The notes under the pieces: generated by a model | The model's database searches: none | Told to the model about the DNA's origin: nothing | Seen by the model: only the letters and a program-made list of their open reading frames with translations | Part shown: positions 1 to 55,952 of the stretch, in pieces | Layout: each line of letters begins with the position of its first letter | Position numbering within the stretch: the stretch's first letter is position 1 | NCBI GenBank assembly: GCA_003165595.1 | Contig: PLWQ01000028.1 | Span: forward strand, 320,168-376,119 | Source: Fibrobacterota bacterium | Lineage (GTDB): Bacteria; Fibrobacterota; Chitinivibrionia; Chitinivibrionales; FEN-1185 | Length of the DNA: 55,952 nt | Direction of reading: 5' to 3' | Translations under genes and position numbers: made by a program

Positions 1-209
1 ACATAGGCATCCAGCGTTGTGAGGATCCTCACTTTGTAGGTTCCTTGCGCCATGTTCGTTACACTGAACTTTCCGGTTGTGTCGTCCGGCGTGCCCCACG
101 TGTTTGTTCCCATGAACAGAATAAACGCGGTCCTCGCATCGTCTCCCGGCTGCAAACGCACGCCCCTGCCAAAAACATCTATTTGCTCAAGAATCGTTTC
201 GCGGTCCAT
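1..209 (-). CDS. Partial protein with regulatory-like beta-sandwich domain, runs off left edge
   Basis: The minus strand is open from an ATG at 207-209 to the window edge. The visible residues end in a pattern (TGKFSV..M..GTYKVRI) typical of carboxypeptidase-regulatory-like or SdrD-B beta-sandwich domains, which are common in secreted FCB-group proteins. No signal peptide is visible after the ATG, so either the start is wrong or the gene is a remnant. It is divergent from hisH with only 16 nt between the two start codons, which leaves no room for separate promoters. The family assignment is a guess from a short stretch. Confidence 0.45.
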   Translation of the reverse strand, partial: MDRETILEQIDVFGRGVRLQPGDDARTAFILFMGTNTWGTPDDTTGKFSVTNMAQGTYKVRILTTLDAY

Positions 210-225
210 ATAGTATTTTGGATCT

Positions 226-843
226 ATGATTTCAATTATCGATTACAGGGCCGGAAATCTCACCTCGGTCAAGCGTGCGCTTGATTTTCTGGGCATTGGG
301 TGCGTTATCACGCACGACGAGAACGTGCTCAGGAAAAGCGAACGCATTATTTTTCCCGGCGTTGGCAACGCGGCCGCGGCCCTGCCCGTGATACGCGAGC
401 GCGGCATCGATGAGGCGCTGCGCGAAGCGTTTGCGCTTGGCGTGCCGATTCTGGGCATTTGCCTGGGCACGCAGATCATTTTATCGCACTCCGAGGAGGG
501 CGACACCGAATGCCTTGGCCTTATCCCCGGAGAGGTGAAGAAGTTTCTTTTGAGCGACCCGTCTCTCAAGATCCCGCACATGGGATGGAATGATCTGCTG
601 ATCCGCCGGGAACATTTTCTGCTGAAAGACATCGCGGCGGGCTCACGGATGTACTTTGTGCATTCGTTTTATCCGCAACCCGGCGACGCATCCATGGTGT
701 TTGCGGAATGCGACTACGGTATTACCTTTCCGTGCGCTATTGGACTGCGCAACCTGTTCGCCACGCAGTTCCATCCGGAGAAAAGCGGGCCTGCCGGGCT
801 GTCGGTTCTGAAGAATTTCGCCGCGTGGGAGCCCAAAGGATAG
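226..843 (+). CDS. hisH: Imidazole glycerol phosphate synthase glutaminase subunit HisH
   Basis: This 205-residue class I glutamine amidotransferase hydrolyses glutamine and passes ammonia to HisF for imidazole glycerol phosphate and AICAR formation in histidine biosynthesis. It begins [11 protein letters not shown], the usual HisH start. The nucleophile Cys lies in GICLGTQ at about residue 83, and the His and Glu of the triad are in QFHPEKSG near residue 185. Length is normal for the family. The stop lies 5 nt before the hisF start, so the two are almost certainly cotranscribed. The rest of the his operon is not in the window. Confidence 0.96.
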
Positions 844-848
844 AAACC

Positions 849-1625
849 ATGCTGAGCAAACGCATCATATCCTGTCTTGACGTGCGCGACGGCAAGCTCG
901 CAAAGAGCGTAAAGTTCGTCGACACAAAGGACATCGGCGACCCGGTGACCACCGCGCGCAGGTATTACGAAGACGGCATCGACGAGCTTGTGTTCTACGA
1001 CATCACGGCCAGCAGCGATAAACGCGACATCATGCTCGACGTGGTGAGCAACGTGGCGGCGCAGATATTCATCCCGTTCTCGGTTGGCGGCGGCCTGCGG
1101 TCGGTTGACGACTGCAAGAAGGTGCTGCTGGCCGGCGCGGAAAAGGTGAACGTGAACACCGCCGCGGTCGCCGATCCGGACCTCGTCACGCGGGCGTCGG
1201 ACGCGTTCGGCGCCCAGTGCGTGGTCCTTTCTATGGATGTGCTTGCGGTTCCTGTTTCGAAAGCGACGCCGTCCGGCTACGAAATCGTCACCCACGGCGG
1301 ACGCACGCGCACCGGTATCGACGCCGTTGCGTGGGCGCGGCGCGGCGAGCAGCTCGGTGCGGGAGAGCTGGTAGTAAACTCAATCGATGCCGATGGTACC
1401 AAAGAGGGCTACGAGATACGGCTCACGCGCATGATTGCCGAGGCTGTCGGCATCCCGGTGATCGCCTCCGGCGGCGGCGGAACCCCCGAGCACCTGTACC
1501 AGGTGCTTACCGAAGGCAAGGCCGACGCGGCGCTGATCGCGTCGATACTTCACTATGGCGAATACTCGGTTCGCCAGGTGAAGGAATACCTTCGGGGCAA
1601 AGGGCTGCCGATGCGGATGGCGTGA
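849..1625 (+). CDS. hisF: Imidazole glycerol phosphate synthase cyclase subunit HisF
   Basis: A 258-residue TIM-barrel cyclase that condenses PRFAR with ammonia supplied by HisH, giving IGP and AICAR. The start [15 protein letters not shown] is the standard HisF N-terminus with the catalytic Asp in CLDV; a longer in-frame reading from 708 would overlap hisH and is rejected. The second catalytic Asp falls in [13 protein letters not shown], and the phosphate-binding loop is IASGGGG near residue 200. Length matches the family, and the gene directly follows hisH. Confidence 0.96.
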
Positions 1626-1678
1626 GCGGCATTATTACCGCTGTAGGCACATGCACGACTGCAAATGAGGAGGTTCTC

Positions 1679-2881
1679 ATGGCATCTGGCGGCACATCTT
1701 TCAAGTACGTGATTGTCGGCGGCGGCATTGCTGGCGCCTCTGCGATTGCGGGCATCAGGGATATCGACCGTGACGGCGCCATCCTTCTTATCTGCAGCGA
1801 ACCGCATCTTCCCTATCATCGCCCGCCCCTTTCCAAGGGGCTGTGGCTGGGCAAGAAGACGGTGAACGAAATCTTCGCCGACCCCGCCGGTGATTACGCG
1901 GCCAGGGGTGTTACCGTTGTGACTGCCGATCCGGCCGAGCACATTGACACACGCAACAATACCGTTGTGTGCGCCAGCAGGCGTTCCTCGACGTATGAAT
2001 CGCTGCTCATTGCAACCGGCGGATCGCCGCGGACGCTGTCCGGCGGTCAGGCGGGCATAACCTACTACCGGTATCTCGACGACTATGTGAGCCTGAAAAA
2101 GGAACTTAGGCCGGGGAAATCGGTCGTTGTCGTGGGCGGCGGATTTATCGGCTCCGAAATGGCCGCGGTGCTTTCCGCGTGCGGCGTTGACGTTACCATG
2201 ATATGTCCCGATCCGCATCCCTGCGGTGCGGTTTTCCCCGCGTCGCTCGGAGCCGCGGTGCTGGCCCGCTTTGAAAAGGCGGGAATCCATATATTGGCAA
2301 ACGATAGGACAATTGGCTTTGATCTTACCGGCTTGCGTCCCCTTACCAGGACCCTTTCGGGCCAGAGCGTCGCCTCGGATTGCATTATCGCAGGCCTCGG
2401 CATCAGGCCATCCATCGATATCGCGGAAACAGCCGGCATTCTGTGCGACAACGGCATCGTTGTCGATGAACATCTGCAAACCTCCAACCCCGGCGTTTTT
2501 GCCGCGGGCGACGTTGCCCGGTTCCCCTACCATGCGCTTTCATCGCTTATGCGCGTTGAGCATTGGGACAACGCGGTGTCACAGGGACGGCTTGCCGGCA
2601 GAAACATGGCGGGCGCGCGCGAGGCCTACGAGCATATGCCCTATTTTTTCTCCGACCTGTTCGAATACGGCTATGAAGCGGTGGGCGACGTCAACACCTC
2701 ATACGATACGGTTGAGGATTGGCAGACGGAATACGAGAAGGGCGTGATATACTACGTCAAGAACGGAAAATGCGTCGGCATCCTACTGTTTAACGTGTGG
2801 GACAAGTGCGATGCGGCGCGCGCAATTATCAAGGAAGGATCGTCGCGGCCGGCGTCGGCGTTGCGCGGCGCGATACGCTAA
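1679..2881 (+). CDS. FAD/NAD(P)-dependent oxidoreductase, ferredoxin-reductase/AIF type
   Basis: A 400-residue pyridine nucleotide-disulfide-type flavoprotein. The FAD dinucleotide-binding motif VIVGGGIAGA is at about residues 11-20. The NAD(P)-binding VVVGGGFIGSE is near residue 150, and the second FAD-contact motif GVFAAGDVAR near residue 275. The early PYHRPPLSK segment is typical of ferredoxin/rubredoxin reductases and apoptosis-inducing-factor-like enzymes. The ATG at 1679 follows a GAGGAGG ribosome-binding site; in-frame sequence back to 1217 is a hisF shadow. It lies 53 nt after hisF, so it may be cotranscribed. The electron acceptor cannot be told from sequence. Confidence 0.88.
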   Translation: MASGGTSFKYVIVGGGIAGASAIAGIRDIDRDGAILLICSEPHLPYHRPPLSKGLWLGKKTVNEIFADPAGDYAARGVTVVTADPAEHIDTRNNTVVCASRRSSTYESLLIATGGSPRTLSGGQAGITYYRYLDDYVSLKKELRPGKSVVVVGGGFIGSEMAAVLSACGVDVTMICPDPHPCGAVFPASLGAAVLARFEKAGIHILANDRTIGFDLTGLRPLTRTLSGQSVASDCIIAGLGIRPSIDIAETAGILCDNGIVVDEHLQTSNPGVFAAGDVARFPYHALSSLMRVEHWDNAVSQGRLAGRNMAGAREAYEHMPYFFSDLFEYGYEAVGDVNTSYDTVEDWQTEYEKGVIYYVKNGKCVGILLFNVWDKCDAARAIIKEGSSRPASALRGAIR

Positions 2882-2905
2882 AAGGGCGTTCGGCCGGGAC
2901 GCCGC

Positions 2906-3496
2906 TTACAGCGTAATAAGACTCTCGAGCAGGTTCTGGAGACCGGAAATCATGGCGTTGGTTGCGACACGTACCGCAAACGGCGTGGTATCCACCGCCG
3001 ACCTGGAATCTTCGGCCCGGATCACGAATTGGTTGACAAGTGCGCCAGATTCGGCAGTCAGGACTTTTACCCGAAACTTGAGCGTTGCCTTGATCTGCTG
3101 GGAAAACACCTTGTTCGTCTCTTCGATGGTGTAGTCGAGCAATTCCGCATCTATCTGAAAATCAGCGTTCTTCTTATCTTCGGCAAGGACCCCGAGTTCG
3201 CGGAACATTCCTGCAAGTGAATGTTCGAGCACCGCGCTCGGCGCGGGTTTGCACAGCAAAGCCGACATGGCAAACCGGCCGGTGCGCGTTGAACCCAGCG
3301 TGTCGGACCCTGCATTCTTCCTTTTGTCAACAACGTCGCCGATGACGAACTTCTTGGAAAGTTTTTGGCTAAAGAGCTTTGAATAGTCCCGTATGGCGGG
3401 CTCGATCTGGACCGGCGCGCCAATGTCCGCCGCCATCACCGCAACGGCAAACAGCCCCACAACAACCGCGATTCCTCGATTTGCGGAACAGCCCAT
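2906..3496 (-). CDS. Secreted YajG/ABC_trans_aux-like protein
   Basis: A 196-residue exported protein. The chosen ATG at 3494-3496 has a GGGGG tract upstream and is followed by Gly-Cys and a hydrophobic run ending AVMAA, a signal peptide. The body (FVIGDVVDKR..., a Leu-rich middle, DFQIDAELLDYTIEE) resembles YajG-type lipoproteins and ABC-transport auxiliary proteins, which assist envelope complexes. The resemblance is structural intuition rather than a clear motif. The gene is in the same direction as the OmpA-like gene and separated from it by a terminator, so it probably has its own promoter. Confidence 0.65.
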   Translation of the reverse strand: MGCSANRGIAVVVGLFAVAVMAADIGAPVQIEPAIRDYSKLFSQKLSKKFVIGDVVDKRKNAGSDTLGSTRTGRFAMSALLCKPAPSAVLEHSLAGMFRELGVLAEDKKNADFQIDAELLDYTIEETNKVFSQQIKATLKFRVKVLTAESGALVNQFVIRAEDSRSAVDTTPFAVRVATNAMISGLQNLLESLITL

Positions 3497-3572
3497 GTGG
3501 TCCCCCCGGAAGATTCTAGTTGATAGAAAATATACAATGCGGCGCGAGGGCATCACATCTGCCCCGCTCGCC

Positions 3573-3605
3573 AAAAAGAAGGGGAAGAGTACTGGACTCT
3601 TCCCC
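3573..3605 (-). terminator. Rho-independent terminator of the OmpA-family gene
   Basis: A 10-bp perfect stem (GGGGAAGAGT paired with ACTCTTCCCC) at 3581-3605 has a 5-nt loop. On the minus strand it is followed by a T-rich tract (3573-3579). It lies about 30 nt beyond the stop of the OmpA-family gene. Confidence 0.8.
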
Positions 3606-3634
3606 ACGTTATAGCATGCCGGTCTCTATCGACG

Positions 3635-6169
3635 CTAGTACTTGGCGCCTTTGATTTGCGCCGCCTTCACCCGTTCCTTAAAGTCGGCTTCAAGCTGCTT
3701 GAGCCGCTGGTAGTCTTCTTTGGTCTCGATGACCTTGAATTCCACGCGGCGGTTGAGCGCGCGACCTTGTGCAGTATTGTTGGTGGCGATAGGCCGTGTC
3801 TTGCCGTACCCTATGGCAATAAGCGACGAGTCCGGTATGCCTTGCTGGCCAACGAGATAGAACCTCACTGATGCCGCGCGTGCGGCGGACAGGAGGAGAT
3901 TGTAATCGTCGTTGCCGCGCGAGTCGGTGTGTCCCTGGATTTCGTACCGCAGGAACGGATACTGTTTGAGGAAGGCTGCGATCTGCATAAGCGCCGTGTA
4001 CGAATCGGTGGTGAGCTCCGCGCTTGCCGTCTTGAAATTTATCGCGCGGAGCGCCTTGTTGAGCGCCTTCTCTTCCTTAACCGTCGGCTTGGGCAGCGTG
4101 TCCGGACACCCGTCGTCATCTTTGTAGCCGTTGTATGTCTCAGGCTCATTCGGGCACTTGTCAAGCGTGTCGGGAATGCCGTCCTTGTCGTTGTCGTAGT
4201 CGGGGCACCCGTCTTTATCCTCGAATCCGTCTATGTCTTCGGGTTCGTTCGGGCACTTGTCGATTGAATCAGGCACGCCGTCCTGGTCATTGTCGTAATC
4301 CGGACAGCCGTCCTTATCCTGGAACCCGTCGAAATCTTCCGGCGCATTCGGGCATTTGTCGAGAGAATCCGGAATGCCGTCCTTGTCGTTGTCGAAATCC
4401 GGGCAGCCATCCGCATCCTCGAATCCGTCGTAATCTTCGGGCTGGGTGGGACATTTGTCTACGCCATGGCACACTTTTTCGTAGACCGAGTCTTTATGCA
4501 GCTCGGACACCCACGGATCGCACAAGCTGTCTTTGTCCTGGTCCGCTTCAGGGCAACCGTCTTTGTCAAGCTTTCCGGTGAAGCCGGCGGGGGCAACAAA
4601 CGGGCACTTGCTTGCCACGGGCTGAGGTTTCGGCTTGACGCCCCAGTTGATGTTGAGGCCTGCGGCAAGTTCGAATCCGCGATCAGGCGTGAACCACCAG
4701 TTTCCGATTGCCTTATAGGAGCCTTGTATTGAAAAATACCTGAAGTTGAATCCCATGCCGAGCGCCGACGCCCATTGCTCAGGTCCGCCCGCAACGAATC
4801 CCATTCGTATGGGCAAGAAGTCGTGCAGCATGGCGAACTCCGACCCGATAGACAAGCGCGGAATGTACGATCTGCCGGGTCCGGGAGTGAGCTCCTGTTC
4901 GTAGTTGACCGCCACATTGGCGTAATCGGCCAGGATGTAGAGATTCTTGTTGTCCGCTTTTCTAAAATCGAAGATTCGCGCGTAGCCGATGTTGAGGGAA
5001 AGCGGCAGCCACGTGGTGACCGCGCTGGCGGCATTGCCCAGCGTGTCGCGCGACGTGGGGAAGGTTTCCCCGGAAGCTCTGTCGCCGAACAGGGAGTAAA
5101 TTGCGCTGTCCGCATTCTTGCCGTGCGAACTTATTCCGCTGATGAGACTGTACATGTCGAGGTTGTTCTTCTTGACATCGTACGTAACCGACCTCACGTT
5201 GTTGGTCCAGAAAAGCACGCCGAGGTTCTGCACATTGATGGACAGCGCGGCGTCATTGTCGTAGAGAATGCCGCCGATATCGACTCCGAGGCCATGGCCG
5301 TTTATGGGAAAACCGTTGTCAAACGGGTTTTGCCATTCCCACGGCCCGTGAAACCCGGAACCGGCGGTCTGAACGTTGAAATGTCCGTTCATCGAGATGA
5401 CATTGTTCACCGAGTCGTAGGAAATCTTCGAATCGGAAGTTGACGATGCCTGAAGCATGCTGTGCCCCATGACGTACTTGACGCCGATGCCGCCCGCGCC
5501 GTAGCGCAACTTGAAAAAATCGTGCAAAGCGGGAATGGTGACCGGCAAGCCCATTTGCAGGGTAAAATCAGTAGCCCAGATTCCCTGCTGGCTAAAGTTG
5601 CTGAAGTCCAGCGTATTGCCGCGCTGCAGTCCATGGTTTGTGGAGAACAGAATGTCGAAGGGCGCCTCTGGAATATGCATTTCCTCGTCCATGTGCGTGG
5701 TCACGTCGAACGAGATCCGCTTGTACGCAAAATTCAATAGGGTTGTGCGGAATCCGCTGTAGATTCCCGCCCCCCCCTTGAACTTGTCGGTCGCCTTTTG
5801 CGACGTTTGGTCGGGCGTGGTGTTGTCGGAAGTATTCAGCGTGTTGGCTAGCACGTCTTTGATAAATTCAACTCTGCCAGCCGAGTCGGTGGGGGGATGC
5901 GCCAAAAAAGTGAAGGGCGAGAGTGCCAGCTTGTCGCTCCAATAGCCGACGCCATAATTGGTGATAGGCAGCAGGAGCAGTCCGCCCCAGGGAACGCGGT
6001 CGCATCCCAGGAGCGCCGGATTCTCAAACGTGGCTTCCGGCGCGCTGCCCGTGATGTTGCGGCCGGTAGTATTTCCGGCGCTTATCGGAGCATCGTCAAC
6101 GGCCGCGAAAAGGAGCGCTGGCGCGGCGAACAGAACGGCGATCGCGAGTTTTTGTACGGTGTTCTTCAC
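3635..6169 (-). CDS. OmpA-family outer-membrane protein with thrombospondin type 3 repeats
   Basis: An 844-residue outer-membrane protein. A signal peptide (LAIAVLFAAPALLFA) is followed by a long beta-strand-rich region of about 500 residues, likely a PorV/FadL-like or OmpA barrel. About four or five Asp-rich TSP3 calcium-binding repeats (DKDGCPDYDNDKDG type) occupy residues 540-690. The C-terminal OmpA domain binds peptidoglycan, with GHTDSRG and N..L...RA and a terminal NRRVEF. Two GTG codons are possible starts (6172 and 6169); 6169 has better spacing from GAGG and gives the usual MKN start. The combination is common in FCB bacteria. Confidence 0.9.
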   Translation of the reverse strand: MKNTVQKLAIAVLFAAPALLFAAVDDAPISAGNTTGRNITGSAPEATFENPALLGCDRVPWGGLLLLPITNYGVGYWSDKLALSPFTFLAHPPTDSAGRVEFIKDVLANTLNTSDNTTPDQTSQKATDKFKGGAGIYSGFRTTLLNFAYKRISFDVTTHMDEEMHIPEAPFDILFSTNHGLQRGNTLDFSNFSQQGIWATDFTLQMGLPVTIPALHDFFKLRYGAGGIGVKYVMGHSMLQASSTSDSKISYDSVNNVISMNGHFNVQTAGSGFHGPWEWQNPFDNGFPINGHGLGVDIGGILYDNDAALSINVQNLGVLFWTNNVRSVTYDVKKNNLDMYSLISGISSHGKNADSAIYSLFGDRASGETFPTSRDTLGNAASAVTTWLPLSLNIGYARIFDFRKADNKNLYILADYANVAVNYEQELTPGPGRSYIPRLSIGSEFAMLHDFLPIRMGFVAGGPEQWASALGMGFNFRYFSIQGSYKAIGNWWFTPDRGFELAAGLNINWGVKPKPQPVASKCPFVAPAGFTGKLDKDGCPEADQDKDSLCDPWVSELHKDSVYEKVCHGVDKCPTQPEDYDGFEDADGCPDFDNDKDGIPDSLDKCPNAPEDFDGFQDKDGCPDYDNDQDGVPDSIDKCPNEPEDIDGFEDKDGCPDYDNDKDGIPDTLDKCPNEPETYNGYKDDDGCPDTLPKPTVKEEKALNKALRAINFKTASAELTTDSYTALMQIAAFLKQYPFLRYEIQGHTDSRGNDDYNLLLSAARAASVRFYLVGQQGIPDSSLIAIGYGKTRPIATNNTAQGRALNRRVEFKVIETKEDYQRLKQLEADFKERVKAAQIKGAKY

Positions 6170-6228
6170 CACTGTACCTCTTTCTATAAGTCAATTGCCA
6201 TTAGAATCGTTTCGACGTCCGGACCTTG

Positions 6229-8574
6229 CTACTTGATCAGTTTGTTAATGCTGTTGACTCCGTCGACATGGATCCAGGAATTCAGTTTGATCCAATCGGT
6301 GTTGGAGAGCGCGTCGGGCACGGCGACTCCCGCGGGCTGGGGCAGGAACCGAACCTGCCACCGCCAGCCAATTTCCTTGGCACTCGTTATCTTCTCCAGC
6401 GCAGAGTCTCCCAGCGCAATGGAATTCGAATACGTTGAATCTCTGGGCGGTATGAGCAGTCCGCCACCTAGAAGATTCACGAACCCCGGCTTTGGATTCT
6501 TAATGAGATCGGTAAATTCGTTGGTGTTAACATAACGAGTCCCTGCCTTTACATTCACGTAACCGGTATCGGTGAGCGAGTCCACCTGATTCGTATCTGC
6601 TGTCGCTACCAACGCGAAAAGCCGCAGGTACAGATTGGTTGAATTGGTTACCTTGACGTTCAGGCTCGCGTGCCGGTCGGTCATGTCGTTGAAAATGTTG
6701 AGCACGCCGCTGCCGCCTGTCAAATCGACCTTTGTGCCGCCAAGGTCCATTATTGTCGTGTCAACAACCGTCCAGCAGAGAGGGGCGACAAGGTTGTAGT
6801 TGACGTTGCCGTGCAAGACCATGCGCCCTATATATTTGTTGTATGCCGAGTCCGTGGGATTGGTGAGGTCGTTCACGGCCACAATTTGGGTGCCAACAGG
6901 AATGGTGAGCGCAATGTTCACCTTCACCGAATCGGGATAGTTGTTGACGACATTGGTTATATCGACCGTGCGCTCGAAGAGAGAATCCCGTGTGACGTGG
7001 AGCAAGGTATCGTCAGATGACGTTTTGACGGCAGAATCGACCGAACTTGCGATGTCGTGGTGAATGAGCACCCTGTCAATGAGTGCTCCTTGCGGAATAG
7101 TAATCCGAGTAAGAGTCTTGGCATAGACCTTGTTTAGCACAAAATGGTTCCGGAGAGAATCGGTGACCGCCTTGCTCCAGGGAAGCTGGACAGGGATGTT
7201 GCCGGGAGTGCCGGTGCGGTGATATTCATCCATGGATGTTCCCACCATCTGCTTGAACTTAAAGAAGCTGGTCTTTATCACAAAGGAAAGGGAATCTCCG
7301 GAGGAAATGGTGATCGGGGTCCCTGCGCTGGATATCTGAAACTTCACCAGATAATCCACTTTGGTCACGGACTTCTGTTTGGTGGAGTCCCACTCGGGGA
7401 ACAAACGGTCTGCCGAAATATTGTTGTTACTGTACTCAAGAGTCGTGTCGGGGGTTGCATAGGAGGTGATCGCAACGCGCCCGTTGTAGTTTGCCGGAGA
7501 GGAATCCTGGCCCGCAAGCTGTGCAGCGGTTGTTATGTTCCTTTGAGCGCAAAAGGATGTGAACCACAGGTTCTCGTGTGTTACGTTCAAGAGTAAATTC
7601 AGCTTGGTATAGTTTGTGACCCGGTAGACAAAGACGCCTTCCGAAATGTCTATGTAACTTACATCGACAGTGTCTGTCAGGTTGTACTCGTTGGTGAACA
7701 TCCGCTGGTAGCTGGCAAGCGCGGAGTCGAGTACCGTAACCTTGGAAGCATACAGGTTATTGAAGGAAAGGCTCGCGGCCAGATTATTTCCCGCAGCGAA
7801 CGAGCCACTGTTGGATGGCGTAAAAGACATGGCCACACTGACGACGCTGTCAATAGCCATTGCGCGGACGTTGTACTCAATCGTGGCGGTGGTATTTGCC
7901 TGGAGCGTGTTGATTGTATCTGTCCCAAGGGTTCCCAGAGTAATTATGACCTGGGAAAAATTCGCCGGGGAATTATTGGTCACGCCCACGGTGAGAAATT
8001 GCACGGTATCGCTAAATTGCACGTGATAAATCCATTTGAGTTTGATCGGCACTGCCGGAGCTGATACCGCCGCGCCGGAAGCGTAGGCTCCCGAAAGAGG
8101 AATACTCACCGCAGTAGCAGGCACACCGGAAAGAGGAATTGGGCCAAAAACGTCAGAGTAGTACTTGTCGGCAAGACTGTCCTGGCTTATCGTGTCCGAC
8201 GCCGAATCCTTTGTTGGAAACCCGAATTGAACCGTGTCGGCAACAGTTACTATTGTGTCGGGTTTGCCGGCGCGCTTGATAGTGTCGAGCATTGGGTATG
8301 CATTTATTATCTTCATCGTCGTATCTTTGACGGTGTCAATCAGATTGGGAAGACCGGTCCTCTTGATGGTGTCGTAGGTGGTTGTCGTGGCAACCTGCTG
8401 TTTGTTGAAGAACAGCGTGTCCATCATTGCCCCCAAGAGAAATTTCTTGTTGGCCGTGATGGGCAGGTCTATGCTTGTTCGCCAGGCGACATCCTTGACC
8501 GGATTGGAGCAGAACAACGTAAGGACAAGGATCACCGGAGTAAGTCCGGCCGTAGTTTTGAAGATCTTCTTCAC
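6229..8574 (-). CDS. Large surface lipoprotein, function unknown
   Basis: The start is a GTG at 8572-8574 preceded by AAAGGAGAG; the longer in-frame reading to 8688 lacks a ribosome-binding site and places a long polar tail before the signal peptide. From the GTG the protein is 781 residues, with KKIFKTT, a hydrophobic run and the lipobox LTLFC, so it should be a lipoprotein. The rest is Thr/Ser/Asp/Val-rich with repeated beta-sandwich-like stretches and no catalytic motif I recognise. It precedes the OmpA-family gene in the same direction with a 59-nt gap, so the two may form one envelope unit. Confidence 0.75.
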   Translation of the reverse strand: MKKIFKTTAGLTPVILVLTLFCSNPVKDVAWRTSIDLPITANKKFLLGAMMDTLFFNKQQVATTTTYDTIKRTGLPNLIDTVKDTTMKIINAYPMLDTIKRAGKPDTIVTVADTVQFGFPTKDSASDTISQDSLADKYYSDVFGPIPLSGVPATAVSIPLSGAYASGAAVSAPAVPIKLKWIYHVQFSDTVQFLTVGVTNNSPANFSQVIITLGTLGTDTINTLQANTTATIEYNVRAMAIDSVVSVAMSFTPSNSGSFAAGNNLAASLSFNNLYASKVTVLDSALASYQRMFTNEYNLTDTVDVSYIDISEGVFVYRVTNYTKLNLLLNVTHENLWFTSFCAQRNITTAAQLAGQDSSPANYNGRVAITSYATPDTTLEYSNNNISADRLFPEWDSTKQKSVTKVDYLVKFQISSAGTPITISSGDSLSFVIKTSFFKFKQMVGTSMDEYHRTGTPGNIPVQLPWSKAVTDSLRNHFVLNKVYAKTLTRITIPQGALIDRVLIHHDIASSVDSAVKTSSDDTLLHVTRDSLFERTVDITNVVNNYPDSVKVNIALTIPVGTQIVAVNDLTNPTDSAYNKYIGRMVLHGNVNYNLVAPLCWTVVDTTIMDLGGTKVDLTGGSGVLNIFNDMTDRHASLNVKVTNSTNLYLRLFALVATADTNQVDSLTDTGYVNVKAGTRYVNTNEFTDLIKNPKPGFVNLLGGGLLIPPRDSTYSNSIALGDSALEKITSAKEIGWRWQVRFLPQPAGVAVPDALSNTDWIKLNSWIHVDGVNSINKLIK

Positions 8575-9276
8575 CGCGCACTCTCCTTTCGCAACAACTG
8601 CAAGAGGCAACTTATTCGTGTAAACATGAGTTTTCAAATCCCGTTGCCTTATTGAAATAATATAATAAAGACGACTCTGGGGAGCCAATGAAAACTGAAT
8701 TCATCGATTTGGCTGCCTTTCGGACGGACGTCCCGCAACCGAGCCATGTCCTTAAACGGACGTCTATTGATTTCATGTGTGATAGGTTCGTGGGGGCCAA
8801 CAAACCGGAATTGGAACAAAAAGATAGTAAGAGGAGCAAGATTCGTGCACGCTTTCCGGACTTGCAATCGTCCTTACTAAATTATATGGGAGAGACGCGG
8901 CCTTTTGCAGACCGCCAAAAAGCCCGTACGCGGCTCGGCCCTGCGGTCTGTCAACCCCTTGTTTGGAAGCCCTGGCCCGGAACTCAGTGGAAACCGGCAA
9001 AAGATCAATGCCTTACGCCGCGGCTGCCTCGTGAGGTTTGCAGACCTCACCTGGAGTTTCTTGCGCCCGACAACCGGGTTTCCCCGCAGTTCCGTTTTTT
9101 CCACACGGCCGACCTTTGCCTTGACACCGGTTGCCTCTACGTCCTATATTCGGATACGGAAAACAACCGGCTCGGAAAAAGGGGTACATGGTCTCGTAAG
9201 CGTGGTTCTTGATCCACGTTTTCTCTGTGTCCTCTGTGTCTCTGTGGTGAAAATTGTTTTCCTCTTCGAGGCTCTC
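8575..9276. other. 702-nt divergent intergenic region
   Basis: This separates the minus-strand lipoprotein gene from the plus-strand Crp/Fnr gene. An AT-rich patch at 8655-8675 (AATAATATAATAAA) could hold promoters. A plus-strand open frame at 8688-9212 has a GGGGAG before its ATG, but its protein has no recognisable domain and biased Arg/Pro content in the second half. I regard it as unlikely to be a real gene. A low-complexity repeat lies at 9219-9252. I see no RNA gene here. Confidence 0.5.
9219..9252. repeat. CTCTGTGTC low-complexity dispersed repeat
   Basis: The tract contains CTCTGTGTC twice, then CTCTGTGGTGA. Read on the minus strand it encodes HHRDTEDTE, a peptide that recurs in many unrelated environmental genomes as a shadow of a dispersed noncoding repeat. 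It sits immediately upstream of the Crp/Fnr gene. Confidence 0.55.
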
Positions 9277-9933
9277 ATGGACATTTCGCTCTTGCTCGAT
9301 CATTCGGAGTTTTTCCGCGGCATCACGCCGGCGAACAAGGCTGCGCTCGCGGCAATCTGCGTTCCCCGGACTCTTTCCAAACGCGAGATCATTTTTGTCG
9401 AGGGCGACAGCGGCGACGCAATGTATATCCTGGCAAGCGGTAACGTTCAAATCTACAAGTCGGGGCATCAGAACAAGGAATCGGTGATCAAAACGCTCGG
9501 ACCGGGCGAGATATTCGCCGAGGTCATCCTGTTCGAACGGAATGTGTATCCTGCCAGCGCAATAGCCCTCAAAAAATCCCTGGCCTACTCAATTGACAAG
9601 AGGCGCTTTCTGCGGCTTCTCGCCGACGAACGCTTTCGCAACGATTTCATGCGCCTGCTCATGCAAAAACAGCGGTACCTCATTTCGCGGATTCACGACC
9701 TCACCTCCGGAAGCGTCGAGACCCGCTTTATCCGCTTTCTCGAGGAGCAATACGGAAGAAAATGCGACTACCGGCTTCTCATTCCCAAGAAAGACATTGC
9801 CCGGGCAATCGGCGCCACGAGCGAGACATTGTCGAGATTGATTAATAAGATGCAGAGGGACGGGACGATGGCGGTGAAGAAAGACAGGATTGTGATGCGG
9901 GAGGGTTTCTGGGACACAGTCAACGAGGCATGA
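9277..9933 (+). CDS. Crp/Fnr-family transcriptional regulator
   Basis: A 218-residue regulator. Residues 8-125 form a cyclic-nucleotide-binding-type barrel (EIIFVEGDSGDAMYILASG, LGPGEIFAEV). Residues 145-205 form a Crp-type winged helix with the recognition region IPKKDIARAIGATSETLSRLINKM. There is no Cys cluster for an Fe-S centre, so it is not a classic Fnr. The start MDISLLLDHSEFF suits the family; longer in-frame sequence upstream is noncoding. It may control the MEMO-like gene 40 nt downstream; its effector is unknown. Confidence 0.9.
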   Translation: MDISLLLDHSEFFRGITPANKAALAAICVPRTLSKREIIFVEGDSGDAMYILASGNVQIYKSGHQNKESVIKTLGPGEIFAEVILFERNVYPASAIALKKSLAYSIDKRRFLRLLADERFRNDFMRLLMQKQRYLISRIHDLTSGSVETRFIRFLEEQYGRKCDYRLLIPKKDIARAIGATSETLSRLINKMQRDGTMAVKKDRIVMREGFWDTVNEA

Positions 9934-9973
9934 GTGCAAGACTGTGAAAACTTCGTTTCGGAGGATTTTTCTT

Positions 9974-10921
9974 ATGAACAATACCGTGCCTGGACACAGG
10001 CGAAACATCGCTCTCGTCCTCTTGTTTCTGGGAAGCACTTTCTTTGCCCCGGGACTTGCACAGAAGCAACCGGAGCAGCAGCGTTGTTTTCAACCGAATA
10101 CCGGCCCGTGGTATCCAAAGGATGCAATGATTTTGAGGAACATGGTCGCCCAGTTCCTTGGTGCCGCCAGGACCGACCGGCCCAAAGCCTCGGTTCAAGC
10201 CGTTATTTCGCCGCATGCGGGCTATGAATATTCCGCACAATGTGCCGCCTACTCGTTCAAGCAGCTGGAGGGGAAAAGTTTTGACAAGGTAATAATTCTT
10301 GGCCCCTCTCATTTCAGCTATTTCCGCGGCATCAGGCTCCTGGATTATGACTTGTACAAGACTCCGCTGGGGGTAATCAAGATCGATGTCGATGTCGTGA
10401 GGTCTCTTTGCGACGGGTCCTTGATTCAAGTTGACTCCACGCCATTCATCAAAGAGCATTCCGTTGATAACATGTTACCGTTTCTGCAACTTGTGCTCAA
10501 GGAATTCAGCATAGTGCCAATAGTGGTCGGGGATATTTCCCCCAAGGATTGCTCCGAAATCAGCAGAGCTATTAAAAGTAAATGCGACGACAAGACGCTC
10601 GTTGTCGTAAGTTCCGATTTTACCCATTACGGGCCCAATTACGAGTACACACCTTTTGGGGAAAGTAAGAACATCAGGCAGGACATTTCGCAACTGGATA
10701 TGGGCGCAGTGGACAAAATAGTAGCGCTTGACGGCAAAGGCTTTGATGCGTACCTTGGCAGGACGGAGGCCACGATTTGCGGAAGAAATGCAATTCGCCT
10801 GTTGCTGAATATCCTTCCCGCAGGTTCAAAAGGACACCTGTTGAACTACTACCTGTCCGGAGATAAAGCCAAAGACTATACAAACAGCGTCAGCTACGCA
10901 TCCATTGTTTTCTACAGGTGA
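9974..10921 (+). CDS. Exported MEMO-family (AmmeMemoRadiSam B-like) protein
   Basis: A 315-residue MEMO1-like protein. The ATG at 9974 has GGAGGA 9 nt upstream; a GTG at 9944 is the alternative. Residues 10-30 form a signal peptide ending GLAQ, so the protein should be exported. The MEMO core follows: ISPHAGYEYSAQCAAYSF, IILGPSHFSYF, EHSVDNMLPFL and VVVSSDFTHYG, including the His and Asp residues that bind metal in this dioxygenase-related fold. The usual partners (AMMECR1 and a radical SAM protein) are not beside it. It follows the Crp/Fnr gene with a 40-nt gap. Confidence 0.88.
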   Translation: MNNTVPGHRRNIALVLLFLGSTFFAPGLAQKQPEQQRCFQPNTGPWYPKDAMILRNMVAQFLGAARTDRPKASVQAVISPHAGYEYSAQCAAYSFKQLEGKSFDKVIILGPSHFSYFRGIRLLDYDLYKTPLGVIKIDVDVVRSLCDGSLIQVDSTPFIKEHSVDNMLPFLQLVLKEFSIVPIVVGDISPKDCSEISRAIKSKCDDKTLVVVSSDFTHYGPNYEYTPFGESKNIRQDISQLDMGAVDKIVALDGKGFDAYLGRTEATICGRNAIRLLLNILPAGSKGHLLNYYLSGDKAKDYTNSVSYASIVFYR

Positions 10922-10959
10922 AACAGGAAACCGCCTCGCCGACTCCCCCGGTTGAAGAA

Positions 10960-13900
10960 CTACTTCTTCAATTTTCGCCATGCATCTTCCAATTTCGCAA
11001 GTATTTCTCTGGCCGGCGAAAGGTTCGGGTTCCTCGCCACAAGCTCCTTGAGGCTGGCTATGGCGTGCATAAGGTCGCCGGGCTGTTTGGCAAGCGTAAT
11101 GATGGTTTCAAACGCCGACCGCGCCTTGTCGAGATCGAGCGCCAGGATGGCCGCGAGCGCGAGGTTCACCTGGATCCACAGTTCGTCGGGCTTTATCGCA
11201 AGCGCCTTTTCGCTCGCCTCGATCGCTTTCGCGTAATTCCCCATTGTGTAGTAGGTAAGGCCCAGGCCTCCCCAGCTCATCGCGTCGCCGGGGCGCAGCT
11301 CATTGACTTTTGCGTATGCCGCGACCGCACCGTCGTAGCGGCCGCAGTAGTACGATGCCAGGCCGATGTTCGCCCAGGCGTCGGTATTGCCGCTCTCCGC
11401 TTCAACTACTTTTGTAAACGACGCAATCGCATCCGCATACCGTTCGAGCGAGATCTGGAGCGTCCCCATGTTTATCCAGGCGGCGCGTTTTTCGGGCTCG
11501 ATTTCGGCGGCCTTCGCATAGGCTGCAACGGCCTCTTCGCCCTTTGCCTGCGCTTCGAGTGCAAGCCCCATGTTGAACCAGACTTCCCCGTTTGCCGGCT
11601 GGGTTTCCACGATCTTCCGGTACTCGGCCACGGCCTCGTCGTAGCGGCCCAGCGCGTGCAGCGAGAGCGCCAGGTTGGTGCGGGCGTTGGCCATGTCGGG
11701 CGCAAGCTCCAGGGTGCGGCTGTACAGCTTTGCGGCCTCGCCGTAGTTGCCTTTTGCATGATACGACAATCCGAGCGTGTACACCGTGTCCTTGTTGCCG
11801 GGCGCAAGGTCTTTTGCCTTGGAAAGCAATTCGATGGCGTCGTCGTGCTTGTTCTGGTAATAACTGCACAAACCCGCCCTGTGCCAGGATTCTTGTTTGT
11901 CGGGAAGAAGCTTTACCGCTTCGCGGAAGGCGGTCACCGCTTCGGCGAACCGGTTGTCCTCCTGGTTCGAAACGCCCAAAAGGTGCCACGTCTCGCCTGC
12001 CGCGGGATTAATTGCAACGGCCTTTGCGAATGCGGCAATCGCCGGATCGTGCCTGCCCTGCGCCGCATACGACTGGCCGAGCCGGTACCACACGTCCTCC
12101 GAGCCGGGCGAACAATCGGAGGCCTTGACAAAAGCGGAAACCGCGTCCCCGTGTTTTCCGGCTCGCGCCAGAGCGAGGCCCAGATTGTACCACGAATCAA
12201 ACGAACGGGGTGAAAGCGTGGTTGCCTTTGCAAAGCACTCGGCGGCGTCCTCGTGCCTGTCGAGCTTGCTCAGGGAAAGGCCCTTTGCAAGCCATATCTC
12301 CAGCTTGTCGGGAGAAAGAGAGGCGGCCTTGGAAAAAGGTTCCAGTGCGTCCGCATCGCGCCCGAGTTCGTGGCATACGAGCCCCATGTTGTACCAGGCG
12401 GTGGCGAACTCGGGCCTGGCCCCGGCCGATTTTGTAAATGCGTCAAGCGCCTTGTCCGGTTCTTTGAGCGAGCCATAGGCTTCGCCGAGGTTGTTGAACG
12501 CTTCGAAATGGGCCGGATCCGCCTTCACTGCCCTGCCGTAGGCCGCAATCGCGGCCTCAAAGTCCATCGCTCGGGCGAACGCAAGACCGGTCTTGTTGTA
12601 CGCGTCGGCAAAATCTTTCTTGAGGTCGGTTGCTTTTGTAAATGCTTCAACCGCGAGCGCCGTATCCCCGGCTTCGAGCCGGGAACAGCCAAGACGGTAC
12701 CAAATGGTTTCGTCCTGCGGACTAAGCCGCGCCGCCGTTTCAAATGCCTTCCCCGCTTCGGAAAACTTCTTGCCGGAAAACAGCTGGTCACCGAGGAGCT
12801 CTGCCGCCTTCTGATGCGCGGGGTTCAACTCGAGAGCCTTTTTGCACAAATCGATCGCCTCCGTGGCGTTGCCGGTCGCTGCCTGGCTTACAGCCATGTC
12901 GAACCGGCAATCGGCATTCCCGGCAAAAAGGGCGATTGCCTTCTTATACGCCTCAACGGCATCGGCGTGGCTCGCAAGTGCCGCGTGCGAGAGGCCGAGC
13001 ATATGCCATGTTTCGGCCGAGCCCTGGTTGAGCGCAACCGCCTTGCCGTACGATCCCACGGCGTCTCCATATTTCTTAAGCGCAAACTGTTCCGCGCCCA
13101 GGGCGGCGAAGGTGTCGAAGCTGTCCGGTTTGCAGGCCGCAGCCTTTGCAAACGAATCCTCGGCCTGCGCGTGCCGTTTGAGCGCCCCGTACGAGCTCCC
13201 GAGATTGTACCAGGCGTCATGGCTGTCGGGCCGGATCTCCGCGGCCCGCCCAAACGCCTTTATTGCCATATCGTACTGCCGCGCCGAGCAAAACGCGCTT
13301 CCCACTTCGCAATAGCCATCGAACACCGAGTCGCGAAATAAGTCCGATTCATCAATTAATGGTTCGCATTTCTCCAGCTCGTCGAGCGCGGCCGGATACT
13401 CCTGACGCCGGTAGGCGCTGCCGGCACTTCGCAGCCGGAGAATAGCCTGCTGCAGCGGGGCAAGCGCGCCGCTTGCGCCGGTAAGCGCCGAGAGCATGGC
13501 AAGCTCCGCCGGAGCGGGCTTTTCGCCGGTCCACAGGGGCTGACCTTCTGATGCCAGAAATCCCGTGCACAGCGCGTTGAACAGTGCGGCCAGGTCTGGT
13601 TGCAGCACGCCGAAAAACTCCTGAATCGCGGCGAGGATTCTGCCGCCAAGCACCTGATTATACAGGAGGCATTCGCAGAAAAACCCGGGGAGCTCGCGCT
13701 TGAGTTCGGCCTGGTTGTGCCACAACAGGCCCTCGACGCAGCCGAGCAGCGCAGTTTCGTAGCGTTCGTCGACAAATCTTTTATCCGGCGCAGGTAATGC
13801 GGTGGCAAGCTGGGTACGCTGTTCGTCGTACTGCGCAAAGGAGGTTTCTCCAAACTCCCTCACAATGCCGGCATGCGGGCCCGACGCCCCGGCCGACTGG

Positions 13901-15240
13901 CCGATAAGGTACTTTCGAAACAAGCCGGATACGCCGTCGTGCATTGCCTTTCCGTCAATAAAGAAGTACTTCTCCGCGAGCTGGACGATTTCGGCGCCGA
14001 TGTCCGACACGGGGACATTCCACAGGGCGGCAAGAATTTTGGGGTCGGCCTGCCCGAGCATGGCCAGATGCAAAACGCGGGCCTTGGATCGGGCGTCGCC
14101 GGGCTCCGCGCAAAACCGGGTGACCACTGTCGCCATCTTGTCGCGCGCCGTTGCGGCCTTTGCCACCGCTTCGAGGATATCGGCGGAAACAGCTCCATGC
14201 TCGGCATAGGTTACAACATCGCGCACCGCCAGGGGAATGCCGCACGTGGCTTCTTCCACCGCATCGACGGCTTCAGCGGAGAGCCCGAGGTGCAGCGACT
14301 CATTGCATTCGTCAATGTCCAGGCGACACAGCGGATAATCGTCGAGCGACACGGCGCGCAGGATCTCTTCGGGAAATTCGTTGCGGTACGACCGGAGCAA
14401 TGCGTCGCGGCTGCTCACAACCGCCACCACCCTGTTCTTTCTGTCGAACAGCCGGCCAAAAAACACCGATCGCAGCCACTGCAGTACCAGCGGGTTCGCC
14501 ACGCGATCGAGGTTGTCAATTGCGAGCAGGAGAGGGTGCTCCGCGGACAGCGTCACGAGCCCGTTGACAAGAGCCTTGGTAAGACGGTAGTCCGCGTTCT
14601 CGAACAGGTCGCATTCCTCTTCGGGGAATCGCTTTTCTTCGCGGAGCCAGCGCAAAAAGGCGGCCTCAGCCTCCTGCCGTGCCGTGCGCGCGTGGGGGGG
14701 TGCGCTATTCACGGCATCAGCGGTGCGCGAAGCCGCCTTTTGGGCGGGCTCATCCGTCAAGTGTGCAGCCTCGTTGTTGTCGGTCTCCTTGAGCCATTCG
14801 TCTCTGCGCAGCGCACTCACCTTAGCGATCACGTGATCGAGCCTGCGGTCAACGGAAGTGTATTCGGAAAAACAGTCCTCCATGCCGAGCGCCGGACCGG
14901 AGAGCACGGCATGCAGGTATTGAACAAGCATCCTTGGAGTAAACGCAAGAATGTTTCTCGTGAATACCGGGTCTTCAAAATCAAGAACCGCGGTCCTCAG
15001 ACCTTTTTTGGCCTCAAGTTCGACTTCCCCGGCCACGGAGACAAACCGGCGAACAAGGGCGCTCTTGCCCGACCCGGATTCCCCGCAGATCACAAAAAGT
15101 TGCGGACAGAGGGCAGGGGAATCCTTCTGCTTCTTGGGCTTGGGCCCCTTTGACTCCTTGGTCTCCGATTCCAGGGCCAGGAGGCTTTCCCTAAAGCTCC
15201 TGAGGAGCTCTCTGCGCCCGGCAAAAACATCCTTAGGCAT
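10960..15240 (-). CDS. P-loop (STAND-like) ATPase with long TPR array
   Basis: A 1426-residue protein starting at the ATG 15238-15240. A Lys-rich linker is followed by Walker A GESGSGKS (about residues 53-60) and a Walker B-like LLLAIDNLD (near 240). A helical region typical of STAND NTPases comes next. From about residue 635 to 1390 I count some 22 tetratricopeptide repeats of about 34 residues with the W-L-G-x8-A-x-A-P signature. STAND proteins with TPR arrays act as switches: the repeats sense a ligand and ATP drives oligomerisation. No effector domain (nuclease, TIR, protease) is visible at either end. It is divergent from the lipoprotein gene and may be a regulator, scaffold or defence sensor. 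Confidence 0.82.
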   Translation of the reverse strand: MPKDVFAGRRELLRSFRESLLALESETKESKGPKPKKQKDSPALCPQLFVICGESGSGKSALVRRFVSVAGEVELEAKKGLRTAVLDFEDPVFTRNILAFTPRMLVQYLHAVLSGPALGMEDCFSEYTSVDRRLDHVIAKVSALRRDEWLKETDNNEAAHLTDEPAQKAASRTADAVNSAPPHARTARQEAEAAFLRWLREEKRFPEEECDLFENADYRLTKALVNGLVTLSAEHPLLLAIDNLDRVANPLVLQWLRSVFFGRLFDRKNRVVAVVSSRDALLRSYRNEFPEEILRAVSLDDYPLCRLDIDECNESLHLGLSAEAVDAVEEATCGIPLAVRDVVTYAEHGAVSADILEAVAKAATARDKMATVVTRFCAEPGDARSKARVLHLAMLGQADPKILAALWNVPVSDIGAEIVQLAEKYFFIDGKAMHDGVSGLFRKYLIGQSAGASGPHAGIVREFGETSFAQYDEQRTQLATALPAPDKRFVDERYETALLGCVEGLLWHNQAELKRELPGFFCECLLYNQVLGGRILAAIQEFFGVLQPDLAALFNALCTGFLASEGQPLWTGEKPAPAELAMLSALTGASGALAPLQQAILRLRSAGSAYRRQEYPAALDELEKCEPLIDESDLFRDSVFDGYCEVGSAFCSARQYDMAIKAFGRAAEIRPDSHDAWYNLGSSYGALKRHAQAEDSFAKAAACKPDSFDTFAALGAEQFALKKYGDAVGSYGKAVALNQGSAETWHMLGLSHAALASHADAVEAYKKAIALFAGNADCRFDMAVSQAATGNATEAIDLCKKALELNPAHQKAAELLGDQLFSGKKFSEAGKAFETAARLSPQDETIWYRLGCSRLEAGDTALAVEAFTKATDLKKDFADAYNKTGLAFARAMDFEAAIAAYGRAVKADPAHFEAFNNLGEAYGSLKEPDKALDAFTKSAGARPEFATAWYNMGLVCHELGRDADALEPFSKAASLSPDKLEIWLAKGLSLSKLDRHEDAAECFAKATTLSPRSFDSWYNLGLALARAGKHGDAVSAFVKASDCSPGSEDVWYRLGQSYAAQGRHDPAIAAFAKAVAINPAAGETWHLLGVSNQEDNRFAEAVTAFREAVKLLPDKQESWHRAGLCSYYQNKHDDAIELLSKAKDLAPGNKDTVYTLGLSYHAKGNYGEAAKLYSRTLELAPDMANARTNLALSLHALGRYDEAVAEYRKIVETQPANGEVWFNMGLALEAQAKGEEAVAAYAKAAEIEPEKRAAWINMGTLQISLERYADAIASFTKVVEAESGNTDAWANIGLASYYCGRYDGAVAAYAKVNELRPGDAMSWGGLGLTYYTMGNYAKAIEASEKALAIKPDELWIQVNLALAAILALDLDKARSAFETIITLAKQPGDLMHAIASLKELVARNPNLSPAREILAKLEDAWRKLKK

Positions 15241-15516
15241 GGAGATCCTACCTTTTGGGAAAAAATATCCGTTCTGGACTGGTTGCACTCTCGACGCGCA
15301 CCACGTTTTCATTCACACATTAACGAATACCAAAACCATAAAATAGATATCTTTGTTCAAAATAAAAACAGCTATTGTGGGATTTGTGCAGTTTTCGAGA
15401 CCCATGCCGGACCCGCTACCCGGGCATCGTCCTCAAATTTGTTTTTGCAAAATTGGACTTGTCTCCCGTTGAAATCTATTTTCCTTGGTTGCGGTATGTT
15501 AAAAAAGGAGGACTGG

Positions 15517-16125
15517 ATGAAACCCCTTTTCTTTCGAGTCTTGGTCGGCTTTGCGTGTGCCTTGGTTGTGGCCGGATGCCTTTCCAGGCAGACCGAGAGC
15601 GTAAAGCAAAACCCCTCAAAGAAATACGATGCGGCGCACGTCGCCGGCGGCACAGGCGATTCCTACGAGACGGCGGTCCTCATCAACGGAGGCAAAGACT
15701 ACGCCGATGCCGAGATTTGCGAAAACGGGTTCATTGCCAATGCGTGGGGAGCAAAGGACAAAGACTGGCGGTTGATGGAAAAAACCACGGTCGTTGAAAA
15801 CGGCAGAACCTACGACATGGTCCAGGTGGAAATACCCAAGGTCGGAGAAAAACATTTTTACTACTTCGATATTACGCGCTACAAGAAGAAACAAAAGTCG
15901 GCCCAAAGCCAAGAGGCAAGCGAGCCCTCGAACCAAAAAGCAACCACGGCGCCGGGGCAAACCGGCGAGCCCAAACAACCCGCGCAACCGCTCGAAAAGC
16001 AAGGCGCGGCCTCGCCTCAAGCGCTTCAGCCGGCAATCCAATCGCCTGCTCCTGCCGCCCAGCCCACGCAGGCGCTGGAACCCAAAGCTTCGACGGACAC
16101 GGCCAAAGCACCCGCGGGCAAGTAG
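15517..16125 (+). CDS. Lipoprotein with Pro/Ala/Gln-rich tail
   Basis: A 202-residue lipoprotein. The ATG at 15517 follows AAAAGGAG. The signal peptide ends in the lipobox VVAGC at about residue 20. Residues 30-120 form a small soluble domain (GDSYETAVLINGGKDY, YDMVQVEI, FYYFDIT) that I do not recognise. The remaining 80 residues are a low-complexity Pro/Gln/Ala/Lys tail, likely a wall-spanning linker. It lies 6 nt before the SDR gene, which suggests cotranscription without implying a shared function. Confidence 0.75.
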   Translation: MKPLFFRVLVGFACALVVAGCLSRQTESVKQNPSKKYDAAHVAGGTGDSYETAVLINGGKDYADAEICENGFIANAWGAKDKDWRLMEKTTVVENGRTYDMVQVEIPKVGEKHFYYFDITRYKKKQKSAQSQEASEPSNQKATTAPGQTGEPKQPAQPLEKQGAASPQALQPAIQSPAPAAQPTQALEPKASTDTAKAPAGK

Positions 16126-16131
16126 CCTCTC

Positions 16132-16884
16132 ATGAAGCGACCGTCCTTTGCAAACGCGACCGCGCTCGTTACGGGCGGCGCGCAACGCATCGGCAGGGCG
16201 ATTGCCCTTGCATGCGCCGATGCCGGGATGAACGTCGTGGTCCACTACCGTTCGTCTAGAGCCGACGCCCGGGCGCTGGCCGCCGAGATTGCATCCCGCG
16301 GCGTTGGGGCATGGGCCGTGGGCGCAACGCTTGGAACCCCGGCGTCGTGTGAGGCCTTGATTCGCAGGAGCAATTCCCTGTGCGGAAGCACGCTGTCGCT
16401 CCTGGTCAATAATGCAGCGACGTTTCCCGAGGGCATGCTGCGCGAAATGTCCTTTCGCGACCTGAGCGGCAACATTCGCGTGAACGCATGGACTCCTCTG
16501 TGCTTGAGCAGGGCCTTTGCTAAAACGGTGCGCTCCGGCAGCATCGTAAACCTGCTTGACGCCCGAATCGCCGGGAAGGACAGCGGACACGCGGCCTATA
16601 TTCTTTCCAAGCATTTGCTGGCGTCGCTTACCAGGATCTGCGCACTTGAATTCGCCCCGGCAGTTCGCGTCAACGGCGTTGCGCCCGGGCTCATTCTGCC
16701 GCCTGCGGGAAAAACCAAAGCCTATCTGAATGCACTCGCGCGCAAAGTGCCGCTTAAAATGCACGGCGAGCCCGGCGACGTCGCGCAGGCGGTCCTTTTC
16801 CTTGCCCGCAGCGCGTTCGTTACCGGCGAGATCGTTTTTGTTGACGGCGGGAGACATTTGCTCAGGGACGTTTTTGCCCGGTAA
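16132..16884 (+). CDS. Short-chain dehydrogenase, pteridine reductase/FolM type
   Basis: A 250-residue SDR. The cofactor motif is TGGAQRIGR (residues 13-21), the TGxxxRxG form of pteridine reductases rather than the usual TGxxxGxG. The NNAA motif is near residue 90 and the catalytic YxxxK is YILSK. The position normally filled by catalytic Ser holds Asp (NLLDARI), as in PTR1 and FolM, which reduce dihydrofolate or dihydromonapterin with NADPH. Length fits. The substrate assignment rests on these residues only. Confidence 0.82.
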   Translation: MKRPSFANATALVTGGAQRIGRAIALACADAGMNVVVHYRSSRADARALAAEIASRGVGAWAVGATLGTPASCEALIRRSNSLCGSTLSLLVNNAATFPEGMLREMSFRDLSGNIRVNAWTPLCLSRAFAKTVRSGSIVNLLDARIAGKDSGHAAYILSKHLLASLTRICALEFAPAVRVNGVAPGLILPPAGKTKAYLNALARKVPLKMHGEPGDVAQAVLFLARSAFVTGEIVFVDGGRHLLRDVFAR

Positions 16885-16970
16885 CAATCTGCTTTTCTCC
16901 GCAGCCGCCTTGTTGGTATACTAGATGTTGATGCACGCCGGCACTCTGCACGCGACTCAGGAACTACTCC

Positions 16971-19580
16971 ATGCACAGAACCAGCCATAAAGAAAAAACT
17001 CTTTCTCCCGTAATCGGCCTGTTCCTCGAAGGCGCCTCCGTCGTGCGTCAATCGGGGCTGTTCTTCGGCGCCGCGGAAATCGCGCGCCAGCGCGGCGCAA
17101 GTCTCATCTGCATTCCGGGCGTTTCCCCGGAGAAAGCACGGCAGCATCAACCCGGGGCCCGTAATTCGCTGTACGACCACGTGAGCGCCGCCGACATCGA
17201 CGGGCTGATCATTTCGGGCGTGCTCGGCGCGTATGTCTCGCCAGAGACATTTAGAAATCTCTACGGCAGATACCTGCCCATGCCCATTGTGAGCGTCGAC
17301 CAGGCCCTGGGCGACATGCCCGCGGTGTTTGTCGACAACGAGACCGGATTCCGGGACCTTGCGCGGCACCTGCTCCACGAGCATCGATTCAAGCGGATCG
17401 CTTTCATCCGCGGGCCCCGGGACAACCCCGGCGCGGAACTCCGGTTCCGCGCGTTCATCGAAACGCTCACCGAATACGGGTTCGCGGCCGATCCCAAACG
17501 GGTGGTGCAGGGCGACTGGACCCGAAAATCAGGCGAGCATGCCATATCGATACTGTTCGACCAGCGGAGTGTGGAATGCGACGCCATTGTCGCAGCCAAC
17601 GACGAGATGGCCCTGGGGGCGATGTCTGCGCTCGCGGCCCGCGGCATGCGCGTACCCTACGACATTGCGGTTTCCGGGTTCGGCGACATCGAGGAGTGCA
17701 GTTTCGTTACACCGCCGCTTACCACGGTGCGTCAGCCTCTCTATAACATCGGCACGCAGGCCGCGGAAATGGTTTTGGACCTTGTGATGGGAAAGGAAGT
17801 CTCCCGCCGGGTTTTTCTCTCTTCCACCTTGATACTCCGGCAGTCGTGCGGCTGCCCGTTCGGCGCGAACCTGCAAAAGATTCACGAGCGTCACCGGATC
17901 CCGGAAAAGCACCGGCGCGACGGCTCGTTCCGCGCCGTCAAGGAGCGCATCGTTACCGAAATGGCCGCCGCCGTTGCCGAGGCGTCACCGCAGGAGAACA
18001 AGGAGGCCGGACTCAAGGAACTCGCCGGCAGGCTTTACAAAGCGTTTTTCGTTGACACAAAAGGAAAACTCACCAACGTCTTCCTGCAGGTTCTCGACGA
18101 AGTTTTGCAAACCACTTTTAAGCAAGGCGGCGACGTTCTTGCCTGGCAAGACGCGCTCTGGACCCTGCGCTCCCACGCGCACACGATCCTCTCGCAATCC
18201 GAAGCGCTGTGCGGCGAGGACCTGCTCCAGCGCGGGACAACGATGATCGCCGAAAGCGCGCGCCGCGCCCAGGGCTTCGCCAAACTGCGTGAGCAGTCAC
18301 TTTTGTCAATTGTCCGCAATATCGCGCATTCCCTGCTTACCACGCTGGACCCGGACCGCCTGCTCGAGGCCACGGCCCGCGGCTTGTTTGAGCTGGGCAT
18401 TCCCCACGGAAACATCGTGGTATGCGGGGAGCGTTCGGCATCGCTCGCCGTGCCGTCGGCCCTGTCCGGGCCGCGGCCGCCGGGCTCGCTCCTCGTCGTG
18501 TCGTTCGAAGGCGGCGCAATCACCCGGTATCCTCCTCACGGGCTCCAGTTTCCCGGAAATCAACTCGTTCCCGCGGGCAGGCTGCGCCGGGAACAGCCGT
18601 TTTGCATGGTTGTTGTCCCGCTGCTCTCCGGCGAAGAACTGCTCGGCTTCCTGCTTCTGGAAACGGGGTCTCTGGAGCTGCACCTGTTCGAGATCCTTTC
18701 GGAACAGATTTCCGCTTCCCTCAACGCCTCGATTCTCGTGAAGAAAGTTCACGACCAGACAAGCGACCTCGCCCTGGCCAACCGCAGCCTCGAATCCGAG
18801 GTCTTTCAGAGAAAGCAGGCCGAGATCGAGCTCTCCAAGGCAAAAGAGGCCGCCGAAAACGCCAACACCTCGAAAAGCGTGTTCCTTGCCAGCATGAGCC
18901 ACGAGTTACGCACGCCGCTCAACGCCATCGTGGGGTACAGCGAGATGCTCGCCGAGGATGCTGCCGGCGGTAGCGACGTCCAGCTCGCCGCCGATCTCGA
19001 AAAGATCCGCTCCGCAGGTACGCATCTGCGCGCAATTGTAAACGACATCCTCGACTTGTCGAAAATCGAGGCGGGCAAAATGGGACTGTATCTCACCGAG
19101 TTCGACCTGCCGCTGGTTGTGCGCGACGCAGCCGATGCGGTGCGGCCGCAAATTGCGGGGCGCCCCGTTTCCCTCACCGCCGAGTGCGAAGCATCGGTGG
19201 GCGTGATGCTCGCCGACAGCACCAAGGTGCGGCAGATTATTCTGAATATCCTGGGCAACGCGGTGAAGTTTACAAAAGAAGGTTCGGTACGGTTGGCCGC
19301 CTCCCGCGTGCAGCGGGAAGACGGGGACTGGTTTCGCTTTTCCGTCTCGGATACCGGCATCGGCATGAGCAGCGAGCAGGCCCAAAGCGTGTTCGCGGCA
19401 TTCACCCAGGCCGACGCCTCCACGTCCCGGCTTTACGGCGGAACCGGCCTGGGGCTGGCAATTTCGCGGAGCCTGTGCAGGCTCATGGGCGGCGACATCA
19501 CGGCAAGCAGCGAACTGGGAAAAGGATCGGAGTTTGTGATTATGCTCCCGGCGAGGGTGGAGAAGACAAATGCGAACTAG
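16971..19580 (+). CDS. Histidine kinase with LacI-type ligand-binding domain
   Basis: An 869-residue sensor. Residues 12-295 resemble the sugar-binding domain of LacI/GalR regulators ([52 protein letters not shown]) but lack the N-terminal HTH. A helical linker and a weak GAF-like region lead into a coiled coil. HisKA has its phosphorylated His in [11 protein letters not shown] (about residue 644), and HATPase_c has the N box and DTGIGM...GGTGLGL. With no signal peptide or membrane segment it should be cytoplasmic and sense an internal ligand. It heads a three-gene signalling operon. Confidence 0.9.
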
Positions 19581-19676
19581 GATGTTGATGGTGATGATTG
19601 CCTGTTCTGGGTGGTGTATTTCACTCGGTTTGTTTGTATTTTGGGATATTCCATAATCACAAAGGAAATCCGCGCC

Positions 19677-20054
19677 ATGCCTCTCATCCTCATCATCGAA
19701 GACAACGAGCTGGACGCCGACATGCTCTCGCGGCGCCTCGTGCGCAAAGGATATGAGGTGGCCGTCGCCGCCGACGGCGAAAGCGGCCTTGCCGCGGCGC
19801 ACGAGCGGATGCCCGCGTGCATCATCATGGACATGGGCCTGCCGATTATTGACGGATGGGAGGCAACGCGCCTCCTCAAACTCTCGCCCCTCACGGCGGG
19901 CATTCCGGTCATCGCGCTTTCCGCCCATGCCATGGCCGAAGACCGCGCAAAGGGACTGGATGCCGGCTGCGACCGGTACGAAACAAAACCTCTGGAGTTC
20001 GACCGTCTGCTCTCGGATGTCGAATCCCTCATCAAAAAAGGCACACCATCATGA
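19677..20054 (+). CDS. Single-domain response regulator
   Basis: A 125-residue receiver domain. The acidic pair is in IIEDNE (residues 6-11), the phospho-acceptor Asp is in IIMDMGLPI, the Ser/Ala switch is IALSAHAM, and the conserved Lys is in ETKPLEF. The start is MPLILIIED with AAAGGA upstream; sequence back to 19611 is not coding. It has no output domain, so it acts by phosphorelay or protein contact. Its stop overlaps the next start by ATGA, and it follows the histidine kinase by 96 nt. Confidence 0.9.
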   Translation: MPLILIIEDNELDADMLSRRLVRKGYEVAVAADGESGLAAAHERMPACIIMDMGLPIIDGWEATRLLKLSPLTAGIPVIALSAHAMAEDRAKGLDAGCDRYETKPLEFDRLLSDVESLIKKGTPS

Positions 20055-21202
20055 GCGAGCAACCCCGCATCCTCGTGGTCGACGACATTCCCGACAACCG
20101 CGATTTGCTGTGCCGGCTTCTCTCGCGCCAGGGCCATGCCGCCGAAATCGCCGCCAACGGCGCAGAGGCGCTCCAGCGCCTTGCCAAAAGCGAATTCGAT
20201 TGCGTGCTTCTGGACATCATGATGCCCGTGATGGGCGGCATCGAAACGCTGACGCGGCTCAAGGCCGACCCCGCGCTTCGCCATGTTCCCGTCATCGTCG
20301 TGTCGGCCATCGACGATCTCGACAACGTCGTCAAATGCATCGAACTCGGCGCCGAAGACTATTTGTTCAAGCCGGTCAACAAGGTGCTGCTCAACGCGCG
20401 CGTTTCCGCGTCGCTGGAAAAAAAGCGGCTGCGCGACCGGGAACAGGCCTACACACTGCATGTTAAGCACGAGCTGGAGCTGGGCCGCCAGATCCAGGCC
20501 GACTTTCTTCCCGAGTCCCTTCCGCAGCCGCTCGGGTGGGAGGTGGCGGTGTCGTTCGCGCCCGCCTTTGAGGTTGCCGGCGATTTTTACGACGCATTCA
20601 TGCTCGGCGACAACCGCCTGTGTTTCGTGATTGCCGACGTGTGCGGCAAGGGTGTGGGCGCGGCGCTGTTCATGTCCCTTGTCCGGAGCCTCATCCGCGC
20701 TTATGCCGAGCAGGCCAAGGGCGGCGAAGACGAAGTCTTGAGTGCGGTGACGCTCACCAACAGCTACCTGACGCAGCACCATCGCCTCAAGAAAAGTTAC
20801 CTGTTCACCACCCTGCTTTTCGGTGTGCTCGACACCGGCACCGGGAAACTGCATTATGTTTCGGCAGGCCACTATCCGCCGTTTATCCTTGCCGCAAACG
20901 GCGCAGTCTGGTCCCTGGAGCTGTGCGGGCCGGCCCTGGGAATCCTCACGGATCCGAACTACGTTGTCAAGCAAGCCCGCGTTTCGCCCGGTGACGTGCT
21001 TCTGGCCTACACCGACGGCGTTACCGAAGCTAAAAATCAGCAGGAGGAGCTTTTCTCCAAGGAGCGGCTGCTTGCCATACTAAAATCGTGTCCGCACAGC
21101 GCGGCTGCGGTGCTCGGCAAAATTGAGCAGGGACTCAAGGAATATATCTGCGATACCGAGCCGTCGGATGACATCACGATGATGGCGATACGGAGATTAT
21201 AA
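20051..21202 (+). CDS. Receiver-PP2C (SpoIIE-type) serine phosphatase
   Basis: A 383-residue response regulator. Residues 5-125 form a receiver (VVDDIPDN, phospho-acceptor in LLDIMMPVMG, KPVNK). A coiled-coil linker leads to a PPM/SpoIIE phosphatase domain (AGDFYDAF, DVCGKGVGAALFM, SAGHYPPF, LLAYTDGVTEA, DDITMM), whose Asp and Gly residues hold the two metals. Such proteins dephosphorylate anti-sigma-factor antagonists. The ATGA overlap with the previous gene makes it part of the kinase operon. No anti-sigma partner is visible nearby. Confidence 0.92.
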   Translation: MSEQPRILVVDDIPDNRDLLCRLLSRQGHAAEIAANGAEALQRLAKSEFDCVLLDIMMPVMGGIETLTRLKADPALRHVPVIVVSAIDDLDNVVKCIELGAEDYLFKPVNKVLLNARVSASLEKKRLRDREQAYTLHVKHELELGRQIQADFLPESLPQPLGWEVAVSFAPAFEVAGDFYDAFMLGDNRLCFVIADVCGKGVGAALFMSLVRSLIRAYAEQAKGGEDEVLSAVTLTNSYLTQHHRLKKSYLFTTLLFGVLDTGTGKLHYVSAGHYPPFILAANGAVWSLELCGPALGILTDPNYVVKQARVSPGDVLLAYTDGVTEAKNQQEELFSKERLLAILKSCPHSAAAVLGKIEQGLKEYICDTEPSDDITMMAIRRL

Positions 21203-21246
21203 GCCGCGCACAGCGACGCGAAGCGGTGCCCCCACCAAGGACAACT

Positions 21247-22878
21247 TTACTTGTTACAAGTAATCCTCACGTCATCAATAAACAAATTTACTTCTTTGTC
21301 CTTCTTCGTCCTGATTTCCACGGCGAATTCCTTGCGAGTTTCCGACGCTGGGGCAAGCGGCAGCGAAACATCAGTCCATCTTTTAAAAACGTAATCCGTA
21401 TATTTCCCGGCCTTCGCAGGCGTAAAGTCCTCGCCCCTGAAATACGTCCATCGGTCCGCATCCTCGGATTTTGTACGAATGCAGGCAGTACCGCGGCCTC
21501 GCACCCACAAGTGAAGCGCAGGTATGCCGCCACACGCGACAGGCGCGCGCATGCAGCATCGCGCCGACGTTGCATTCTGGCCGGCGCGTCCCGAAATCGC
21601 AAGGCAATAGGCGCCCGCGTGCGGGGCGACCGTGTCGCGGTTCACCCGCACGCCCTTGACGCACGAGACCCAGCCGTCTGCTCCGTCTTCAAAACCTTCC
21701 CCGTTTCCCGCGCTGCCTGCCACGGATTTGCCCGCAACGCCCGTGTCCGGCGCCTCAGTTTCCGTGTACGGCTTGCGGCACAGCCTTGCCTGTATCGGCA
21801 AATGGTCCGAGTATCCGTCACCTACGTGGAAGCGGCCACCCTTGGCAAACCGCATCTGCCATCGGTATGGAGCGCCGTCTTTCATGAGCCTGCCGTTCCA
21901 CGTGAACGGCGAAAATGAGTTGTCGACATAGGAGATTCCCGTGCTGTCGAACATAGACGGTGGGAGCAGAATGTGGTCGGGTGTTTCGCGCCGTCCCTTG
22001 TACACCGTGGTGAACCGCCGCACCTCGGGAACCTCCAGCCAGGGGTCATACAGCGCAACTGCGGAATCATTCACCCGGCCCGATTTCTTGTGATATGCCA
22101 CAAACGTACCGGGCTGCGAACCCACTGTACCGAGAACATGGTTGACGCCGGTGAGGCCTTTGGTATCGTCCAGCCCCGTGGTGTGGAATGATTCGCATTC
22201 GTCCCAGTCTTCGTTGAAATCGCCGGCGACAACGTAGTCTTTGCCGCGCGGAATCTCTTTGAGGCGGCTTGCAAGCAATCTTGCATTTGTAATCCGTGCG
22301 GACTCCTTGTGCGTCTTGGAGGGCCAGTGGCATGCAAACACGGTAAGGGTGTCCCGGCCAAGGTAGACGGCGGCTTCGAGCATGTTTCTGTCGTGCGTCG
22401 AGCCGGCCTCCGAGACCTCAAAGGTTTTCTCCCCCAGGATGGGAAATTTCGACAGCACAACGGGCATCACGCTGCCCTTGTTCGCTGCACCGCCAAGGGC
22501 GTAGAAGGGATACGGACAGTTCTTTTCCGCAAGCGCGGCGCGAAGCCCGGAAAGCGCGTTCTCGTTTTCCACCTCCACAAGCACGGCGATATCGGCGTTG
22601 ATTTGCGCAAGGACCGAAGCGATGTTGGAACATTTGATCTGAAAAGTGTTGTTTGTCCAGTTGCACTTGTTGGGCTTGTACTCCGGATACTCGTCGCCGT
22701 TGTCGACCATGTCGAACAGATTTTCCACATTGTAGGACGCTATCGTGATGGTGTCGGGAATAGTTCCGGAAAAGTGCTTGGGCATGCCGAGGCGAGGGGG
22801 CTTTTGCTGGCAGGAGAAAAATAGGAGGGTGAAAAAGAAGAACTGCAGGGCGATGGAGCGGCGTTTTATTATGGACAT
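21247..22878 (-). CDS. Lipoprotein endonuclease/exonuclease/phosphatase
   Basis: A 543-residue lipoprotein. The ATG at 22876-22878 leads directly into a signal peptide with lipobox LLFFSC; the longer reading to 23085 has no signal and overlaps the next gene. The EEP domain occupies about residues 45-345: IASYNVENLF, VEVENENAL, VFACHWPSK, VVAGDFNED and YSDHLPI supply the metal-binding Asn, Glu, Asp and His residues. A C-terminal domain of about 150 residues has a carbohydrate-binding-like beta-sandwich look (GFEDGADGW, FIDDVRI). It may degrade extracellular nucleic acid or phosphoesters. Confidence 0.85.
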   Translation of the reverse strand: MSIIKRRSIALQFFFFTLLFFSCQQKPPRLGMPKHFSGTIPDTITIASYNVENLFDMVDNGDEYPEYKPNKCNWTNNTFQIKCSNIASVLAQINADIAVLVEVENENALSGLRAALAEKNCPYPFYALGGAANKGSVMPVVLSKFPILGEKTFEVSEAGSTHDRNMLEAAVYLGRDTLTVFACHWPSKTHKESARITNARLLASRLKEIPRGKDYVVAGDFNEDWDECESFHTTGLDDTKGLTGVNHVLGTVGSQPGTFVAYHKKSGRVNDSAVALYDPWLEVPEVRRFTTVYKGRRETPDHILLPPSMFDSTGISYVDNSFSPFTWNGRLMKDGAPYRWQMRFAKGGRFHVGDGYSDHLPIQARLCRKPYTETEAPDTGVAGKSVAGSAGNGEGFEDGADGWVSCVKGVRVNRDTVAPHAGAYCLAISGRAGQNATSARCCMRAPVACGGIPALHLWVRGRGTACIRTKSEDADRWTYFRGEDFTPAKAGKYTDYVFKRWTDVSLPLAPASETRKEFAVEIRTKKDKEVNLFIDDVRITCNK

Positions 22879-23044
22879 GATGGAAATATACAAAAATCGG
22901 ATCAGAGGCGGGGGCTCCGTGTGACGAGAAATGAAAATTCGAGTACTGCTGCTGCCATTGCCGTGCAATGGGCGCAGGGCCGTACAAGATCCTTGACGGC
23001 ACAATGCGGGATGTATTTTGGTTTTGTAGTAGGAAGGATCAAAG

Positions 23045-23305
23045 ATGCCAACCATTTCTGCGTTTTTTGGAATCATTATTCGCATGTTTTTCGATGATCA
23101 TGTGCCCTCGCATTTTCATGCTGAATATGGCGAATATGAAGCAAAAATATCCATTGAAACATTGGAAATCCTCGATGGGAGATTACCGAACCGCGCCCTT
23201 GGCCTAGTCCTTGAATGGGCTGTGCTCCACAGAATAGAATTACGGCAAGATTGGGAGCTCAGCCGGAACAAGCAACAGCCCAAGAAGATAGTTCCCCTGG
23301 AGTAA
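23045..23305 (+). CDS. DUF4160 domain protein
   Basis: An 86-residue protein with the DUF4160 signature: GIIIRMFFDDH, PSHFHAEYGEYEAKI, LEILDGRLPNRALGLVLEWA. The family is small, of unknown function, and nearly always adjacent to a DUF2442 gene, as here. The pair is often suggested to act like a toxin-antitoxin module, without firm evidence. Confidence 0.9.
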   Translation: MPTISAFFGIIIRMFFDDHVPSHFHAEYGEYEAKISIETLEILDGRLPNRALGLVLEWAVLHRIELRQDWELSRNKQQPKKIVPLE

Positions 23306-23311
23306 TATTGT

Positions 23312-23566
23312 ATGGATTACGATGTCGTGGAAGTTAAGCCCGTGGAGCATCTGCGTCTCAAGGTGACTTTCAGGGACGGCCTTGCCGGTGAGGTGATCTT
23401 TATGGCAAGCCATTTGCATGGCGTATTTGAGGCTTTGAGAAACCCTACCGTTTTTGCTAATGTCAATTGCACACACGGCTTTGTTGAGTGGCCCGGCGAG
23501 ATTGATCTTGCCCCGGATGCAATGTACGAGGAAGTTAAGAAGAACGGCGTCTGGGAACTTGCATGA
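23312..23566 (+). CDS. DUF2442 domain protein
   Basis: An 84-residue protein with the DUF2442 pattern (VVEVKPVEHLRLKVTFRDG, VFANVNCTHGFVEWPGEIDLAPDAMY). The gene begins 6 nt after the DUF4160 stop, so the two form one unit. The C-terminal WPGEIDLAPD motif is conserved in the family. Confidence 0.88.
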   Translation: MDYDVVEVKPVEHLRLKVTFRDGLAGEVIFMASHLHGVFEALRNPTVFANVNCTHGFVEWPGEIDLAPDAMYEEVKKNGVWELA

Positions 23567-23591
23567 CACAATAGCGTACCCGTCCGCACAA

Positions 23592-23652
23592 CTACTGAGC
23601 CTTCGCCTTTTCCTTCGCGATAAACTCCGCCATGGTATCCACCGACTTGATG
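23592..23652 (-). pseudogene. Duplicated 3' end of the acyl carrier protein gene
   Basis: Bases 23599-23652 match 27481-27534 (the end of the intact ACP gene) at 52 of 54 positions. On the minus strand they encode IKSVDTMAEFIAKEKAKA followed by Gln and a stop. Beyond 23652 the similarity ends abruptly. In-frame sequence continues a little to a stop codon without looking like ACP. The fragment has no start and no pantetheine Ser, so it is a remnant or junction scar. Confidence 0.85.
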
Positions 23653-23863
23653 TAGATGTCCTGGAGCCAGTGAACAGCCCGCACCGCGACTACAACCGGA
23701 TGTACGCCCTAGTGAGCAGCCTGGAATCCTTGCTGGTCTCTACTGCAATTCTATCTGAGTAGTATTGTCTATTTTAAGCAAAGATATCTAAATGTTGTGT
23801 ATTTTTTGTAGAATATTAAGAATTCTTATTGCATATTAATATTTTTAATATTATCTTTAAGGC

Positions 23864-24307
23864 ATGAGCAATAAAATCAGCCTCAATATTCGGTGTCCTT
23901 CCTGCCTTGGTGAACTTCAGCCGAGTGTTCTGTTGTGTCACTCTTGCGGGATAAAAATCGAGGGAGAATTCATCAAGAATGAGTTCAATTCTCTAGCACC
24001 TGATGAACTTCATCTTCTTCGGGTGTTCATCCGTTGCGAAGGAAGGATTAGCGACATGGAAGCCGCCCTCGGCGTCAGCTATCCTACCGTTAAGGCACAT
24101 CTGGCAGATCTGAAGAAGAAACTTAACCTTGCCGGACAAGCCTCTGTTGAAGGAAAGATCGCCTTGGAAAGCAGTGCCGAACCCAAACCTGAGACACCAG
24201 CTGACGATGAAGCCTTGCTGATATTGTCACAACTTGAAAGTGGGGAAATAGATTTCAAGAAAGCAGTTCAAATTCTACGTGCCAAGAAGAAGGAAACAGG
24301 AAAATGA
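23864..24307 (+). CDS. DUF2089-family zinc-ribbon/HTH regulator
   Basis: A 147-residue protein. Two Cys pairs (CPSC near residue 10 and CHSC near 25) make a zinc ribbon. Residues 40-90 form a helix-turn-helix (ISDMEAALGVSYPTVKAHLADLKKKL), and a C-terminal SHOCT-like helix (LSQLESGEIDFKKAVQIL) follows. This is the DUF2089 layout, usually a regulator encoded with a membrane-stress or beta-strand protein. The 3' end overlaps the next gene by ATGA. The upstream 60 nt are very AT-rich, and a TTGCAT-17-TATCTT promoter is possible but very close to the ATG. Confidence 0.85.
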   Translation: MSNKISLNIRCPSCLGELQPSVLLCHSCGIKIEGEFIKNEFNSLAPDELHLLRVFIRCEGRISDMEAALGVSYPTVKAHLADLKKKLNLAGQASVEGKIALESSAEPKPETPADDEALLILSQLESGEIDFKKAVQILRAKKKETGK

Positions 24308-25533
24308 TTACCCAGCTTGAACAGAACAAAGTCAAAGAGCTTCTCGATAAAGGTATTCTCACTGCGGAACAAGCGGATGAAATCACTGAAGCCCTTGAGG
24401 AACGTGATGACAAGGAAGTAAATGCAGGAATGATAAACGGTCAGGACGATCCCGATATTGCCAAGCAAGACCGAACCCAAGGTTCCTCGACTAGCTCCAC
24501 AGGTGGAGAACAAGGCAAACCGCCATACGGTTCATTCGTCGAAAACCTCACTAGAGGCGCTACGGATATGGCTTCTTCAGCCATGAACATGGTGTTTTCT
24601 GAAATCAACTCAGCTTTAGGACATATTCAGGGTTCAAGCCAGGGCGGCAACAAGATAGTCATGTCCAAGGTCGATCAACCCGACGGCAATCGGTACATCT
24701 TCTCAGATAATGAAATCATGATGGGAAAGTTGACGGACGTGACTTTGAATGAAGCCTCTATGAAGGGAAATAAAATAACGGGGTCTTCTGTGGGTGATTT
24801 GAAAGTTGCGGTTGGTGCCTTTTCAGGCAACAAGATTAGCGCAGCATCGGTGTTTGACTTGTCTATCGAGAATGGAATCATCAATGAATGTGCGTTTGCC
24901 GGCTCAAAAGTACACGATCTACGAATCCAAGGGCGGAGCACAATAACTGCTGCGACAATTGAAGGTTCGAATGTCTCAGACGTCAGGCTGGCAGACGAAT
25001 CAAGAATAGAGAAATGTTCCATCAAGTCATCAAACTGCAGGTCCCTTGCCCTTGCCGAGAGCTCACAAGTGGGGAATCTGGAAATCTGCGGTTCGAATGT
25101 GAGAGATATCAACCTCAAATCGTCGAACATTACGGGGTTCTCCGTGCAGGCTTCCAACGTTTCGGATATGTCTTTCACGAAAACCGCCGTATCCGATGTT
25201 CGCTTGGGTGCGAGCAAAGTTTATTCCGTTCACTGCGTCGATTCTGTTCTTAAAGAACTTGTCATAAGCGGTATGGCGGTACTCCGCCTTCATATTGAAA
25301 ACTGCGAACTGACCGGCGTCACATTTAAGAAGAAGGCGGCTGGATTCAAATTCCATCATGCCGCAAAAATGAGATTGATCAACTCAAAAATCAAAAACTG
25401 CGAATTCATCAATTGCACATTCTTCAACATTGATTTCAAGGATGTTGATATATCGGATATCCATCTCAGTGATGCAATTATCAAGAATCAAACCATCACG
25501 TGCAAAGAGGACTTGCTCAGGTATCAGAAGTAA
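24304..25533 (+). CDS. SHOCT-like/beta-helix protein, DUF2089 partner
   Basis: A 409-residue soluble protein. The N-terminus (VKELLDKGILTAEQADEITEAL) is a short helical SHOCT-type segment. Residues 50-110 are a polar linker. From about residue 115 to the end there is a regular alternation of short strands and turns (GSKVHDLRIQGRS, GSNVSDVRLADES, SSNITGFSVQASN, then NCEFINCTFFNIDFKD). This reads as a right-handed beta-helix of the bactofilin or pentapeptide-repeat kind. No signal peptide is present. It is translationally coupled to the DUF2089 regulator; the usual partner there is a DUF4097-type beta-strand protein, so this is a variant. Confidence 0.78.
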   Translation: MITQLEQNKVKELLDKGILTAEQADEITEALEERDDKEVNAGMINGQDDPDIAKQDRTQGSSTSSTGGEQGKPPYGSFVENLTRGATDMASSAMNMVFSEINSALGHIQGSSQGGNKIVMSKVDQPDGNRYIFSDNEIMMGKLTDVTLNEASMKGNKITGSSVGDLKVAVGAFSGNKISAASVFDLSIENGIINECAFAGSKVHDLRIQGRSTITAATIEGSNVSDVRLADESRIEKCSIKSSNCRSLALAESSQVGNLEICGSNVRDINLKSSNITGFSVQASNVSDMSFTKTAVSDVRLGASKVYSVHCVDSVLKELVISGMAVLRLHIENCELTGVTFKKKAAGFKFHHAAKMRLINSKIKNCEFINCTFFNIDFKDVDISDIHLSDAIIKNQTITCKEDLLRYQK

Positions 25534-25579
25534 CCAGGGCTTGTCGGTGCGCGATAGTCAAATAATGTGGGGCTGTGCA

Positions 25580-25921
25580 ATGTCGGTCGAAACAGGAAAC
25601 ATTTTCACCTTAGAGAGTGCCGTTCCATCGCACATGTCCGAGACTCTTCGTGTCATTATTACGGCCTGCCTTTGGCACGAACCGCACTCTTTCCCGGAAA
25701 TAATTGCAAAAACCGAAATGGCCCATAACACATGGGTAGGTTCAAAACGTGATTTGAAGAAATCCATCTGTTCGGCTCTCCGCGAAGCAATAGCGGGCGG
25801 GTTGATCAACTACAATTCCGGCTACTATCTCCTTTCCGTGTCAGGCAGGGTGGAAGCGGCGAAGGCCTATTGTTTGGAAGACGGGGTCGCCTTTGACCCA
25901 AAAAGACAACATGTCGGCTAA
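25580..25921 (+). CDS. Hypothetical winged-helix-like protein
   Basis: A 113-residue protein from the ATG at 25580, which has GGGG 9 nt upstream; an ATG at 25565 is also possible. Secondary structure by eye is helical with a terminal wing (LKKSICSALREAIAGGLINYNSGYYLLSVSGRVEAAKAY), which suggests a winged helix, but there is no family match I can name. It follows the beta-helix gene by 46 nt and may belong to the same operon. Confidence 0.55.
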   Translation: MSVETGNIFTLESAVPSHMSETLRVIITACLWHEPHSFPEIIAKTEMAHNTWVGSKRDLKKSICSALREAIAGGLINYNSGYYLLSVSGRVEAAKAYCLEDGVAFDPKRQHVG

Positions 25922-26126
25922 AAATATCAGCCGAACGGCAGTCGGGACGCTTTACTTGCGGGCTGCACATTTGTTGATAGATGCACAGCCTTGGATTCTG
26001 GAGGACACAATTGCGCTGGAATTGATTGGTTTCTTCCCTTGTTGCTTCTGTTTCGACCGCCAGGCGTGAACCTATTTTCTTCTTCAGCGACTATTATTGT
26101 TGGGGATGGACGAAGGGGGGATCTTT

Positions 26127-26753
26127 ATGTCTCCATTCATTAAGTTTCTGTTTTTCTTCGCACTAGCTTTGGTAGTCGTGCGTTCGTCAATCGCAGCGGA
26201 TTCGCTTACCGTCAGTCCGCCGAATCCGACGATAATGGACTCAGTATCCTTAAGCATACTTGAGAGAGGATCAATCTGCTGCACCCAATTTTCTAGCGAT
26301 CCAACCGCTGTTACACTTCTCAACGATTCCACAATCACGCTAAGCTTTACGACCTCCCAGCTGGGTGTTTGTCCATGTCCCATTAGCCTTGACTCCAACC
26401 TTGTGCCGGTATCTGTTGTTGCAACGTACAAAAGAGGGCCTTTGCCGGCAAGAGAATATTTCGTGCACGAGGAATGTCGATCCTGTTTTGGTCAAGCCTG
26501 TTTGCACGATTCATTTGTGGTGGCGCAAGCGCTGATCGGCAAGTTCACAGTCTCGCAATCGGCCGCCGTGGTCTTTCATCAGAAACCAGTTCCACTTGAG
26601 AATATCGGGAAGATGTCTGGAAATGGGCGTGTTTACGATATTCGAGGGGCTCAGGTGTCTCCGAACCGCCTTGGCGCGTCGAGACAAGCCCCAGGAGTAT
26701 ATTTCATCAAGCCCGATGAACGCTCTACTGCGACGTTGAAGATTTGGTATTGA
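26127..26753 (+). CDS. Secreted protein with T9SS-like C-terminal sorting domain
   Basis: A 208-residue protein. The ATG at 26127 follows AAGGGGGGA. A clear signal peptide (FFFALALVVVRSSIAA) comes first, then a Cys-rich region of about 130 residues (ICCTQ, CPCP, CRSCFGQAC) with no known fold. The C-terminal 45 residues end in VYDIRGAQV...APGVYFIK...LKIWY. This is the pattern of type A sorting domains used by the type IX secretion system and by related FCB proteins. No T9SS machinery is in the window. Confidence 0.72.
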   Translation: MSPFIKFLFFFALALVVVRSSIAADSLTVSPPNPTIMDSVSLSILERGSICCTQFSSDPTAVTLLNDSTITLSFTTSQLGVCPCPISLDSNLVPVSVVATYKRGPLPAREYFVHEECRSCFGQACLHDSFVVAQALIGKFTVSQSAAVVFHQKPVPLENIGKMSGNGRVYDIRGAQVSPNRLGASRQAPGVYFIKPDERSTATLKIWY

Positions 26754-27022
26754 TCGCACCCGCCCAAAGCAATTGTCTATCAGTAATGATCCCTGTCCAG
26801 GCAAGGATGACTAATGATTGAAGATTTGAGTATCTCAATTGATATTCACTATTGGCCTCCAATGCTCGAAAGCAATGTGGCTCTCCGTTTGGAAACCGAC
26901 ACTCGCCGCCCCATTTGATGAGGCTACAAATCATCGATTCCAGGTTGGAACACGCATCGGAGAATACGCTCGATAACGTTTCCTAGATGCCGTTCTCGTC
27001 TCAGAAGATCACATGCACTTGA

Positions 27023-27169
27023 AGGAAGCCATTGTTTCAACTGTCTCCAACCGGCAAGGACTTAATCAGCTGGGTACTATCGTGGCCCGACGCTGTGGTT
27101 ATCGAACCGAAGGAGCTCATTAGCGAGATTAAGGACGTCGCGAAGACATTGATGAAGAAGTACCGCTAA
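27023..27169 (+). pseudogene. C-terminal remnant of a WYL-domain regulator
   Basis: A 48-residue open stretch ends LISWVLSWPDAVVIEPKEL...MKKYR and a stop. This matches the closing segment of WYL-domain transcriptional regulators (W-hydrophobic-L-S-x-P-D-A-x-V-x-x-P-x-x-L). The frame is blocked by TGA at 27020-27022, and no HTH or upstream WYL core is seen between 26754 and 27022. It looks like a leftover 3' end, probably stranded by recombination in this accessory zone. Confidence 0.6.
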
Positions 27170-27194
27170 CTTGCTCCATTGCAAAACTAGAGTT

Positions 27195-27460
27195 GGTGTT
27201 TCCGCGTCATTTCTGCGGCGGGCACTAGCTCGCGATCTTGCGCATGTCGCTCGCACGCACGCGTTAGGACGGACCGCAGTGCGCGCCAAAACGCGGTGCC
27301 GGCCGACCCGCGCCGAAGGCGACAAGGGCGGTCCGGTACCGAGGCCGACTGGCCGAGCATGGAGGGAGGGCCGACCTGAGACTGCGTTTCAACGCAGGCG
27401 AGGGAAACGCCCAAACCTAGTGTCAAGATTTGAAGCAGGCTGTACCCCTCCCCCGACAAA
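27195..27460. repeat. GC-rich intergenic repeat-like segment
   Basis: This stretch is strikingly richer in GC than the sequence before it. It contains nested short inverted repeats (for example CGCAGTGCG..., GGCCGACC..., CTGCGTTTCAACGCAG at about 27381-27396). Its layout recalls the mosaic element at 35200-35441 (GGCCGA and CCGACCTG blocks), but I cannot align the two over their length. No coding sequence is convincing here. It abuts the stop of the ACP gene. Confidence 0.35.
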
Positions 27461-27467
27461 ATTCCCC

Positions 27468-27770
27468 CTACGAGCTACCTGCCTTCGCTTTTTCCTTCGC
27501 GATAAACTCCGCCATGGTGTCCACCGACTTGATGATGAACCTTCCGATGTTCTGATCGTCGATGTGTACGCCGTAGGTGCGCTGCAGCGCCATGACGATT
27601 TCGAGCGCATCCACGCTGTCGAGTTGGACCACGGGGTTGTTCTCGAACAGGGAAATGCCGTTGTCGATGTCCTCGGGCTTTACATCGGATATTTTAAGCG
27701 TTTCGAGAATCAGCTTCTTTATCTCCAGTTTGAGTTCCGGAGATGGAACCGGGGTCGTTGTGTCTGCCAT
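27468..27770 (-). CDS. Acyl carrier protein
   Basis: A 100-residue ACP. The 4'-phosphopantetheine attachment Ser is Ser52 in LDSVDALEI, with Val where fatty-acid ACPs usually have Leu (DSL). The helical layout (KKLILETLKI, IVMALQRTYGV, SVDTMAEFIAKEKAKA) is standard, and the N-terminus is slightly extended. The variant motif and the neighbouring BtrH-like gene suggest a specialised ACP of a secondary pathway rather than AcpP. Its last 54 bases are duplicated at 23599-23652. Confidence 0.9.
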   Translation of the reverse strand: MADTTTPVPSPELKLEIKKLILETLKISDVKPEDIDNGISLFENNPVVQLDSVDALEIVMALQRTYGVHIDDQNIGRFIIKSVDTMAEFIAKEKAKAGSS

Positions 27771-27915
27771 GGCTTAGCTCGCTGTCAGGGTTATGCCCGT
27801 GTGGGCGGTTTCTTCTTCTGCTCGGTTTGTCCGGGCCCCCTAACCCCTAAGGGGGCACCGGATCTCCAAAAACCGGTCCCTCAGAGAGTCGGAGGGGGTT
27901 GCATTCAGACCTGTC
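27771..27915. other. ACP to BtrH-like intergenic spacer with hairpins
   Basis: The spacer holds several short inverted repeats: GCCCCCT...AGGGGGC (about 27836-27857), ACCGG...CCGGT, and CCCTC...GAGGG. None is followed by a T run on the minus strand, so a classic terminator is not supported. Hairpin clusters built on CCCTAACCCCTAAGGGG are commonly dispersed in environmental genomes, so this may be a small repeat. Confidence 0.4.
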
Positions 27916-28932
27916 CTATTTTACCATTACAAGAAGTTGTTTGAAAAATGTTTCTTCTTCATCGGCGCGGGCACGGACCATCTGTCGTATTTCCTGCATC
28001 CTGTTGTCGCCGAGGTCGCGGTCTTTGCCGATCCGCGCCACGAACAGCGACAGCTCGCGCCACCGGTCGCCGATGGCCATGATCTTTTTCGACATATCGG
28101 CAAGTTCCGGCCTGTTAAGCAGCTTGGCCGCCTCCTGCAGGAAAGACGCATACATAAACCGGAACCCGCCGCCGCCCGTGCCGCGTTCTTCAAGCGTGAT
28201 GTGGATCGACATGATCGCGTGTGATAGCGCGTCCGTGTTGCGGGCGATTTGGGGCCACGCAGGAATATTGTCGGCAAAGCGACGCATGCCTTTGATGCCG
28301 ATAAACGGCACCGGCAGTTTTACCATGTTGGACGCCGCCTGTTTGATCCCCTGCAGAACGGCTTTCTTGAGCACGTCTTCGTTGATCCCGCCCCCGGGAA
28401 CCGACTCCACGTGGAACTGGAAGCCCTTGGGCGCAAAATCGCTCTTGGCGAAGCGCGCCTTGTCAAGCGAATCGCTGGAAAGCCTTGAAATGGACGGATA
28501 GTAACAATCGCTCACGAGAAAATCCGGGCCTTCCTTGCCCACCACCACGATGAAATGCGCGTTGAAATGCACCCGCATGTACGAAGGGATATAGTCCATA
28601 TAGAACATGTCAACCTGTACCGTCGTTGGAATGCCTTTGTCGATGAGCGCTTCGAGCGAAGCGCGTGCCGTGTCCGGGTCACGGAATTTCTGCGTGGAAA
28701 ATTTAATCCCGAGCCGCTTTCCGAGATTTTTGCGAATGTCGCCGGGCCGGTTCCGCATGTCGAAAACAGGAAAAACCATGTGAGGAGTCTTGATGAACAC
28801 AAAGAAAATAGCGCCGCTCGCGCCGAAAACCATGGGCTCGCTCATGGTGAGCCCGTTGTGGGCGAGCAGCGCGGACAGCATTCCCGATTCGCAATGCGCC
28901 GCCATCTTGTGCTGGAACTGAATCTGGCTCAT
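27916..28932 (-). CDS. BtrH N-terminal/DUF4872 domain protein
   Basis: A 338-residue protein with the BtrH N-terminal cysteine-peptidase-like fold. HCESGMLSALLAHNGL (residues 13-28) carries the candidate nucleophile Cys after His. HFNAHFIVVVGKE (near 125) carries the second His, with Asp in FLVSDCYY. The C-terminal half is helical, as in DUF4872. BtrH moves an aminoacyl chain from an ACP to an aminoglycoside in butirosin synthesis. With an ACP gene just downstream, an acyltransfer or peptide-release role is plausible. The start overlaps the preceding HTH gene by ATGA. Confidence 0.82.
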   Translation of the reverse strand: MSQIQFQHKMAAHCESGMLSALLAHNGLTMSEPMVFGASGAIFFVFIKTPHMVFPVFDMRNRPGDIRKNLGKRLGIKFSTQKFRDPDTARASLEALIDKGIPTTVQVDMFYMDYIPSYMRVHFNAHFIVVVGKEGPDFLVSDCYYPSISRLSSDSLDKARFAKSDFAPKGFQFHVESVPGGGINEDVLKKAVLQGIKQAASNMVKLPVPFIGIKGMRRFADNIPAWPQIARNTDALSHAIMSIHITLEERGTGGGGFRFMYASFLQEAAKLLNRPELADMSKKIMAIGDRWRELSLFVARIGKDRDLGDNRMQEIRQMVRARADEEETFFKQLLVMVK

Positions 28933-29396
28933 GCATTCCCCTTGCCGATTTCGAGAACAGAGAGGTACGGATTGTTTGTCTTCCTGCTGGCAACGGCCAG
29001 GTCTTTTTCCTTAGGAACAATAAGCTGGAACATGGTCGCCAACGAAACGCCGAACACGTCCGCGTAGCGCTTCACAATTTCGACCGACGCTTTTCCGAAG
29101 CCGGCCGGCGTCTGATGCTTGAGCACCTTGCCTTTGGAAATGCCCACCCGCACTGCAATGTCGGCATCGGTCATGTCGTAAAGGAGCTTGTAGTAGACAA
29201 CCGGGCTTATTTCGCCTTTCCTGAGTTTGTCCGTGCACTCGGTTTCGATGTTCTGGCGTTTTTGGAAAAAATCGTCGGAATAGTTCTTCACCAGGTATGC
29301 GCCTGTCTGCAGCGGGCCAAAAGATCCGTCGGGTTTCTCCACGTACAGAAGCACCTGATGCTGATCAAAATCAACACGTGCGTCCTTTTCTTTCAC
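28929..29396 (-). CDS. HTH-domain regulator of the ACP/BtrH-like set
   Basis: A 155-residue protein starting at a GTG (29394-29396) with GGAGGA 7 nt upstream. Residues 65-120 contain a helix-turn-helix (YKLLYDMTDADIAVRVGISKGKVLKHQ) and then KRYADVFGVSLATMFQL, reminiscent of Xre-type motifs. The N-terminal 50 residues (VLLYVEKPDGSFGPLQTG) look like a small ligand-binding or adaptor part. It is translationally coupled to the BtrH-like gene, so it is likely a local regulator. Confidence 0.65.
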   Translation of the reverse strand: MKEKDARVDFDQHQVLLYVEKPDGSFGPLQTGAYLVKNYSDDFFQKRQNIETECTDKLRKGEISPVVYYKLLYDMTDADIAVRVGISKGKVLKHQTPAGFGKASVEIVKRYADVFGVSLATMFQLIVPKEKDLAVASRKTNNPYLSVLEIGKGNA

Positions 29397-29783
29397 AGAA
29401 TTCCTCCTGACCCGGATTTATGTCCGCAGGTTTGGTAACGCCGGTGCAACCCATGAAAAATGACAATAGAAAATATATTTGCGGCTGAATTGAGTAACAC
29501 GAAATTCCAATGCCTCTGGATGGCTGAGCCGCGTGACCTATCTTAATCCCTATGAATTGCCATTTAAATTGTAGGTTCCGCATCAGAATTTTGCAGTTTG
29601 TGATGTTTATGCGTTCCAATTTGAAACATCTCTTGCGTTTAGGACTTGTGGATGTTCAGTCAAAATATTTGAAGTAACTTCTTGATATTAATTAAAATAC
29701 AAGATCACTGCTTCCAGTATTTATTGATCTGGCACTTGCTTTGCGCTTATCCATGATAAAAGATTTTCCAAGAGGAGCATTTC
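29397..29783. other. 387-nt intergenic region upstream of clpB
   Basis: Divergent control region between the HTH gene and clpB. It is AT-rich from about 29640 on. Apart from the sigma-54-type promoter listed separately, I see no sigma-32 consensus, no CIRCE inverted repeat and no RNA gene. Confidence 0.5.
29730..29744 (+). promoter_or_regulatory. Candidate sigma-54 (-24/-12) promoter of clpB
   Basis: TGGCACTTGCTTTGC matches the RpoN consensus TGGCAC-N5-TTGC at every fixed base, with GG and GC exactly 10 nt apart. The element ends 39 nt before the clpB ATG, which allows a leader of about 28 nt containing AGAGGAG. No enhancer-binding site was identified, and the match could be chance. Confidence 0.55.
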
Positions 29784-32366
29784 ATGAACGCCGAAAAATT
29801 CACCGGCAAATCGCAGGAAGCATTGAGCGGCGCAAACAAAATCGCCGTCGAAATGAACCATCAGGAACTTGTTCCGCTGCACCTGATGCTTGCTCTCGCT
29901 ATGGAGCAGGGTGGTCTCGTACAGACCATTCTTCAAAAGCTCGATGTTGATGTCAAGGACATAACAGAGGCGCTCATGGAGAAGCTTCGGGCGATCCCGG
30001 CGGTCACGGGAAGCGGCGCCACGCAAACCTACATGTCGCGCAGCCTGACGCAGGTAATTACCGAAGCGGAAAAAATCGCCGCGCGCATGAAAGACGAGTA
30101 TGTGAGCGTGGAACACCTGCTGCTTGCTCTGCTCGAAAAGGACAATGCCTGCCGCGACACCGGCGAGCAGTTCAGGGTTACGCACGCGAAGGTGATGGAA
30201 ACGCTCAAGAGTGTGCGCGGCAACCAGCGCGTGACGTCGCCCGAGCCGGAGGCTACCTTCAACGCGCTGGAAAAATATTCGCGCAACCTCACCGACATGG
30301 CTCAAAAGGGGAAACTCGATCCGGTGATCGGCCGCGACGAGGAAATCCGCCGGGTCATTCAAATACTCTCCCGACGCACCAAGAACAATCCCGTGCTCAT
30401 CGGCGATCCGGGCGTGGGAAAAACCGCAATTGTGGAAGGACTCGCGATTCGCATTGTGCGCGGAGATGTGCCGGAAGGTCTCAAGAACCGCACGTTGGTG
30501 TCGCTTGACATGGGGTCACTCATCGCGGGCGCCAAGTTTCGCGGAGAATTCGAGGAGCGTCTCAAGGCGGTGCTCAAAGAAGTTACCGAAGCGCAGGGAA
30601 GGGTTATTCTCTTCATCGACGAGCTGCACACGGTTGTGGGTGCAGGAGCCGCCGAAGGCGCCATGGACGCCGGCAACCTGCTCAAGCCCATGCTTGCCCG
30701 GGGTGAACTGCACTGCATCGGCGCCACGACGCTTGACGAATACAGAAAACACATCGAAAAAGACAAGGCACTGGAACGCAGATTCCAGACCGTGCTGGTC
30801 GACCAGCCATCCGTCGAGGATACCATATCGATCCTGCGCGGGTTGCGCGAGCGGTACGAAGTGCACCATGGCGTCAAGATACGCGACGCGGCCCTGGTCG
30901 CGGCGGCCGTGCTGTCCGATCGCTACATAGCGGACCGGTTCCTGCCCGATAAGGCCATCGACCTGGTCGACGAGGCCGCTGCGGGGCTGCGCACCGAAAT
31001 CGACAGCAGCCCGCGCGAGCTTGACGAAGCAGCGCATCGCCAGATGCAGCTGGAGATCGAAATCACCGGCCTCAAGAAGGAAAAGGACCCCGCCTCCCGG
31101 GATCGCCTTGACAAATTAAACAAGGAACTTGCCGAGACGAAGGAAAAGACGTCGAAACTCAAGCTTCGCTGGGACGCCGAGAAGAAACAGATTGCCGGCC
31201 TTCAGCAGCTTCGGCAAAAGCTCGAAGAAGCGAAATTTGAACTCGAAAAGGCGCGGCGCGCCTACGACCTCAATACCGCGGCCCAGATTCAGCACGGCAC
31301 CATCCCCCAGCTCGAGCGCCAGCTTTCCGAAGCGGAAAAGGAGCTCAAGGCCGGCAACGGCAACCGCCTTCTCAAGGAAGAAGTCGACGAGGACGATATT
31401 GCGGCCATCGTTTCGCGCTGGACCAACATTCCGGTGAGCAAGCTCGTTGAAGGCGAAAAGGAGAAGGTCCTGTCGCTCGCCGCCCACCTGCATGAGCGGG
31501 TGATCGGCCAGAACGAGGCGGTGGACGCCGTTGCCGACGCCGTGCTTCGCGGACGCGCCGGACTCAAGGACCCGCAACGCCCCATCGGCAGCTTTATCTT
31601 CCTTGGCCCCACGGGCGTGGGAAAAACAGAGCTCGCCCGGAGCCTTGCGTTCAATCTGTTCGACGACGGGCACGCGATGATCCGCATTGACATGTCGGAA
31701 TATATGGAAAAGCATACCGTGTCGAGGCTTATCGGAGCGCCGCCGGGCTACGTCGGCTACGAGGAAGGCGGCCAGCTCACGGAGGCTGTTCGCAGGAAGC
31801 CCTACAGCGTCATCCTGTTCGACGAAATCGAAAAGGCGCACCCGGACGTTTTCAACGTGCTGTTGCAAATCCTCGACGACGGCCGGGTTACCGATTCGCA
31901 GGGGCATGTCGTCAATTTCAAGAACACCATCATCATCATGACATCCAACATCGGCTCGCAGCACATTGTTGAGGCGACAAGCCAGGACTACGAGTCCATC
32001 AAGAAAACCGTTCTCGGCGAACTCAAGAATCATTTCAAACCGGAATTCATCAACCGGGTCGACGAGATCGTGGTGTTTCACGGCCTGTCGCAGGAGGATA
32101 TCCTCGCCATCGTCGACATACAGCTCAAGCGATTCTCTCAATTGCTGGAGAACCGGCACATTTCCTTTTCCGCGGACAAACGCGCCAAGCTGCTGCTTGC
32201 CCAGACCGGATTCGACCCCGTGTATGGAGCTCGGCCGCTCAAGCGGGCGATTCAGAAGGAGCTGGAAACCCCGATTTCCAGACTGCTTGTTTCGGGCGAA
32301 CTCAAGGACGGCCAGACAATTAGGGTTTCGGTTGCAGATGACAAATTGGAATTTGCGGTAAAGTAA
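29784..32366 (+). CDS. clpB: ATP-dependent disaggregase ClpB
   Basis: An 860-residue Hsp100 chaperone that extracts polypeptides from aggregates with DnaK. Clp N-domain repeats (residues 1-145) lead to the first AAA+ module (Walker A GDPGVGKT near 207, IDELHT). The coiled-coil M domain of ClpB (about 410-525) separates it from the second module (GPTGVGKT near 607, [12 protein letters not shown]), followed by the C-terminal D2-small domain. The M domain excludes ClpA/ClpX. RBS AGAGGAG precedes the ATG. Length is normal, and all nucleotide-binding motifs are intact. Confidence 0.97.
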
Positions 32367-32403
32367 TTCCTATAGCAAATTCAGCAGATTTTTTGATCCT
32401 CTC

Positions 32404-32605
32404 GTGGTGGGGAAACCACTGCTTGGTTTCCCCTGGGGTGCAGCTTCCTCCCGCCGAAATCGGCGGGAGGCGATCTGCACCCACACCCTTTCCAGCAAAG
32501 GGGCGCGCCAAATGCGCTCGACTTGCGCTCGCGCGGCGTCGCCCCTTCGCAACGCAACCTTCAAGGAATGCCGCTCCGCGGAGATTATCCCTTTCGCAAA
32601 CCACG
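32404..32605 (+). repeat. Mosaic dispersed repeat, copy 1
   Basis: This shares three ordered blocks with the inverted copy at 35200-35441: GTGGGGAAACCACTG..GGTTTCCCCTGG (32407-32436), CACACCC(T/C)TTCCAGC (32482-32496) and CGCAACGC (32548-32555). Between the blocks the sequence differs but keeps hairpins, here CCTCCCGCCGAAATCGGCGGGAGG. No coding potential. It occupies much of the 526-nt space between clpB (ends 32366) and the next gene (32893); the rest, 32606-32892, is AT-rich. Confidence 0.7.
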
Positions 32606-32759
32606 GAAATAGAGGGAATTTGGGCAGATTGGGCTAAAGCATTGGCAGGGGAATTGCGGTATGTATTATATGGGCGAATTAAAATAGCGATTTTTCAAGA
32701 AATCTCTTGACAACTATTGCCCGGAGATTAATTATATTACTAAATAATATCCGCCAGGT

Positions 32760-32792
32760 AAGGTCAATTATATTCTGGGAGTTATTGACCTT
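32760..32792. promoter_or_regulatory. Inverted repeat, possible operator
   Basis: AAGGTCAAT (32760-32768) and ATTGACCTT (32784-32792) form a perfect 9-bp inverted repeat with a 15-nt spacer. It lies about 100 nt upstream of the gene at 32893, in AT-rich sequence. A TTGACA at 32821-32826 lies between them but has no good -10 at proper spacing. The repeat could be an operator for this two-gene unit. Confidence 0.4.
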
Positions 32793-32892
32793 GTTCATCT
32801 CATCTTCGGCGCAATTTCTTTTGACAGGCGATCGTGTATTTTATCCGGGTGCTTGTTGTCATTAATTGATAATAAGTAACAGGAGAAGGATA

Positions 32893-33141
32893 ATGAATAG
32901 TATTGCTTTGGATGAAAAGTCTCAGAAAATAATCAGAGACACCCTCAACATTTCATCGCTGGACGACATAGTTGACAGGGACTATAACGACCGTGTCCCT
33001 AGAGATGAAAAAGAAAAATTAATTGCCGAAGGCTTTGGTTCTTTTAATAGGGGTTCAGCAAGATTTGTTATGCGCTCTTTTTACACCTCAGATGAATTAA
33101 GAATGGCAGAAGATAAGTCCAACCACTTTACTCTCCCTTAG
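32893..33141 (+). CDS. Hypothetical small protein
   Basis: An 82-residue protein from the ATG at 32893, preceded by AGGAGAAGGA. It is highly charged (KSQKIIRDTLNISSLDDIVDRDYNDRVPRDEKEKLIAEGFGSF) with no membrane segment. I recognise no family. Composition is AT-rich relative to clpB and hrpA, which suggests recent acquisition. It ends 19 nt before the next gene, so the two are probably coexpressed. Confidence 0.55.
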   Translation: MNSIALDEKSQKIIRDTLNISSLDDIVDRDYNDRVPRDEKEKLIAEGFGSFNRGSARFVMRSFYTSDELRMAEDKSNHFTLP

Positions 33142-33160
33142 ATTGGTGGCTATCCCAATA

Positions 33161-33916
33161 ATGCCACCAATCAATTCTCTGTCCACAGACGAAAATGAAC
33201 TTTTTGGAAAAACCCTGGAACTGTATTTCAGGGCCAAGGCATTAATCGCTTTTAGTGAAGAAATAGACCCTAATTCAAAAATAAACCCCCAGATTTGGAA
33301 GGAATTGCGCGACGCCCTCGATCATTTTATGAGGGTTTTTGGAGACATAATCCGTGATGGTAGCAAGAGAACTCAAAACCCAAAATACTATCATGAGAAT
33401 CTAGATAAATCGCATGGACACGTTTATAGAGCGGCTTTTGACGCGCTAGATGGCGCTTCTATTTCAATCCGAAAACAAATTGTCGATTGGTGTGGCGCTT
33501 ATAAACAAGAAATACTGACAGAAGTCGTCTCTGGATATTGGGACAAACGATTAAGGTTAGAGCAGGTCAATTCTACCATTGCTGATTTGAGAACCAAAAA
33601 AGACGTTGCCTGCGACGAGAGCATTGGAATAATTGATAGCTATGTGGCAATATTGGATGAACTGAAAAACCATAGAGATTTTTTTCTAAAATCAATGCCC
33701 TTGTTGGAAGAATGCAAGAAAGGGAAGGTGCTTGAGGAAAAAAGAAGAAAGCGCAAGGAGTTTATTTCAAAGATAATTTGGATTATAATATCTGCAATCG
33801 TAAGTGGAGCAATAACAACATTGTGTTTCACTGCCTCTCAAGAACAAATTAAGAGATCAATTCCGCCAACTATTCAGCAGAGAGATAGCACAAACACTCG
33901 CCAGAAAACCCAATAG
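33161..33916 (+). CDS. Hypothetical protein with one C-terminal membrane segment
   Basis: A 251-residue protein if started at the ATG 33161, which has GGTGG 11 nt upstream; an in-frame TTG at 33143 is an alternative. The first 200 residues are helical and charged, including a long coiled-coil-like part (DELKNHRDFFLKSMPLLEECKKGKVLEEKRRKRK). A single membrane helix follows (IIWIIISAIVSGAITTLCF), with a short polar tail. No catalytic motif was found. The low GC content and the small upstream partner fit an accessory or defence-type module, but that is speculation. Confidence 0.55.
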   Translation: MPPINSLSTDENELFGKTLELYFRAKALIAFSEEIDPNSKINPQIWKELRDALDHFMRVFGDIIRDGSKRTQNPKYYHENLDKSHGHVYRAAFDALDGASISIRKQIVDWCGAYKQEILTEVVSGYWDKRLRLEQVNSTIADLRTKKDVACDESIGIIDSYVAILDELKNHRDFFLKSMPLLEECKKGKVLEEKRRKRKEFISKIIWIIISAIVSGAITTLCFTASQEQIKRSIPPTIQQRDSTNTRQKTQ

Positions 33917-33918
33917 GT

Positions 33919-34041
33919 TCATTTCTTCCTTTCCCTTGATATTTTCTTCTTCGGTATTTTAACCTTTATAGCCCCGGCAAGAGCTTGATCCATTGACAAT
34001 GGCGCAAGAGAAATCTTTCGTTGATCCTTCTTTTTGCCCAT
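33919..34041 (-). CDS. Small basic protein of 40 residues
   Basis: The reading frame is ATG (34039-34041) to TGA (33919-33921). The product is Lys/Arg-rich (16 basic residues of 40), with the core ISLAPLSMDQALAGAIKVK. The start has a strong AAGGGGG 7 nt upstream. The LAPLS-x2-x-AL-x-x-A pattern resembles short basic proteins found beside toxin genes in environmental genomes, but I cannot name a family. It is convergent with the membrane protein gene (33161-33916) and divergent from the gene at 34263. Confidence 0.55.
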   Translation of the reverse strand: MGKKKDQRKISLAPLSMDQALAGAIKVKIPKKKISRERKK

Positions 34042-34210
34042 ACAATAACCCCCTTGATTTTGCTTTACCAAATATCATTTGTTATTCTTAGAAAAAAGAT
34101 AACATAAAAACGTAATATTTGTGAGAGCTTTTTTGAAAAGCGAGGAAGCTTGCTTGTATGCTTGTTACGCACTGGCGAAACATGATGGCAAAATATTTTG
34201 CGAAATTGTT

Positions 34211-34242
34211 TTGCACTTATCCTAAAATATGTTATATTAGGA
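34211..34242 (+). promoter_or_regulatory. Promoter with palindromic operator
   Basis: TTGCAC (34211-34216), a 16-nt spacer and TATATT (34233-34238) form a sigma-70-type promoter. A 23-nt imperfect palindrome, TCCTAA...TTAGGA (34220-34242, 18 of 23 positions symmetric), covers the spacer and the -10 box. That is a typical place for a repressor operator. It lies 21 nt before the ATG at 34263. Confidence 0.6.
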
Positions 34243-34262
34243 GCGTAACAGAAAGGACCAAT

Positions 34263-34694
34263 ATGAACCAAATGGATTTCCCCTCCGCTGTAGAAGAGAT
34301 TGTAGCCATACAAAAGAAGTGCGCAAAACTTCAACAGGATGCTGCTGAGATTGCGCAAAGAACTGAGAAGGTCAGCCTTTTCCTTTGTAAATTGATTGGT
34401 CGAAAGCCCGAAAAGGATCCTGTTGAATTACCCCAATTGGTTGTGCTGAGCGGAGACGAAGATAACGATGGATCGTGGAGAGATGTTCTGATTAGCGACC
34501 TCAAGGAAAACGGCAAAAGCTACACTAGCGATATCCTGGAGAGGATAAAACACATAAAAAAGGTTCGGACTCCAGAAGAGGAAAAGAGCCTTGCAAACAA
34601 TATTCGAACAAATCTTGCACGATTCAGGAAGGAAAATTTGGTAAAGAGCGAAGCAGACGCGGATGGCATAAGGATGCTTTGGGAAGCGTTATAG
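34263..34694 (+). CDS. Hypothetical protein, possibly DNA-binding
   Basis: A 143-residue protein from the ATG at 34263 (GAAAGGACC upstream). Residues 1-55 are a coiled coil (VEEIVAIQKKCAKLQQDAAEIAQRTEK). The C-terminal half (SWRDVLISDLKENGKSYTSDILERI...LANNIRTNLARFRKENLVKSE) looks like a winged helix. It may regulate its own palindromic promoter. I recognise no family. It immediately precedes the structured RNA and tRNA described next. Confidence 0.6.
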   Translation: MNQMDFPSAVEEIVAIQKKCAKLQQDAAEIAQRTEKVSLFLCKLIGRKPEKDPVELPQLVVLSGDEDNDGSWRDVLISDLKENGKSYTSDILERIKHIKKVRTPEEEKSLANNIRTNLARFRKENLVKSEADADGIRMLWEAL

Positions 34695-34724
34695 AAGGGA
34701 GTGGATATGCATCTACTAACAGCA

Positions 34725-34869
34725 AGTGGTGCAGGGTGGTCTCTCGATCTGTGCCACTGGAAACAACAATAAGAAAGGCAACTTCTTGGGGAAGTTGCCT
34801 TGCGGGCTAGTTAGCCCCTTATTGGACCAAGAAGAACAAATCAGGGGGTGATTCAAATCGCCTCCTGAT
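34725..34869 (+). ncRNA. Array of four perfect hairpins, candidate structured RNA
   Basis: Four consecutive stems occur in 145 nt. H1 is 34725-34758 (10 bp including two G-U pairs, 14-nt loop). H2 is 34775-34801 (AAGGCAACTTC paired with GAAGTTGCCTT, 11 bp, loop TTGGG). H3 is 34804-34817 (GGGCT/AGCCC). H4 is 34840-34869 (13 bp with two G-U pairs, loop TCAA). None is followed by a T run. Such packing without an open frame indicates a folded RNA, and it ends 8 nt before a tRNA. I match it to no known RNA class. Orientation is inferred from the tRNA. Confidence 0.6.
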
Positions 34870-34877
34870 CTCTTGAT

Positions 34878-34963
34878 GCGCGTGTGACGAAACTGGTAGA
34901 CGTGAACGACCTGGAATCGTTTTTGGGTAACACTAAATCCGGGTTCGAATCCCGGCACGCGCA
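34878..34963 (+). tRNA. Class II (Leu-like) tRNA with UGG anticodon and C33
   Basis: The 86-nt cloverleaf folds fully. The acceptor is GCGCGTG/CACGCGC (7 bp) with discriminator A. The D stem is 3 bp (ACG/CGT) with a GGTAGA loop as in tRNA-Leu. The anticodon stem is AACGA/TCGTT. The variable arm has 5 bp (TTTGG/CTAAA), and the T arm is CCGGG-TTCGAAT-CCCGG. The 7-nt anticodon loop is CCTGGAA, which gives anticodon UGG (Pro codon CCA) and C at position 33 where U is nearly invariant. CCA is not encoded. It may be a decayed tRNA-Leu, a mobile-element tRNA or a recoding tRNA. Confidence 0.7.
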
Positions 34964-35199
34964 TTTCTTAATATACGACATTTTCTTTCTATTGTCAAAT
35001 TTTGCTAGTGCAAAACATTTTTACCCAACTTTGCGTATTGGGGCTCTGTACATCAGCCGCTTTCCCTCCCTCTGAGCAAGTGCCGCCGTCGTCCTGTCGC
35101 AATCGTCCGCTTTGCGATAGGTTCATCTGTATGCGAACTCATCAGCATACTTCTGCAAATGCCACGGAGAAACAGGGTGAAATCTTCCGTTGATGCACA
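34964..35199. other. Spacer between the tRNA and the mosaic repeat
   Basis: It is AT-rich until about 35040, then mixed. I see no open frame with a ribosome-binding site, no hairpin with a T run and no integrase or attachment-site duplicate of the tRNA 3' end. Confidence 0.4.
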
Positions 35200-35441
35200 C
35201 TCCTACAGGAGGGCGTTGCGGGAACGCGACACGCGCATTGCGCAAGCAATGCGCATCGTGAGCGTTCCCGCTGGAAGGGGTGTGCCCCCCCGGGATCACC
35301 GGCGCATAGCGCCGGAGCCGAAGGCCTGGACGGCCGAGAGGCGACCTGCGAAGCAGGGGCCGAAAGGCCACCGAACAGGATGTGAGGTGCAACCCGGGGG
35401 CCAGGGGAAACCGCGCAGTGGTTTCCCCACCAACTTCTCAA
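35200..35441 (-). repeat. Mosaic dispersed repeat, copy 2 (inverted)
   Basis: This is the counterpart of 32404-32605 on the opposite strand: CGCAACGC (35213-35220), CACACCCCTTCCAGC (35270-35284) and the paired GTGGGGAAACCACTG/GGTTTCCCCTGG block (35401-35432) occur in the same order. Internal hairpins are strong, e.g. GCGCATTGC-GCAA-GCAATGCGC (35233-35254) and CCGGCGC/GCGCCGG nearby. The two copies bracket the low-GC genes, the hairpin array and the tRNA. Confidence 0.7.
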
Positions 35442-35481
35442 GGCAAAGATCTAGTTTCTCGTCCGAATCTATTTTCCAGCC

Positions 35482-35842
35482 ATGCTCTCAATTATATCCG
35501 GCAACCGAATTCCCATAAAATCGTGGTGCAGGGACATCGAGCCCGGCGCCATGAAACAGGCAATCAACCTGACGAAACTCCCTTTTGTCTACGGTCATGT
35601 CGCACTCATGGCCGATTGCCACGAGGGCTTTGGCATGCCTATTGGTGGGGTAATTGCCTGCAAGGACGCAATCGTGCCCAACGCCGTCGGCGTGGACATC
35701 GGCTGCGGCATGTGCGCGGTACAAAATCGACCTGAGCGAGGCGCCCCAGGCCTATAAAAATATCGACCGCGTCATCGACGCGCAGAAGGATCTGGTTGAG
35801 GTGCTGGTGAAGCTAAAGCCGCTTGGAGTGGTGAAGGGATAG
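35482..35842 (+). pseudogene. rtcB: Internally deleted RNA ligase RtcB
   Basis: The first about 80 codons encode an RtcB N-terminus (IKSWCRDIEPGAMKQA, FVYGHVALMADCHEGFGMPIGGV, NAVGVDIGCGMCAV), including metal-binding Cys and His residues. At about 35720 the frame shifts and the sequence jumps to the RtcB C-terminus (KIDLSEAPQAYKNIDRVIDAQKDLVEVLVKLKPLGVVKG, stop). Roughly 250-350 central residues with the rest of the active site, including the guanylated His, are missing. RtcB is normally about 400-480 residues. This copy cannot be an active 3'-phosphate RNA ligase. It may have been lost through the adjoining repeat. Confidence 0.85.
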
Positions 35843-35920
35843 AGCGCGGAAGTCTGTGCGGAAAAAATTGTCTAAAAGTCTTAAAGGTTGACGGTCTGTA
35901 CTGTCTTGAAAACAAATTTC

Positions 35921-35968
35921 TGCGTTGACCTTTTAGACGTCATAGACCTTTCGACTTTATGGACTTTT
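35921..35968. repeat. Imperfect 9-nt tandem repeat
   Basis: GAC recurs at 35927, 35936, 35945, 35953 and 35962 with TT-rich spacers (TTGACC TTTTAGAC GTCATAGAC CTTTCGAC TTTATGGAC), a period of 8-9 nt. A related GGTTGAC lies at 35887. Short GAC/GTC tandem tracts of this sort are dispersed noncoding repeats in many environmental genomes. It sits just beyond the stop of the next minus-strand gene. Confidence 0.6.
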
Positions 35969-35969
35969 T

Positions 35970-36515
35970 TCAGAACCTCGCCTCCGTCAATGGCGCGCCG
36001 TGGGGGCCGACAAATCTCAGGTAGTAGGTGGCAAAGTAAGGATCCTTCGCCGTGGCAACGGCGATGAGCGCGCAGTACGACTTTCCCGGGTCAAGGGTGT
36101 TCCCCCAGAGAGGGTTCGAGGCAAGATCGTCCCGCAGCGGTTGTCCGGCGCCAAGCAGTTTCGCGGCCGCCAGAGCGTCTTTCTCAATCGCCGCCGGGTT
36201 TCCCGCTTCGTCAAGCACCAGCACGTGGGCGCTGTCGATACTGAGCGGCTGCGCGCCGGTGTTTTCTATCCTTACGGCAAACACGCCGAGGTTCTTTTTC
36301 TGGGAAGCCCGAAAGGCTATCGTATTCCTTGTCTCGTACAGCGGCTGCTTTGACGCGAACACGGAAACGCCCGCGTCCGGCTTGGATAGCCAGCATTTCT
36401 TGTAGTCCAGATCGCTCAAGAGGATCATCTTGTAGCTTCCGGCGCAGCATGCCAGCAGAAGGGGAATAACGGCGCCCAGGAATCGGAGCGTGTGCAAACG
36501 GTTAGCGCGTCGCAT
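35970..36515 (-). CDS. Lipoprotein, hypothetical
   Basis: A 181-residue protein started at the ATG 36513-36515. The signal peptide FLGAVIPLLLACC ends in a lipobox. The rest (FRASQKKNLGVFAVRIENTGAQPLSIDSAHVLVLDEAGN) resembles a beta-sandwich domain of the kind that binds or decorates envelope components; no family can be named. It overlaps the end of cutA by 14 nt, so the two are cotranscribed. Confidence 0.65.
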   Translation of the reverse strand: MRRANRLHTLRFLGAVIPLLLACCAGSYKMILLSDLDYKKCWLSKPDAGVSVFASKQPLYETRNTIAFRASQKKNLGVFAVRIENTGAQPLSIDSAHVLVLDEAGNPAAIEKDALAAAKLLGAGQPLRDDLASNPLWGNTLDPGKSYCALIAVATAKDPYFATYYLRFVGPHGAPLTEARF

Positions 36516-36816
36516 GGGAGATCCATGCGAGAAAGTCCGGATTGCCCTTGTCAATAGGGAATGATACTATGCACGGGCATTCGTAACTGTGAAGTTTCTT
36601 GACCCGGGCAATTACCTTGTTTACCAGCGACTGTTTCGTCTTTGCGGTCAGGAGCGCTTCGGCGCCCTTCTCCACCTTGCCCTGCCAGCGATACACCGAG
36701 TAAATGTGGTCGATGATGTTCGCGCAGGCAACGAGCCGCTCGTCCACCAGCGCGGCCGCGATTTTCCTGGCTTCCTTGGCATCCGCAACGGTAATGTACA
36801 GCATCGCCGTCTTCAT
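36502..36816 (-). CDS. cutA: Divalent-cation tolerance protein CutA
   Basis: A 104-residue PII-like trimeric protein linked to metal tolerance; its exact biochemical role is unsettled. Signature parts are ITVADAKEARKIAAALVDERLVACANI, YRWQGKVEKGAEALLTAKT and the C-terminal HSYECPCIVSFPI. The ATG at 36814-36816 follows GGAGGG; longer upstream sequence is not coding. Confidence 0.93.
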   Translation of the reverse strand: MKTAMLYITVADAKEARKIAAALVDERLVACANIIDHIYSVYRWQGKVEKGAEALLTAKTKQSLVNKVIARVKKLHSYECPCIVSFPIDKGNPDFLAWISHATR

Positions 36817-37030
36817 GGCGCAAACCCTCCGATAAAAAACTATATCGCGGGACACGGCGGCGGGAGTAAAGAACCACGGCCATAGGCCGTGGCTTTGATG
36901 AGGGGGTAAAAGGACAAACGACATAATGGATGGTGCGCAGCACCACTACCAAACCCTTACGAAACTATTGTCAGAAACCCCCGAAATAAACGCGGGGCGC
37001 AGGGCGGCTGGGAGAACTCAAGGCCCCGGC

Positions 37031-37402
37031 CTACTGGTTGATTACTTCCTGTTGTTCCGAAATTATTTTTGCGAGGGCACGCAGGGGTACGGGCTTTTCG
37101 AAAAAAGTGGCGTTGAGCTTTTGCAGTTTTTCTTCGGCGATTTCCGAAACGTACCCGGAAATCATCACCTTCCTGGCGCGGGGCGGAGCCGACTCCATGA
37201 GTTGCAGCCCGTCGAATCTGGGCATCTTGTAGTCGGTAATGAGCACGTCCACCGGGTTGTGGGCAATAAAATCTCTTGCCACCAGGGAGTCGTTGAACGT
37301 ATGAATTTGAATTTCCTGAGTTATGCACAGAATGAATGTCTTCAGGAGCTCGGTAATCTGTTCCTCGTCGTCGACCACGACGACTTCAAGCTTGCGGTTC
37401 AT
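37031..37402 (-). CDS. Single-domain response regulator
   Basis: A 123-residue receiver domain. The acidic patch is in VVVDDEEQ, the phospho-acceptor Asp in VLITDYKMPRFDG, and the conserved Ser and Lys in VMISGYVSE and FEKPVPL. The ATG at 37400-37402 has AGAGGA upstream; an upstream in-frame ATG (37432) would add a short unusual extension. There is no output domain and no kinase nearby. It is divergent from hrpA. Confidence 0.85.
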   Translation of the reverse strand: MNRKLEVVVVDDEEQITELLKTFILCITQEIQIHTFNDSLVARDFIAHNPVDVLITDYKMPRFDGLQLMESAPPRARKVMISGYVSEIAEEKLQKLNATFFEKPVPLRALAKIISEQQEVINQ

Positions 37403-37605
37403 TGCCGCTGTCCTCTTTGTGAAGTTTTCCATGTAATTACATATTGTATCACTCGTGCAACGGTGATGCAACACCTTTTTGGACGTTTTCCGGCGGCAGG
37501 TCCTTTCATACTACGTTGAGGCCTGGTTTTTATGGCGCGTCATATTCCAGAAAAGTCATCGCGTCCGGCGCCGCATTCCTTGCACCGGGCATCGGCAGGA
37601 CGTCG

Positions 37606-40600
37606 ATGAACCCCCCCGCTGTTTCTTCTGCTCTACCGATTCATGACAAACGGGACGCCATCATCGAGGCGATCCGGTCTTCCCAGGTCGTTATAGTCGC
37701 GGGTGAAACCGGTTCGGGCAAGACCACGCAACTCCCGCTGCTGTGCCTCGAAGCCGGTTTCGGAAAGCACGGCAAGATCGGCATCACCCAGCCTCGAAGG
37801 ATTGCCGCTACCTCGGTTGCGTCTTATGTAGCTTCGCAGTTGTCGTGCCCCGTTGGAACCCTGGTCGGATACAAAGTCCGCTTTACCGACAGGGAGTCGG
37901 CGGCCACGAAGATAAAATTCATGACCGACGGTATTCTCCTTCGTGAATTGCAGGCCGACAGGTACCTGAGGCACTACGACGTTGTCATCATCGATGAAGT
38001 GCACGAGAGAAGCCTCAACATCGACTTTCTCGTTGGTTACATGAAGTGGCTGCTGCCCAAGCGGCCCGATATGAGGCTCGTGCTTTCGTCCGCCACTATC
38101 GACACCGCTTTGTTTTCCGCCGCCTTTTCAAACGCACCCGTCATCACGGTCTTGGGCAGACTGTTTCCCATCGACATCCTGTATCACGAGCCCTCGCCCG
38201 ACAAAGGGGAAGAAATCTCTTTTGCCGGGCTCGCCGCCAAAGCCGCGCAGGAACTCCTGGAATCCTCGGATGCCGGCGACATCCTGATCTTCTTGCCTAC
38301 CGAGCGCGATATTCTGGAGACAACGGACCTCCTGACCGGACGGCTCGGCACCGCCTGCCGGATACTTCCGATGTTCGGCAGGATGCCGCTTGCCGAACAG
38401 GCCGCCATATTCCATGTATTCGACAAAAGAAAGATCGTGGTGGCCACCAACATTGCCGAAACGTCGGTAACCGTGCCCAATATCCGTTTCGTCGTGGACA
38501 CCGGACTCGCTCGTATCAAGCGGTTCGATCCGTCCTTGGGCATTACGCGCCTTCCTGTTGAGCCTGTGTCGCAGGCGAGCGCGCGGCAGCGCGCCGGCAG
38601 GTGCGGCAGGGTGCAAGACGGTATGTGCGTCCGGCTGTATTCCGAGGAAGACTTGCTGTCACGTCCCGAGTACACGGCTCCGGAGATTCAGCGGGCGAAC
38701 CTTGGCCAGGTAATACTGTCCATGACCTCGCTCGGTCTTGGCACGGTGGAAAACTTCCCCTTTCTGCAGGGGCCGTCCCGCCAGGCGATTTCGCAGGGAT
38801 ATCGTTCTCTTGTTGAGCTGGGTGCTCTTGACGAATCGAAGCACCTCACCGACTTGGGCGCGCGCATGGCCCGGTTTCCGATCGACCCGGCCCTGTCGCG
38901 GATGCTTCTCGAAGCGCATCAGCAAGGCTGCATGCGGGAACTCCTTATCGTTGCCTCGGCGTTGTGCGTGCAGGACATGCGTGTGAGACCCTCAGACAAG
39001 AAAGAGGCGGCAGATGCCGCCCATGCCCGTTTTTGCGATCCGTTGTCCGATTTTCTCTTCTACCTGAAATTGTGGGACGCGTGCGGGTGGGACGCTCCCG
39101 AAAGGTTTTCGCTCACCCGGCTCAGGAGCTTCTGTAAGAACCACTTTCTTTCCTTTGTTCGCATGCGCGAATGGAAAGACGTTCACGACCAGCTCGCGTC
39201 AATCGTTGAAACACGAGGCGATCGGAAAGGTGAACACGAAGCGGCAACCTACGAACGGATTCACCGCTGCGTCGTGTCCGGGTTTGTGTCGCATGTTGCA
39301 AAGAAGAACGACGATGGAACATACCAGGTTGCCAAAGGCCGCACATCCTCACTGTTCCCCGGCTCATCGCTTTTCAAGAAGAAGCCCGACTGGATCGTAT
39401 CGTCGGAACTCGTGGAAACATCGCGCGTGTATAGCAGGACCTGTGCCTCCATCGATCCGCTCTGGCTCGAATCCGTTGCCCCGCACCTGTGCAAACGGCG
39501 ATACAGCGAACCGTTTTTCGACGAGGAATCGGAAGGCGTCAAGGCAAAAGAAACCGTCTCTTTTTTCGGGCTCACCATCGTTGCGGGAAGGATCGTGGGG
39601 TACGGCAGGATAAAGCCGGAAGAGGCAACGGATGTGTTTATCCGGGAAGGACTGTGCGCAGGAAGGCTCAAGTCTCACTATAAATTCTACAAACACAACC
39701 TCGAATTACGTCATCGGTTCGAATCTCTAGAAAAGAAACTTCGCACCGCCAGCGACTTCTCCGGCGAAGAAAACATGGTGGACTTCTACAAATTGCGGCT
39801 GCACGGCATCTCCTCGGTTCACGAACTCAACGCACTGGTTCGTCAGCCGGGAGCTGCCGACGCGCTGTTCATGAAGGACTCGGACCTTGTCCCCGGTCTT
39901 GCAAATGACGTGGCTGCACTGTTTCCCGATAGCGTAACAATAGGCGCGGCGGTGTTTCCCATCGTTTACGAATTCGACCTTTCGTCGGAGCTTGACGGTC
40001 CGAGCGTGCGCATTACTTCGCACGATCTCACCTGCCTGAATCACGCGGTGTTCGACTGGATCGTTCCCGGCCTGTACGAGCCGCGCATTCGATTTCTTCT
40101 GGAGAGTCTTCCCAGGTCAACCAAACAGCGGATAGGAGACGTATCAGAGGCGGCGAAAACCATAGCCGCATCCCTTTCCTACTCCGGCGAGGATTTTCTT
40201 GACAGCGTGTGCGAAAGCGCCTCTGCGCTTCTTGGGCTGTACCTCGACCAGGCTCGCTTGCCGGTCCACGACCTGCCACCGCACCTCATGGTCAAGGTTG
40301 TTGTTGACAAGAGCGGTAAGCTCGCTGGTCCGAACGGCAACGCCGCGGCATGGAGCGGTGCATCACGACAGTGGACAAAGACCGATATTCGCACGTGGAA
40401 TTTCGGAGATCTTCCGCAAAAACTTGAACTCATCCCTGCAGCACGGGGCTTCCCCGTTTTTGGATATCCGTCGCTTGTGGCTCGGGAAGGCGCCGTAAAT
40501 AGCACTGTTTTTACCCGTATGGAAGATCAAGCAACAAACCATGCCGCAGGCGTAAGACGGCTCGCAGAGATATCCGTGGAAAAGGATTTCGCCTGGCTCG

Positions 40601-41283
40601 ATCGCGATTTTAGAATCGACACGAGACACGGCGCCGCATTTTTTCCAACGGACAAAGCAGAGAGAATCGGAGAAATCGGTTCATCATTGGTAAAAAGGCA
40701 CTGTTTTGCGAATGAGAGCTTTTCTGTATGGAAAAAATCGGAATTCGACGCGATTTTGAAACGAGTACGCGTAATTCTTGGTTCACAAGGGTCAAGCCTT
40801 GGCGCGTTGATAGCCTCGGTGATTTCCGAATACATCGAGTTACAATCGACTCTTAAAACAAAGACAAAATCATGTAATTCCAAGGGATGCACCGAAATTG
40901 CAGCAGACTTAAAGAAGGAACTCGGAGCCTACATGGATCGGTTTTTAAACAAGACCTTGAATCTCAATATGCTTACGCAATATCCAAGGTATTTCAAGGG
41001 CTTTGGCCTCAGGATTCAGCGCGCTCTTTCCGATCCGGGAAAGTACTTGTCAAGGCTTGAAAATGCAATACCTTACGTGAGGAAGTCCAATGCATTTTGG
41101 AGAGACTTCGCCAACTATCCATTGGAAAATCAAGAGCTTATCTTCGATTTTTGCATGATGGTCGAGGAATTTAAGATTTCACTTTTTGCGCAGCAGGAAA
41201 TCAAGACCCTTTTTCCGATTTCGCCAAAACGGCTTGATGAGAAATTGGAGGAATTGAGAAAGGCCGGGATTGTTGAGGATTGA
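37606..41283 (+). CDS. hrpA: ATP-dependent RNA helicase HrpA
   Basis: A 1225-residue DEAH-box helicase. Motifs in order: I GETGSGKTT, Ia TQPRRIAA, II DEVH in VIIDEVHERS, III SATID, V TNIAETSVTV and VI QRAGRCGR, all in the first about 350 residues. Helicase-associated and OB domains follow, then the long DUF3418 region specific to HrpA. Length is close to the E. coli protein. I chose the ATG at 37606; sequence back to 37444 lacks an RBS and is poorly coding. HrpA unwinds RNA and rescues stalled ribosomes. The last 650 nt are visibly poorer in GC. Confidence 0.93.
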   Translation: MNPPAVSSALPIHDKRDAIIEAIRSSQVVIVAGETGSGKTTQLPLLCLEAGFGKHGKIGITQPRRIAATSVASYVASQLSCPVGTLVGYKVRFTDRESAATKIKFMTDGILLRELQADRYLRHYDVVIIDEVHERSLNIDFLVGYMKWLLPKRPDMRLVLSSATIDTALFSAAFSNAPVITVLGRLFPIDILYHEPSPDKGEEISFAGLAAKAAQELLESSDAGDILIFLPTERDILETTDLLTGRLGTACRILPMFGRMPLAEQAAIFHVFDKRKIVVATNIAETSVTVPNIRFVVDTGLARIKRFDPSLGITRLPVEPVSQASARQRAGRCGRVQDGMCVRLYSEEDLLSRPEYTAPEIQRANLGQVILSMTSLGLGTVENFPFLQGPSRQAISQGYRSLVELGALDESKHLTDLGARMARFPIDPALSRMLLEAHQQGCMRELLIVASALCVQDMRVRPSDKKEAADAAHARFCDPLSDFLFYLKLWDACGWDAPERFSLTRLRSFCKNHFLSFVRMREWKDVHDQLASIVETRGDRKGEHEAATYERIHRCVVSGFVSHVAKKNDDGTYQVAKGRTSSLFPGSSLFKKKPDWIVSSELVETSRVYSRTCASIDPLWLESVAPHLCKRRYSEPFFDEESEGVKAKETVSFFGLTIVAGRIVGYGRIKPEEATDVFIREGLCAGRLKSHYKFYKHNLELRHRFESLEKKLRTASDFSGEENMVDFYKLRLHGISSVHELNALVRQPGAADALFMKDSDLVPGLANDVAALFPDSVTIGAAVFPIVYEFDLSSELDGPSVRITSHDLTCLNHAVFDWIVPGLYEPRIRFLLESLPRSTKQRIGDVSEAAKTIAASLSYSGEDFLDSVCESASALLGLYLDQARLPVHDLPPHLMVKVVVDKSGKLAGPNGNAAAWSGASRQWTKTDIRTWNFGDLPQKLELIPAARGFPVFGYPSLVAREGAVNSTVFTRMEDQATNHAAGVRRLAEISVEKDFAWLDRDFRIDTRHGAAFFPTDKAERIGEIGSSLVKRHCFANESFSVWKKSEFDAILKRVRVILGSQGSSLGALIASVISEYIELQSTLKTKTKSCNSKGCTEIAADLKKELGAYMDRFLNKTLNLNMLTQYPRYFKGFGLRIQRALSDPGKYLSRLENAIPYVRKSNAFWRDFANYPLENQELIFDFCMMVEEFKISLFAQQEIKTLFPISPKRLDEKLEELRKAGIVED

Positions 41284-41658
41284 CCGGATGTGGACTTTCG
41301 GTCAAGCTTAGGCCGACAGGCAGACGTAAAAGAACCCCCCGCATAGCGGAAGCCTTAATTGAGCACCCTAATAAGGGTGCGACCCGTTGATTCATCGCTG
41401 GGCCCTTTTGTCTAAGCAAAACAAACGCCCGGCGCAATGCGGCATTAGAATTGCGAGCCTAGATAGCATCACCTTTGTAAGGTCACCGAATTCGTGCGAC
41501 ATGAGGGGCAAAATCGTGATCGGCTCAGCAAGGAACTGAGGCCAACAAAAGTCATTATCCTTAACCCCGGATTTTTCAAAACATTTATATTACTGTGATC
41601 ACCGGAACAACTCTCTCCTCTCCCCGTGCGGCTACTTTCAAGAAAACGGAGACATACC
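41284..41658. other. 375-nt region upstream of glmS
   Basis: The long leader separates hrpA from glmS. It holds inverted repeats: GCACCCT-AATA-AGGGTGC (about 41366-41383), CGCAAT...ATTGCG (41433-41455) and CTCAG-CAAGGAA-CTGAG (41523-41539). On the minus strand CCGC-TAT-GCGG followed by GGGGTTCTTTT (about 41330-41352) resembles a weak terminator, so a minus-strand RNA is possible. The glmS ribozyme core is not present. No known riboswitch was recognised. No open frame was found. Confidence 0.4.
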
Positions 41659-43488
41659 ATGTGCGGAATAGTCGGATACGTTGGCAAACGCGAAGCTTTT
41701 CCCGTCCTTATCGAAGGCCTCTCGGCCCTGGAATACCGGGGATACGACAGCGCCGGCGTCGCCCTCATCGACAAGGGATCACTTGTAGTATGGAAGAACA
41801 AGGGCAAGGTTGCCCAGCTTAAGGCGTTTGCCGAAAAGAAAGTGAAACCCGGTTCAACTATCGGCATCGCCCATACGCGTTGGGCAACGCACGGCGTGCC
41901 TTCCCAGGCCAACGCCCATCCGCATACCGACGCGAAAAACAGAATTGCCCTGGTCCATAACGGCATCATTGAGAATTACGCCGCCCTCAAGGACAAGCTC
42001 AAGAAAGAGGGTGTTGTATTCAAATCGGAGACCGACACGGAGGTGCTTGCCCAACTCGTGGGCAAGTATTACAAAGGAGACCTTGTCGGCGCCGTGTCTC
42101 AGGCGCTTGCCGAAGTCGACGGAACGTTCGGTATCGCCGTCATAGCCGGGGACAATCCGGACGTGCTTGTCGGAGCGCGCCGCGGCTCCCCGCTTGTTGT
42201 CGGCGTGGGCGACGGAGAATATTTCCTCGCATCGGACGCAAGCGCCATTGTCCGGTATACCAAGCGCGTGATTTATCTCAAGGATTCGAGCCTCGTGGTG
42301 CTCAACCGATCCGACCATACCATCATGGATCTTGACAAAAAGGTCATGACGTACGAGATTCAGCATGTCGACTACACAGCCGAGGCCCTTGCCAAAGGCG
42401 GGTTTCCTCACTTTATGCTTAAGGAGATCTTCGAGCAGCCCGACACCATTCGCAACGCCATGCGGGGCCGCCTGCTTGTGGACGACGGCAGCGCCAGACT
42501 CGACGGCCTCAATCTCGTAATGCAGCAGCTTCGCCAGATCAACCGTATCATCTTTGTCGCGTGCGGGACCTCCTGGCACGCGGCGCTGGTAGGCGAGCAC
42601 ATGATGGAGGAAATTGCCGGGGTATCCGCCGAAGTCGAATACGCGTCCGAATTCCGGTATCGCAATCCGATAATCGACCCGCACACGCTGGTTTTTGTCA
42701 TCAGTCAATCTGGCGAGACCGCGGACACCCTCGCCGCCCTGCGAGAGGCGGCAAACAAGGGAGCCACCGTCCTGGGTATTTGCAACGCAGTGGGCTCGTC
42801 AATCGCGCGAGAGACCCACGGCGGCGTGTATCTTCACGCGGGGCCGGAAATCGGGGTCGCTTCGACCAAAGCCTTTACCTCGCAGCTCACGGTTCTTGCA
42901 CTGCTCACGCTGCTGCTCGGCCGCATGCGAAGGATTTCGCACGACGAGGGCATTACCATTGCGCAAGCGCTCCAGGAAATTCCGGAACAGGTGAAGAAGA
43001 TTCTCAAGCAGAACGCAGCCATAAAGGACATTGCGAAACGGTATTGGAAACACAACAACTTCATCTACCTCGGCCGCTCCTACAATTTCCCGGTTGCGCT
43101 TGAAGGCGCGCTCAAACTCAAGGAGATTTCCTATATCCACGCCGAAGGCTACCCCGCTGCCGAAATGAAGCACGGCCCCATCGCGCTCATAGACAAAGAC
43201 TTGCCCAGCGTGGTCATTGCCCTTAAGGACAGCGTCTACGAGAAAGTGCTTTCAAACATTCAGGAAATAAACGCACGCGGCGGACAGGTAATTGCGATTG
43301 CAACGGAGGGGGACAAGAACATAAAGAAATATGCAGCTCATGTCATCTATGTTCCCAAGACGATTCCCATGCTGAGCCCGCTGCTGTCGGTTATTCCGCT
43401 TCAGCTGCTCGCCTATCACATTGCCGCGTTTCGCAAGTGCGAAATCGATCAGCCCCGAAACCTTGCAAAAAGCGTCACCGTGGAGTAA
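41659..43488 (+). CDS. glmS: Glucosamine-6-phosphate synthase (isomerising) GlmS
   Basis: A 609-residue enzyme that makes glucosamine-6-phosphate from fructose-6-phosphate and glutamine, the first step to UDP-GlcNAc. The N-terminal Cys nucleophile is in MCGIVGYVG, so the start is fixed at 41659. The glutaminase motifs RGYDSAG, HTRWATHG and HNGIIENY follow. The two SIS domains carry CGTSWHA and SQSGETADT, and the gene ends with LAKSVTVE, the conserved C-terminus. Length is exact. Followed by ridA, scpA and a DTW gene in one operon. Confidence 0.97.
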   Translation: MCGIVGYVGKREAFPVLIEGLSALEYRGYDSAGVALIDKGSLVVWKNKGKVAQLKAFAEKKVKPGSTIGIAHTRWATHGVPSQANAHPHTDAKNRIALVHNGIIENYAALKDKLKKEGVVFKSETDTEVLAQLVGKYYKGDLVGAVSQALAEVDGTFGIAVIAGDNPDVLVGARRGSPLVVGVGDGEYFLASDASAIVRYTKRVIYLKDSSLVVLNRSDHTIMDLDKKVMTYEIQHVDYTAEALAKGGFPHFMLKEIFEQPDTIRNAMRGRLLVDDGSARLDGLNLVMQQLRQINRIIFVACGTSWHAALVGEHMMEEIAGVSAEVEYASEFRYRNPIIDPHTLVFVISQSGETADTLAALREAANKGATVLGICNAVGSSIARETHGGVYLHAGPEIGVASTKAFTSQLTVLALLTLLLGRMRRISHDEGITIAQALQEIPEQVKKILKQNAAIKDIAKRYWKHNNFIYLGRSYNFPVALEGALKLKEISYIHAEGYPAAEMKHGPIALIDKDLPSVVIALKDSVYEKVLSNIQEINARGGQVIAIATEGDKNIKKYAAHVIYVPKTIPMLSPLLSVIPLQLLAYHIAAFRKCEIDQPRNLAKSVTVE

Positions 43489-43499
43489 CCGGGGATCAG

Positions 43500-43880
43500 A
43501 TGAAGCCGGAATCGATATTTACGCAGCAAGCGCCGAAGCCGATTGGTCCATATTCACAGGCGATTGCTGTGGGCAACCTGGTTTTTGTTTCCGGCCAGAT
43601 TCCTTTGGATCCGGCAAGCGGTGCGGTTGTCGGCGCTACCGTTGTCGAGCAGGCGCGGCAAGCACTCGGAAACCTCAAAGCGGTCCTCTCGTCCCAGTCG
43701 CTGGGTACCAACGCGATTGTCAAGACCACCGTCTTTCTCCGCTCCATGGCCGACTTTGCGGCCTTCAACGCCGTATACGAGGAAGAGCTTGGCGAGTCAA
43801 AGCCGGCGCGGTCGGTGGTTGAGGTCTCGGGGCTCCCCAAAAACGTTCTGGTCGAGATCGAGGCGGTCGCATGCCGGTGA
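43500..43880 (+). CDS. ridA: RidA-family enamine/imine deaminase
   Basis: A 126-residue RidA/YjgF protein that hydrolyses reactive enamine intermediates from PLP enzymes. Key parts are APKPIGPYSQAIAVGNLVFVSGQIPLDP at the start and the C-terminal signature PARSVVEVSGLPKNVLVEIEAVA with the substrate-binding Arg and Glu. The ATG at 43500 follows GGGGATC. It lies 11 nt after glmS and overlaps scpA by 10 nt. Confidence 0.94.
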   Translation: MKPESIFTQQAPKPIGPYSQAIAVGNLVFVSGQIPLDPASGAVVGATVVEQARQALGNLKAVLSSQSLGTNAIVKTTVFLRSMADFAAFNAVYEEELGESKPARSVVEVSGLPKNVLVEIEAVACR

Positions 43881-44692
43881 AACAGGAATACCTTGTCAAG
43901 CTTTCCCTGTTTGAGGGTCCGCTCGACCTGCTTCTGTACCTCGTGAACCGCGCCGAAGTCGACATCACTCAGATCCAGGTCTCGCAGATCGCCCAGCAGT
44001 ACCTCGAATACCTCGATCTCCTGCGCGAGCTCAACATCGACATTGCCGCCGAATACCTATACATGGCGAGCACGCTCATCCGCCTTAAGGCCCGCGAGCT
44101 CCTGCCGGAGTTGGAACAGGAACCGATCGAGGGCGAAGATGGAATTTACAACAGGGAACAGCTCATTGCCCAGCTCCTCGAATACAAGAAATTCAAGGAG
44201 GCGGCGCACTCGTTGCGCCATTTTGAAGCCGAACAAATCGGCTGCTTCACGCGTGGGAATGCCGAGACGGTGATCCCTCTTGCGGTGCCGGACGAGGGAC
44301 TGCTCGCCGGGGCGGTAACGGTCTTCGATCTCATCACCGCGTTCAAACGGGTGCTCGACCGGGCAGCCACCGACGGCGCCTCCCAGCAGGTGATCGGTCA
44401 CGACATGGTGCGCATCGATGATCGCATCGAGCACGTGCTCGGCATGATCGACGTCGGCCGGGAAATACCCTTTGAAGAACTGTTTGCCGACGATGTCCGC
44501 AGGATCGTGCTTGTGGTGACCTTTATGGCCATTCTTGAGCTGATTAAGATGCAGGAGATCCATTTCCGCCAGGAGGCCCAGTTCGGACGCATCTTCGTGA
44601 AGCGGCGCACCGAGAAGGAGCCGATTCAGCCGGGCGACAATTCCCGGCCGGCCGATGCGGGCGCCCCTTCCGACACCGGCACAGCAGAGTAG
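43871..44692 (+). CDS. scpA: Segregation and condensation protein ScpA
   Basis: A 273-residue kleisin that bridges SMC heads during chromosome condensation. The N-terminus YLVKLSLFEGPLDLLLYLVNRAEVDI is diagnostic. The middle (YLYMASTLIRLKARELLP) and the C-terminal winged helix (VVTFMAILELIKMQEIHFRQEAQFGRI) are typical. A short Pro/Asp-rich tail follows. The start overlaps the ridA stop region. No scpB follows, which is unusual but not rare. Confidence 0.95.
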   Translation: MPVKQEYLVKLSLFEGPLDLLLYLVNRAEVDITQIQVSQIAQQYLEYLDLLRELNIDIAAEYLYMASTLIRLKARELLPELEQEPIEGEDGIYNREQLIAQLLEYKKFKEAAHSLRHFEAEQIGCFTRGNAETVIPLAVPDEGLLAGAVTVFDLITAFKRVLDRAATDGASQQVIGHDMVRIDDRIEHVLGMIDVGREIPFEELFADDVRRIVLVVTFMAILELIKMQEIHFRQEAQFGRIFVKRRTEKEPIQPGDNSRPADAGAPSDTGTAE

Positions 44693-44698
44693 CGCCCC

Positions 44699-45442
44699 AT
44701 GCCAACATCAATCGTGCACCGCACTGCAAGCATCTCCAAGAGGGTTGACAAAGGCAAGACCTGTCCGGCCTGCCTCCGGCCTCTTGCACAGTGTATCTGC
44801 GGCACAACGGTCGCCTTTGCTCCTGCGGTGCGTATCCTTATCCTCCAGCACCCGCAGGAGCGCTACAAGCTCCTCAGCTCGGCAATGCTCGCGCACCTCG
44901 CGCTCAAGGGAAGCGTGTTGCGCGTCGGCCTATCGTGGAAAAACCTTGCCCACGCGCTCGGCGAAGAGGCCGACGCCGAGAAATGGGCCGTATTGTTCCT
45001 CAAAGGCATCAAAGAGCCTTCGCGCAAGATTGAGATGTTCAGCCCCAAAAACCGGCTTCTGCCCATAACTTCGCACTTTTCGGGCATCATCGTTATCGAC
45101 GGATCGTGGAAGCAGGCAAAGGCAACGTGGTGGCGGAATCCGTGGCTGCTCAAACTTAACCGGATCACGCTGAATCCGGATCACCCGTCACTTCGGGGTC
45201 AGTCCAAAAGGCACGGGCTTGCGACCATAGAGGCGATTGCCTTGGCTTTGGATTGTCTGGGAGAAAATGTCGCGACGGGAGCATCGTTGCGAAAGCAGTA
45301 CGAGGAGCTGATCGTACGGCCGAATGCCGCTCTGGTGCGACGGCAATCGCGGGTGCCGGCGCGCCGGCGGAAGTTCCGGGGCGCAGCGCCCGCCTCTTCA
45401 CCGACCCCAACGGTGGGCAGGCCTATTTCATCGCCTCCTTGA
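44699..45442 (+). CDS. DTW-domain tRNA-uridine aminocarboxypropyltransferase
   Basis: A 247-residue protein of the TapT/YfiP family, which transfers the aminocarboxypropyl group of SAM to tRNA uridine to form acp3U. Zinc-binding Cys residues are in CPACLRPLAQCIC near the start. RILILQHPQE is the family's conserved early segment. The DTW-type motif reads DGSW (IVIDGSWKQAK) rather than DGTW. The C-terminal 40 residues are low-complexity Arg/Pro/Ser. The stop region overlaps the convergent dehydrogenase gene by 20 nt. Confidence 0.88.
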   Translation: MPTSIVHRTASISKRVDKGKTCPACLRPLAQCICGTTVAFAPAVRILILQHPQERYKLLSSAMLAHLALKGSVLRVGLSWKNLAHALGEEADAEKWAVLFLKGIKEPSRKIEMFSPKNRLLPITSHFSGIIVIDGSWKQAKATWWRNPWLLKLNRITLNPDHPSLRGQSKRHGLATIEAIALALDCLGENVATGASLRKQYEELIVRPNAALVRRQSRVPARRRKFRGAAPASSPTPTVGRPISSPP

Positions 45443-46667
45443 CATCGTAGAAAATCCCTCCTCGGTTGAGAAACGCCGCAAGCCCGCGTTTGCCCAGAAC
45501 CAGGAACTCTTTGTGTTTTACGGCAAGCACCACAACATCATACACGCCCTTCCTGGGTTTGGCGACGGGCGTTACCCCGTATTCGCGCCGCACTTCGGCC
45601 GCATCCGCCACCGGCTCCCATACGTCAATTTTGATGCCGAACTCGGCAAGCTCCTTCATGATGTCCACGACCTTTGAATTCCGTATGTCGGGCACGTTTT
45701 CCTTGAAGGTAATGCCGAGCACAAGCGCCCGCGTGTCTTTGACGCAAATTCCCTTATTGATCATCTTCTTGATAATGTCCCTTGCAAAATACCGGCCCAT
45801 GGCATCGTTGATGCGCCGGCCGGCCATGATGATCTGCGGATGGTGGCCGATTTCCTCGGCCTTGTAGGCAAGATAGTAGGGATCAACGCCGATGCAGTGT
45901 CCGCCCACCAGCCCCGGTTCGAACGGCAGGAAGTTCCATTTGGTCTTCGACGCCGCGAGCACTTCGGTTGTGGATATTCCCATTTTGTCAAAGATGATGC
46001 GCAGCTCGTTCATCAGCGCGATGTTGATGTCGCGCTGGGTGTTCTCAATGACCTTTGCCGCTTCGGCGACCCTAATGGTTGACGCGCGGTATACCCCGGC
46101 CTTCACGGCCGCGCCGTACACCTGAGCAACGGTTTCCAGGGTTTGCGGGGTGTCACCCGACACCACCTTGGTGATCTTCGAAACCGTGTGCTCCCGGTCG
46201 CCGGGATTGATGCGCTCGGGGGAATAGCCTACAAAAAAGTCCTTTTTCCATGTACCCCCGCTTTCGCGTTCCAGGATGGGCACGCATTCATCTTCGGTCA
46301 CACCCGGATACACCGTGGACTCGTACACCACGATTGCGCCTTTCTTCAGGTTTCTCCCCACGGTTTCGGAAGCCTTTATGACCGGCGTAAGATCGGGAGT
46401 CTTGTGGTCGTCTATGGGCGTGGGCACGGCAACGACGACGAAATCCGCCTTGCGTATGACGGCGGGGTTGGTCGAGTATTCGATCTTGACACTCGACAGA
46501 ACCTGCGAATCCACCTCGCGGTTCGGGTCCTTGCCTTTTTTGAGTATGGCAATCCGCTTTTCGCTGATGTCAAAACCGTACACGGTAAAATGCTTGGCGA
46601 ATTCGACGGCAAGCGGCAGACCGACGTAGCCGAGGCCGACAACGCAGAGGACAGGACTTTTGCTCAT
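45423..46667 (-). CDS. UDP-sugar 6-dehydrogenase, TviB/WbpO type
   Basis: A 414-residue NAD-dependent nucleotide-sugar dehydrogenase. The Rossmann motif VVGLGYVGLPLA is at residues 8-19, ESTVYPGVTE near 125, and FFVGYSPERINPGD near 150. The catalytic Cys lies in GGHCIGVDPYYLAYKA near 275. LGITFKENVPDIRNS is the usual C-terminal motif. The sequence fits UDP-N-acetyl-hexosamine dehydrogenases of capsule and O-antigen pathways better than UDP-glucose dehydrogenase. RBS GGGAGC precedes the ATG at 46665-46667. It shares the polysaccharide theme of the later cupin and GDP-fucose synthase genes. Confidence 0.92.
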   Translation of the reverse strand: MSKSPVLCVVGLGYVGLPLAVEFAKHFTVYGFDISEKRIAILKKGKDPNREVDSQVLSSVKIEYSTNPAVIRKADFVVVAVPTPIDDHKTPDLTPVIKASETVGRNLKKGAIVVYESTVYPGVTEDECVPILERESGGTWKKDFFVGYSPERINPGDREHTVSKITKVVSGDTPQTLETVAQVYGAAVKAGVYRASTIRVAEAAKVIENTQRDINIALMNELRIIFDKMGISTTEVLAASKTKWNFLPFEPGLVGGHCIGVDPYYLAYKAEEIGHHPQIIMAGRRINDAMGRYFARDIIKKMINKGICVKDTRALVLGITFKENVPDIRNSKVVDIMKELAEFGIKIDVWEPVADAAEVRREYGVTPVAKPRKGVYDVVVLAVKHKEFLVLGKRGLAAFLNRGGIFYDVKEAMK

Positions 46668-46820
46668 AGGGGCTCCCGTTGCGCAAAGAATGGTGATGGA
46701 CCGGCGGAAACCTGCCGGATGCAAAACAATCGCGAGCGGCATTGACGCGCTGTGCCGGAACGAATGCGAGCGCAATGCGGGCGATCAAGGCTGATAACAT
46801 ACATTCTTGAACGCAAAAAA

Positions 46821-47435
46821 TCAACCACGGGGCGCGCGACTTGCCACCGTTCCTACCATAGTGTAGATGCCGGCCGCGCCGCCTTGGTTCTTGAGGAACC
46901 GGCAAAACCCGTTTAGCGATCTGCCGCTGCGGTACAGATCGTCCACGACGAGCACGGTTTTCCCGAGGAAGCAGTCGGCCGTGGTTGCCGAGGCAAACGC
47001 AAACTCGCGCTGCCCCGGACGAGTCCCGGGCTCGCGTTCTTCAAACACGGTCACCGCATACTGTGCCGCGGCAATTCCTGTTTGTCGCGAGAGCGCCGCG
47101 ACGAATTCAACCACGCGGGGATAGTCGTGCCTGTCCGGAGCCACAGGCACCGCCACCAGACAATTGATGGTGCGTCCGCTGCAACCACACAACGGTTGAA
47201 TCGCCTGCGAAAAGTCTTTCACCAGCGCGTCCAGCAGTGCGCGCTCATCCTGATGCCGGAACCGATACAGCCGGTCGCCCAGATCCGATCTGCGGGTTGT
47301 CGGCAGCCCGGACGGGGTGGTCTCGGCGATAACATGCCTGTCGAGCGCCCAGCCCCGGAAGCAGTCTCCCTTGATTTCCACCAAGGCAGGCGCCGCTGCC
47401 GGAGTCGCATCGTGACTGAGGGGCAAGCCATTCAT
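46821..47435 (-). CDS. ComF-like phosphoribosyltransferase-domain protein
   Basis: A 204-residue protein. The PRPP-binding motif VLVVDDLYRSGRS (near residue 165) is complete. The preceding VAVPVAPDRHDYPRVVEFVAALSRQTG resembles the ComF/GntX core. The N-terminal zinc ribbon of full ComF is absent. The first 70 residues (DCFRGWALDRHV, RFRHQDERALLDALV) instead match the RFK/K-type linker loosely. The start is the ATG at 47433-47435; a TTG at 47448-47450 is alternative and neither has a clear RBS. It is divergent from the TPR gene. Confidence 0.75.
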   Translation of the reverse strand: MNGLPLSHDATPAAAPALVEIKGDCFRGWALDRHVIAETTPSGLPTTRRSDLGDRLYRFRHQDERALLDALVKDFSQAIQPLCGCSGRTINCLVAVPVAPDRHDYPRVVEFVAALSRQTGIAAAQYAVTVFEEREPGTRPGQREFAFASATTADCFLGKTVLVVDDLYRSGRSLNGFCRFLKNQGGAAGIYTMVGTVASRAPRG

Positions 47436-47510
47436 AATGTATCTTATCAATATACATTTATGTGCCTTGCCGCTTCTTGTCCGAAGCAGGCCCGGCAGGA
47501 TTGCAAACCA

Positions 47511-48503
47511 ATGAGCGACGAATACCGCGAATTTTCCGCCCTCATGAAACGTTCCGCCTTTACCCAGGCGGCGGCGTTTGCAGAGCGTCAGCTTGTGGCT
47601 GTTGGTGACAAAAGCGAATTCTGGCTCACCCAGCTTTCCAATGCCCTGCGCGAATCGGGAAATGCCAAAGGCGCGCTTGCCGCAGCCGACAAAGCCAGCA
47701 CTCTTTCACCGCGCAACGCTTGGGCGCTGCTTGCCCGGGCGGAGGCGCTTGTCAAGCTTGGGCGCCTCGGCGAGGCTTTGCCCCTGTTCGAGGAGGCTTT
47801 GGTTGACGCACGCGCTGCTCAGCGCGCTCGTTGGGGGCGGCTTTCCGCCCTCACGCTTCTCAAGCAATGGGACCGCGTCATCACGGAGTGCGCCTCCCCC
47901 AACCTGTCCGCCGCCGCGCGGCCGTTTCGCGTCAAGGCCCTGCACGGGCTCGGCCGGCTTGACGAGGCTATTGTGGAATGCGAATCGTGGCTTTCGGAAG
48001 ACGGTGATTCCCGGCAGGCGTTGTGGCAGATGACCGAACTTCGAATCGCGCGCGACGGGCTCGACGAGGTACTTGCAAACATGGGTCGCCTTGCCAAAAT
48101 CCCCGGAAAACCCGCGGTGTACGGCGAAATTTATGCATCACTGTGCAAGCGCGCCGGGAATTCCGCCAAGGCGGCGGACCAGTATGCCAGGCTTTCCCGG
48201 GGTAATTCGTCTCCGGATCTGCTTCGCAAACAAGCGTTCGCGCTTGCAAAGAGCGGCAGGGAATCGGAGGCGCTGCCCATTATGGAAGAACTGCTGCGGC
48301 TCGACCCAAAGGACATGTACCTTCATGCCGCGTATACTCCGGCCTGTAAACGCAAGGGTTCGCTGGACCGCGCTCACGGGTTCTACGCCAAGCTTATCAT
48401 TTTGCACCCGGAAGAGAAATCGTTGTATGGGCGGATCAAGCGCCTGGACAGAGAGATTGCCGAGGCCGCCCGCGATACCGACCCACAAGGCGGGTTGTCA
48501 TGA
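47511..48503 (+). CDS. TPR protein paired with the ATPase-PglZ fusion
   Basis: A 330-residue helical repeat protein. About eight TPR-like units are visible (for example GNAKGALAAADKASTLSPRNAWALLARAEALVKLGRLGEALPLFEEAL and RESEALPIMEELLRLDPKDMYLHAAY). There is no signal peptide or catalytic motif. The stop overlaps the next start by ATGA (48500-48503), so the two proteins are made together and probably interact. Its likely role is an adaptor or regulator of the large downstream protein. Confidence 0.82.
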   Translation: MSDEYREFSALMKRSAFTQAAAFAERQLVAVGDKSEFWLTQLSNALRESGNAKGALAAADKASTLSPRNAWALLARAEALVKLGRLGEALPLFEEALVDARAAQRARWGRLSALTLLKQWDRVITECASPNLSAAARPFRVKALHGLGRLDEAIVECESWLSEDGDSRQALWQMTELRIARDGLDEVLANMGRLAKIPGKPAVYGEIYASLCKRAGNSAKAADQYARLSRGNSSPDLLRKQAFALAKSGRESEALPIMEELLRLDPKDMYLHAAYTPACKRKGSLDRAHGFYAKLIILHPEEKSLYGRIKRLDREIAEAARDTDPQGGLS

Positions 48504-51500
48504 ATCTCAAGATCGGCGATCTCATTGATGTCCCGCCGGTTGAAACCGTCATCCGGCTCGACGAGGCGCTCTCTCGGTCGCAGGCCATTACCTCCACCTT
48601 TGTGTGCACCTCGGACGTGGGCAATCACCTCGACGTCCTGGCCGCTTCGTTTTCGCGTGAGACGGGCAACGGTATCTTTCTCGAAGGCGACTTCGGATCG
48701 GGAAAATCCCATTTTCTCGCCGTGGTCGCGGCGTGGCTCGACGACCGTCCCGGCGCCGATGCGCTTTCGAGCCGCGTTTCTTCGCTTGCGGCGTACAAAG
48801 CCTCGGCCAGACGGCTTCTCCCCGTCGAAATCTCTCTGGTGAGGTATCGCGCCGCCACGCCGCTGGAACGCATTATCACCTCCGCAATCGAATCCGCGCT
48901 CGCCCGCCATGGCGCGGTCGTCGCACTGTCGCCCCTGTCGCGGTTTCGCGAGCGGCTCAGGGAGATTCTTGTCGATCCGGGCCGCCTCGCCGCGTTCACA
49001 AAAGCCACCGGGATCGACGCCGGCGGGATCAACGCCTGGTTTTCCGAACATCCCGGCGACGCGCTGGCAACAAGCATGGCGTTCCTCTCGGCGCAGGGCG
49101 TTGAGTCGCCCTACGCGCTTATTGACGAGCGCGACAAGACGTTCGAGGCCGCCTTCCGAGCCGTGCGCGAGGCATCGTTCGACGGCATGGCGCTCATCAT
49201 CGACGAACTGTCCGAATTCTTCCGCTCCAAACCCGACGCCGCCTCGCTCAACGAGGACGCCCGCACCCTGCAACTCCTCGGCGAGCTCTCGGCAACGCAT
49301 CCGGTGTGGATCATCGCCGCGGTTCAGGAAAGCATCGAGCGCACGGGCGATATCGCGTCGGCGACATTCCGTAAAATCAAAGACCGGTTTCCGGTCAGAT
49401 TTAAGCTGTCAACGCTGCACATCCGAGACCTCATCGCCAAGCGGCTCGTGAGGCATCGCGACGGCGCGGGCGAGAAGCTCCTTGCGGTGTACGACGAACT
49501 CCGGAAGAATTTTCCGCGACTCAATTGCTCAGCGGAACAATTCATCGCAACCTATCCCCTGCATCCGGAAACGCTTTCCTTGCTCGAGGGCCTTGGCGAA
49601 CTTTTTTCTCAGCACCGCGGCATCGTGGATTTCGTTCATGCCCGCATCGCGGGCGACCCCAGTCGCGGCATCCTCGGTGTTCTGGACCGGCCGGCGGGCG
49701 AACTCCTTGCTCCGGATTCGATCTACGAACACTTCTCCCAACGGTTGGCCGAGATTTCCGCTTTCCAGGCTTACCCGCGCCATATCGTGCCTCATCTCGA
49801 CGAGGTGATCGGTCGCGTGATTGACGGAGAGGAGGACCTGGCGCTGGCGCGGCGGCTGGTGAGAATGCTCGTGCCGTACGCGATTCATCCGACCGCGCAG
49901 GCGCCATCCGCCCGCAAACTTGCCGAGCTTGCCGGCGTCATGATCGCGCCGCACGACCCCGATGCGAACGCCGAGTTTGTCGCCAAATCGATCCTCGATC
50001 CGCTGGCCGGATCGAGCCGCTTTCTTTCCAAGCGCGAATCAGCTTCCGGCGTTTTGCTCGACGCGCAGTACGTGCTCTCCGCAAGCGAAAACCATGCGGG
50101 CAATCTGCGGATGCGCATCGATAAGGCCATGGCCGATTGCAAGCGCGACGACTCGCGGCTTGTGCTCGATCCGCTGGCCGAGCTGCCCGCCGGCATTTCC
50201 TGGCCGGGCGCGGAAATCCTGCGCGGGTGCGTTGAGCGAACGATACTGTGGCGGCAGACGCAACGCACGGCATCGGTTGCCTTCGCGCCCGCGGGCTCCG
50301 AGCCGCAGCTTGCTGCCTCGATTTCAAGTGCTATTGACAATGGCGATGCGGATTTCGCCGTGGTTATCATTGCGGGAAACGGCACATTCTCCTGCAATCA
50401 TACGGCTGTGTGGCGCTTTGGCGTTGCGGGCCAGGATCTCGACACGCTGGCCGAATACTTCGCGGCACGGTCTGTTGCGCGGGATCTGCATGCCTCGAAT
50501 CCCGCGCATACCCCTCTCATACCGCTTGCGAACGACGCAGTTCGCCGGCTTGAGCCCGCGGCCAGAGCCGCCGTCCTAAATGCACTGTTCGGCGGCTCGT
50601 TTGACGGCGGCGCCATTGTGGTGGACCCGTCGGCCATCCAGGTGCGTCGCTTCGACCGCCTTTTGGAGGCGGCCGGAGAGCTGCTCCTTGAGGAACGGTT
50701 CCCGAAATTCAAGGACATTGCGCCGCGACTCTTGCAGCAGTCGATCCGCCTGTACCAGCGCCTGCTCGACGAGTTCGTCGCTCCCGGCTCCATTTCCATG
50801 AGTGAGGCGCGCGCGAAGTCGCTTACGGAGGCTATCGAGGCGCTTGCATCACCGCTCGGGATCGTGGAAGTCAAGTCGGGCTCATACAGGCTCGCGCCGG
50901 CCATGGACGATCAGCCGTTTTTGGTTTATGTTATGTCAATGATACGGCCCGCCGGCCAGACGCGTATTACCGATCTGTTCCACGGCCTTAGGATCGGCCC
51001 CTACGGCGTGCCGCGAGAATGCGCATGCTTTCTGTTTGCCGCCCTGGCCCAGAGCGGCATTGTTTCCCTTTTGCGAAGCGGCAGGGCGGTGCCGCTCGAC
51101 TTTCTGTCGATGACGGCCGTTGAATCGGCCGACGCCATTGTTCCCGGAGAGATTATCTCCCAGGCGGACCGCGAAACCCTGACGTCGCACTGTCCGTTTC
51201 TGGCCCCGCAGGGTGGATGGCCGTCGTTCGGACTCCGACAGCAACGGGAAGCTTGGCAAACCCTTGTGCGGCTCAAGCCGCAGTTCGAGAGTGTGCTGTC
51301 CGACAACGCAAAGCGTCTCTCGGCTAGTGAGGAATTTTCCGCTTTTGCTACGTTTGATTTCGGTTCGCTTCGAGAAACTTCCCGATTGCTCGGTGAGGTA
51401 TTCTCTCAAGTCAAAGTGTCGCATCAAGCCCGCGAGGGACTTGAGCGGTTCCTTTCCGCATGGCGCTCGTCCGGGCTCTCCTCGGCCCAACTGGAGCAGG

Positions 51501-53455
51501 TACGGTCGGTCAACCGGTTCTTTTCTCGCTTCGCGGAAAAATTCATTTTCATCGCGCACTACGTGAGGCATCGGTCGGTGGAAGAGGCGGCGAAAATTCA
51601 CGAACAAATCGCGCAGTGCCGCGAACCGGTGCTCGCAATGCTCAAGGACCCGCTACATCTGGTTGTGCCGGACGAAGGAGTCCAACTCGGCGCGGCATTC
51701 GACGTGTTCCGCGAAGCCTATGCCGCCTTGTACCAGCGCGAACATGCGCTGCATTACGAGGCGCTGCTTCCGCCGAAGGTTTCTAAATCGGAATCGCGGC
51801 TGGTTGCGCTGTTCGAATTGCTCGGCGCCATTGAGCAGCTGGACAGGCCGCCGGGTCTGGACGGTCTTTTGCGCGAAATCCGGGGCGACGGCCGGCACCG
51901 CTGCAACCGGCCCGTTGTAGAAGAGTTGCTCAGATCTCCAACGTGCGGATGCGAATTTCAGATGGGTAGCGAACGCTCGTCGATTTCGAAAAAGGATTTT
52001 ACCTTTGCCATAGAACAGGCTTTTTCCGCATACAGGTCTATCCTCTCGTCGCCGCAGGTAATCGAGGCGGTCAAAGCCCGGGCATTCGGTATTCGGGACA
52101 TGGATGCCGATGCCGCCGGTCGGCTTGGCAAGCTGTGCGCTGTTCTGCAAGAGCGTCCGGCAACATCCTCTCTCGTGGATCTGCTCGACGAACGCACCGT
52201 TGCCGAAATAGGTCGCGCGCTGTCCGGTACCATCACACTTCAGCAACGCAGCCTGGGAAAGCTTGCCGCGGACCTGTCCGGAAGGCGGCTCACGCCGGCC
52301 AAGGTTCACGGCATCATCGATTCCTGGCTTGCAAGCCCCGACGCAAACACGCTTGTGTCGATAGACGGCGGCGCCGTTGCGGCAGACACGGCCCTGCAGC
52401 GGCCAACGTGGTGGGCACAGTTGCACCCGGAGCTTTCCGCCGGCGGATCAAACGGTCCCGCAGCCGATGATTCCCGAAGGCTTGAGGCAGAACTCGAAGA
52501 ATTGTATCCCGCCCGCGAGATGTCAAGGCGGCTGATGCACTTTACAGACGAACAACTCGCCGGTTTCGTTTCCGGCGAGCGTTTTCATACCGGCGCAATT
52601 TGTGCCGCCTGGGAATTGCTGGTCAAACGCATCGTGCAACGGCCCGGCGCCGTTCCGGCGGAGAACCTGCGCTCTCACCATTGCAATTCCGACCAAGCGG
52701 CATCGATTGACAACAGGCTCAATCTTCTTACCTCTCTTGCACAATGCAACTCTTTGCCGTTTCCCGATCGTCTGCGCCAACGGCTGTTTGCGGCCGGCCT
52801 CTGGGCCGACAACTGGAGTACGGCCGACATGCGTAAGTCTCTGGCCGCGATTGTCGCCTCGCTGGAATCCCTTGCCGCCGACTGGCTCGCCGTGCTGCCT
52901 CCGGTATCCGCCCTCGACACGACCGACCGTCCGTTCGTGATTGTGCTCGATGCGGTCCCGCCGGACCTTTGGCTGGAAGTTTCCCAACAGTTCCGGGACG
53001 CACTTGCAAACACCACGATCTCGTGGGCGCGACTTGCCTGCGGCCCCCACACGGTTCCGTCGTTGTGCGCGCTGTTCGGGATAGACTCTGCCCGCGACCC
53101 GCTGGACGAATTTCCAGCTCGCGGCATTTCTTACCACTCCGTCAAGGGCGACGAGTCAACGCCGCTGATCGACCTCCTGCCGCCATTTTCGGCCGAGGTA
53201 ACCGTTGTCGTGCGGGTTACCATTATTGACGCTTCAGCGCACAACGCGAGCCTGCCGCTGCCCTCCATGACGGGCACGCTCTCCACGGTGCTTTCGCGCC
53301 ATTTGCCTGGCGTAATTAAGGCGTGCGCGGAGCACAAGCGCAGGCTGGTGCTTACCGCGGACCACGGACTGTCATGGGCAAAAGGAACCTTGTTTCACGG
53401 AAAAGGCGGAGTGTTCGAAGAGGCGGTAGTGAGGGTAGAATGGAAGAAGGTGTGA
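48500..53455 (+). CDS. BrxC/PglY-like ATPase fused to a PglZ-like domain
   Basis: A 1651-residue protein. The N-terminus is a large P-loop ATPase: Walker A GDFGSGKSH (residues 63-71), after the segment IKxGDLIDVPPVETVIRLDEA that resembles PglY/BrxC proteins, with a Walker B-like MALIIDELSEFF near 229. A long helical middle (about 350-1450) has no motif I know. The last about 180 residues look like the alkaline-phosphatase fold of PglZ: FVIVLDAVPPDLW near 1477, PHTVPSLCALFG, IIDASAHN, and VLTADHGLSW near 1619. In BREX systems these are separate proteins. No PglX, BrxA, BrxB or BrxL is nearby. A defence role is inference. Confidence 0.72.
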   Translation: MNLKIGDLIDVPPVETVIRLDEALSRSQAITSTFVCTSDVGNHLDVLAASFSRETGNGIFLEGDFGSGKSHFLAVVAAWLDDRPGADALSSRVSSLAAYKASARRLLPVEISLVRYRAATPLERIITSAIESALARHGAVVALSPLSRFRERLREILVDPGRLAAFTKATGIDAGGINAWFSEHPGDALATSMAFLSAQGVESPYALIDERDKTFEAAFRAVREASFDGMALIIDELSEFFRSKPDAASLNEDARTLQLLGELSATHPVWIIAAVQESIERTGDIASATFRKIKDRFPVRFKLSTLHIRDLIAKRLVRHRDGAGEKLLAVYDELRKNFPRLNCSAEQFIATYPLHPETLSLLEGLGELFSQHRGIVDFVHARIAGDPSRGILGVLDRPAGELLAPDSIYEHFSQRLAEISAFQAYPRHIVPHLDEVIGRVIDGEEDLALARRLVRMLVPYAIHPTAQAPSARKLAELAGVMIAPHDPDANAEFVAKSILDPLAGSSRFLSKRESASGVLLDAQYVLSASENHAGNLRMRIDKAMADCKRDDSRLVLDPLAELPAGISWPGAEILRGCVERTILWRQTQRTASVAFAPAGSEPQLAASISSAIDNGDADFAVVIIAGNGTFSCNHTAVWRFGVAGQDLDTLAEYFAARSVARDLHASNPAHTPLIPLANDAVRRLEPAARAAVLNALFGGSFDGGAIVVDPSAIQVRRFDRLLEAAGELLLEERFPKFKDIAPRLLQQSIRLYQRLLDEFVAPGSISMSEARAKSLTEAIEALASPLGIVEVKSGSYRLAPAMDDQPFLVYVMSMIRPAGQTRITDLFHGLRIGPYGVPRECACFLFAALAQSGIVSLLRSGRAVPLDFLSMTAVESADAIVPGEIISQADRETLTSHCPFLAPQGGWPSFGLRQQREAWQTLVRLKPQFESVLSDNAKRLSASEEFSAFATFDFGSLRETSRLLGEVFSQVKVSHQAREGLERFLSAWRSSGLSSAQLEQVRSVNRFFSRFAEKFIFIAHYVRHRSVEEAAKIHEQIAQCREPVLAMLKDPLHLVVPDEGVQLGAAFDVFREAYAALYQREHALHYEALLPPKVSKSESRLVALFELLGAIEQLDRPPGLDGLLREIRGDGRHRCNRPVVEELLRSPTCGCEFQMGSERSSISKKDFTFAIEQAFSAYRSILSSPQVIEAVKARAFGIRDMDADAAGRLGKLCAVLQERPATSSLVDLLDERTVAEIGRALSGTITLQQRSLGKLAADLSGRRLTPAKVHGIIDSWLASPDANTLVSIDGGAVAADTALQRPTWWAQLHPELSAGGSNGPAADDSRRLEAELEELYPAREMSRRLMHFTDEQLAGFVSGERFHTGAICAAWELLVKRIVQRPGAVPAENLRSHHCNSDQAASIDNRLNLLTSLAQCNSLPFPDRLRQRLFAAGLWADNWSTADMRKSLAAIVASLESLAADWLAVLPPVSALDTTDRPFVIVLDAVPPDLWLEVSQQFRDALANTTISWARLACGPHTVPSLCALFGIDSARDPLDEFPARGISYHSVKGDESTPLIDLLPPFSAEVTVVVRVTIIDASAHNASLPLPSMTGTLSTVLSRHLPGVIKACAEHKRRLVLTADHGLSWAKGTLFHGKGGVFEEAVVRVEWKKV

Positions 53456-53465
53456 GGCCGTTGCA

Positions 53466-53807
53466 TTAACTGCGATTATAATCGTCGTCGAACCGGACGA
53501 TATCGTCTTCGCCCAGGTAATCCCCGTTCTGGACCTCGATAATCACCAGAGAAGTTGTTCCTTGGTTCTCCAGCCGGTGCTTTTCCCCGATCGGGATAAA
53601 CGTGGATTCATTTGTTTTAACGTTGTATTGTTTGTCTCCGCAGGTGACTAGGGCGGTTCCGGAAACCACGATCCAGTGCTCGCTGCGATGAACATGCTTC
53701 TGCAGGGAAAGACGGCTTCCGGGGTTCACCTCGATGCGTTTGATTTTGTACTTTGTGTTTTCGTCAAGCACGGTAAAGACGCCCCAAGGGCGCGGAGTGG
53801 TTTGCAT
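53466..53807 (-). CDS. Cupin, mannose-6-phosphate isomerase type II-like
   Basis: A 113-residue cupin matching the isomerase half of bifunctional ManC/AlgA enzymes: PWGVFTVLDENTKYKIKRIEVNPGSRLSLQKHVHRSEHWIVVSGTA, with metal-binding His residues, and FIPIGEKHRLEN. It lacks the GDP-mannose pyrophosphorylase half. With GDP-fucose synthase downstream it fits mannose/GDP-fucose supply. The ATG follows GGGA. Its 3' region is partly duplicated at 53974-54007. Confidence 0.9.
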   Translation of the reverse strand: MQTTPRPWGVFTVLDENTKYKIKRIEVNPGSRLSLQKHVHRSEHWIVVSGTALVTCGDKQYNVKTNESTFIPIGEKHRLENQGTTSLVIIEVQNGDYLGEDDIVRFDDDYNRS

Positions 53808-53822
53808 GAGTGCTATTGTCCC

Positions 53823-53960
53823 TTATGATAAATTATTTCGTACGTTGTCTTCTATCTCTTTCACCGGAATTGCAGTGATACCAGGCTTGATTTCAAAACT
53901 GTCCTTGCCTGGATAGATGACAAATCCCTTTTTGCAGCCCGGTGATGCATACCCTTCAAA
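53823..53960 (-). pseudogene. Remnant of a DUF4143-type ATPase C-terminus
   Basis: The segment KKGFVIYPGKDSFEIKPGITAIPVKEIEDNV resembles the extreme C-terminus of DUF4143-containing AAA ATPases (a VIY-x-G strand then a hydrophobic IPV motif). The frame upstream runs into GC-rich Arg-rich sequence that is not ATPase-like. The only start is a GTG at 54050. It is best read as a leftover 3' end. The family call is tentative. Confidence 0.45.
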
Positions 53961-53973
53961 AAATCCCCGCGAA

Positions 53974-54007
53974 CGCCTTCGCCCAGCTAATCTCCGTTCT
54001 GGGCCTC
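53974..54007 (-). pseudogene. Decayed fragment duplicated from the adjacent cupin gene
   Basis: On the minus strand this encodes EAQNGD-stop-LGEG. It matches EVQNGDYLGED at 53507-53540 in the cupin gene with 4 differences in 33 nt, one of which makes a stop codon. The duplicate is joined to the ATPase-like remnant just downstream, a small recombination scar. Confidence 0.65.
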
Positions 54008-54046
54008 GTGCCGTTCGGCGGAGGCGCTTGCGCTTTTTGAGGATTT

Positions 54047-54217
54047 TCACAAGTGTTTCTTATCCATCAACGCAAACACGCCATGTGTATACTCGTCTTC
54101 GTCTTCTTCATTCGTAATTTGCGCCTGCTCCAACCATGCGTTCCACCAGGCCTCCAACTCCTCATAGGGCATGGCCGCGAGGTCAAGGTCTTCCTCGCTT
54201 AGAAATTCGTCCCGCAT
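54047..54217 (-). CDS. Small acidic protein of unknown function
   Basis: A 56-residue acidic protein from the ATG 54215-54217 (LSEEDLDLAAMPYEELEAWWNAWLEQAQITNEEDEDEYTHGVF). It starts directly after the stop of the previous gene (54219-54221), so translation is coupled. The size, acidity and order are those of an antitoxin-like partner, but no family is recognised. Confidence 0.6.
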   Translation of the reverse strand: MRDEFLSEEDLDLAAMPYEELEAWWNAWLEQAQITNEEDEDEYTHGVFALMDKKHL

Positions 54218-54218
54218 T

Positions 54219-55028
54219 TTACTCACGGCTCTTTCGTGTTGAAATTGTGAAAGGCAATACACCGGCGGCCCTCTTCCGAATGATCTTATGTGCTTCCATC
54301 AGGGACCGGCCGACAGTTTCCTTTTCTACCTCTTTCCAGCTTTCCGCCCACCTTTGGGCAGCCGCGGAGTAGCGTTCAAGACGACGCTCGTTGGTGTGCA
54401 TGAGCCTGCGCCGCTCCGCATCAAGGGCAGTTTCAAGCGTTTCGATATTTGCAAGAGCGCTCTCTTCGATACCGCGCTTGAGTAGAATGCCGAGTACGAG
54501 CGTTGGCGCATCCTTATAAATGTCCAGAATATCACGGGCGCTTCTGCCGTAACGCACTCTGTCTTCGCGCTTCTCCATCTTTCTGGCCAGTTCGCCGATA
54601 ATTGCATAATCTTTTTCGCGATTGGTCTTTTTGAGTTCTGCAAGATCGGCACGGTTTACAAATGGCGGTCTCCGATTCTCTTGCTCAAGCCAAATCGTAG
54701 ACAGACGCTCCTCGTCGATTCGCGGCGGCCGGGAGACAAAATCTGTCCGTACCCGCAGATTGTCTTTGGTAAACTCAAAATGGGAACTCCAGCCCCCGGC
54801 GAGCCATCGAGCATCAAGAGGCGCGCCGAAGCGGTAGCGTGCGCCATGGCTTTGGAGAACTTGCAAAATCCAGGTAAGGGCCTCCACTTCCTCCCTTACG
54901 ATCCAGTCGCCATCTTTGCTCATAATCGCAAGGCGATGCAACACCACGGCCTGGCCGGAACTCAGGATGGCCCGTAAGCGACCGTCATTGAATTGATTTG
55001 TCAGATCAACGTAGATATTCATGGTCAT
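54219..55028 (-). CDS. Hypothetical protein, possibly nucleotidyltransferase-like
   Basis: A 269-residue protein started at ATG 55026-55028; an ATG at 55022, with GGA 6 nt before it, is also possible. The first half (AILSSGQAVVLHRLAIMSKDGDWIVREE, GARYRFGAPLDARWLAGGWSSHFEF, VRTDFVSRPPR) has the strand-helix order of a nucleotidyltransferase-like fold, but no GS-x-D motif. The second half is helical and charged (ERRRLMHTNERRLERYSAAAQRWAESW). With its small acidic partner it may be a toxin-antitoxin-type pair. It starts 27 nt after the fcl stop. Confidence 0.6.
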   Translation of the reverse strand: MTMNIYVDLTNQFNDGRLRAILSSGQAVVLHRLAIMSKDGDWIVREEVEALTWILQVLQSHGARYRFGAPLDARWLAGGWSSHFEFTKDNLRVRTDFVSRPPRIDEERLSTIWLEQENRRPPFVNRADLAELKKTNREKDYAIIGELARKMEKREDRVRYGRSARDILDIYKDAPTLVLGILLKRGIEESALANIETLETALDAERRRLMHTNERRLERYSAAAQRWAESWKEVEKETVGRSLMEAHKIIRKRAAGVLPFTISTRKSRE

Positions 55029-55055
55029 TCCAAGAACAGGGTTGTCCGGAAGCAG

Positions 55056-55952
55056 CTAAAATCTATTTGCTTTCCCCTTGTCCCCGAGCATTTTGATAAA
55101 ATCCTGGTACGCCAGCCCTATTCCTTCTTCCAGTTCTGTCTTGTGCCGCCAGCCCATGGCATGAAGCTTTGAACAGTCCAGCAATTTGCGAGGCGTGCCG
55201 TCGGGCTTGGAAACATCAAAATCAATTTCGCCGTCGTATGCCACGACTTTCCTGACCGTTAGCGCAAGCTCCCGGATAGTGACTTCTTTGCCGGATCCGA
55301 TGTTGACAATATCGTTGCCATCGTGCTTTTCCATGAGGAAAATGCACGCATCCGCAAGATCGTCTGAGTACAAAAATTCCCGAGTCGGATTTCCGGTTCC
55401 CCAGATGGTCACCTTCGGTGCCCCGGACATCTTTGCCTCGTGAAACCGCCTGATGAGCGCAGGCAGAACGTGAGAATTCAATGGATGGTAAGTGTCGTTT
55501 GGCCCGTAAAGGTTCGTGGGCATCACAGAAATGAAATTTGTTCCGTATTGCCTGTTGTAGCTCTGGCACATGACTATACCCGCGATCTTGGCCAGCGCAT
55601 ATGGCTCATTGGTCGGTTCGAGCTTGCCGGAAAGCAGGCTGTCTTCCGGCATGGGCTGCGGTGCAAGCTTCGGATAGATGCAGGAAGACCCCAGGAAAAG
55701 CATCTTCTTAACCTTGTATTTCCAGGATTCGTTGATGATATTCATCTGGACCTGCATGTTGCTGAATATGAACTCTGCAGGGAAGGTGTTGTTGGCATAA
55801 ATTCCGCCGACTTTTGCCGCTGCAAGAAAGACGTACTCGGGCTTTTCGCCGGCGAAGAACACTTCAACCGCATGTTGATTGGTCAAATCAAGTTCACTGC
55901 GTGGTTTTAGCAATAGATTGTCAAATCCCTTTTCCCTGAGTTTGCGGACAAG
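55056..55952 (-). CDS. fcl: GDP-L-fucose synthase, partial at right edge
   Basis: The gene is open through the right edge; about 299 residues are visible and the N-terminal NADP-binding GxxGxxG is outside. The NAD(P)-dependent epimerase/reductase motifs are clear: [24 protein letters not shown], the catalytic YALAK near the middle, and [25 protein letters not shown]. The enzyme makes GDP-L-fucose from GDP-4-keto-6-deoxymannose. It belongs with the cupin and UDP-sugar dehydrogenase in polysaccharide synthesis. Confidence 0.92.

Follow-up and report, generated by a model that had tools for sequence, protein, structure and literature searches.

A tightly folded hairpin array beside a leucine-type tRNA with a proline anticodon in a Fibrobacterota genome

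Intrinsic terminators can stand in tandem, with one hairpin and its T-rich tail following another on the same strand. GOLLD and ROOL are structured RNAs of unknown function located near tRNAs, often near tRNA islands, and are described as large, ornate and tied to phages and prophages (PMC12286853). Natural mismatches between tRNA body and anticodon are described for tRNA-ProX of Streptomyces and Kitasatospora and for the allo-tRNAs, which have proline- or serine-type bodies (PMC11415595, PMC7609411), and in some other mistranslating tRNAs U33 is replaced by G33 or A33 (PMC11415595). The leucyl-tRNA synthetase of E. coli (LeuRS) is reported to need A73, the elbow contacts, A15-U48 and A20a, not the anticodon or the variable arm, and to charge molecules that are devoid of both arms (PMC9976931). 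SdsR and RyeA, a cis-encoded toxin/antitoxin RNA pair of E. coli, are small RNAs encoded on the two strands of a single locus (PMC6610125). Among the top matches listed in open-access literature searches, there was no bacterial tRNA with a dedicated antisense RNA and no report on a leucine-bodied tRNA(UGG).

In the window, by which we mean the whole stretch of 55,952 nt that was analysed, we found a tightly folded array of hairpins adjoining a tRNA that combines a leucine-type body and a proline anticodon, and this array is real (Table 1). The array (34725-34869) folds at −65.6 kcal/mol with a z-score of −6.43, with none of 200 dinucleotide shuffles being equally stable, and the + strand of 34700-34876 reaches −75.6 kcal/mol (z −6.12). 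When the whole window was scanned in 145-nt windows with a 25-nt step and the effect of GC content was regressed out, the most stable + strand stretch was the one at 34726. The stems listed by a sequence-only reading of this DNA are all in place in the computed folds, as P1, P2, P3 and P4. They do not form four separate hairpins in a row: P2 and P3 are enclosed in a three-way junction whose closing stem is CAATAAG/CTTATTG (34767-34773/34818-34824), and a fifth hairpin, P0, precedes them. Similarly, a distance of 8 nt between array and tRNA is correct for the P4 stem, which ends at 34869, but an outer extension of P4 on the + strand (34828-34835/34869-34875) leaves a gap of 2 nt.

Table 1. Features of the array, the tRNA and the surrounding insert, in window coordinates; energies are in kcal/mol.
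Feature	Position	Strand	Description
AT-rich insert	32405-35432	either	flanked on both sides by a dispersed GC-rich repeat, in inverted orientation
143-aa ORF	34263-34694	+	own promoter-like site at 34210-34238; a + strand transcript may run on into array and tRNA
P0	34700-34717	+	7-bp hairpin directly past the stop of the 143-aa ORF; −5.1 on +, −0.8 on −
P1	34725-34758	+	11 bp, one 1x1 mismatch and 3 bp, with G.U pairs; −15.3 on +, −7.0 on −
Three-way junction	34767-34824	either	7-bp stem around P2 and P3; −28.3 on +, −27.4 on −
P2	34775-34801	−	11-12 bp hairpin (12 bp on +); T-rich tail on −; candidate antisense terminator
P3	34804-34817	either	5-bp hairpin
P4	34840-34869	either	13-bp hairpin; −19.4 on +, −12.0 on −
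tRNA	34878-34963	+	leucine-type class II body, A73, anticodon TGG (Pro), C33; ARAGORN, RF00005
Predicted antisense RNA	34765-34964	−	~200 nt, putative start at the tRNA 3' end and putative end at P2
Sigma-70 type promoter-like site	34970-34998	−	TTGACA-17-TATATT; faces the tRNA in antisense, towards the hairpins

Rfam 15 at gathering thresholds matched nothing in the whole window other than tRNA, and when 34600-35000 was searched up to E 10 the tRNA was the sole match above its gathering score, in line with the earlier statement that the array fits no recognised class. A comparison with GOLLD and ROOL, which had been suggested there, gave no covariance-model match at gathering thresholds in the window or up to E 10 in 34600-35000, and no T-box leader was matched up to E 10 in that interval. 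P1 contains AGGGTGGT (34725-34740), which resembles the T-box core, a likeness that we take to be probably due to chance. With its 7-bp stem, an ACCA following that stem and UGG in the loop of P2, the three-way junction also resembles a D-armless tRNA, a reading that we dropped since RF00005 has no match there. A survey for relatives of the array, likewise suggested by the sequence-only reading, returned no sequence homologue among the genomes, phages and plasmids searched: the array DNA found itself alone in its own genome, one match in 100 relatives, which is the tRNA 3' end in a Chitinispirillaceae genome (G031), and short tRNA matches or none in phages and plasmids. Sequence patterns placed on the tRNA and its tail found none in viral contigs, and a scan of species genomes with the tRNA pattern yielded one contig, that of the G031 locus. 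Compensatory changes were seen in the tRNA only. Overall, a structured element that lies directly upstream of an odd tRNA and belongs to no known class is supported.

Upon examining the tRNA, we observe a score of 51.6 bits against RF00005 (gathering cut-off 29), within the range of the other class II sized tRNAs of the genome, and a leucine-like body, with A73, a long variable arm and a D loop that contains GGTAGACG. The extracted tRNAs that we take to be those of the same genome, from a table that also includes loci of relatives, comprise five Leu isoacceptors and an ordinary tRNA-Pro(TGG), so this tRNA is an extra one. The leucine determinants described for E. coli (PMC9976931), A73, A14, A15-U48, G18G19, A20a and the T-loop contacts, are present both here and in its single relative; because the nucleotides required by LeuRS are present, the window tRNA is likely to be charged with leucine, and likely to read CCA as leucine. 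The anticodon loop, CCTGGAA, departs from the canonical elongator in having C33 instead of U33, which would weaken decoding.

Among 167 Fibrobacterota genomes this tRNA was found in one besides its own, the Chitinispirillaceae MAG G031 (locus L091, contig JAFGNB010000110.1), where it also combines a class II leucine-type body with a UGG (Pro) anticodon. The two tRNAs agree in 12 of 35 columns within the anticodon and variable arms, with the TGG anticodon kept, and in 47 of 52 columns elsewhere, which is where the LeuRS determinants lie (PMC9976931). Six base pairs are changed on both sides, and the variable arms share one pair that is G.U when read on the + strand. The relative keeps U33 and has lost one anticodon stem pair (U.U). 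Since the double changes at the six pairs maintain pairing, the tRNA cloverleaf appears to be under selection.

A promoter-like site facing the tRNA, which the earlier reading had missed, lies 5-6 nt past the tRNA 3' end in both the window and the relative (L091 262-234), with a score of 11/12 in each. All 12 hexamer positions are identical, against 6 of the 17 in the spacer (Fisher p = 0.0004), a conservation that, with two loci only, constitutes one evolutionary comparison. Across 59 distinct tRNA 3' flanks of at least 50 nt, drawn from the best-scoring loci returned and not from all tRNAs of all genomes, these two alone reach 11/12 and the other 57 score at most 9. As a further control we used the loci matched by R1, a covariance model of the antisense promoter plus tRNA that matched 166 of the 167 genomes since ordinary Leu tRNAs also fit it; these loci, likewise the best-scoring ones returned, served only as a control, and among their 37 tRNAs only the window and the relative exceed 9. 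On the + strand, no promoter-like site was found between the promoter of the 143-aa ORF and the tRNA. The best promoter signal, which is also the one kept in the sole relative, faces the opposite way.

The sequence-only reading had also remarked that no T run follows any of the stems, which stands for the + strand and fails for the − strand, where 8 of the first 12 nt past P2 are T, as are 8 of the first 12 past P4 (0.29 expected per base). Directly behind P4 on that strand is TTGTTCTTCTTG, making P4 the candidate first terminator there, and the tails are interrupted and are not T runs. P2 (34801-34775, −) passes the consensus terminator scan and P4 a looser one; in the latter scan they rank sixth and eighth of the 12 listed, with other, looser hairpins of the region scoring better. 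The predicted antisense RNA has a fold z-score of −5.8 in the window, and its equivalent in the relative, of ~190 nt, one of −4.4. The 142 nt upstream of the relative's tRNA, which is as far as its locus reaches, are structured as well (z −3.2; −4.8 with 60 shuffles of 141 nt), with hairpins that are unrelated to those of the window array. When both strands of L091 1-2300 were scanned, the most stable hairpin-plus-T site (−22.6 kcal/mol) proved to lie upstream of the tRNA, on the − strand, and its hairpin is followed by T6. The hairpin position is kept between window and relative and the sequence is not, as expected for terminators, and the recurrence of hairpins here without sequence likeness would be explained if the array were the 3' end of an antisense RNA.

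The relative's contig holds a further element at L091:1501-1660, in which four hairpins come after a promoter-like TTGATA-17-TATATT, and a T-rich tail follows the fourth. It is adjoined by an odd tRNA-Ser(gct) without a long variable arm, and is likely a second small RNA gene beside an odd tRNA.

Regarding the strand, the minimum free energy (MFE) fold of 34700-34876 on + contains nine G.U pairs, of which five are interior to helices, and no A.C 1x1 mismatches; the complement strand has A.C mismatches in P4 (two) and in P0. This agrees with the earlier view of G-U pairs as the mark of RNA, with the limit that the sign test on 5:0 interior G.U versus A.C (p = 0.03) is biased because MFE folding prefers G.U. 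Over the shared 112 nt (34765-34876) the fold is −53.4 kcal/mol with z −6.8 on + and −45.9 kcal/mol with z −5.3 on −. Additionally, P4, P1 and P0 pair better on + than on −, with P1 and P0 being weak on −. The G.U pairing favours a + strand RNA; since both pairing and z-scores favour +, both strands may be transcribed. The scan found no terminator-like + strand site between the 143-aa ORF and the tRNA, and it is possible that array and tRNA share one + strand transcript.

The block that carries these features is bounded by repeats at 32405-32436 and 35401-35432, which are inverted and 94% complementary, and the stretches containing them match the genome at 38 and 58 places, their own positions counted. 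This GC-rich structured repeat of ~200 nt (32380-32600, 35200-35432), with its dozens of genome matches, is present in a genome of the same genus (G001) too. In G001, the interval between the ClpB gene and RtcB holds no tRNA and one gene that we take, from its sequence alone, to be serine-protease-like; because of this difference the block is an insertion or replacement. Compared with G001, RtcB of the window (35482-35840) is a remnant with a large internal deletion. The insert holds three ORFs, of 91, 257 and 143 aa. The 91-aa ORF has no family match. The 257-aa protein (33143-33916) shows a weak likeness to SLATT 2TM effectors, with Pfam SLATT_5 at E 0.0015, below the cut-off, and the PADLOC RT-associated SLATT model at E 0.004, and its gene is possibly a defence gene on the insert. 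The 143-aa ORF has no significant family match, no relatives in the plasmids, phages and viral contigs searched and one weak match in the phylum (E 3e-4), and its AlphaFold2 model from single sequence is poor (pLDDT 54).

Furthermore, a pattern combining a leucine-type D loop, a TGG anticodon and a long variable arm matches 18 viral contigs. Six IMG/VR contigs (L125, L128, L129, L132, L133 and L141) carry clean class II tRNAs with TGG, as judged by ARAGORN and by eye, and the remaining 12 show other anticodons, unclear cases or no tRNA call. In five of the six, the TGG tRNA is the only tRNA called on the stretch examined. The upstream z-scores of eight viral tRNAs, namely these six together with L127 and L137, are −3.8 (L141), −3.7 (L127) and −2.8 (L125), with the other five between −0.9 and 1.5. 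An antisense site scoring 11/12 was found in L129, inside a palindrome that resembles a + strand terminator, and the other seven score at most 9. The hybrid tRNA recurs; the array and the antisense promoter as a rule do not. Leaving the array aside, the six viral leucine-bodied tRNA(UGG) suggest that such hybrids recur, and their charging and decoding are directly accessible to tests.

We tentatively consider the most likely role of the array to be that of the terminating end of an antisense RNA to the hybrid tRNA, in a sense/antisense module. At the centre of such a module would stand a mobile tRNA that joins a leucine body to a proline anticodon, and the array would form the upstream end of the module. 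The conserved promoter-like site just past the tRNA 3' end points into the tRNA; a ~200-nt RNA, antisense to the whole tRNA, would start there and would be stopped by P4 and then P2, which have sequence support as putative tandem − strand terminators with T-rich tails and would keep antisense transcription out of the upstream ORF. In + strand transcripts started at the ORF promoter, the same stretch would fold into a leader, to be cut from the tRNA by RNase P. More speculatively, the antisense RNA would restrain the tRNA, which if charged with leucine would misread Pro CCA codons. Counted against the antisense reading are the stronger fold on +, the A.C mismatches of P4 and the weakness of P1 and P0 on −, the interrupted tails and the better-scoring hairpins nearby, a promoter conservation seen in two loci only, the single antisense site among the eight viral tRNAs, the tRNA calls scoring on the + strand and the variable-arm G.U on + in both loci. 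The higher stability and z-score on +, five interior G.U pairs with no interior A.C, a P4 extension that stops 2 nt before the tRNA, and an ORF promoter-like site with no + strand terminator-like site before the tRNA would suit a + strand structured RNA, either a leader or a free-standing ncRNA, that is made from the ORF-promoter transcript and cut by RNase P, with the antisense promoter incidental or regulatory. We regard this as possible, if rather doubtful, given that no homologue of the array was found, that the relative has unrelated hairpins at the same position, with no nameable counterpart of P0 and P1, and that no + promoter was found close to array or tRNA.

A reading of the hairpins as what remains of mobile elements in an AT-rich insert, descended from inverted repeats and devoid of current RNA function, is unlikely. 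Such decay would be in keeping with a block lying inside an insert bounded by an inverted repeat with dozens of genome matches, a neighbouring RtcB gene reduced to a remnant, an array with no homologue and a 143-aa ORF with one weak match only; yet pairing in the helices is almost flawless and its wobble is that of a single strand, different families have kept both the promoter hexamers and the tRNA fold, and the array matches nothing else in its own genome. The position beside a tRNA and the T-box-like string in P1 recall a known tRNA-linked large RNA such as GOLLD or ROOL, or a T-box leader, which we regard as scarcely credible in view of the negative Rfam searches of the window at gathering thresholds and of 34600-35000 up to E 10. 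With ~175 nt the array is also far from the >800 nt described for many GOLLD members (PMC12286853). Returning to the antisense reading, its strongest form is a mobile RNA-only module resembling toxin-antitoxin systems, in which a leucine-charged, proline-codon-reading tRNA would be silenced by a full-length antisense RNA ending in the array; this form we hold to be quite improbable.

If the locus is transcribed as proposed, the inserted block would carry a tRNA gene paired with an antisense RNA of its own, and this tRNA is one likely to break the code at proline codons; if true, this would link natural code-breaking tRNAs with antisense-controlled RNA modules. The unusual element is the proposed arrangement of tRNA and antisense RNA, the array itself being without homologues found. 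Compared with tandem intrinsic terminators, the tails of the array are interrupted and its hairpins are more stable on the other strand. As with GOLLD and ROOL, a structured RNA of unknown function would lie near a tRNA, but those RNAs, as described, are far larger and more ornate (PMC12286853), and the array has no covariance-model match. The proposed pair resembles SdsR/RyeA in that two small RNAs would arise from opposite strands of one locus; neither of those is a tRNA, and their transcription and toxicity are shown, whereas here both are predicted (PMC6610125). The window tRNA shares a natural mismatch of body and anticodon with tRNA-ProX and the allo-tRNAs, and with some mistranslating tRNAs the loss of U33, having C33 instead (PMC11415595). 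It differs from the Pro or Ser-type bodies described for them in joining a Leu-type class II body to a Pro anticodon, and is set apart by its hairpin array and antisense promoter-like site (PMC11415595, PMC7609411).

What the first reader, a model, noticed from the sequence alone, without database searches (positions are those of the whole stretch)
47511..53455. TPR gene coupled to a single-protein ATPase-PglZ fusion outside any BREX cluster
Seen: an ATGA overlap joins a 330-residue TPR protein to a 1651-residue protein with Walker A GDFGSGKSH at the start and DAVPPDLW, TVPS, DASAH and DHG in phosphatase-like order at the end. Known: BREX uses separate PglY/BrxC ATPase and PglZ proteins plus PglX and others. 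Here the two appear fused, with a TPR partner and none of the remaining BREX genes. This may be a minimal defence or quality-control system.
Basis: partly seen in the sequence, partly recalled or inferred. Interest (0 to 1): 0.85.

Follow-up and report, generated by a model that had tools for sequence, protein, structure and literature searches.

The report
TPR partner plus BrxC–PglZ fusion protein
A pair of neighbouring genes packs the motor and the nuclease of the BREX virus-defence machine into one giant protein, next to a docking partner and without BREX's DNA-marking enzyme; the pair recurs in at least seven bacterial phyla and I found no description of it, but its actual job is untested.

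Summary
A 330-residue TPR gene (47511-48503) overlaps by ATGA a 1651-residue protein (48500-53455). Residues 4-1282 align end to end with BrxC/DUF6079 (hhalign P 99.9; model of residues 1-900 vs BrxC, Z 23.4). Residues ~1294-1651 fold as PglZ (Z 16.9 to PorX, 14.5 to BREX PglZ). The putative catalytic residues T1518, D1577, H1581, D1621, H1622 and H1633 are invariant in 17 homologues; D1484 is nearly so. Pfam's PglZ model misses the domain.

Family-A homologues occur in 9 of 40 genomes of the order and in seven phyla. In 21 of 22 loci a TPR gene lies directly upstream; nothing else is conserved. A diverged second family has the same layout, with a TPR gene adjacent in 12 of 15 loci and, in three, a RecQ helicase gene between the two. 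No methyltransferase accompanies the pair. The window's genome has a separate type-3 BREX locus elsewhere.

Defence is only plausible: neighbourhoods are not defence islands, the family-A tree follows phyla, and phage and viral collections lack it. Likeliest reading: a BREX-derived, DNA-loaded ATPase with a tethered nuclease, controlled by the TPR protein. Novel variant; function inferred.

The parts
47511..48503 (+). TPR protein, 330 aa, first gene of the pair
   Evidence: TPR_14 1.1e-14 and others; homologue directly upstream of the fusion in 21 of 22 family-A loci; alignment A2
48500..53455 (+). BrxC-PglZ single-chain fusion, 1651 aa, ATGA overlap with the TPR gene
   Evidence: full-length homologues 41-55% identical
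48500..52345 (+). BrxC/DUF6079-like part, residues 1-1282: ORC/Cdc6-type AAA+ domain, middle region, helical arm
   Evidence: hhalign 4-1282 vs BrxC 2-1217 of 1231, P 99.9, E 1.5e-34; model of 1-900 vs BrxC 9zll/9zdx Z 23.4/22.4, Foldseek 3.7e-13
48683..48712 (+). Walker A, EGDFGSGKSH (residues 62-71)
   Evidence: G63-D-F-G-x-G-K-S-H invariant in 17 homologues
49190..49207 (+). Walker B, ALIIDE (residues 231-236)
   Evidence: D235, E236 invariant
51902..51952 (+). Cysteine cluster C1135, C1149, C1151; the C-x-C resembles the NPVCxDCGF motif of BrxC (possible metal-binding hook)
   Evidence: invariant in the homologues; BrxC consensus NPVCxDCGF; equivalence and metal binding inferred
52379..53452 (+). 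PglZ part, residues 1294-1651: helical linker plus phosphatase-fold core, without the N-terminal domain and C-terminal sandwich of BREX PglZ
   Evidence: VIA-align: model 415-772 (= residues 1294-1651) on BREX PglZ 219-753, Z 14.5; PorX Z 16.9
52919..53452 (+). PglZ catalytic core with D1484, T1518, D1577, H1581, D1621, H1622, H1633
   Evidence: invariant (D1484 nearly so) across homologues; aligned in register to PglZ profiles up to the DHG; same residues in the second family

Best explanation
A two-gene, BREX-derived DNA machine. Shown by sequence and fold: the large protein is a complete BrxC-type AAA+ ATPase with the PglZ core attached at its C-terminus, and the TPR protein is its near-constant partner gene. 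Inferred: the ATPase half oligomerises and loads on DNA as BrxC is thought to do; the tethered PglZ domain is a metal-dependent nuclease/phosphodiesterase, as measured for BREX PglZ and PorX; the covalent link does the work of BrxB, which in BREX joins BrxC to the N-terminal part of PglZ, the very part missing here; the TPR protein senses a trigger or docks a client (sometimes a helicase) and controls the nuclease. With no methyltransferase in the locus, the host is unlikely to be protected by site marking, so activity is probably gated by a trigger. The most likely use is defence against invading DNA; a general DNA-surveillance role is the close rival.
For: Architecture. Catalytic residues conserved. 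TPR partner conserved across two diverged families. Helicases built into the operon in some lineages: RecQ between TPR and fusion in L144-L146, SNF2 helicase 25 nt upstream of the TPR gene in L025 and RecD2 directly after the fusion in L037. [quoted passage not shown] BrxC N-terminal domain binds BrxB:PglZ (PMC13326643). Patchy distribution: 9 of 40 genomes of the order, 2 of 338 in the sample around L025, a Verrucomicrobiota bin.
Against: Neighbours are not clearly enriched for defence genes (vs 78). Not found in phages, viral contigs or, beyond BrxC-like ATPase hits, plasmids. The fusion tree groups by phylum, and some neighbours (serine acetyltransferase, homoserine succinyltransferase, a membrane protein) are shared between loci of the order, so it behaves like a long-resident chromosomal locus. 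No activity was measured; one family-A locus (L027) has an alpha/beta hydrolase in place of the TPR gene, and three second-family loci lack an adjacent TPR gene.
Confidence: 0.5

Rival explanations
1. Housekeeping genome maintenance: the fusion is an ATP-driven nuclease for DNA repair, replication-fork or plasmid/chromosome quality control, with RecQ, RecD2 or SNF2 helicases as partners, and BREX and this protein share a common ancestor.
For: Phylum-coherent tree, shared local gene order within the order, metabolic surroundings, repair-type helicases in the operon, absence from mobile collections.
Against: Presence is too patchy for a core process: 9 of 40 in the order, absent from the other genome of the same genus, G001.
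Confidence: 0.3
2. Signal phosphodiesterase: the PglZ domain, whose closest solved relative is PorX, cleaves cyclic or linear oligonucleotide signals, and the ATPase-TPR part controls that activity rather than acting on genomic DNA.
For: PorX is the top fold match and cleaves cyclic and linear oligonucleotides; BREX PglZ does so too (PMC12205998).
Against: The attached part is BrxC-like, a DNA-binding ATPase family, and operonic helicases point to DNA; no gene of any kind other than the TPR gene is conserved nearby.
Confidence: 0.15
3. A decayed or partial BREX locus, or an assembly artefact joining two genes.
For: Both halves are BREX-type.
Against: Full-length intact homologues in independent assemblies of seven phyla, catalytic residues conserved, same partner gene.
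Confidence: 0.01

Closest known systems
BREX BrxC (PglY), DUF6079, PF19557
   Same: End-to-end alignment of residues 4-1282 with BrxC 2-1217; Walker A/B; similar Cys motif late in the chain; best fold match for residues 3-527
   Different: Only about 16% identical over the alignment; carries PglZ as an extra C-terminal domain; no conserved PglX, BrxB, BrxA or BrxL beside it
BREX PglZ and PorX PglZ domain (PF08665)
   Same: Fold (Z 14.5 and 16.9), order and register of catalytic residues, helical linker before the core
   Different: Below Pfam detection; lacks the N-terminal part and the C-terminal sandwich of type-1 BREX PglZ; fused to an ATPase instead of a receiver domain
BREX-related (BR) and BREX-related capture (BRC) systems, Rakesh & Krishnan 2026 (PMC12839542)
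   Same: BrxC-like ATPase and/or PglZ recruited outside canonical BREX
   Different: BRC has seven separate components including HerA/FtsK; BR systems are described as RM-like, with methyltransferase and helicase; the main text mentions no TPR protein and no BrxC-PglZ fusion
Type-3 BREX of the same genome (contig C2)
   Same: Contains BrxC and PglZ as separate genes
   Different: Separate locus with BrxF, BrxC, PglXI, helicase and PglZ; not linked to the window

Membership tests
BrxC/DUF6079 family (protein level) | Homology along the whole BrxC chain, with Walker A and B intact | tested here: met
PglZ family (protein level) | Over Pfam PF08665 curated cut-off | tested here: not met
   no hit for the window protein; one of 17 homologues at E 0.03
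PglZ family (protein level) | PglZ fold and metal/nucleophile residues in register | tested here: met
   control comparison with an unrelated profile P 0.1
BREX system | BrxC and PglZ as separate proteins | tested here: not met
   single open frame here and in full-length homologues
BREX system | PglX/BrxX methyltransferase, or the sulfur-modification set of type 4, in the locus | tested here: not met
   no neighbour conserved beyond the TPR gene; neighbour scan shows no PglX among the 25 hits listed
BREX system | BrxB/iSTAND and BrxA-like partners | tested here: inconclusive
   none conserved next to the pair, but these families evolve fast and single genes could be missed
BREX system | Restricts phage | not testable with these tools
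   needs an experiment
BREX-related capture (BRC) system | HerA/FtsK translocase in the locus | tested here: inconclusive
   no neighbour of any kind conserved beyond the TPR gene; HerA not searched by its own model

The most novel reading that the evidence does not exclude
A new, widespread class of BREX-derived immune system in which motor and nuclease are one protein, self/non-self marking is dispensed with, and a dedicated TPR protein (sometimes with RecQ) supplies the trigger; found in at least seven phyla in at least two diverged families.
Probability: 0.4. Interest if true: 0.85.

Novelty: new variant of a known kind. Interest (0 to 1): 0.7.

Why it matters
How BREX turns recognition into restriction is still unclear, partly because it needs a large multi-protein complex. 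A natural single chain that joins BrxC to the PglZ core, drops the BrxB bridge and the methyltransferase, and keeps one small partner is a compact object on which ATPase-nuclease coupling could be studied directly. It also suggests that PglZ nucleases can be controlled without self-marking.

Tried and rejected
Single-protein scan of genome contigs found nothing; the alignment-based scan succeeded. PDB sequence search with the C-terminal profile found nothing; fold search did. Defence-island enrichment: 97 neighbour ORFs vs 89 control ORFs, no clear difference (79 vs 35 matching families, but many of the neighbour families are matched by one SNF2 helicase and one RecD2); the control stretches were picked by hand. 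Mobile-element origin: no match in IMG/VR or phages; plasmids only with about a quarter of the query, the N-terminal ATPase part, at 22-28% identity. 'No BREX in these genomes' is not claimed in general: DUF6079 search found only the fusion in most of them, yet G029 and G012 also carry a BREX-type PglZ. A two-chain model of TPR with the fusion could not be run. Papers: no mention of TPR with PglZ in a relevant sense; supplements and preprints were not searchable. L155 is a BrxC-like protein without a PglZ part and was left out of the second family.

Full report
What is there. The window carries a TPR ORF read from 47511 (ATG) to 48503 and a 1651-residue ORF 48500-53455, sharing ATGA. The TPR frame is open further upstream, but aligned homologues start at the 47511 methionine. 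Pfam sees several TPR models in the first protein (best 1.1e-14) and DUF6079 (1.7e-25) in the second; PADLOC and NCBIfam name the N-terminus BrxC/PglY, with SspC as a weaker match. No library saw a PglZ domain in the single sequence.

The whole front is BrxC. An alignment of 15 fusions (A9) compared with four BrxC proteins taken from these genomes (A8) aligns residues 4-1282 with BrxC 2-1217 of 1231, probability 99.9, E 1.5e-34. The printed alignment was cut short, so the equivalence of the BrxC motif NPVCxDCGF with the invariant C1149-x-C1151 is by motif and position only. An AlphaFold2 model of residues 1-900 (pLDDT 87) has BrxC as best solved match by a wide margin: Foldseek 3.7e-13, VIA-align Z 23.4 over 469 residues at 3.6 A, against 14.9 for the best non-BREX chain.

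The tail is PglZ. Profile comparison of the last 178 residues gives P 96.5 against PorX-type PglZ and P 93.5 against BREX PglZ, with D, T, D-x3-H and DHG in register; an unrelated TPR profile gives P 0.1. These are single comparisons, not database-corrected. The model of residues 880-1651 (pLDDT 87) independently ranks PorX first: the top 17 Foldseek rows are all PorX, VIA-align Z 16.9 (254 residues, rmsd 6.2), then BREX PglZ Z 14.5 (336 residues, 4.8 A), then ENPP-type phosphodiesterases at 13. The BREX PglZ match runs from PglZ residue 219 to 753, so the fusion keeps the helical linker and core and lacks the N-terminal domain and C-terminal sandwich described for BREX PglZ. T1518, D1577, H1581, D1621, H1622 and H1633 are invariant in 17 homologues; D1484 is replaced in one, L033.

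Distribution. In the window's order, identified as Chitinivibrionales of Fibrobacterota from the titles of the matching public contigs, 9 of 40 genomes carry it; the other genome of the same genus does not. The alignment scan of genome contigs adds Verrucomicrobiota, Kiritimatiellota, Lentisphaerota, Planctomycetota, Spirochaetota and Thermodesulfobacteriota. These are bins, so a single locus could be misplaced, but each phylum with two or more rows in the tree groups together, except Lentisphaerota. The scan used only two peptide patterns, so counts are lower bounds. In a sample of 338 genomes from the phylum of L025 only two carry it. It is absent from IMG/VR and phage records, and plasmids show only the ATPase part of BrxC-like proteins.

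The TPR partner. A profile of the TPR proteins finds one directly upstream on the same strand in 21 of 22 distinct loci that have upstream sequence (two of the 21, L031 and L032, may be near-copies), often with the same 4-base overlap. The exception, L027 (Desulfobacteraceae), has an alpha/beta hydrolase gene overlapping the fusion start instead. All-against-all comparison finds no other gene shared by more than four loci.

A second family. Searching phylum samples with A9 turned up diverged proteins, mostly of 1440-1790 residues, in Desulfobacterota (18 of 395 genomes match, nearly all with this kind), Planctomycetota and Spirochaetota. Their tails carry D, T, D-x3-H, DHG and H, invariant in 13 aligned sequences, and match both the family-A tail (P 96.6) and BREX PglZ (P 96.4). 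In 12 of 15 loci a TPR gene is adjacent: directly upstream in six (in L149 judged from a profile hit on the upstream stretch only), divergent in three Planctomycetota loci, and in three (L144-L146) separated only by a RecQ helicase gene on the same strand. A profile built only from the C-terminal cap of family-A TPR proteins picks out exactly the 11 adjacent TPR proteins among 184 ORFs, with E 0.005 or better against 0.7 for the next. The TPR protein is therefore a specific, long-standing partner and not a chance neighbour.

Defence or not. For: both halves come from a phage-restriction machine, the distribution is patchy, and helicases of three kinds (RecQ, SNF2 in L025, RecD2 in L037) join the operon, as helicases do in several BREX types. 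Against: neighbours are mostly metabolic, PADLOC hits are not clearly more frequent than in control stretches of the same genomes, the tree follows phyla, and the locus shares neighbours between genomes of the order. The window's own genome has a separate type-3 BREX locus (BrxF, BrxC, PglXI, helicase, PglZ), so the pair is not that genome's only BREX-like system. In the order, six of the nine carrier genomes show neither another DUF6079 protein nor a BREX-type PglZ, subject to incomplete assemblies.

How it may work. [quoted passage not shown] In BREX, the BrxC N-terminal domain binds BrxB:PglZ (PMC13326643), and the solved complex 9zll contains BrxC, BrxB and the N-terminal part of PglZ. Here that part of PglZ is missing, no BrxB is conserved nearby, and PglZ is covalently attached to the end of the BrxC chain. 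I infer that fusion replaces the BrxB bridge, and that the TPR protein gates the nuclease, since no methyltransferase is there to mark self. These steps are inference; no activity has been measured.

Novelty. The 2026 survey of BREX diversity (PMC12839542) searched BrxC and PglZ broadly and describes new BREX-related systems, but its main text has no TPR and no BrxC-PglZ fusion. Supplements, preprints and subscription papers could not be checked. I rate it a new variant of a known kind.

Noticed in passing
L107 (G000 contig C2, 44000-63900), 5779-19566: Separate type-3 BREX locus of the window's own genome: BrxF, BrxC, PglXI, a 554-aa ORF that may be a DUF262-type insert (not checked), BrxH helicase, PglZ and a possible BrxA (no model hit).
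   Followed up: partly
L144 1352-10060, L145 1154-9685, L146 5174-14031: Three-gene operon TPR - RecQ - BrxC::PglZ in Desulfobacterota; RecQ has DEAD, RQC, HRDC and zinc-binding domains.
   Followed up: yes
L027 9171-9995: An alpha/beta hydrolase gene overlaps the fusion start in place of the TPR gene: a possible partner swap.
   Followed up: partly
L016 3049-3963, L022 14836-15813, L024 6963-7805, L030 4032-4622: Likely membrane protein (two members scanned, no Pfam match), conserved directly downstream of the fusion in four loci of the order but not in the window.
   Followed up: partly
L038 1843-6450: 1536-aa CHAT-TIR-TPR protein a few kb upstream of the Planctomycetota pair.
   Followed up: no
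window 46821-47450 (-): Divergent phosphoribosyltransferase gene next to the TPR gene; its homologue (44% identical) sits in the same place in L040, so this end of the locus is syntenic between families of the order.
   Followed up: partly
L155 6863-10243: 1127-aa BrxC-like protein in Planctomycetota with no PglZ tail and no TPR neighbour.
   Followed up: no
L033 and L038: Planctomycetota fusions carry an extra low-complexity insert in the PglZ core, and L033 has Ala at the position of D1484.
   Followed up: no
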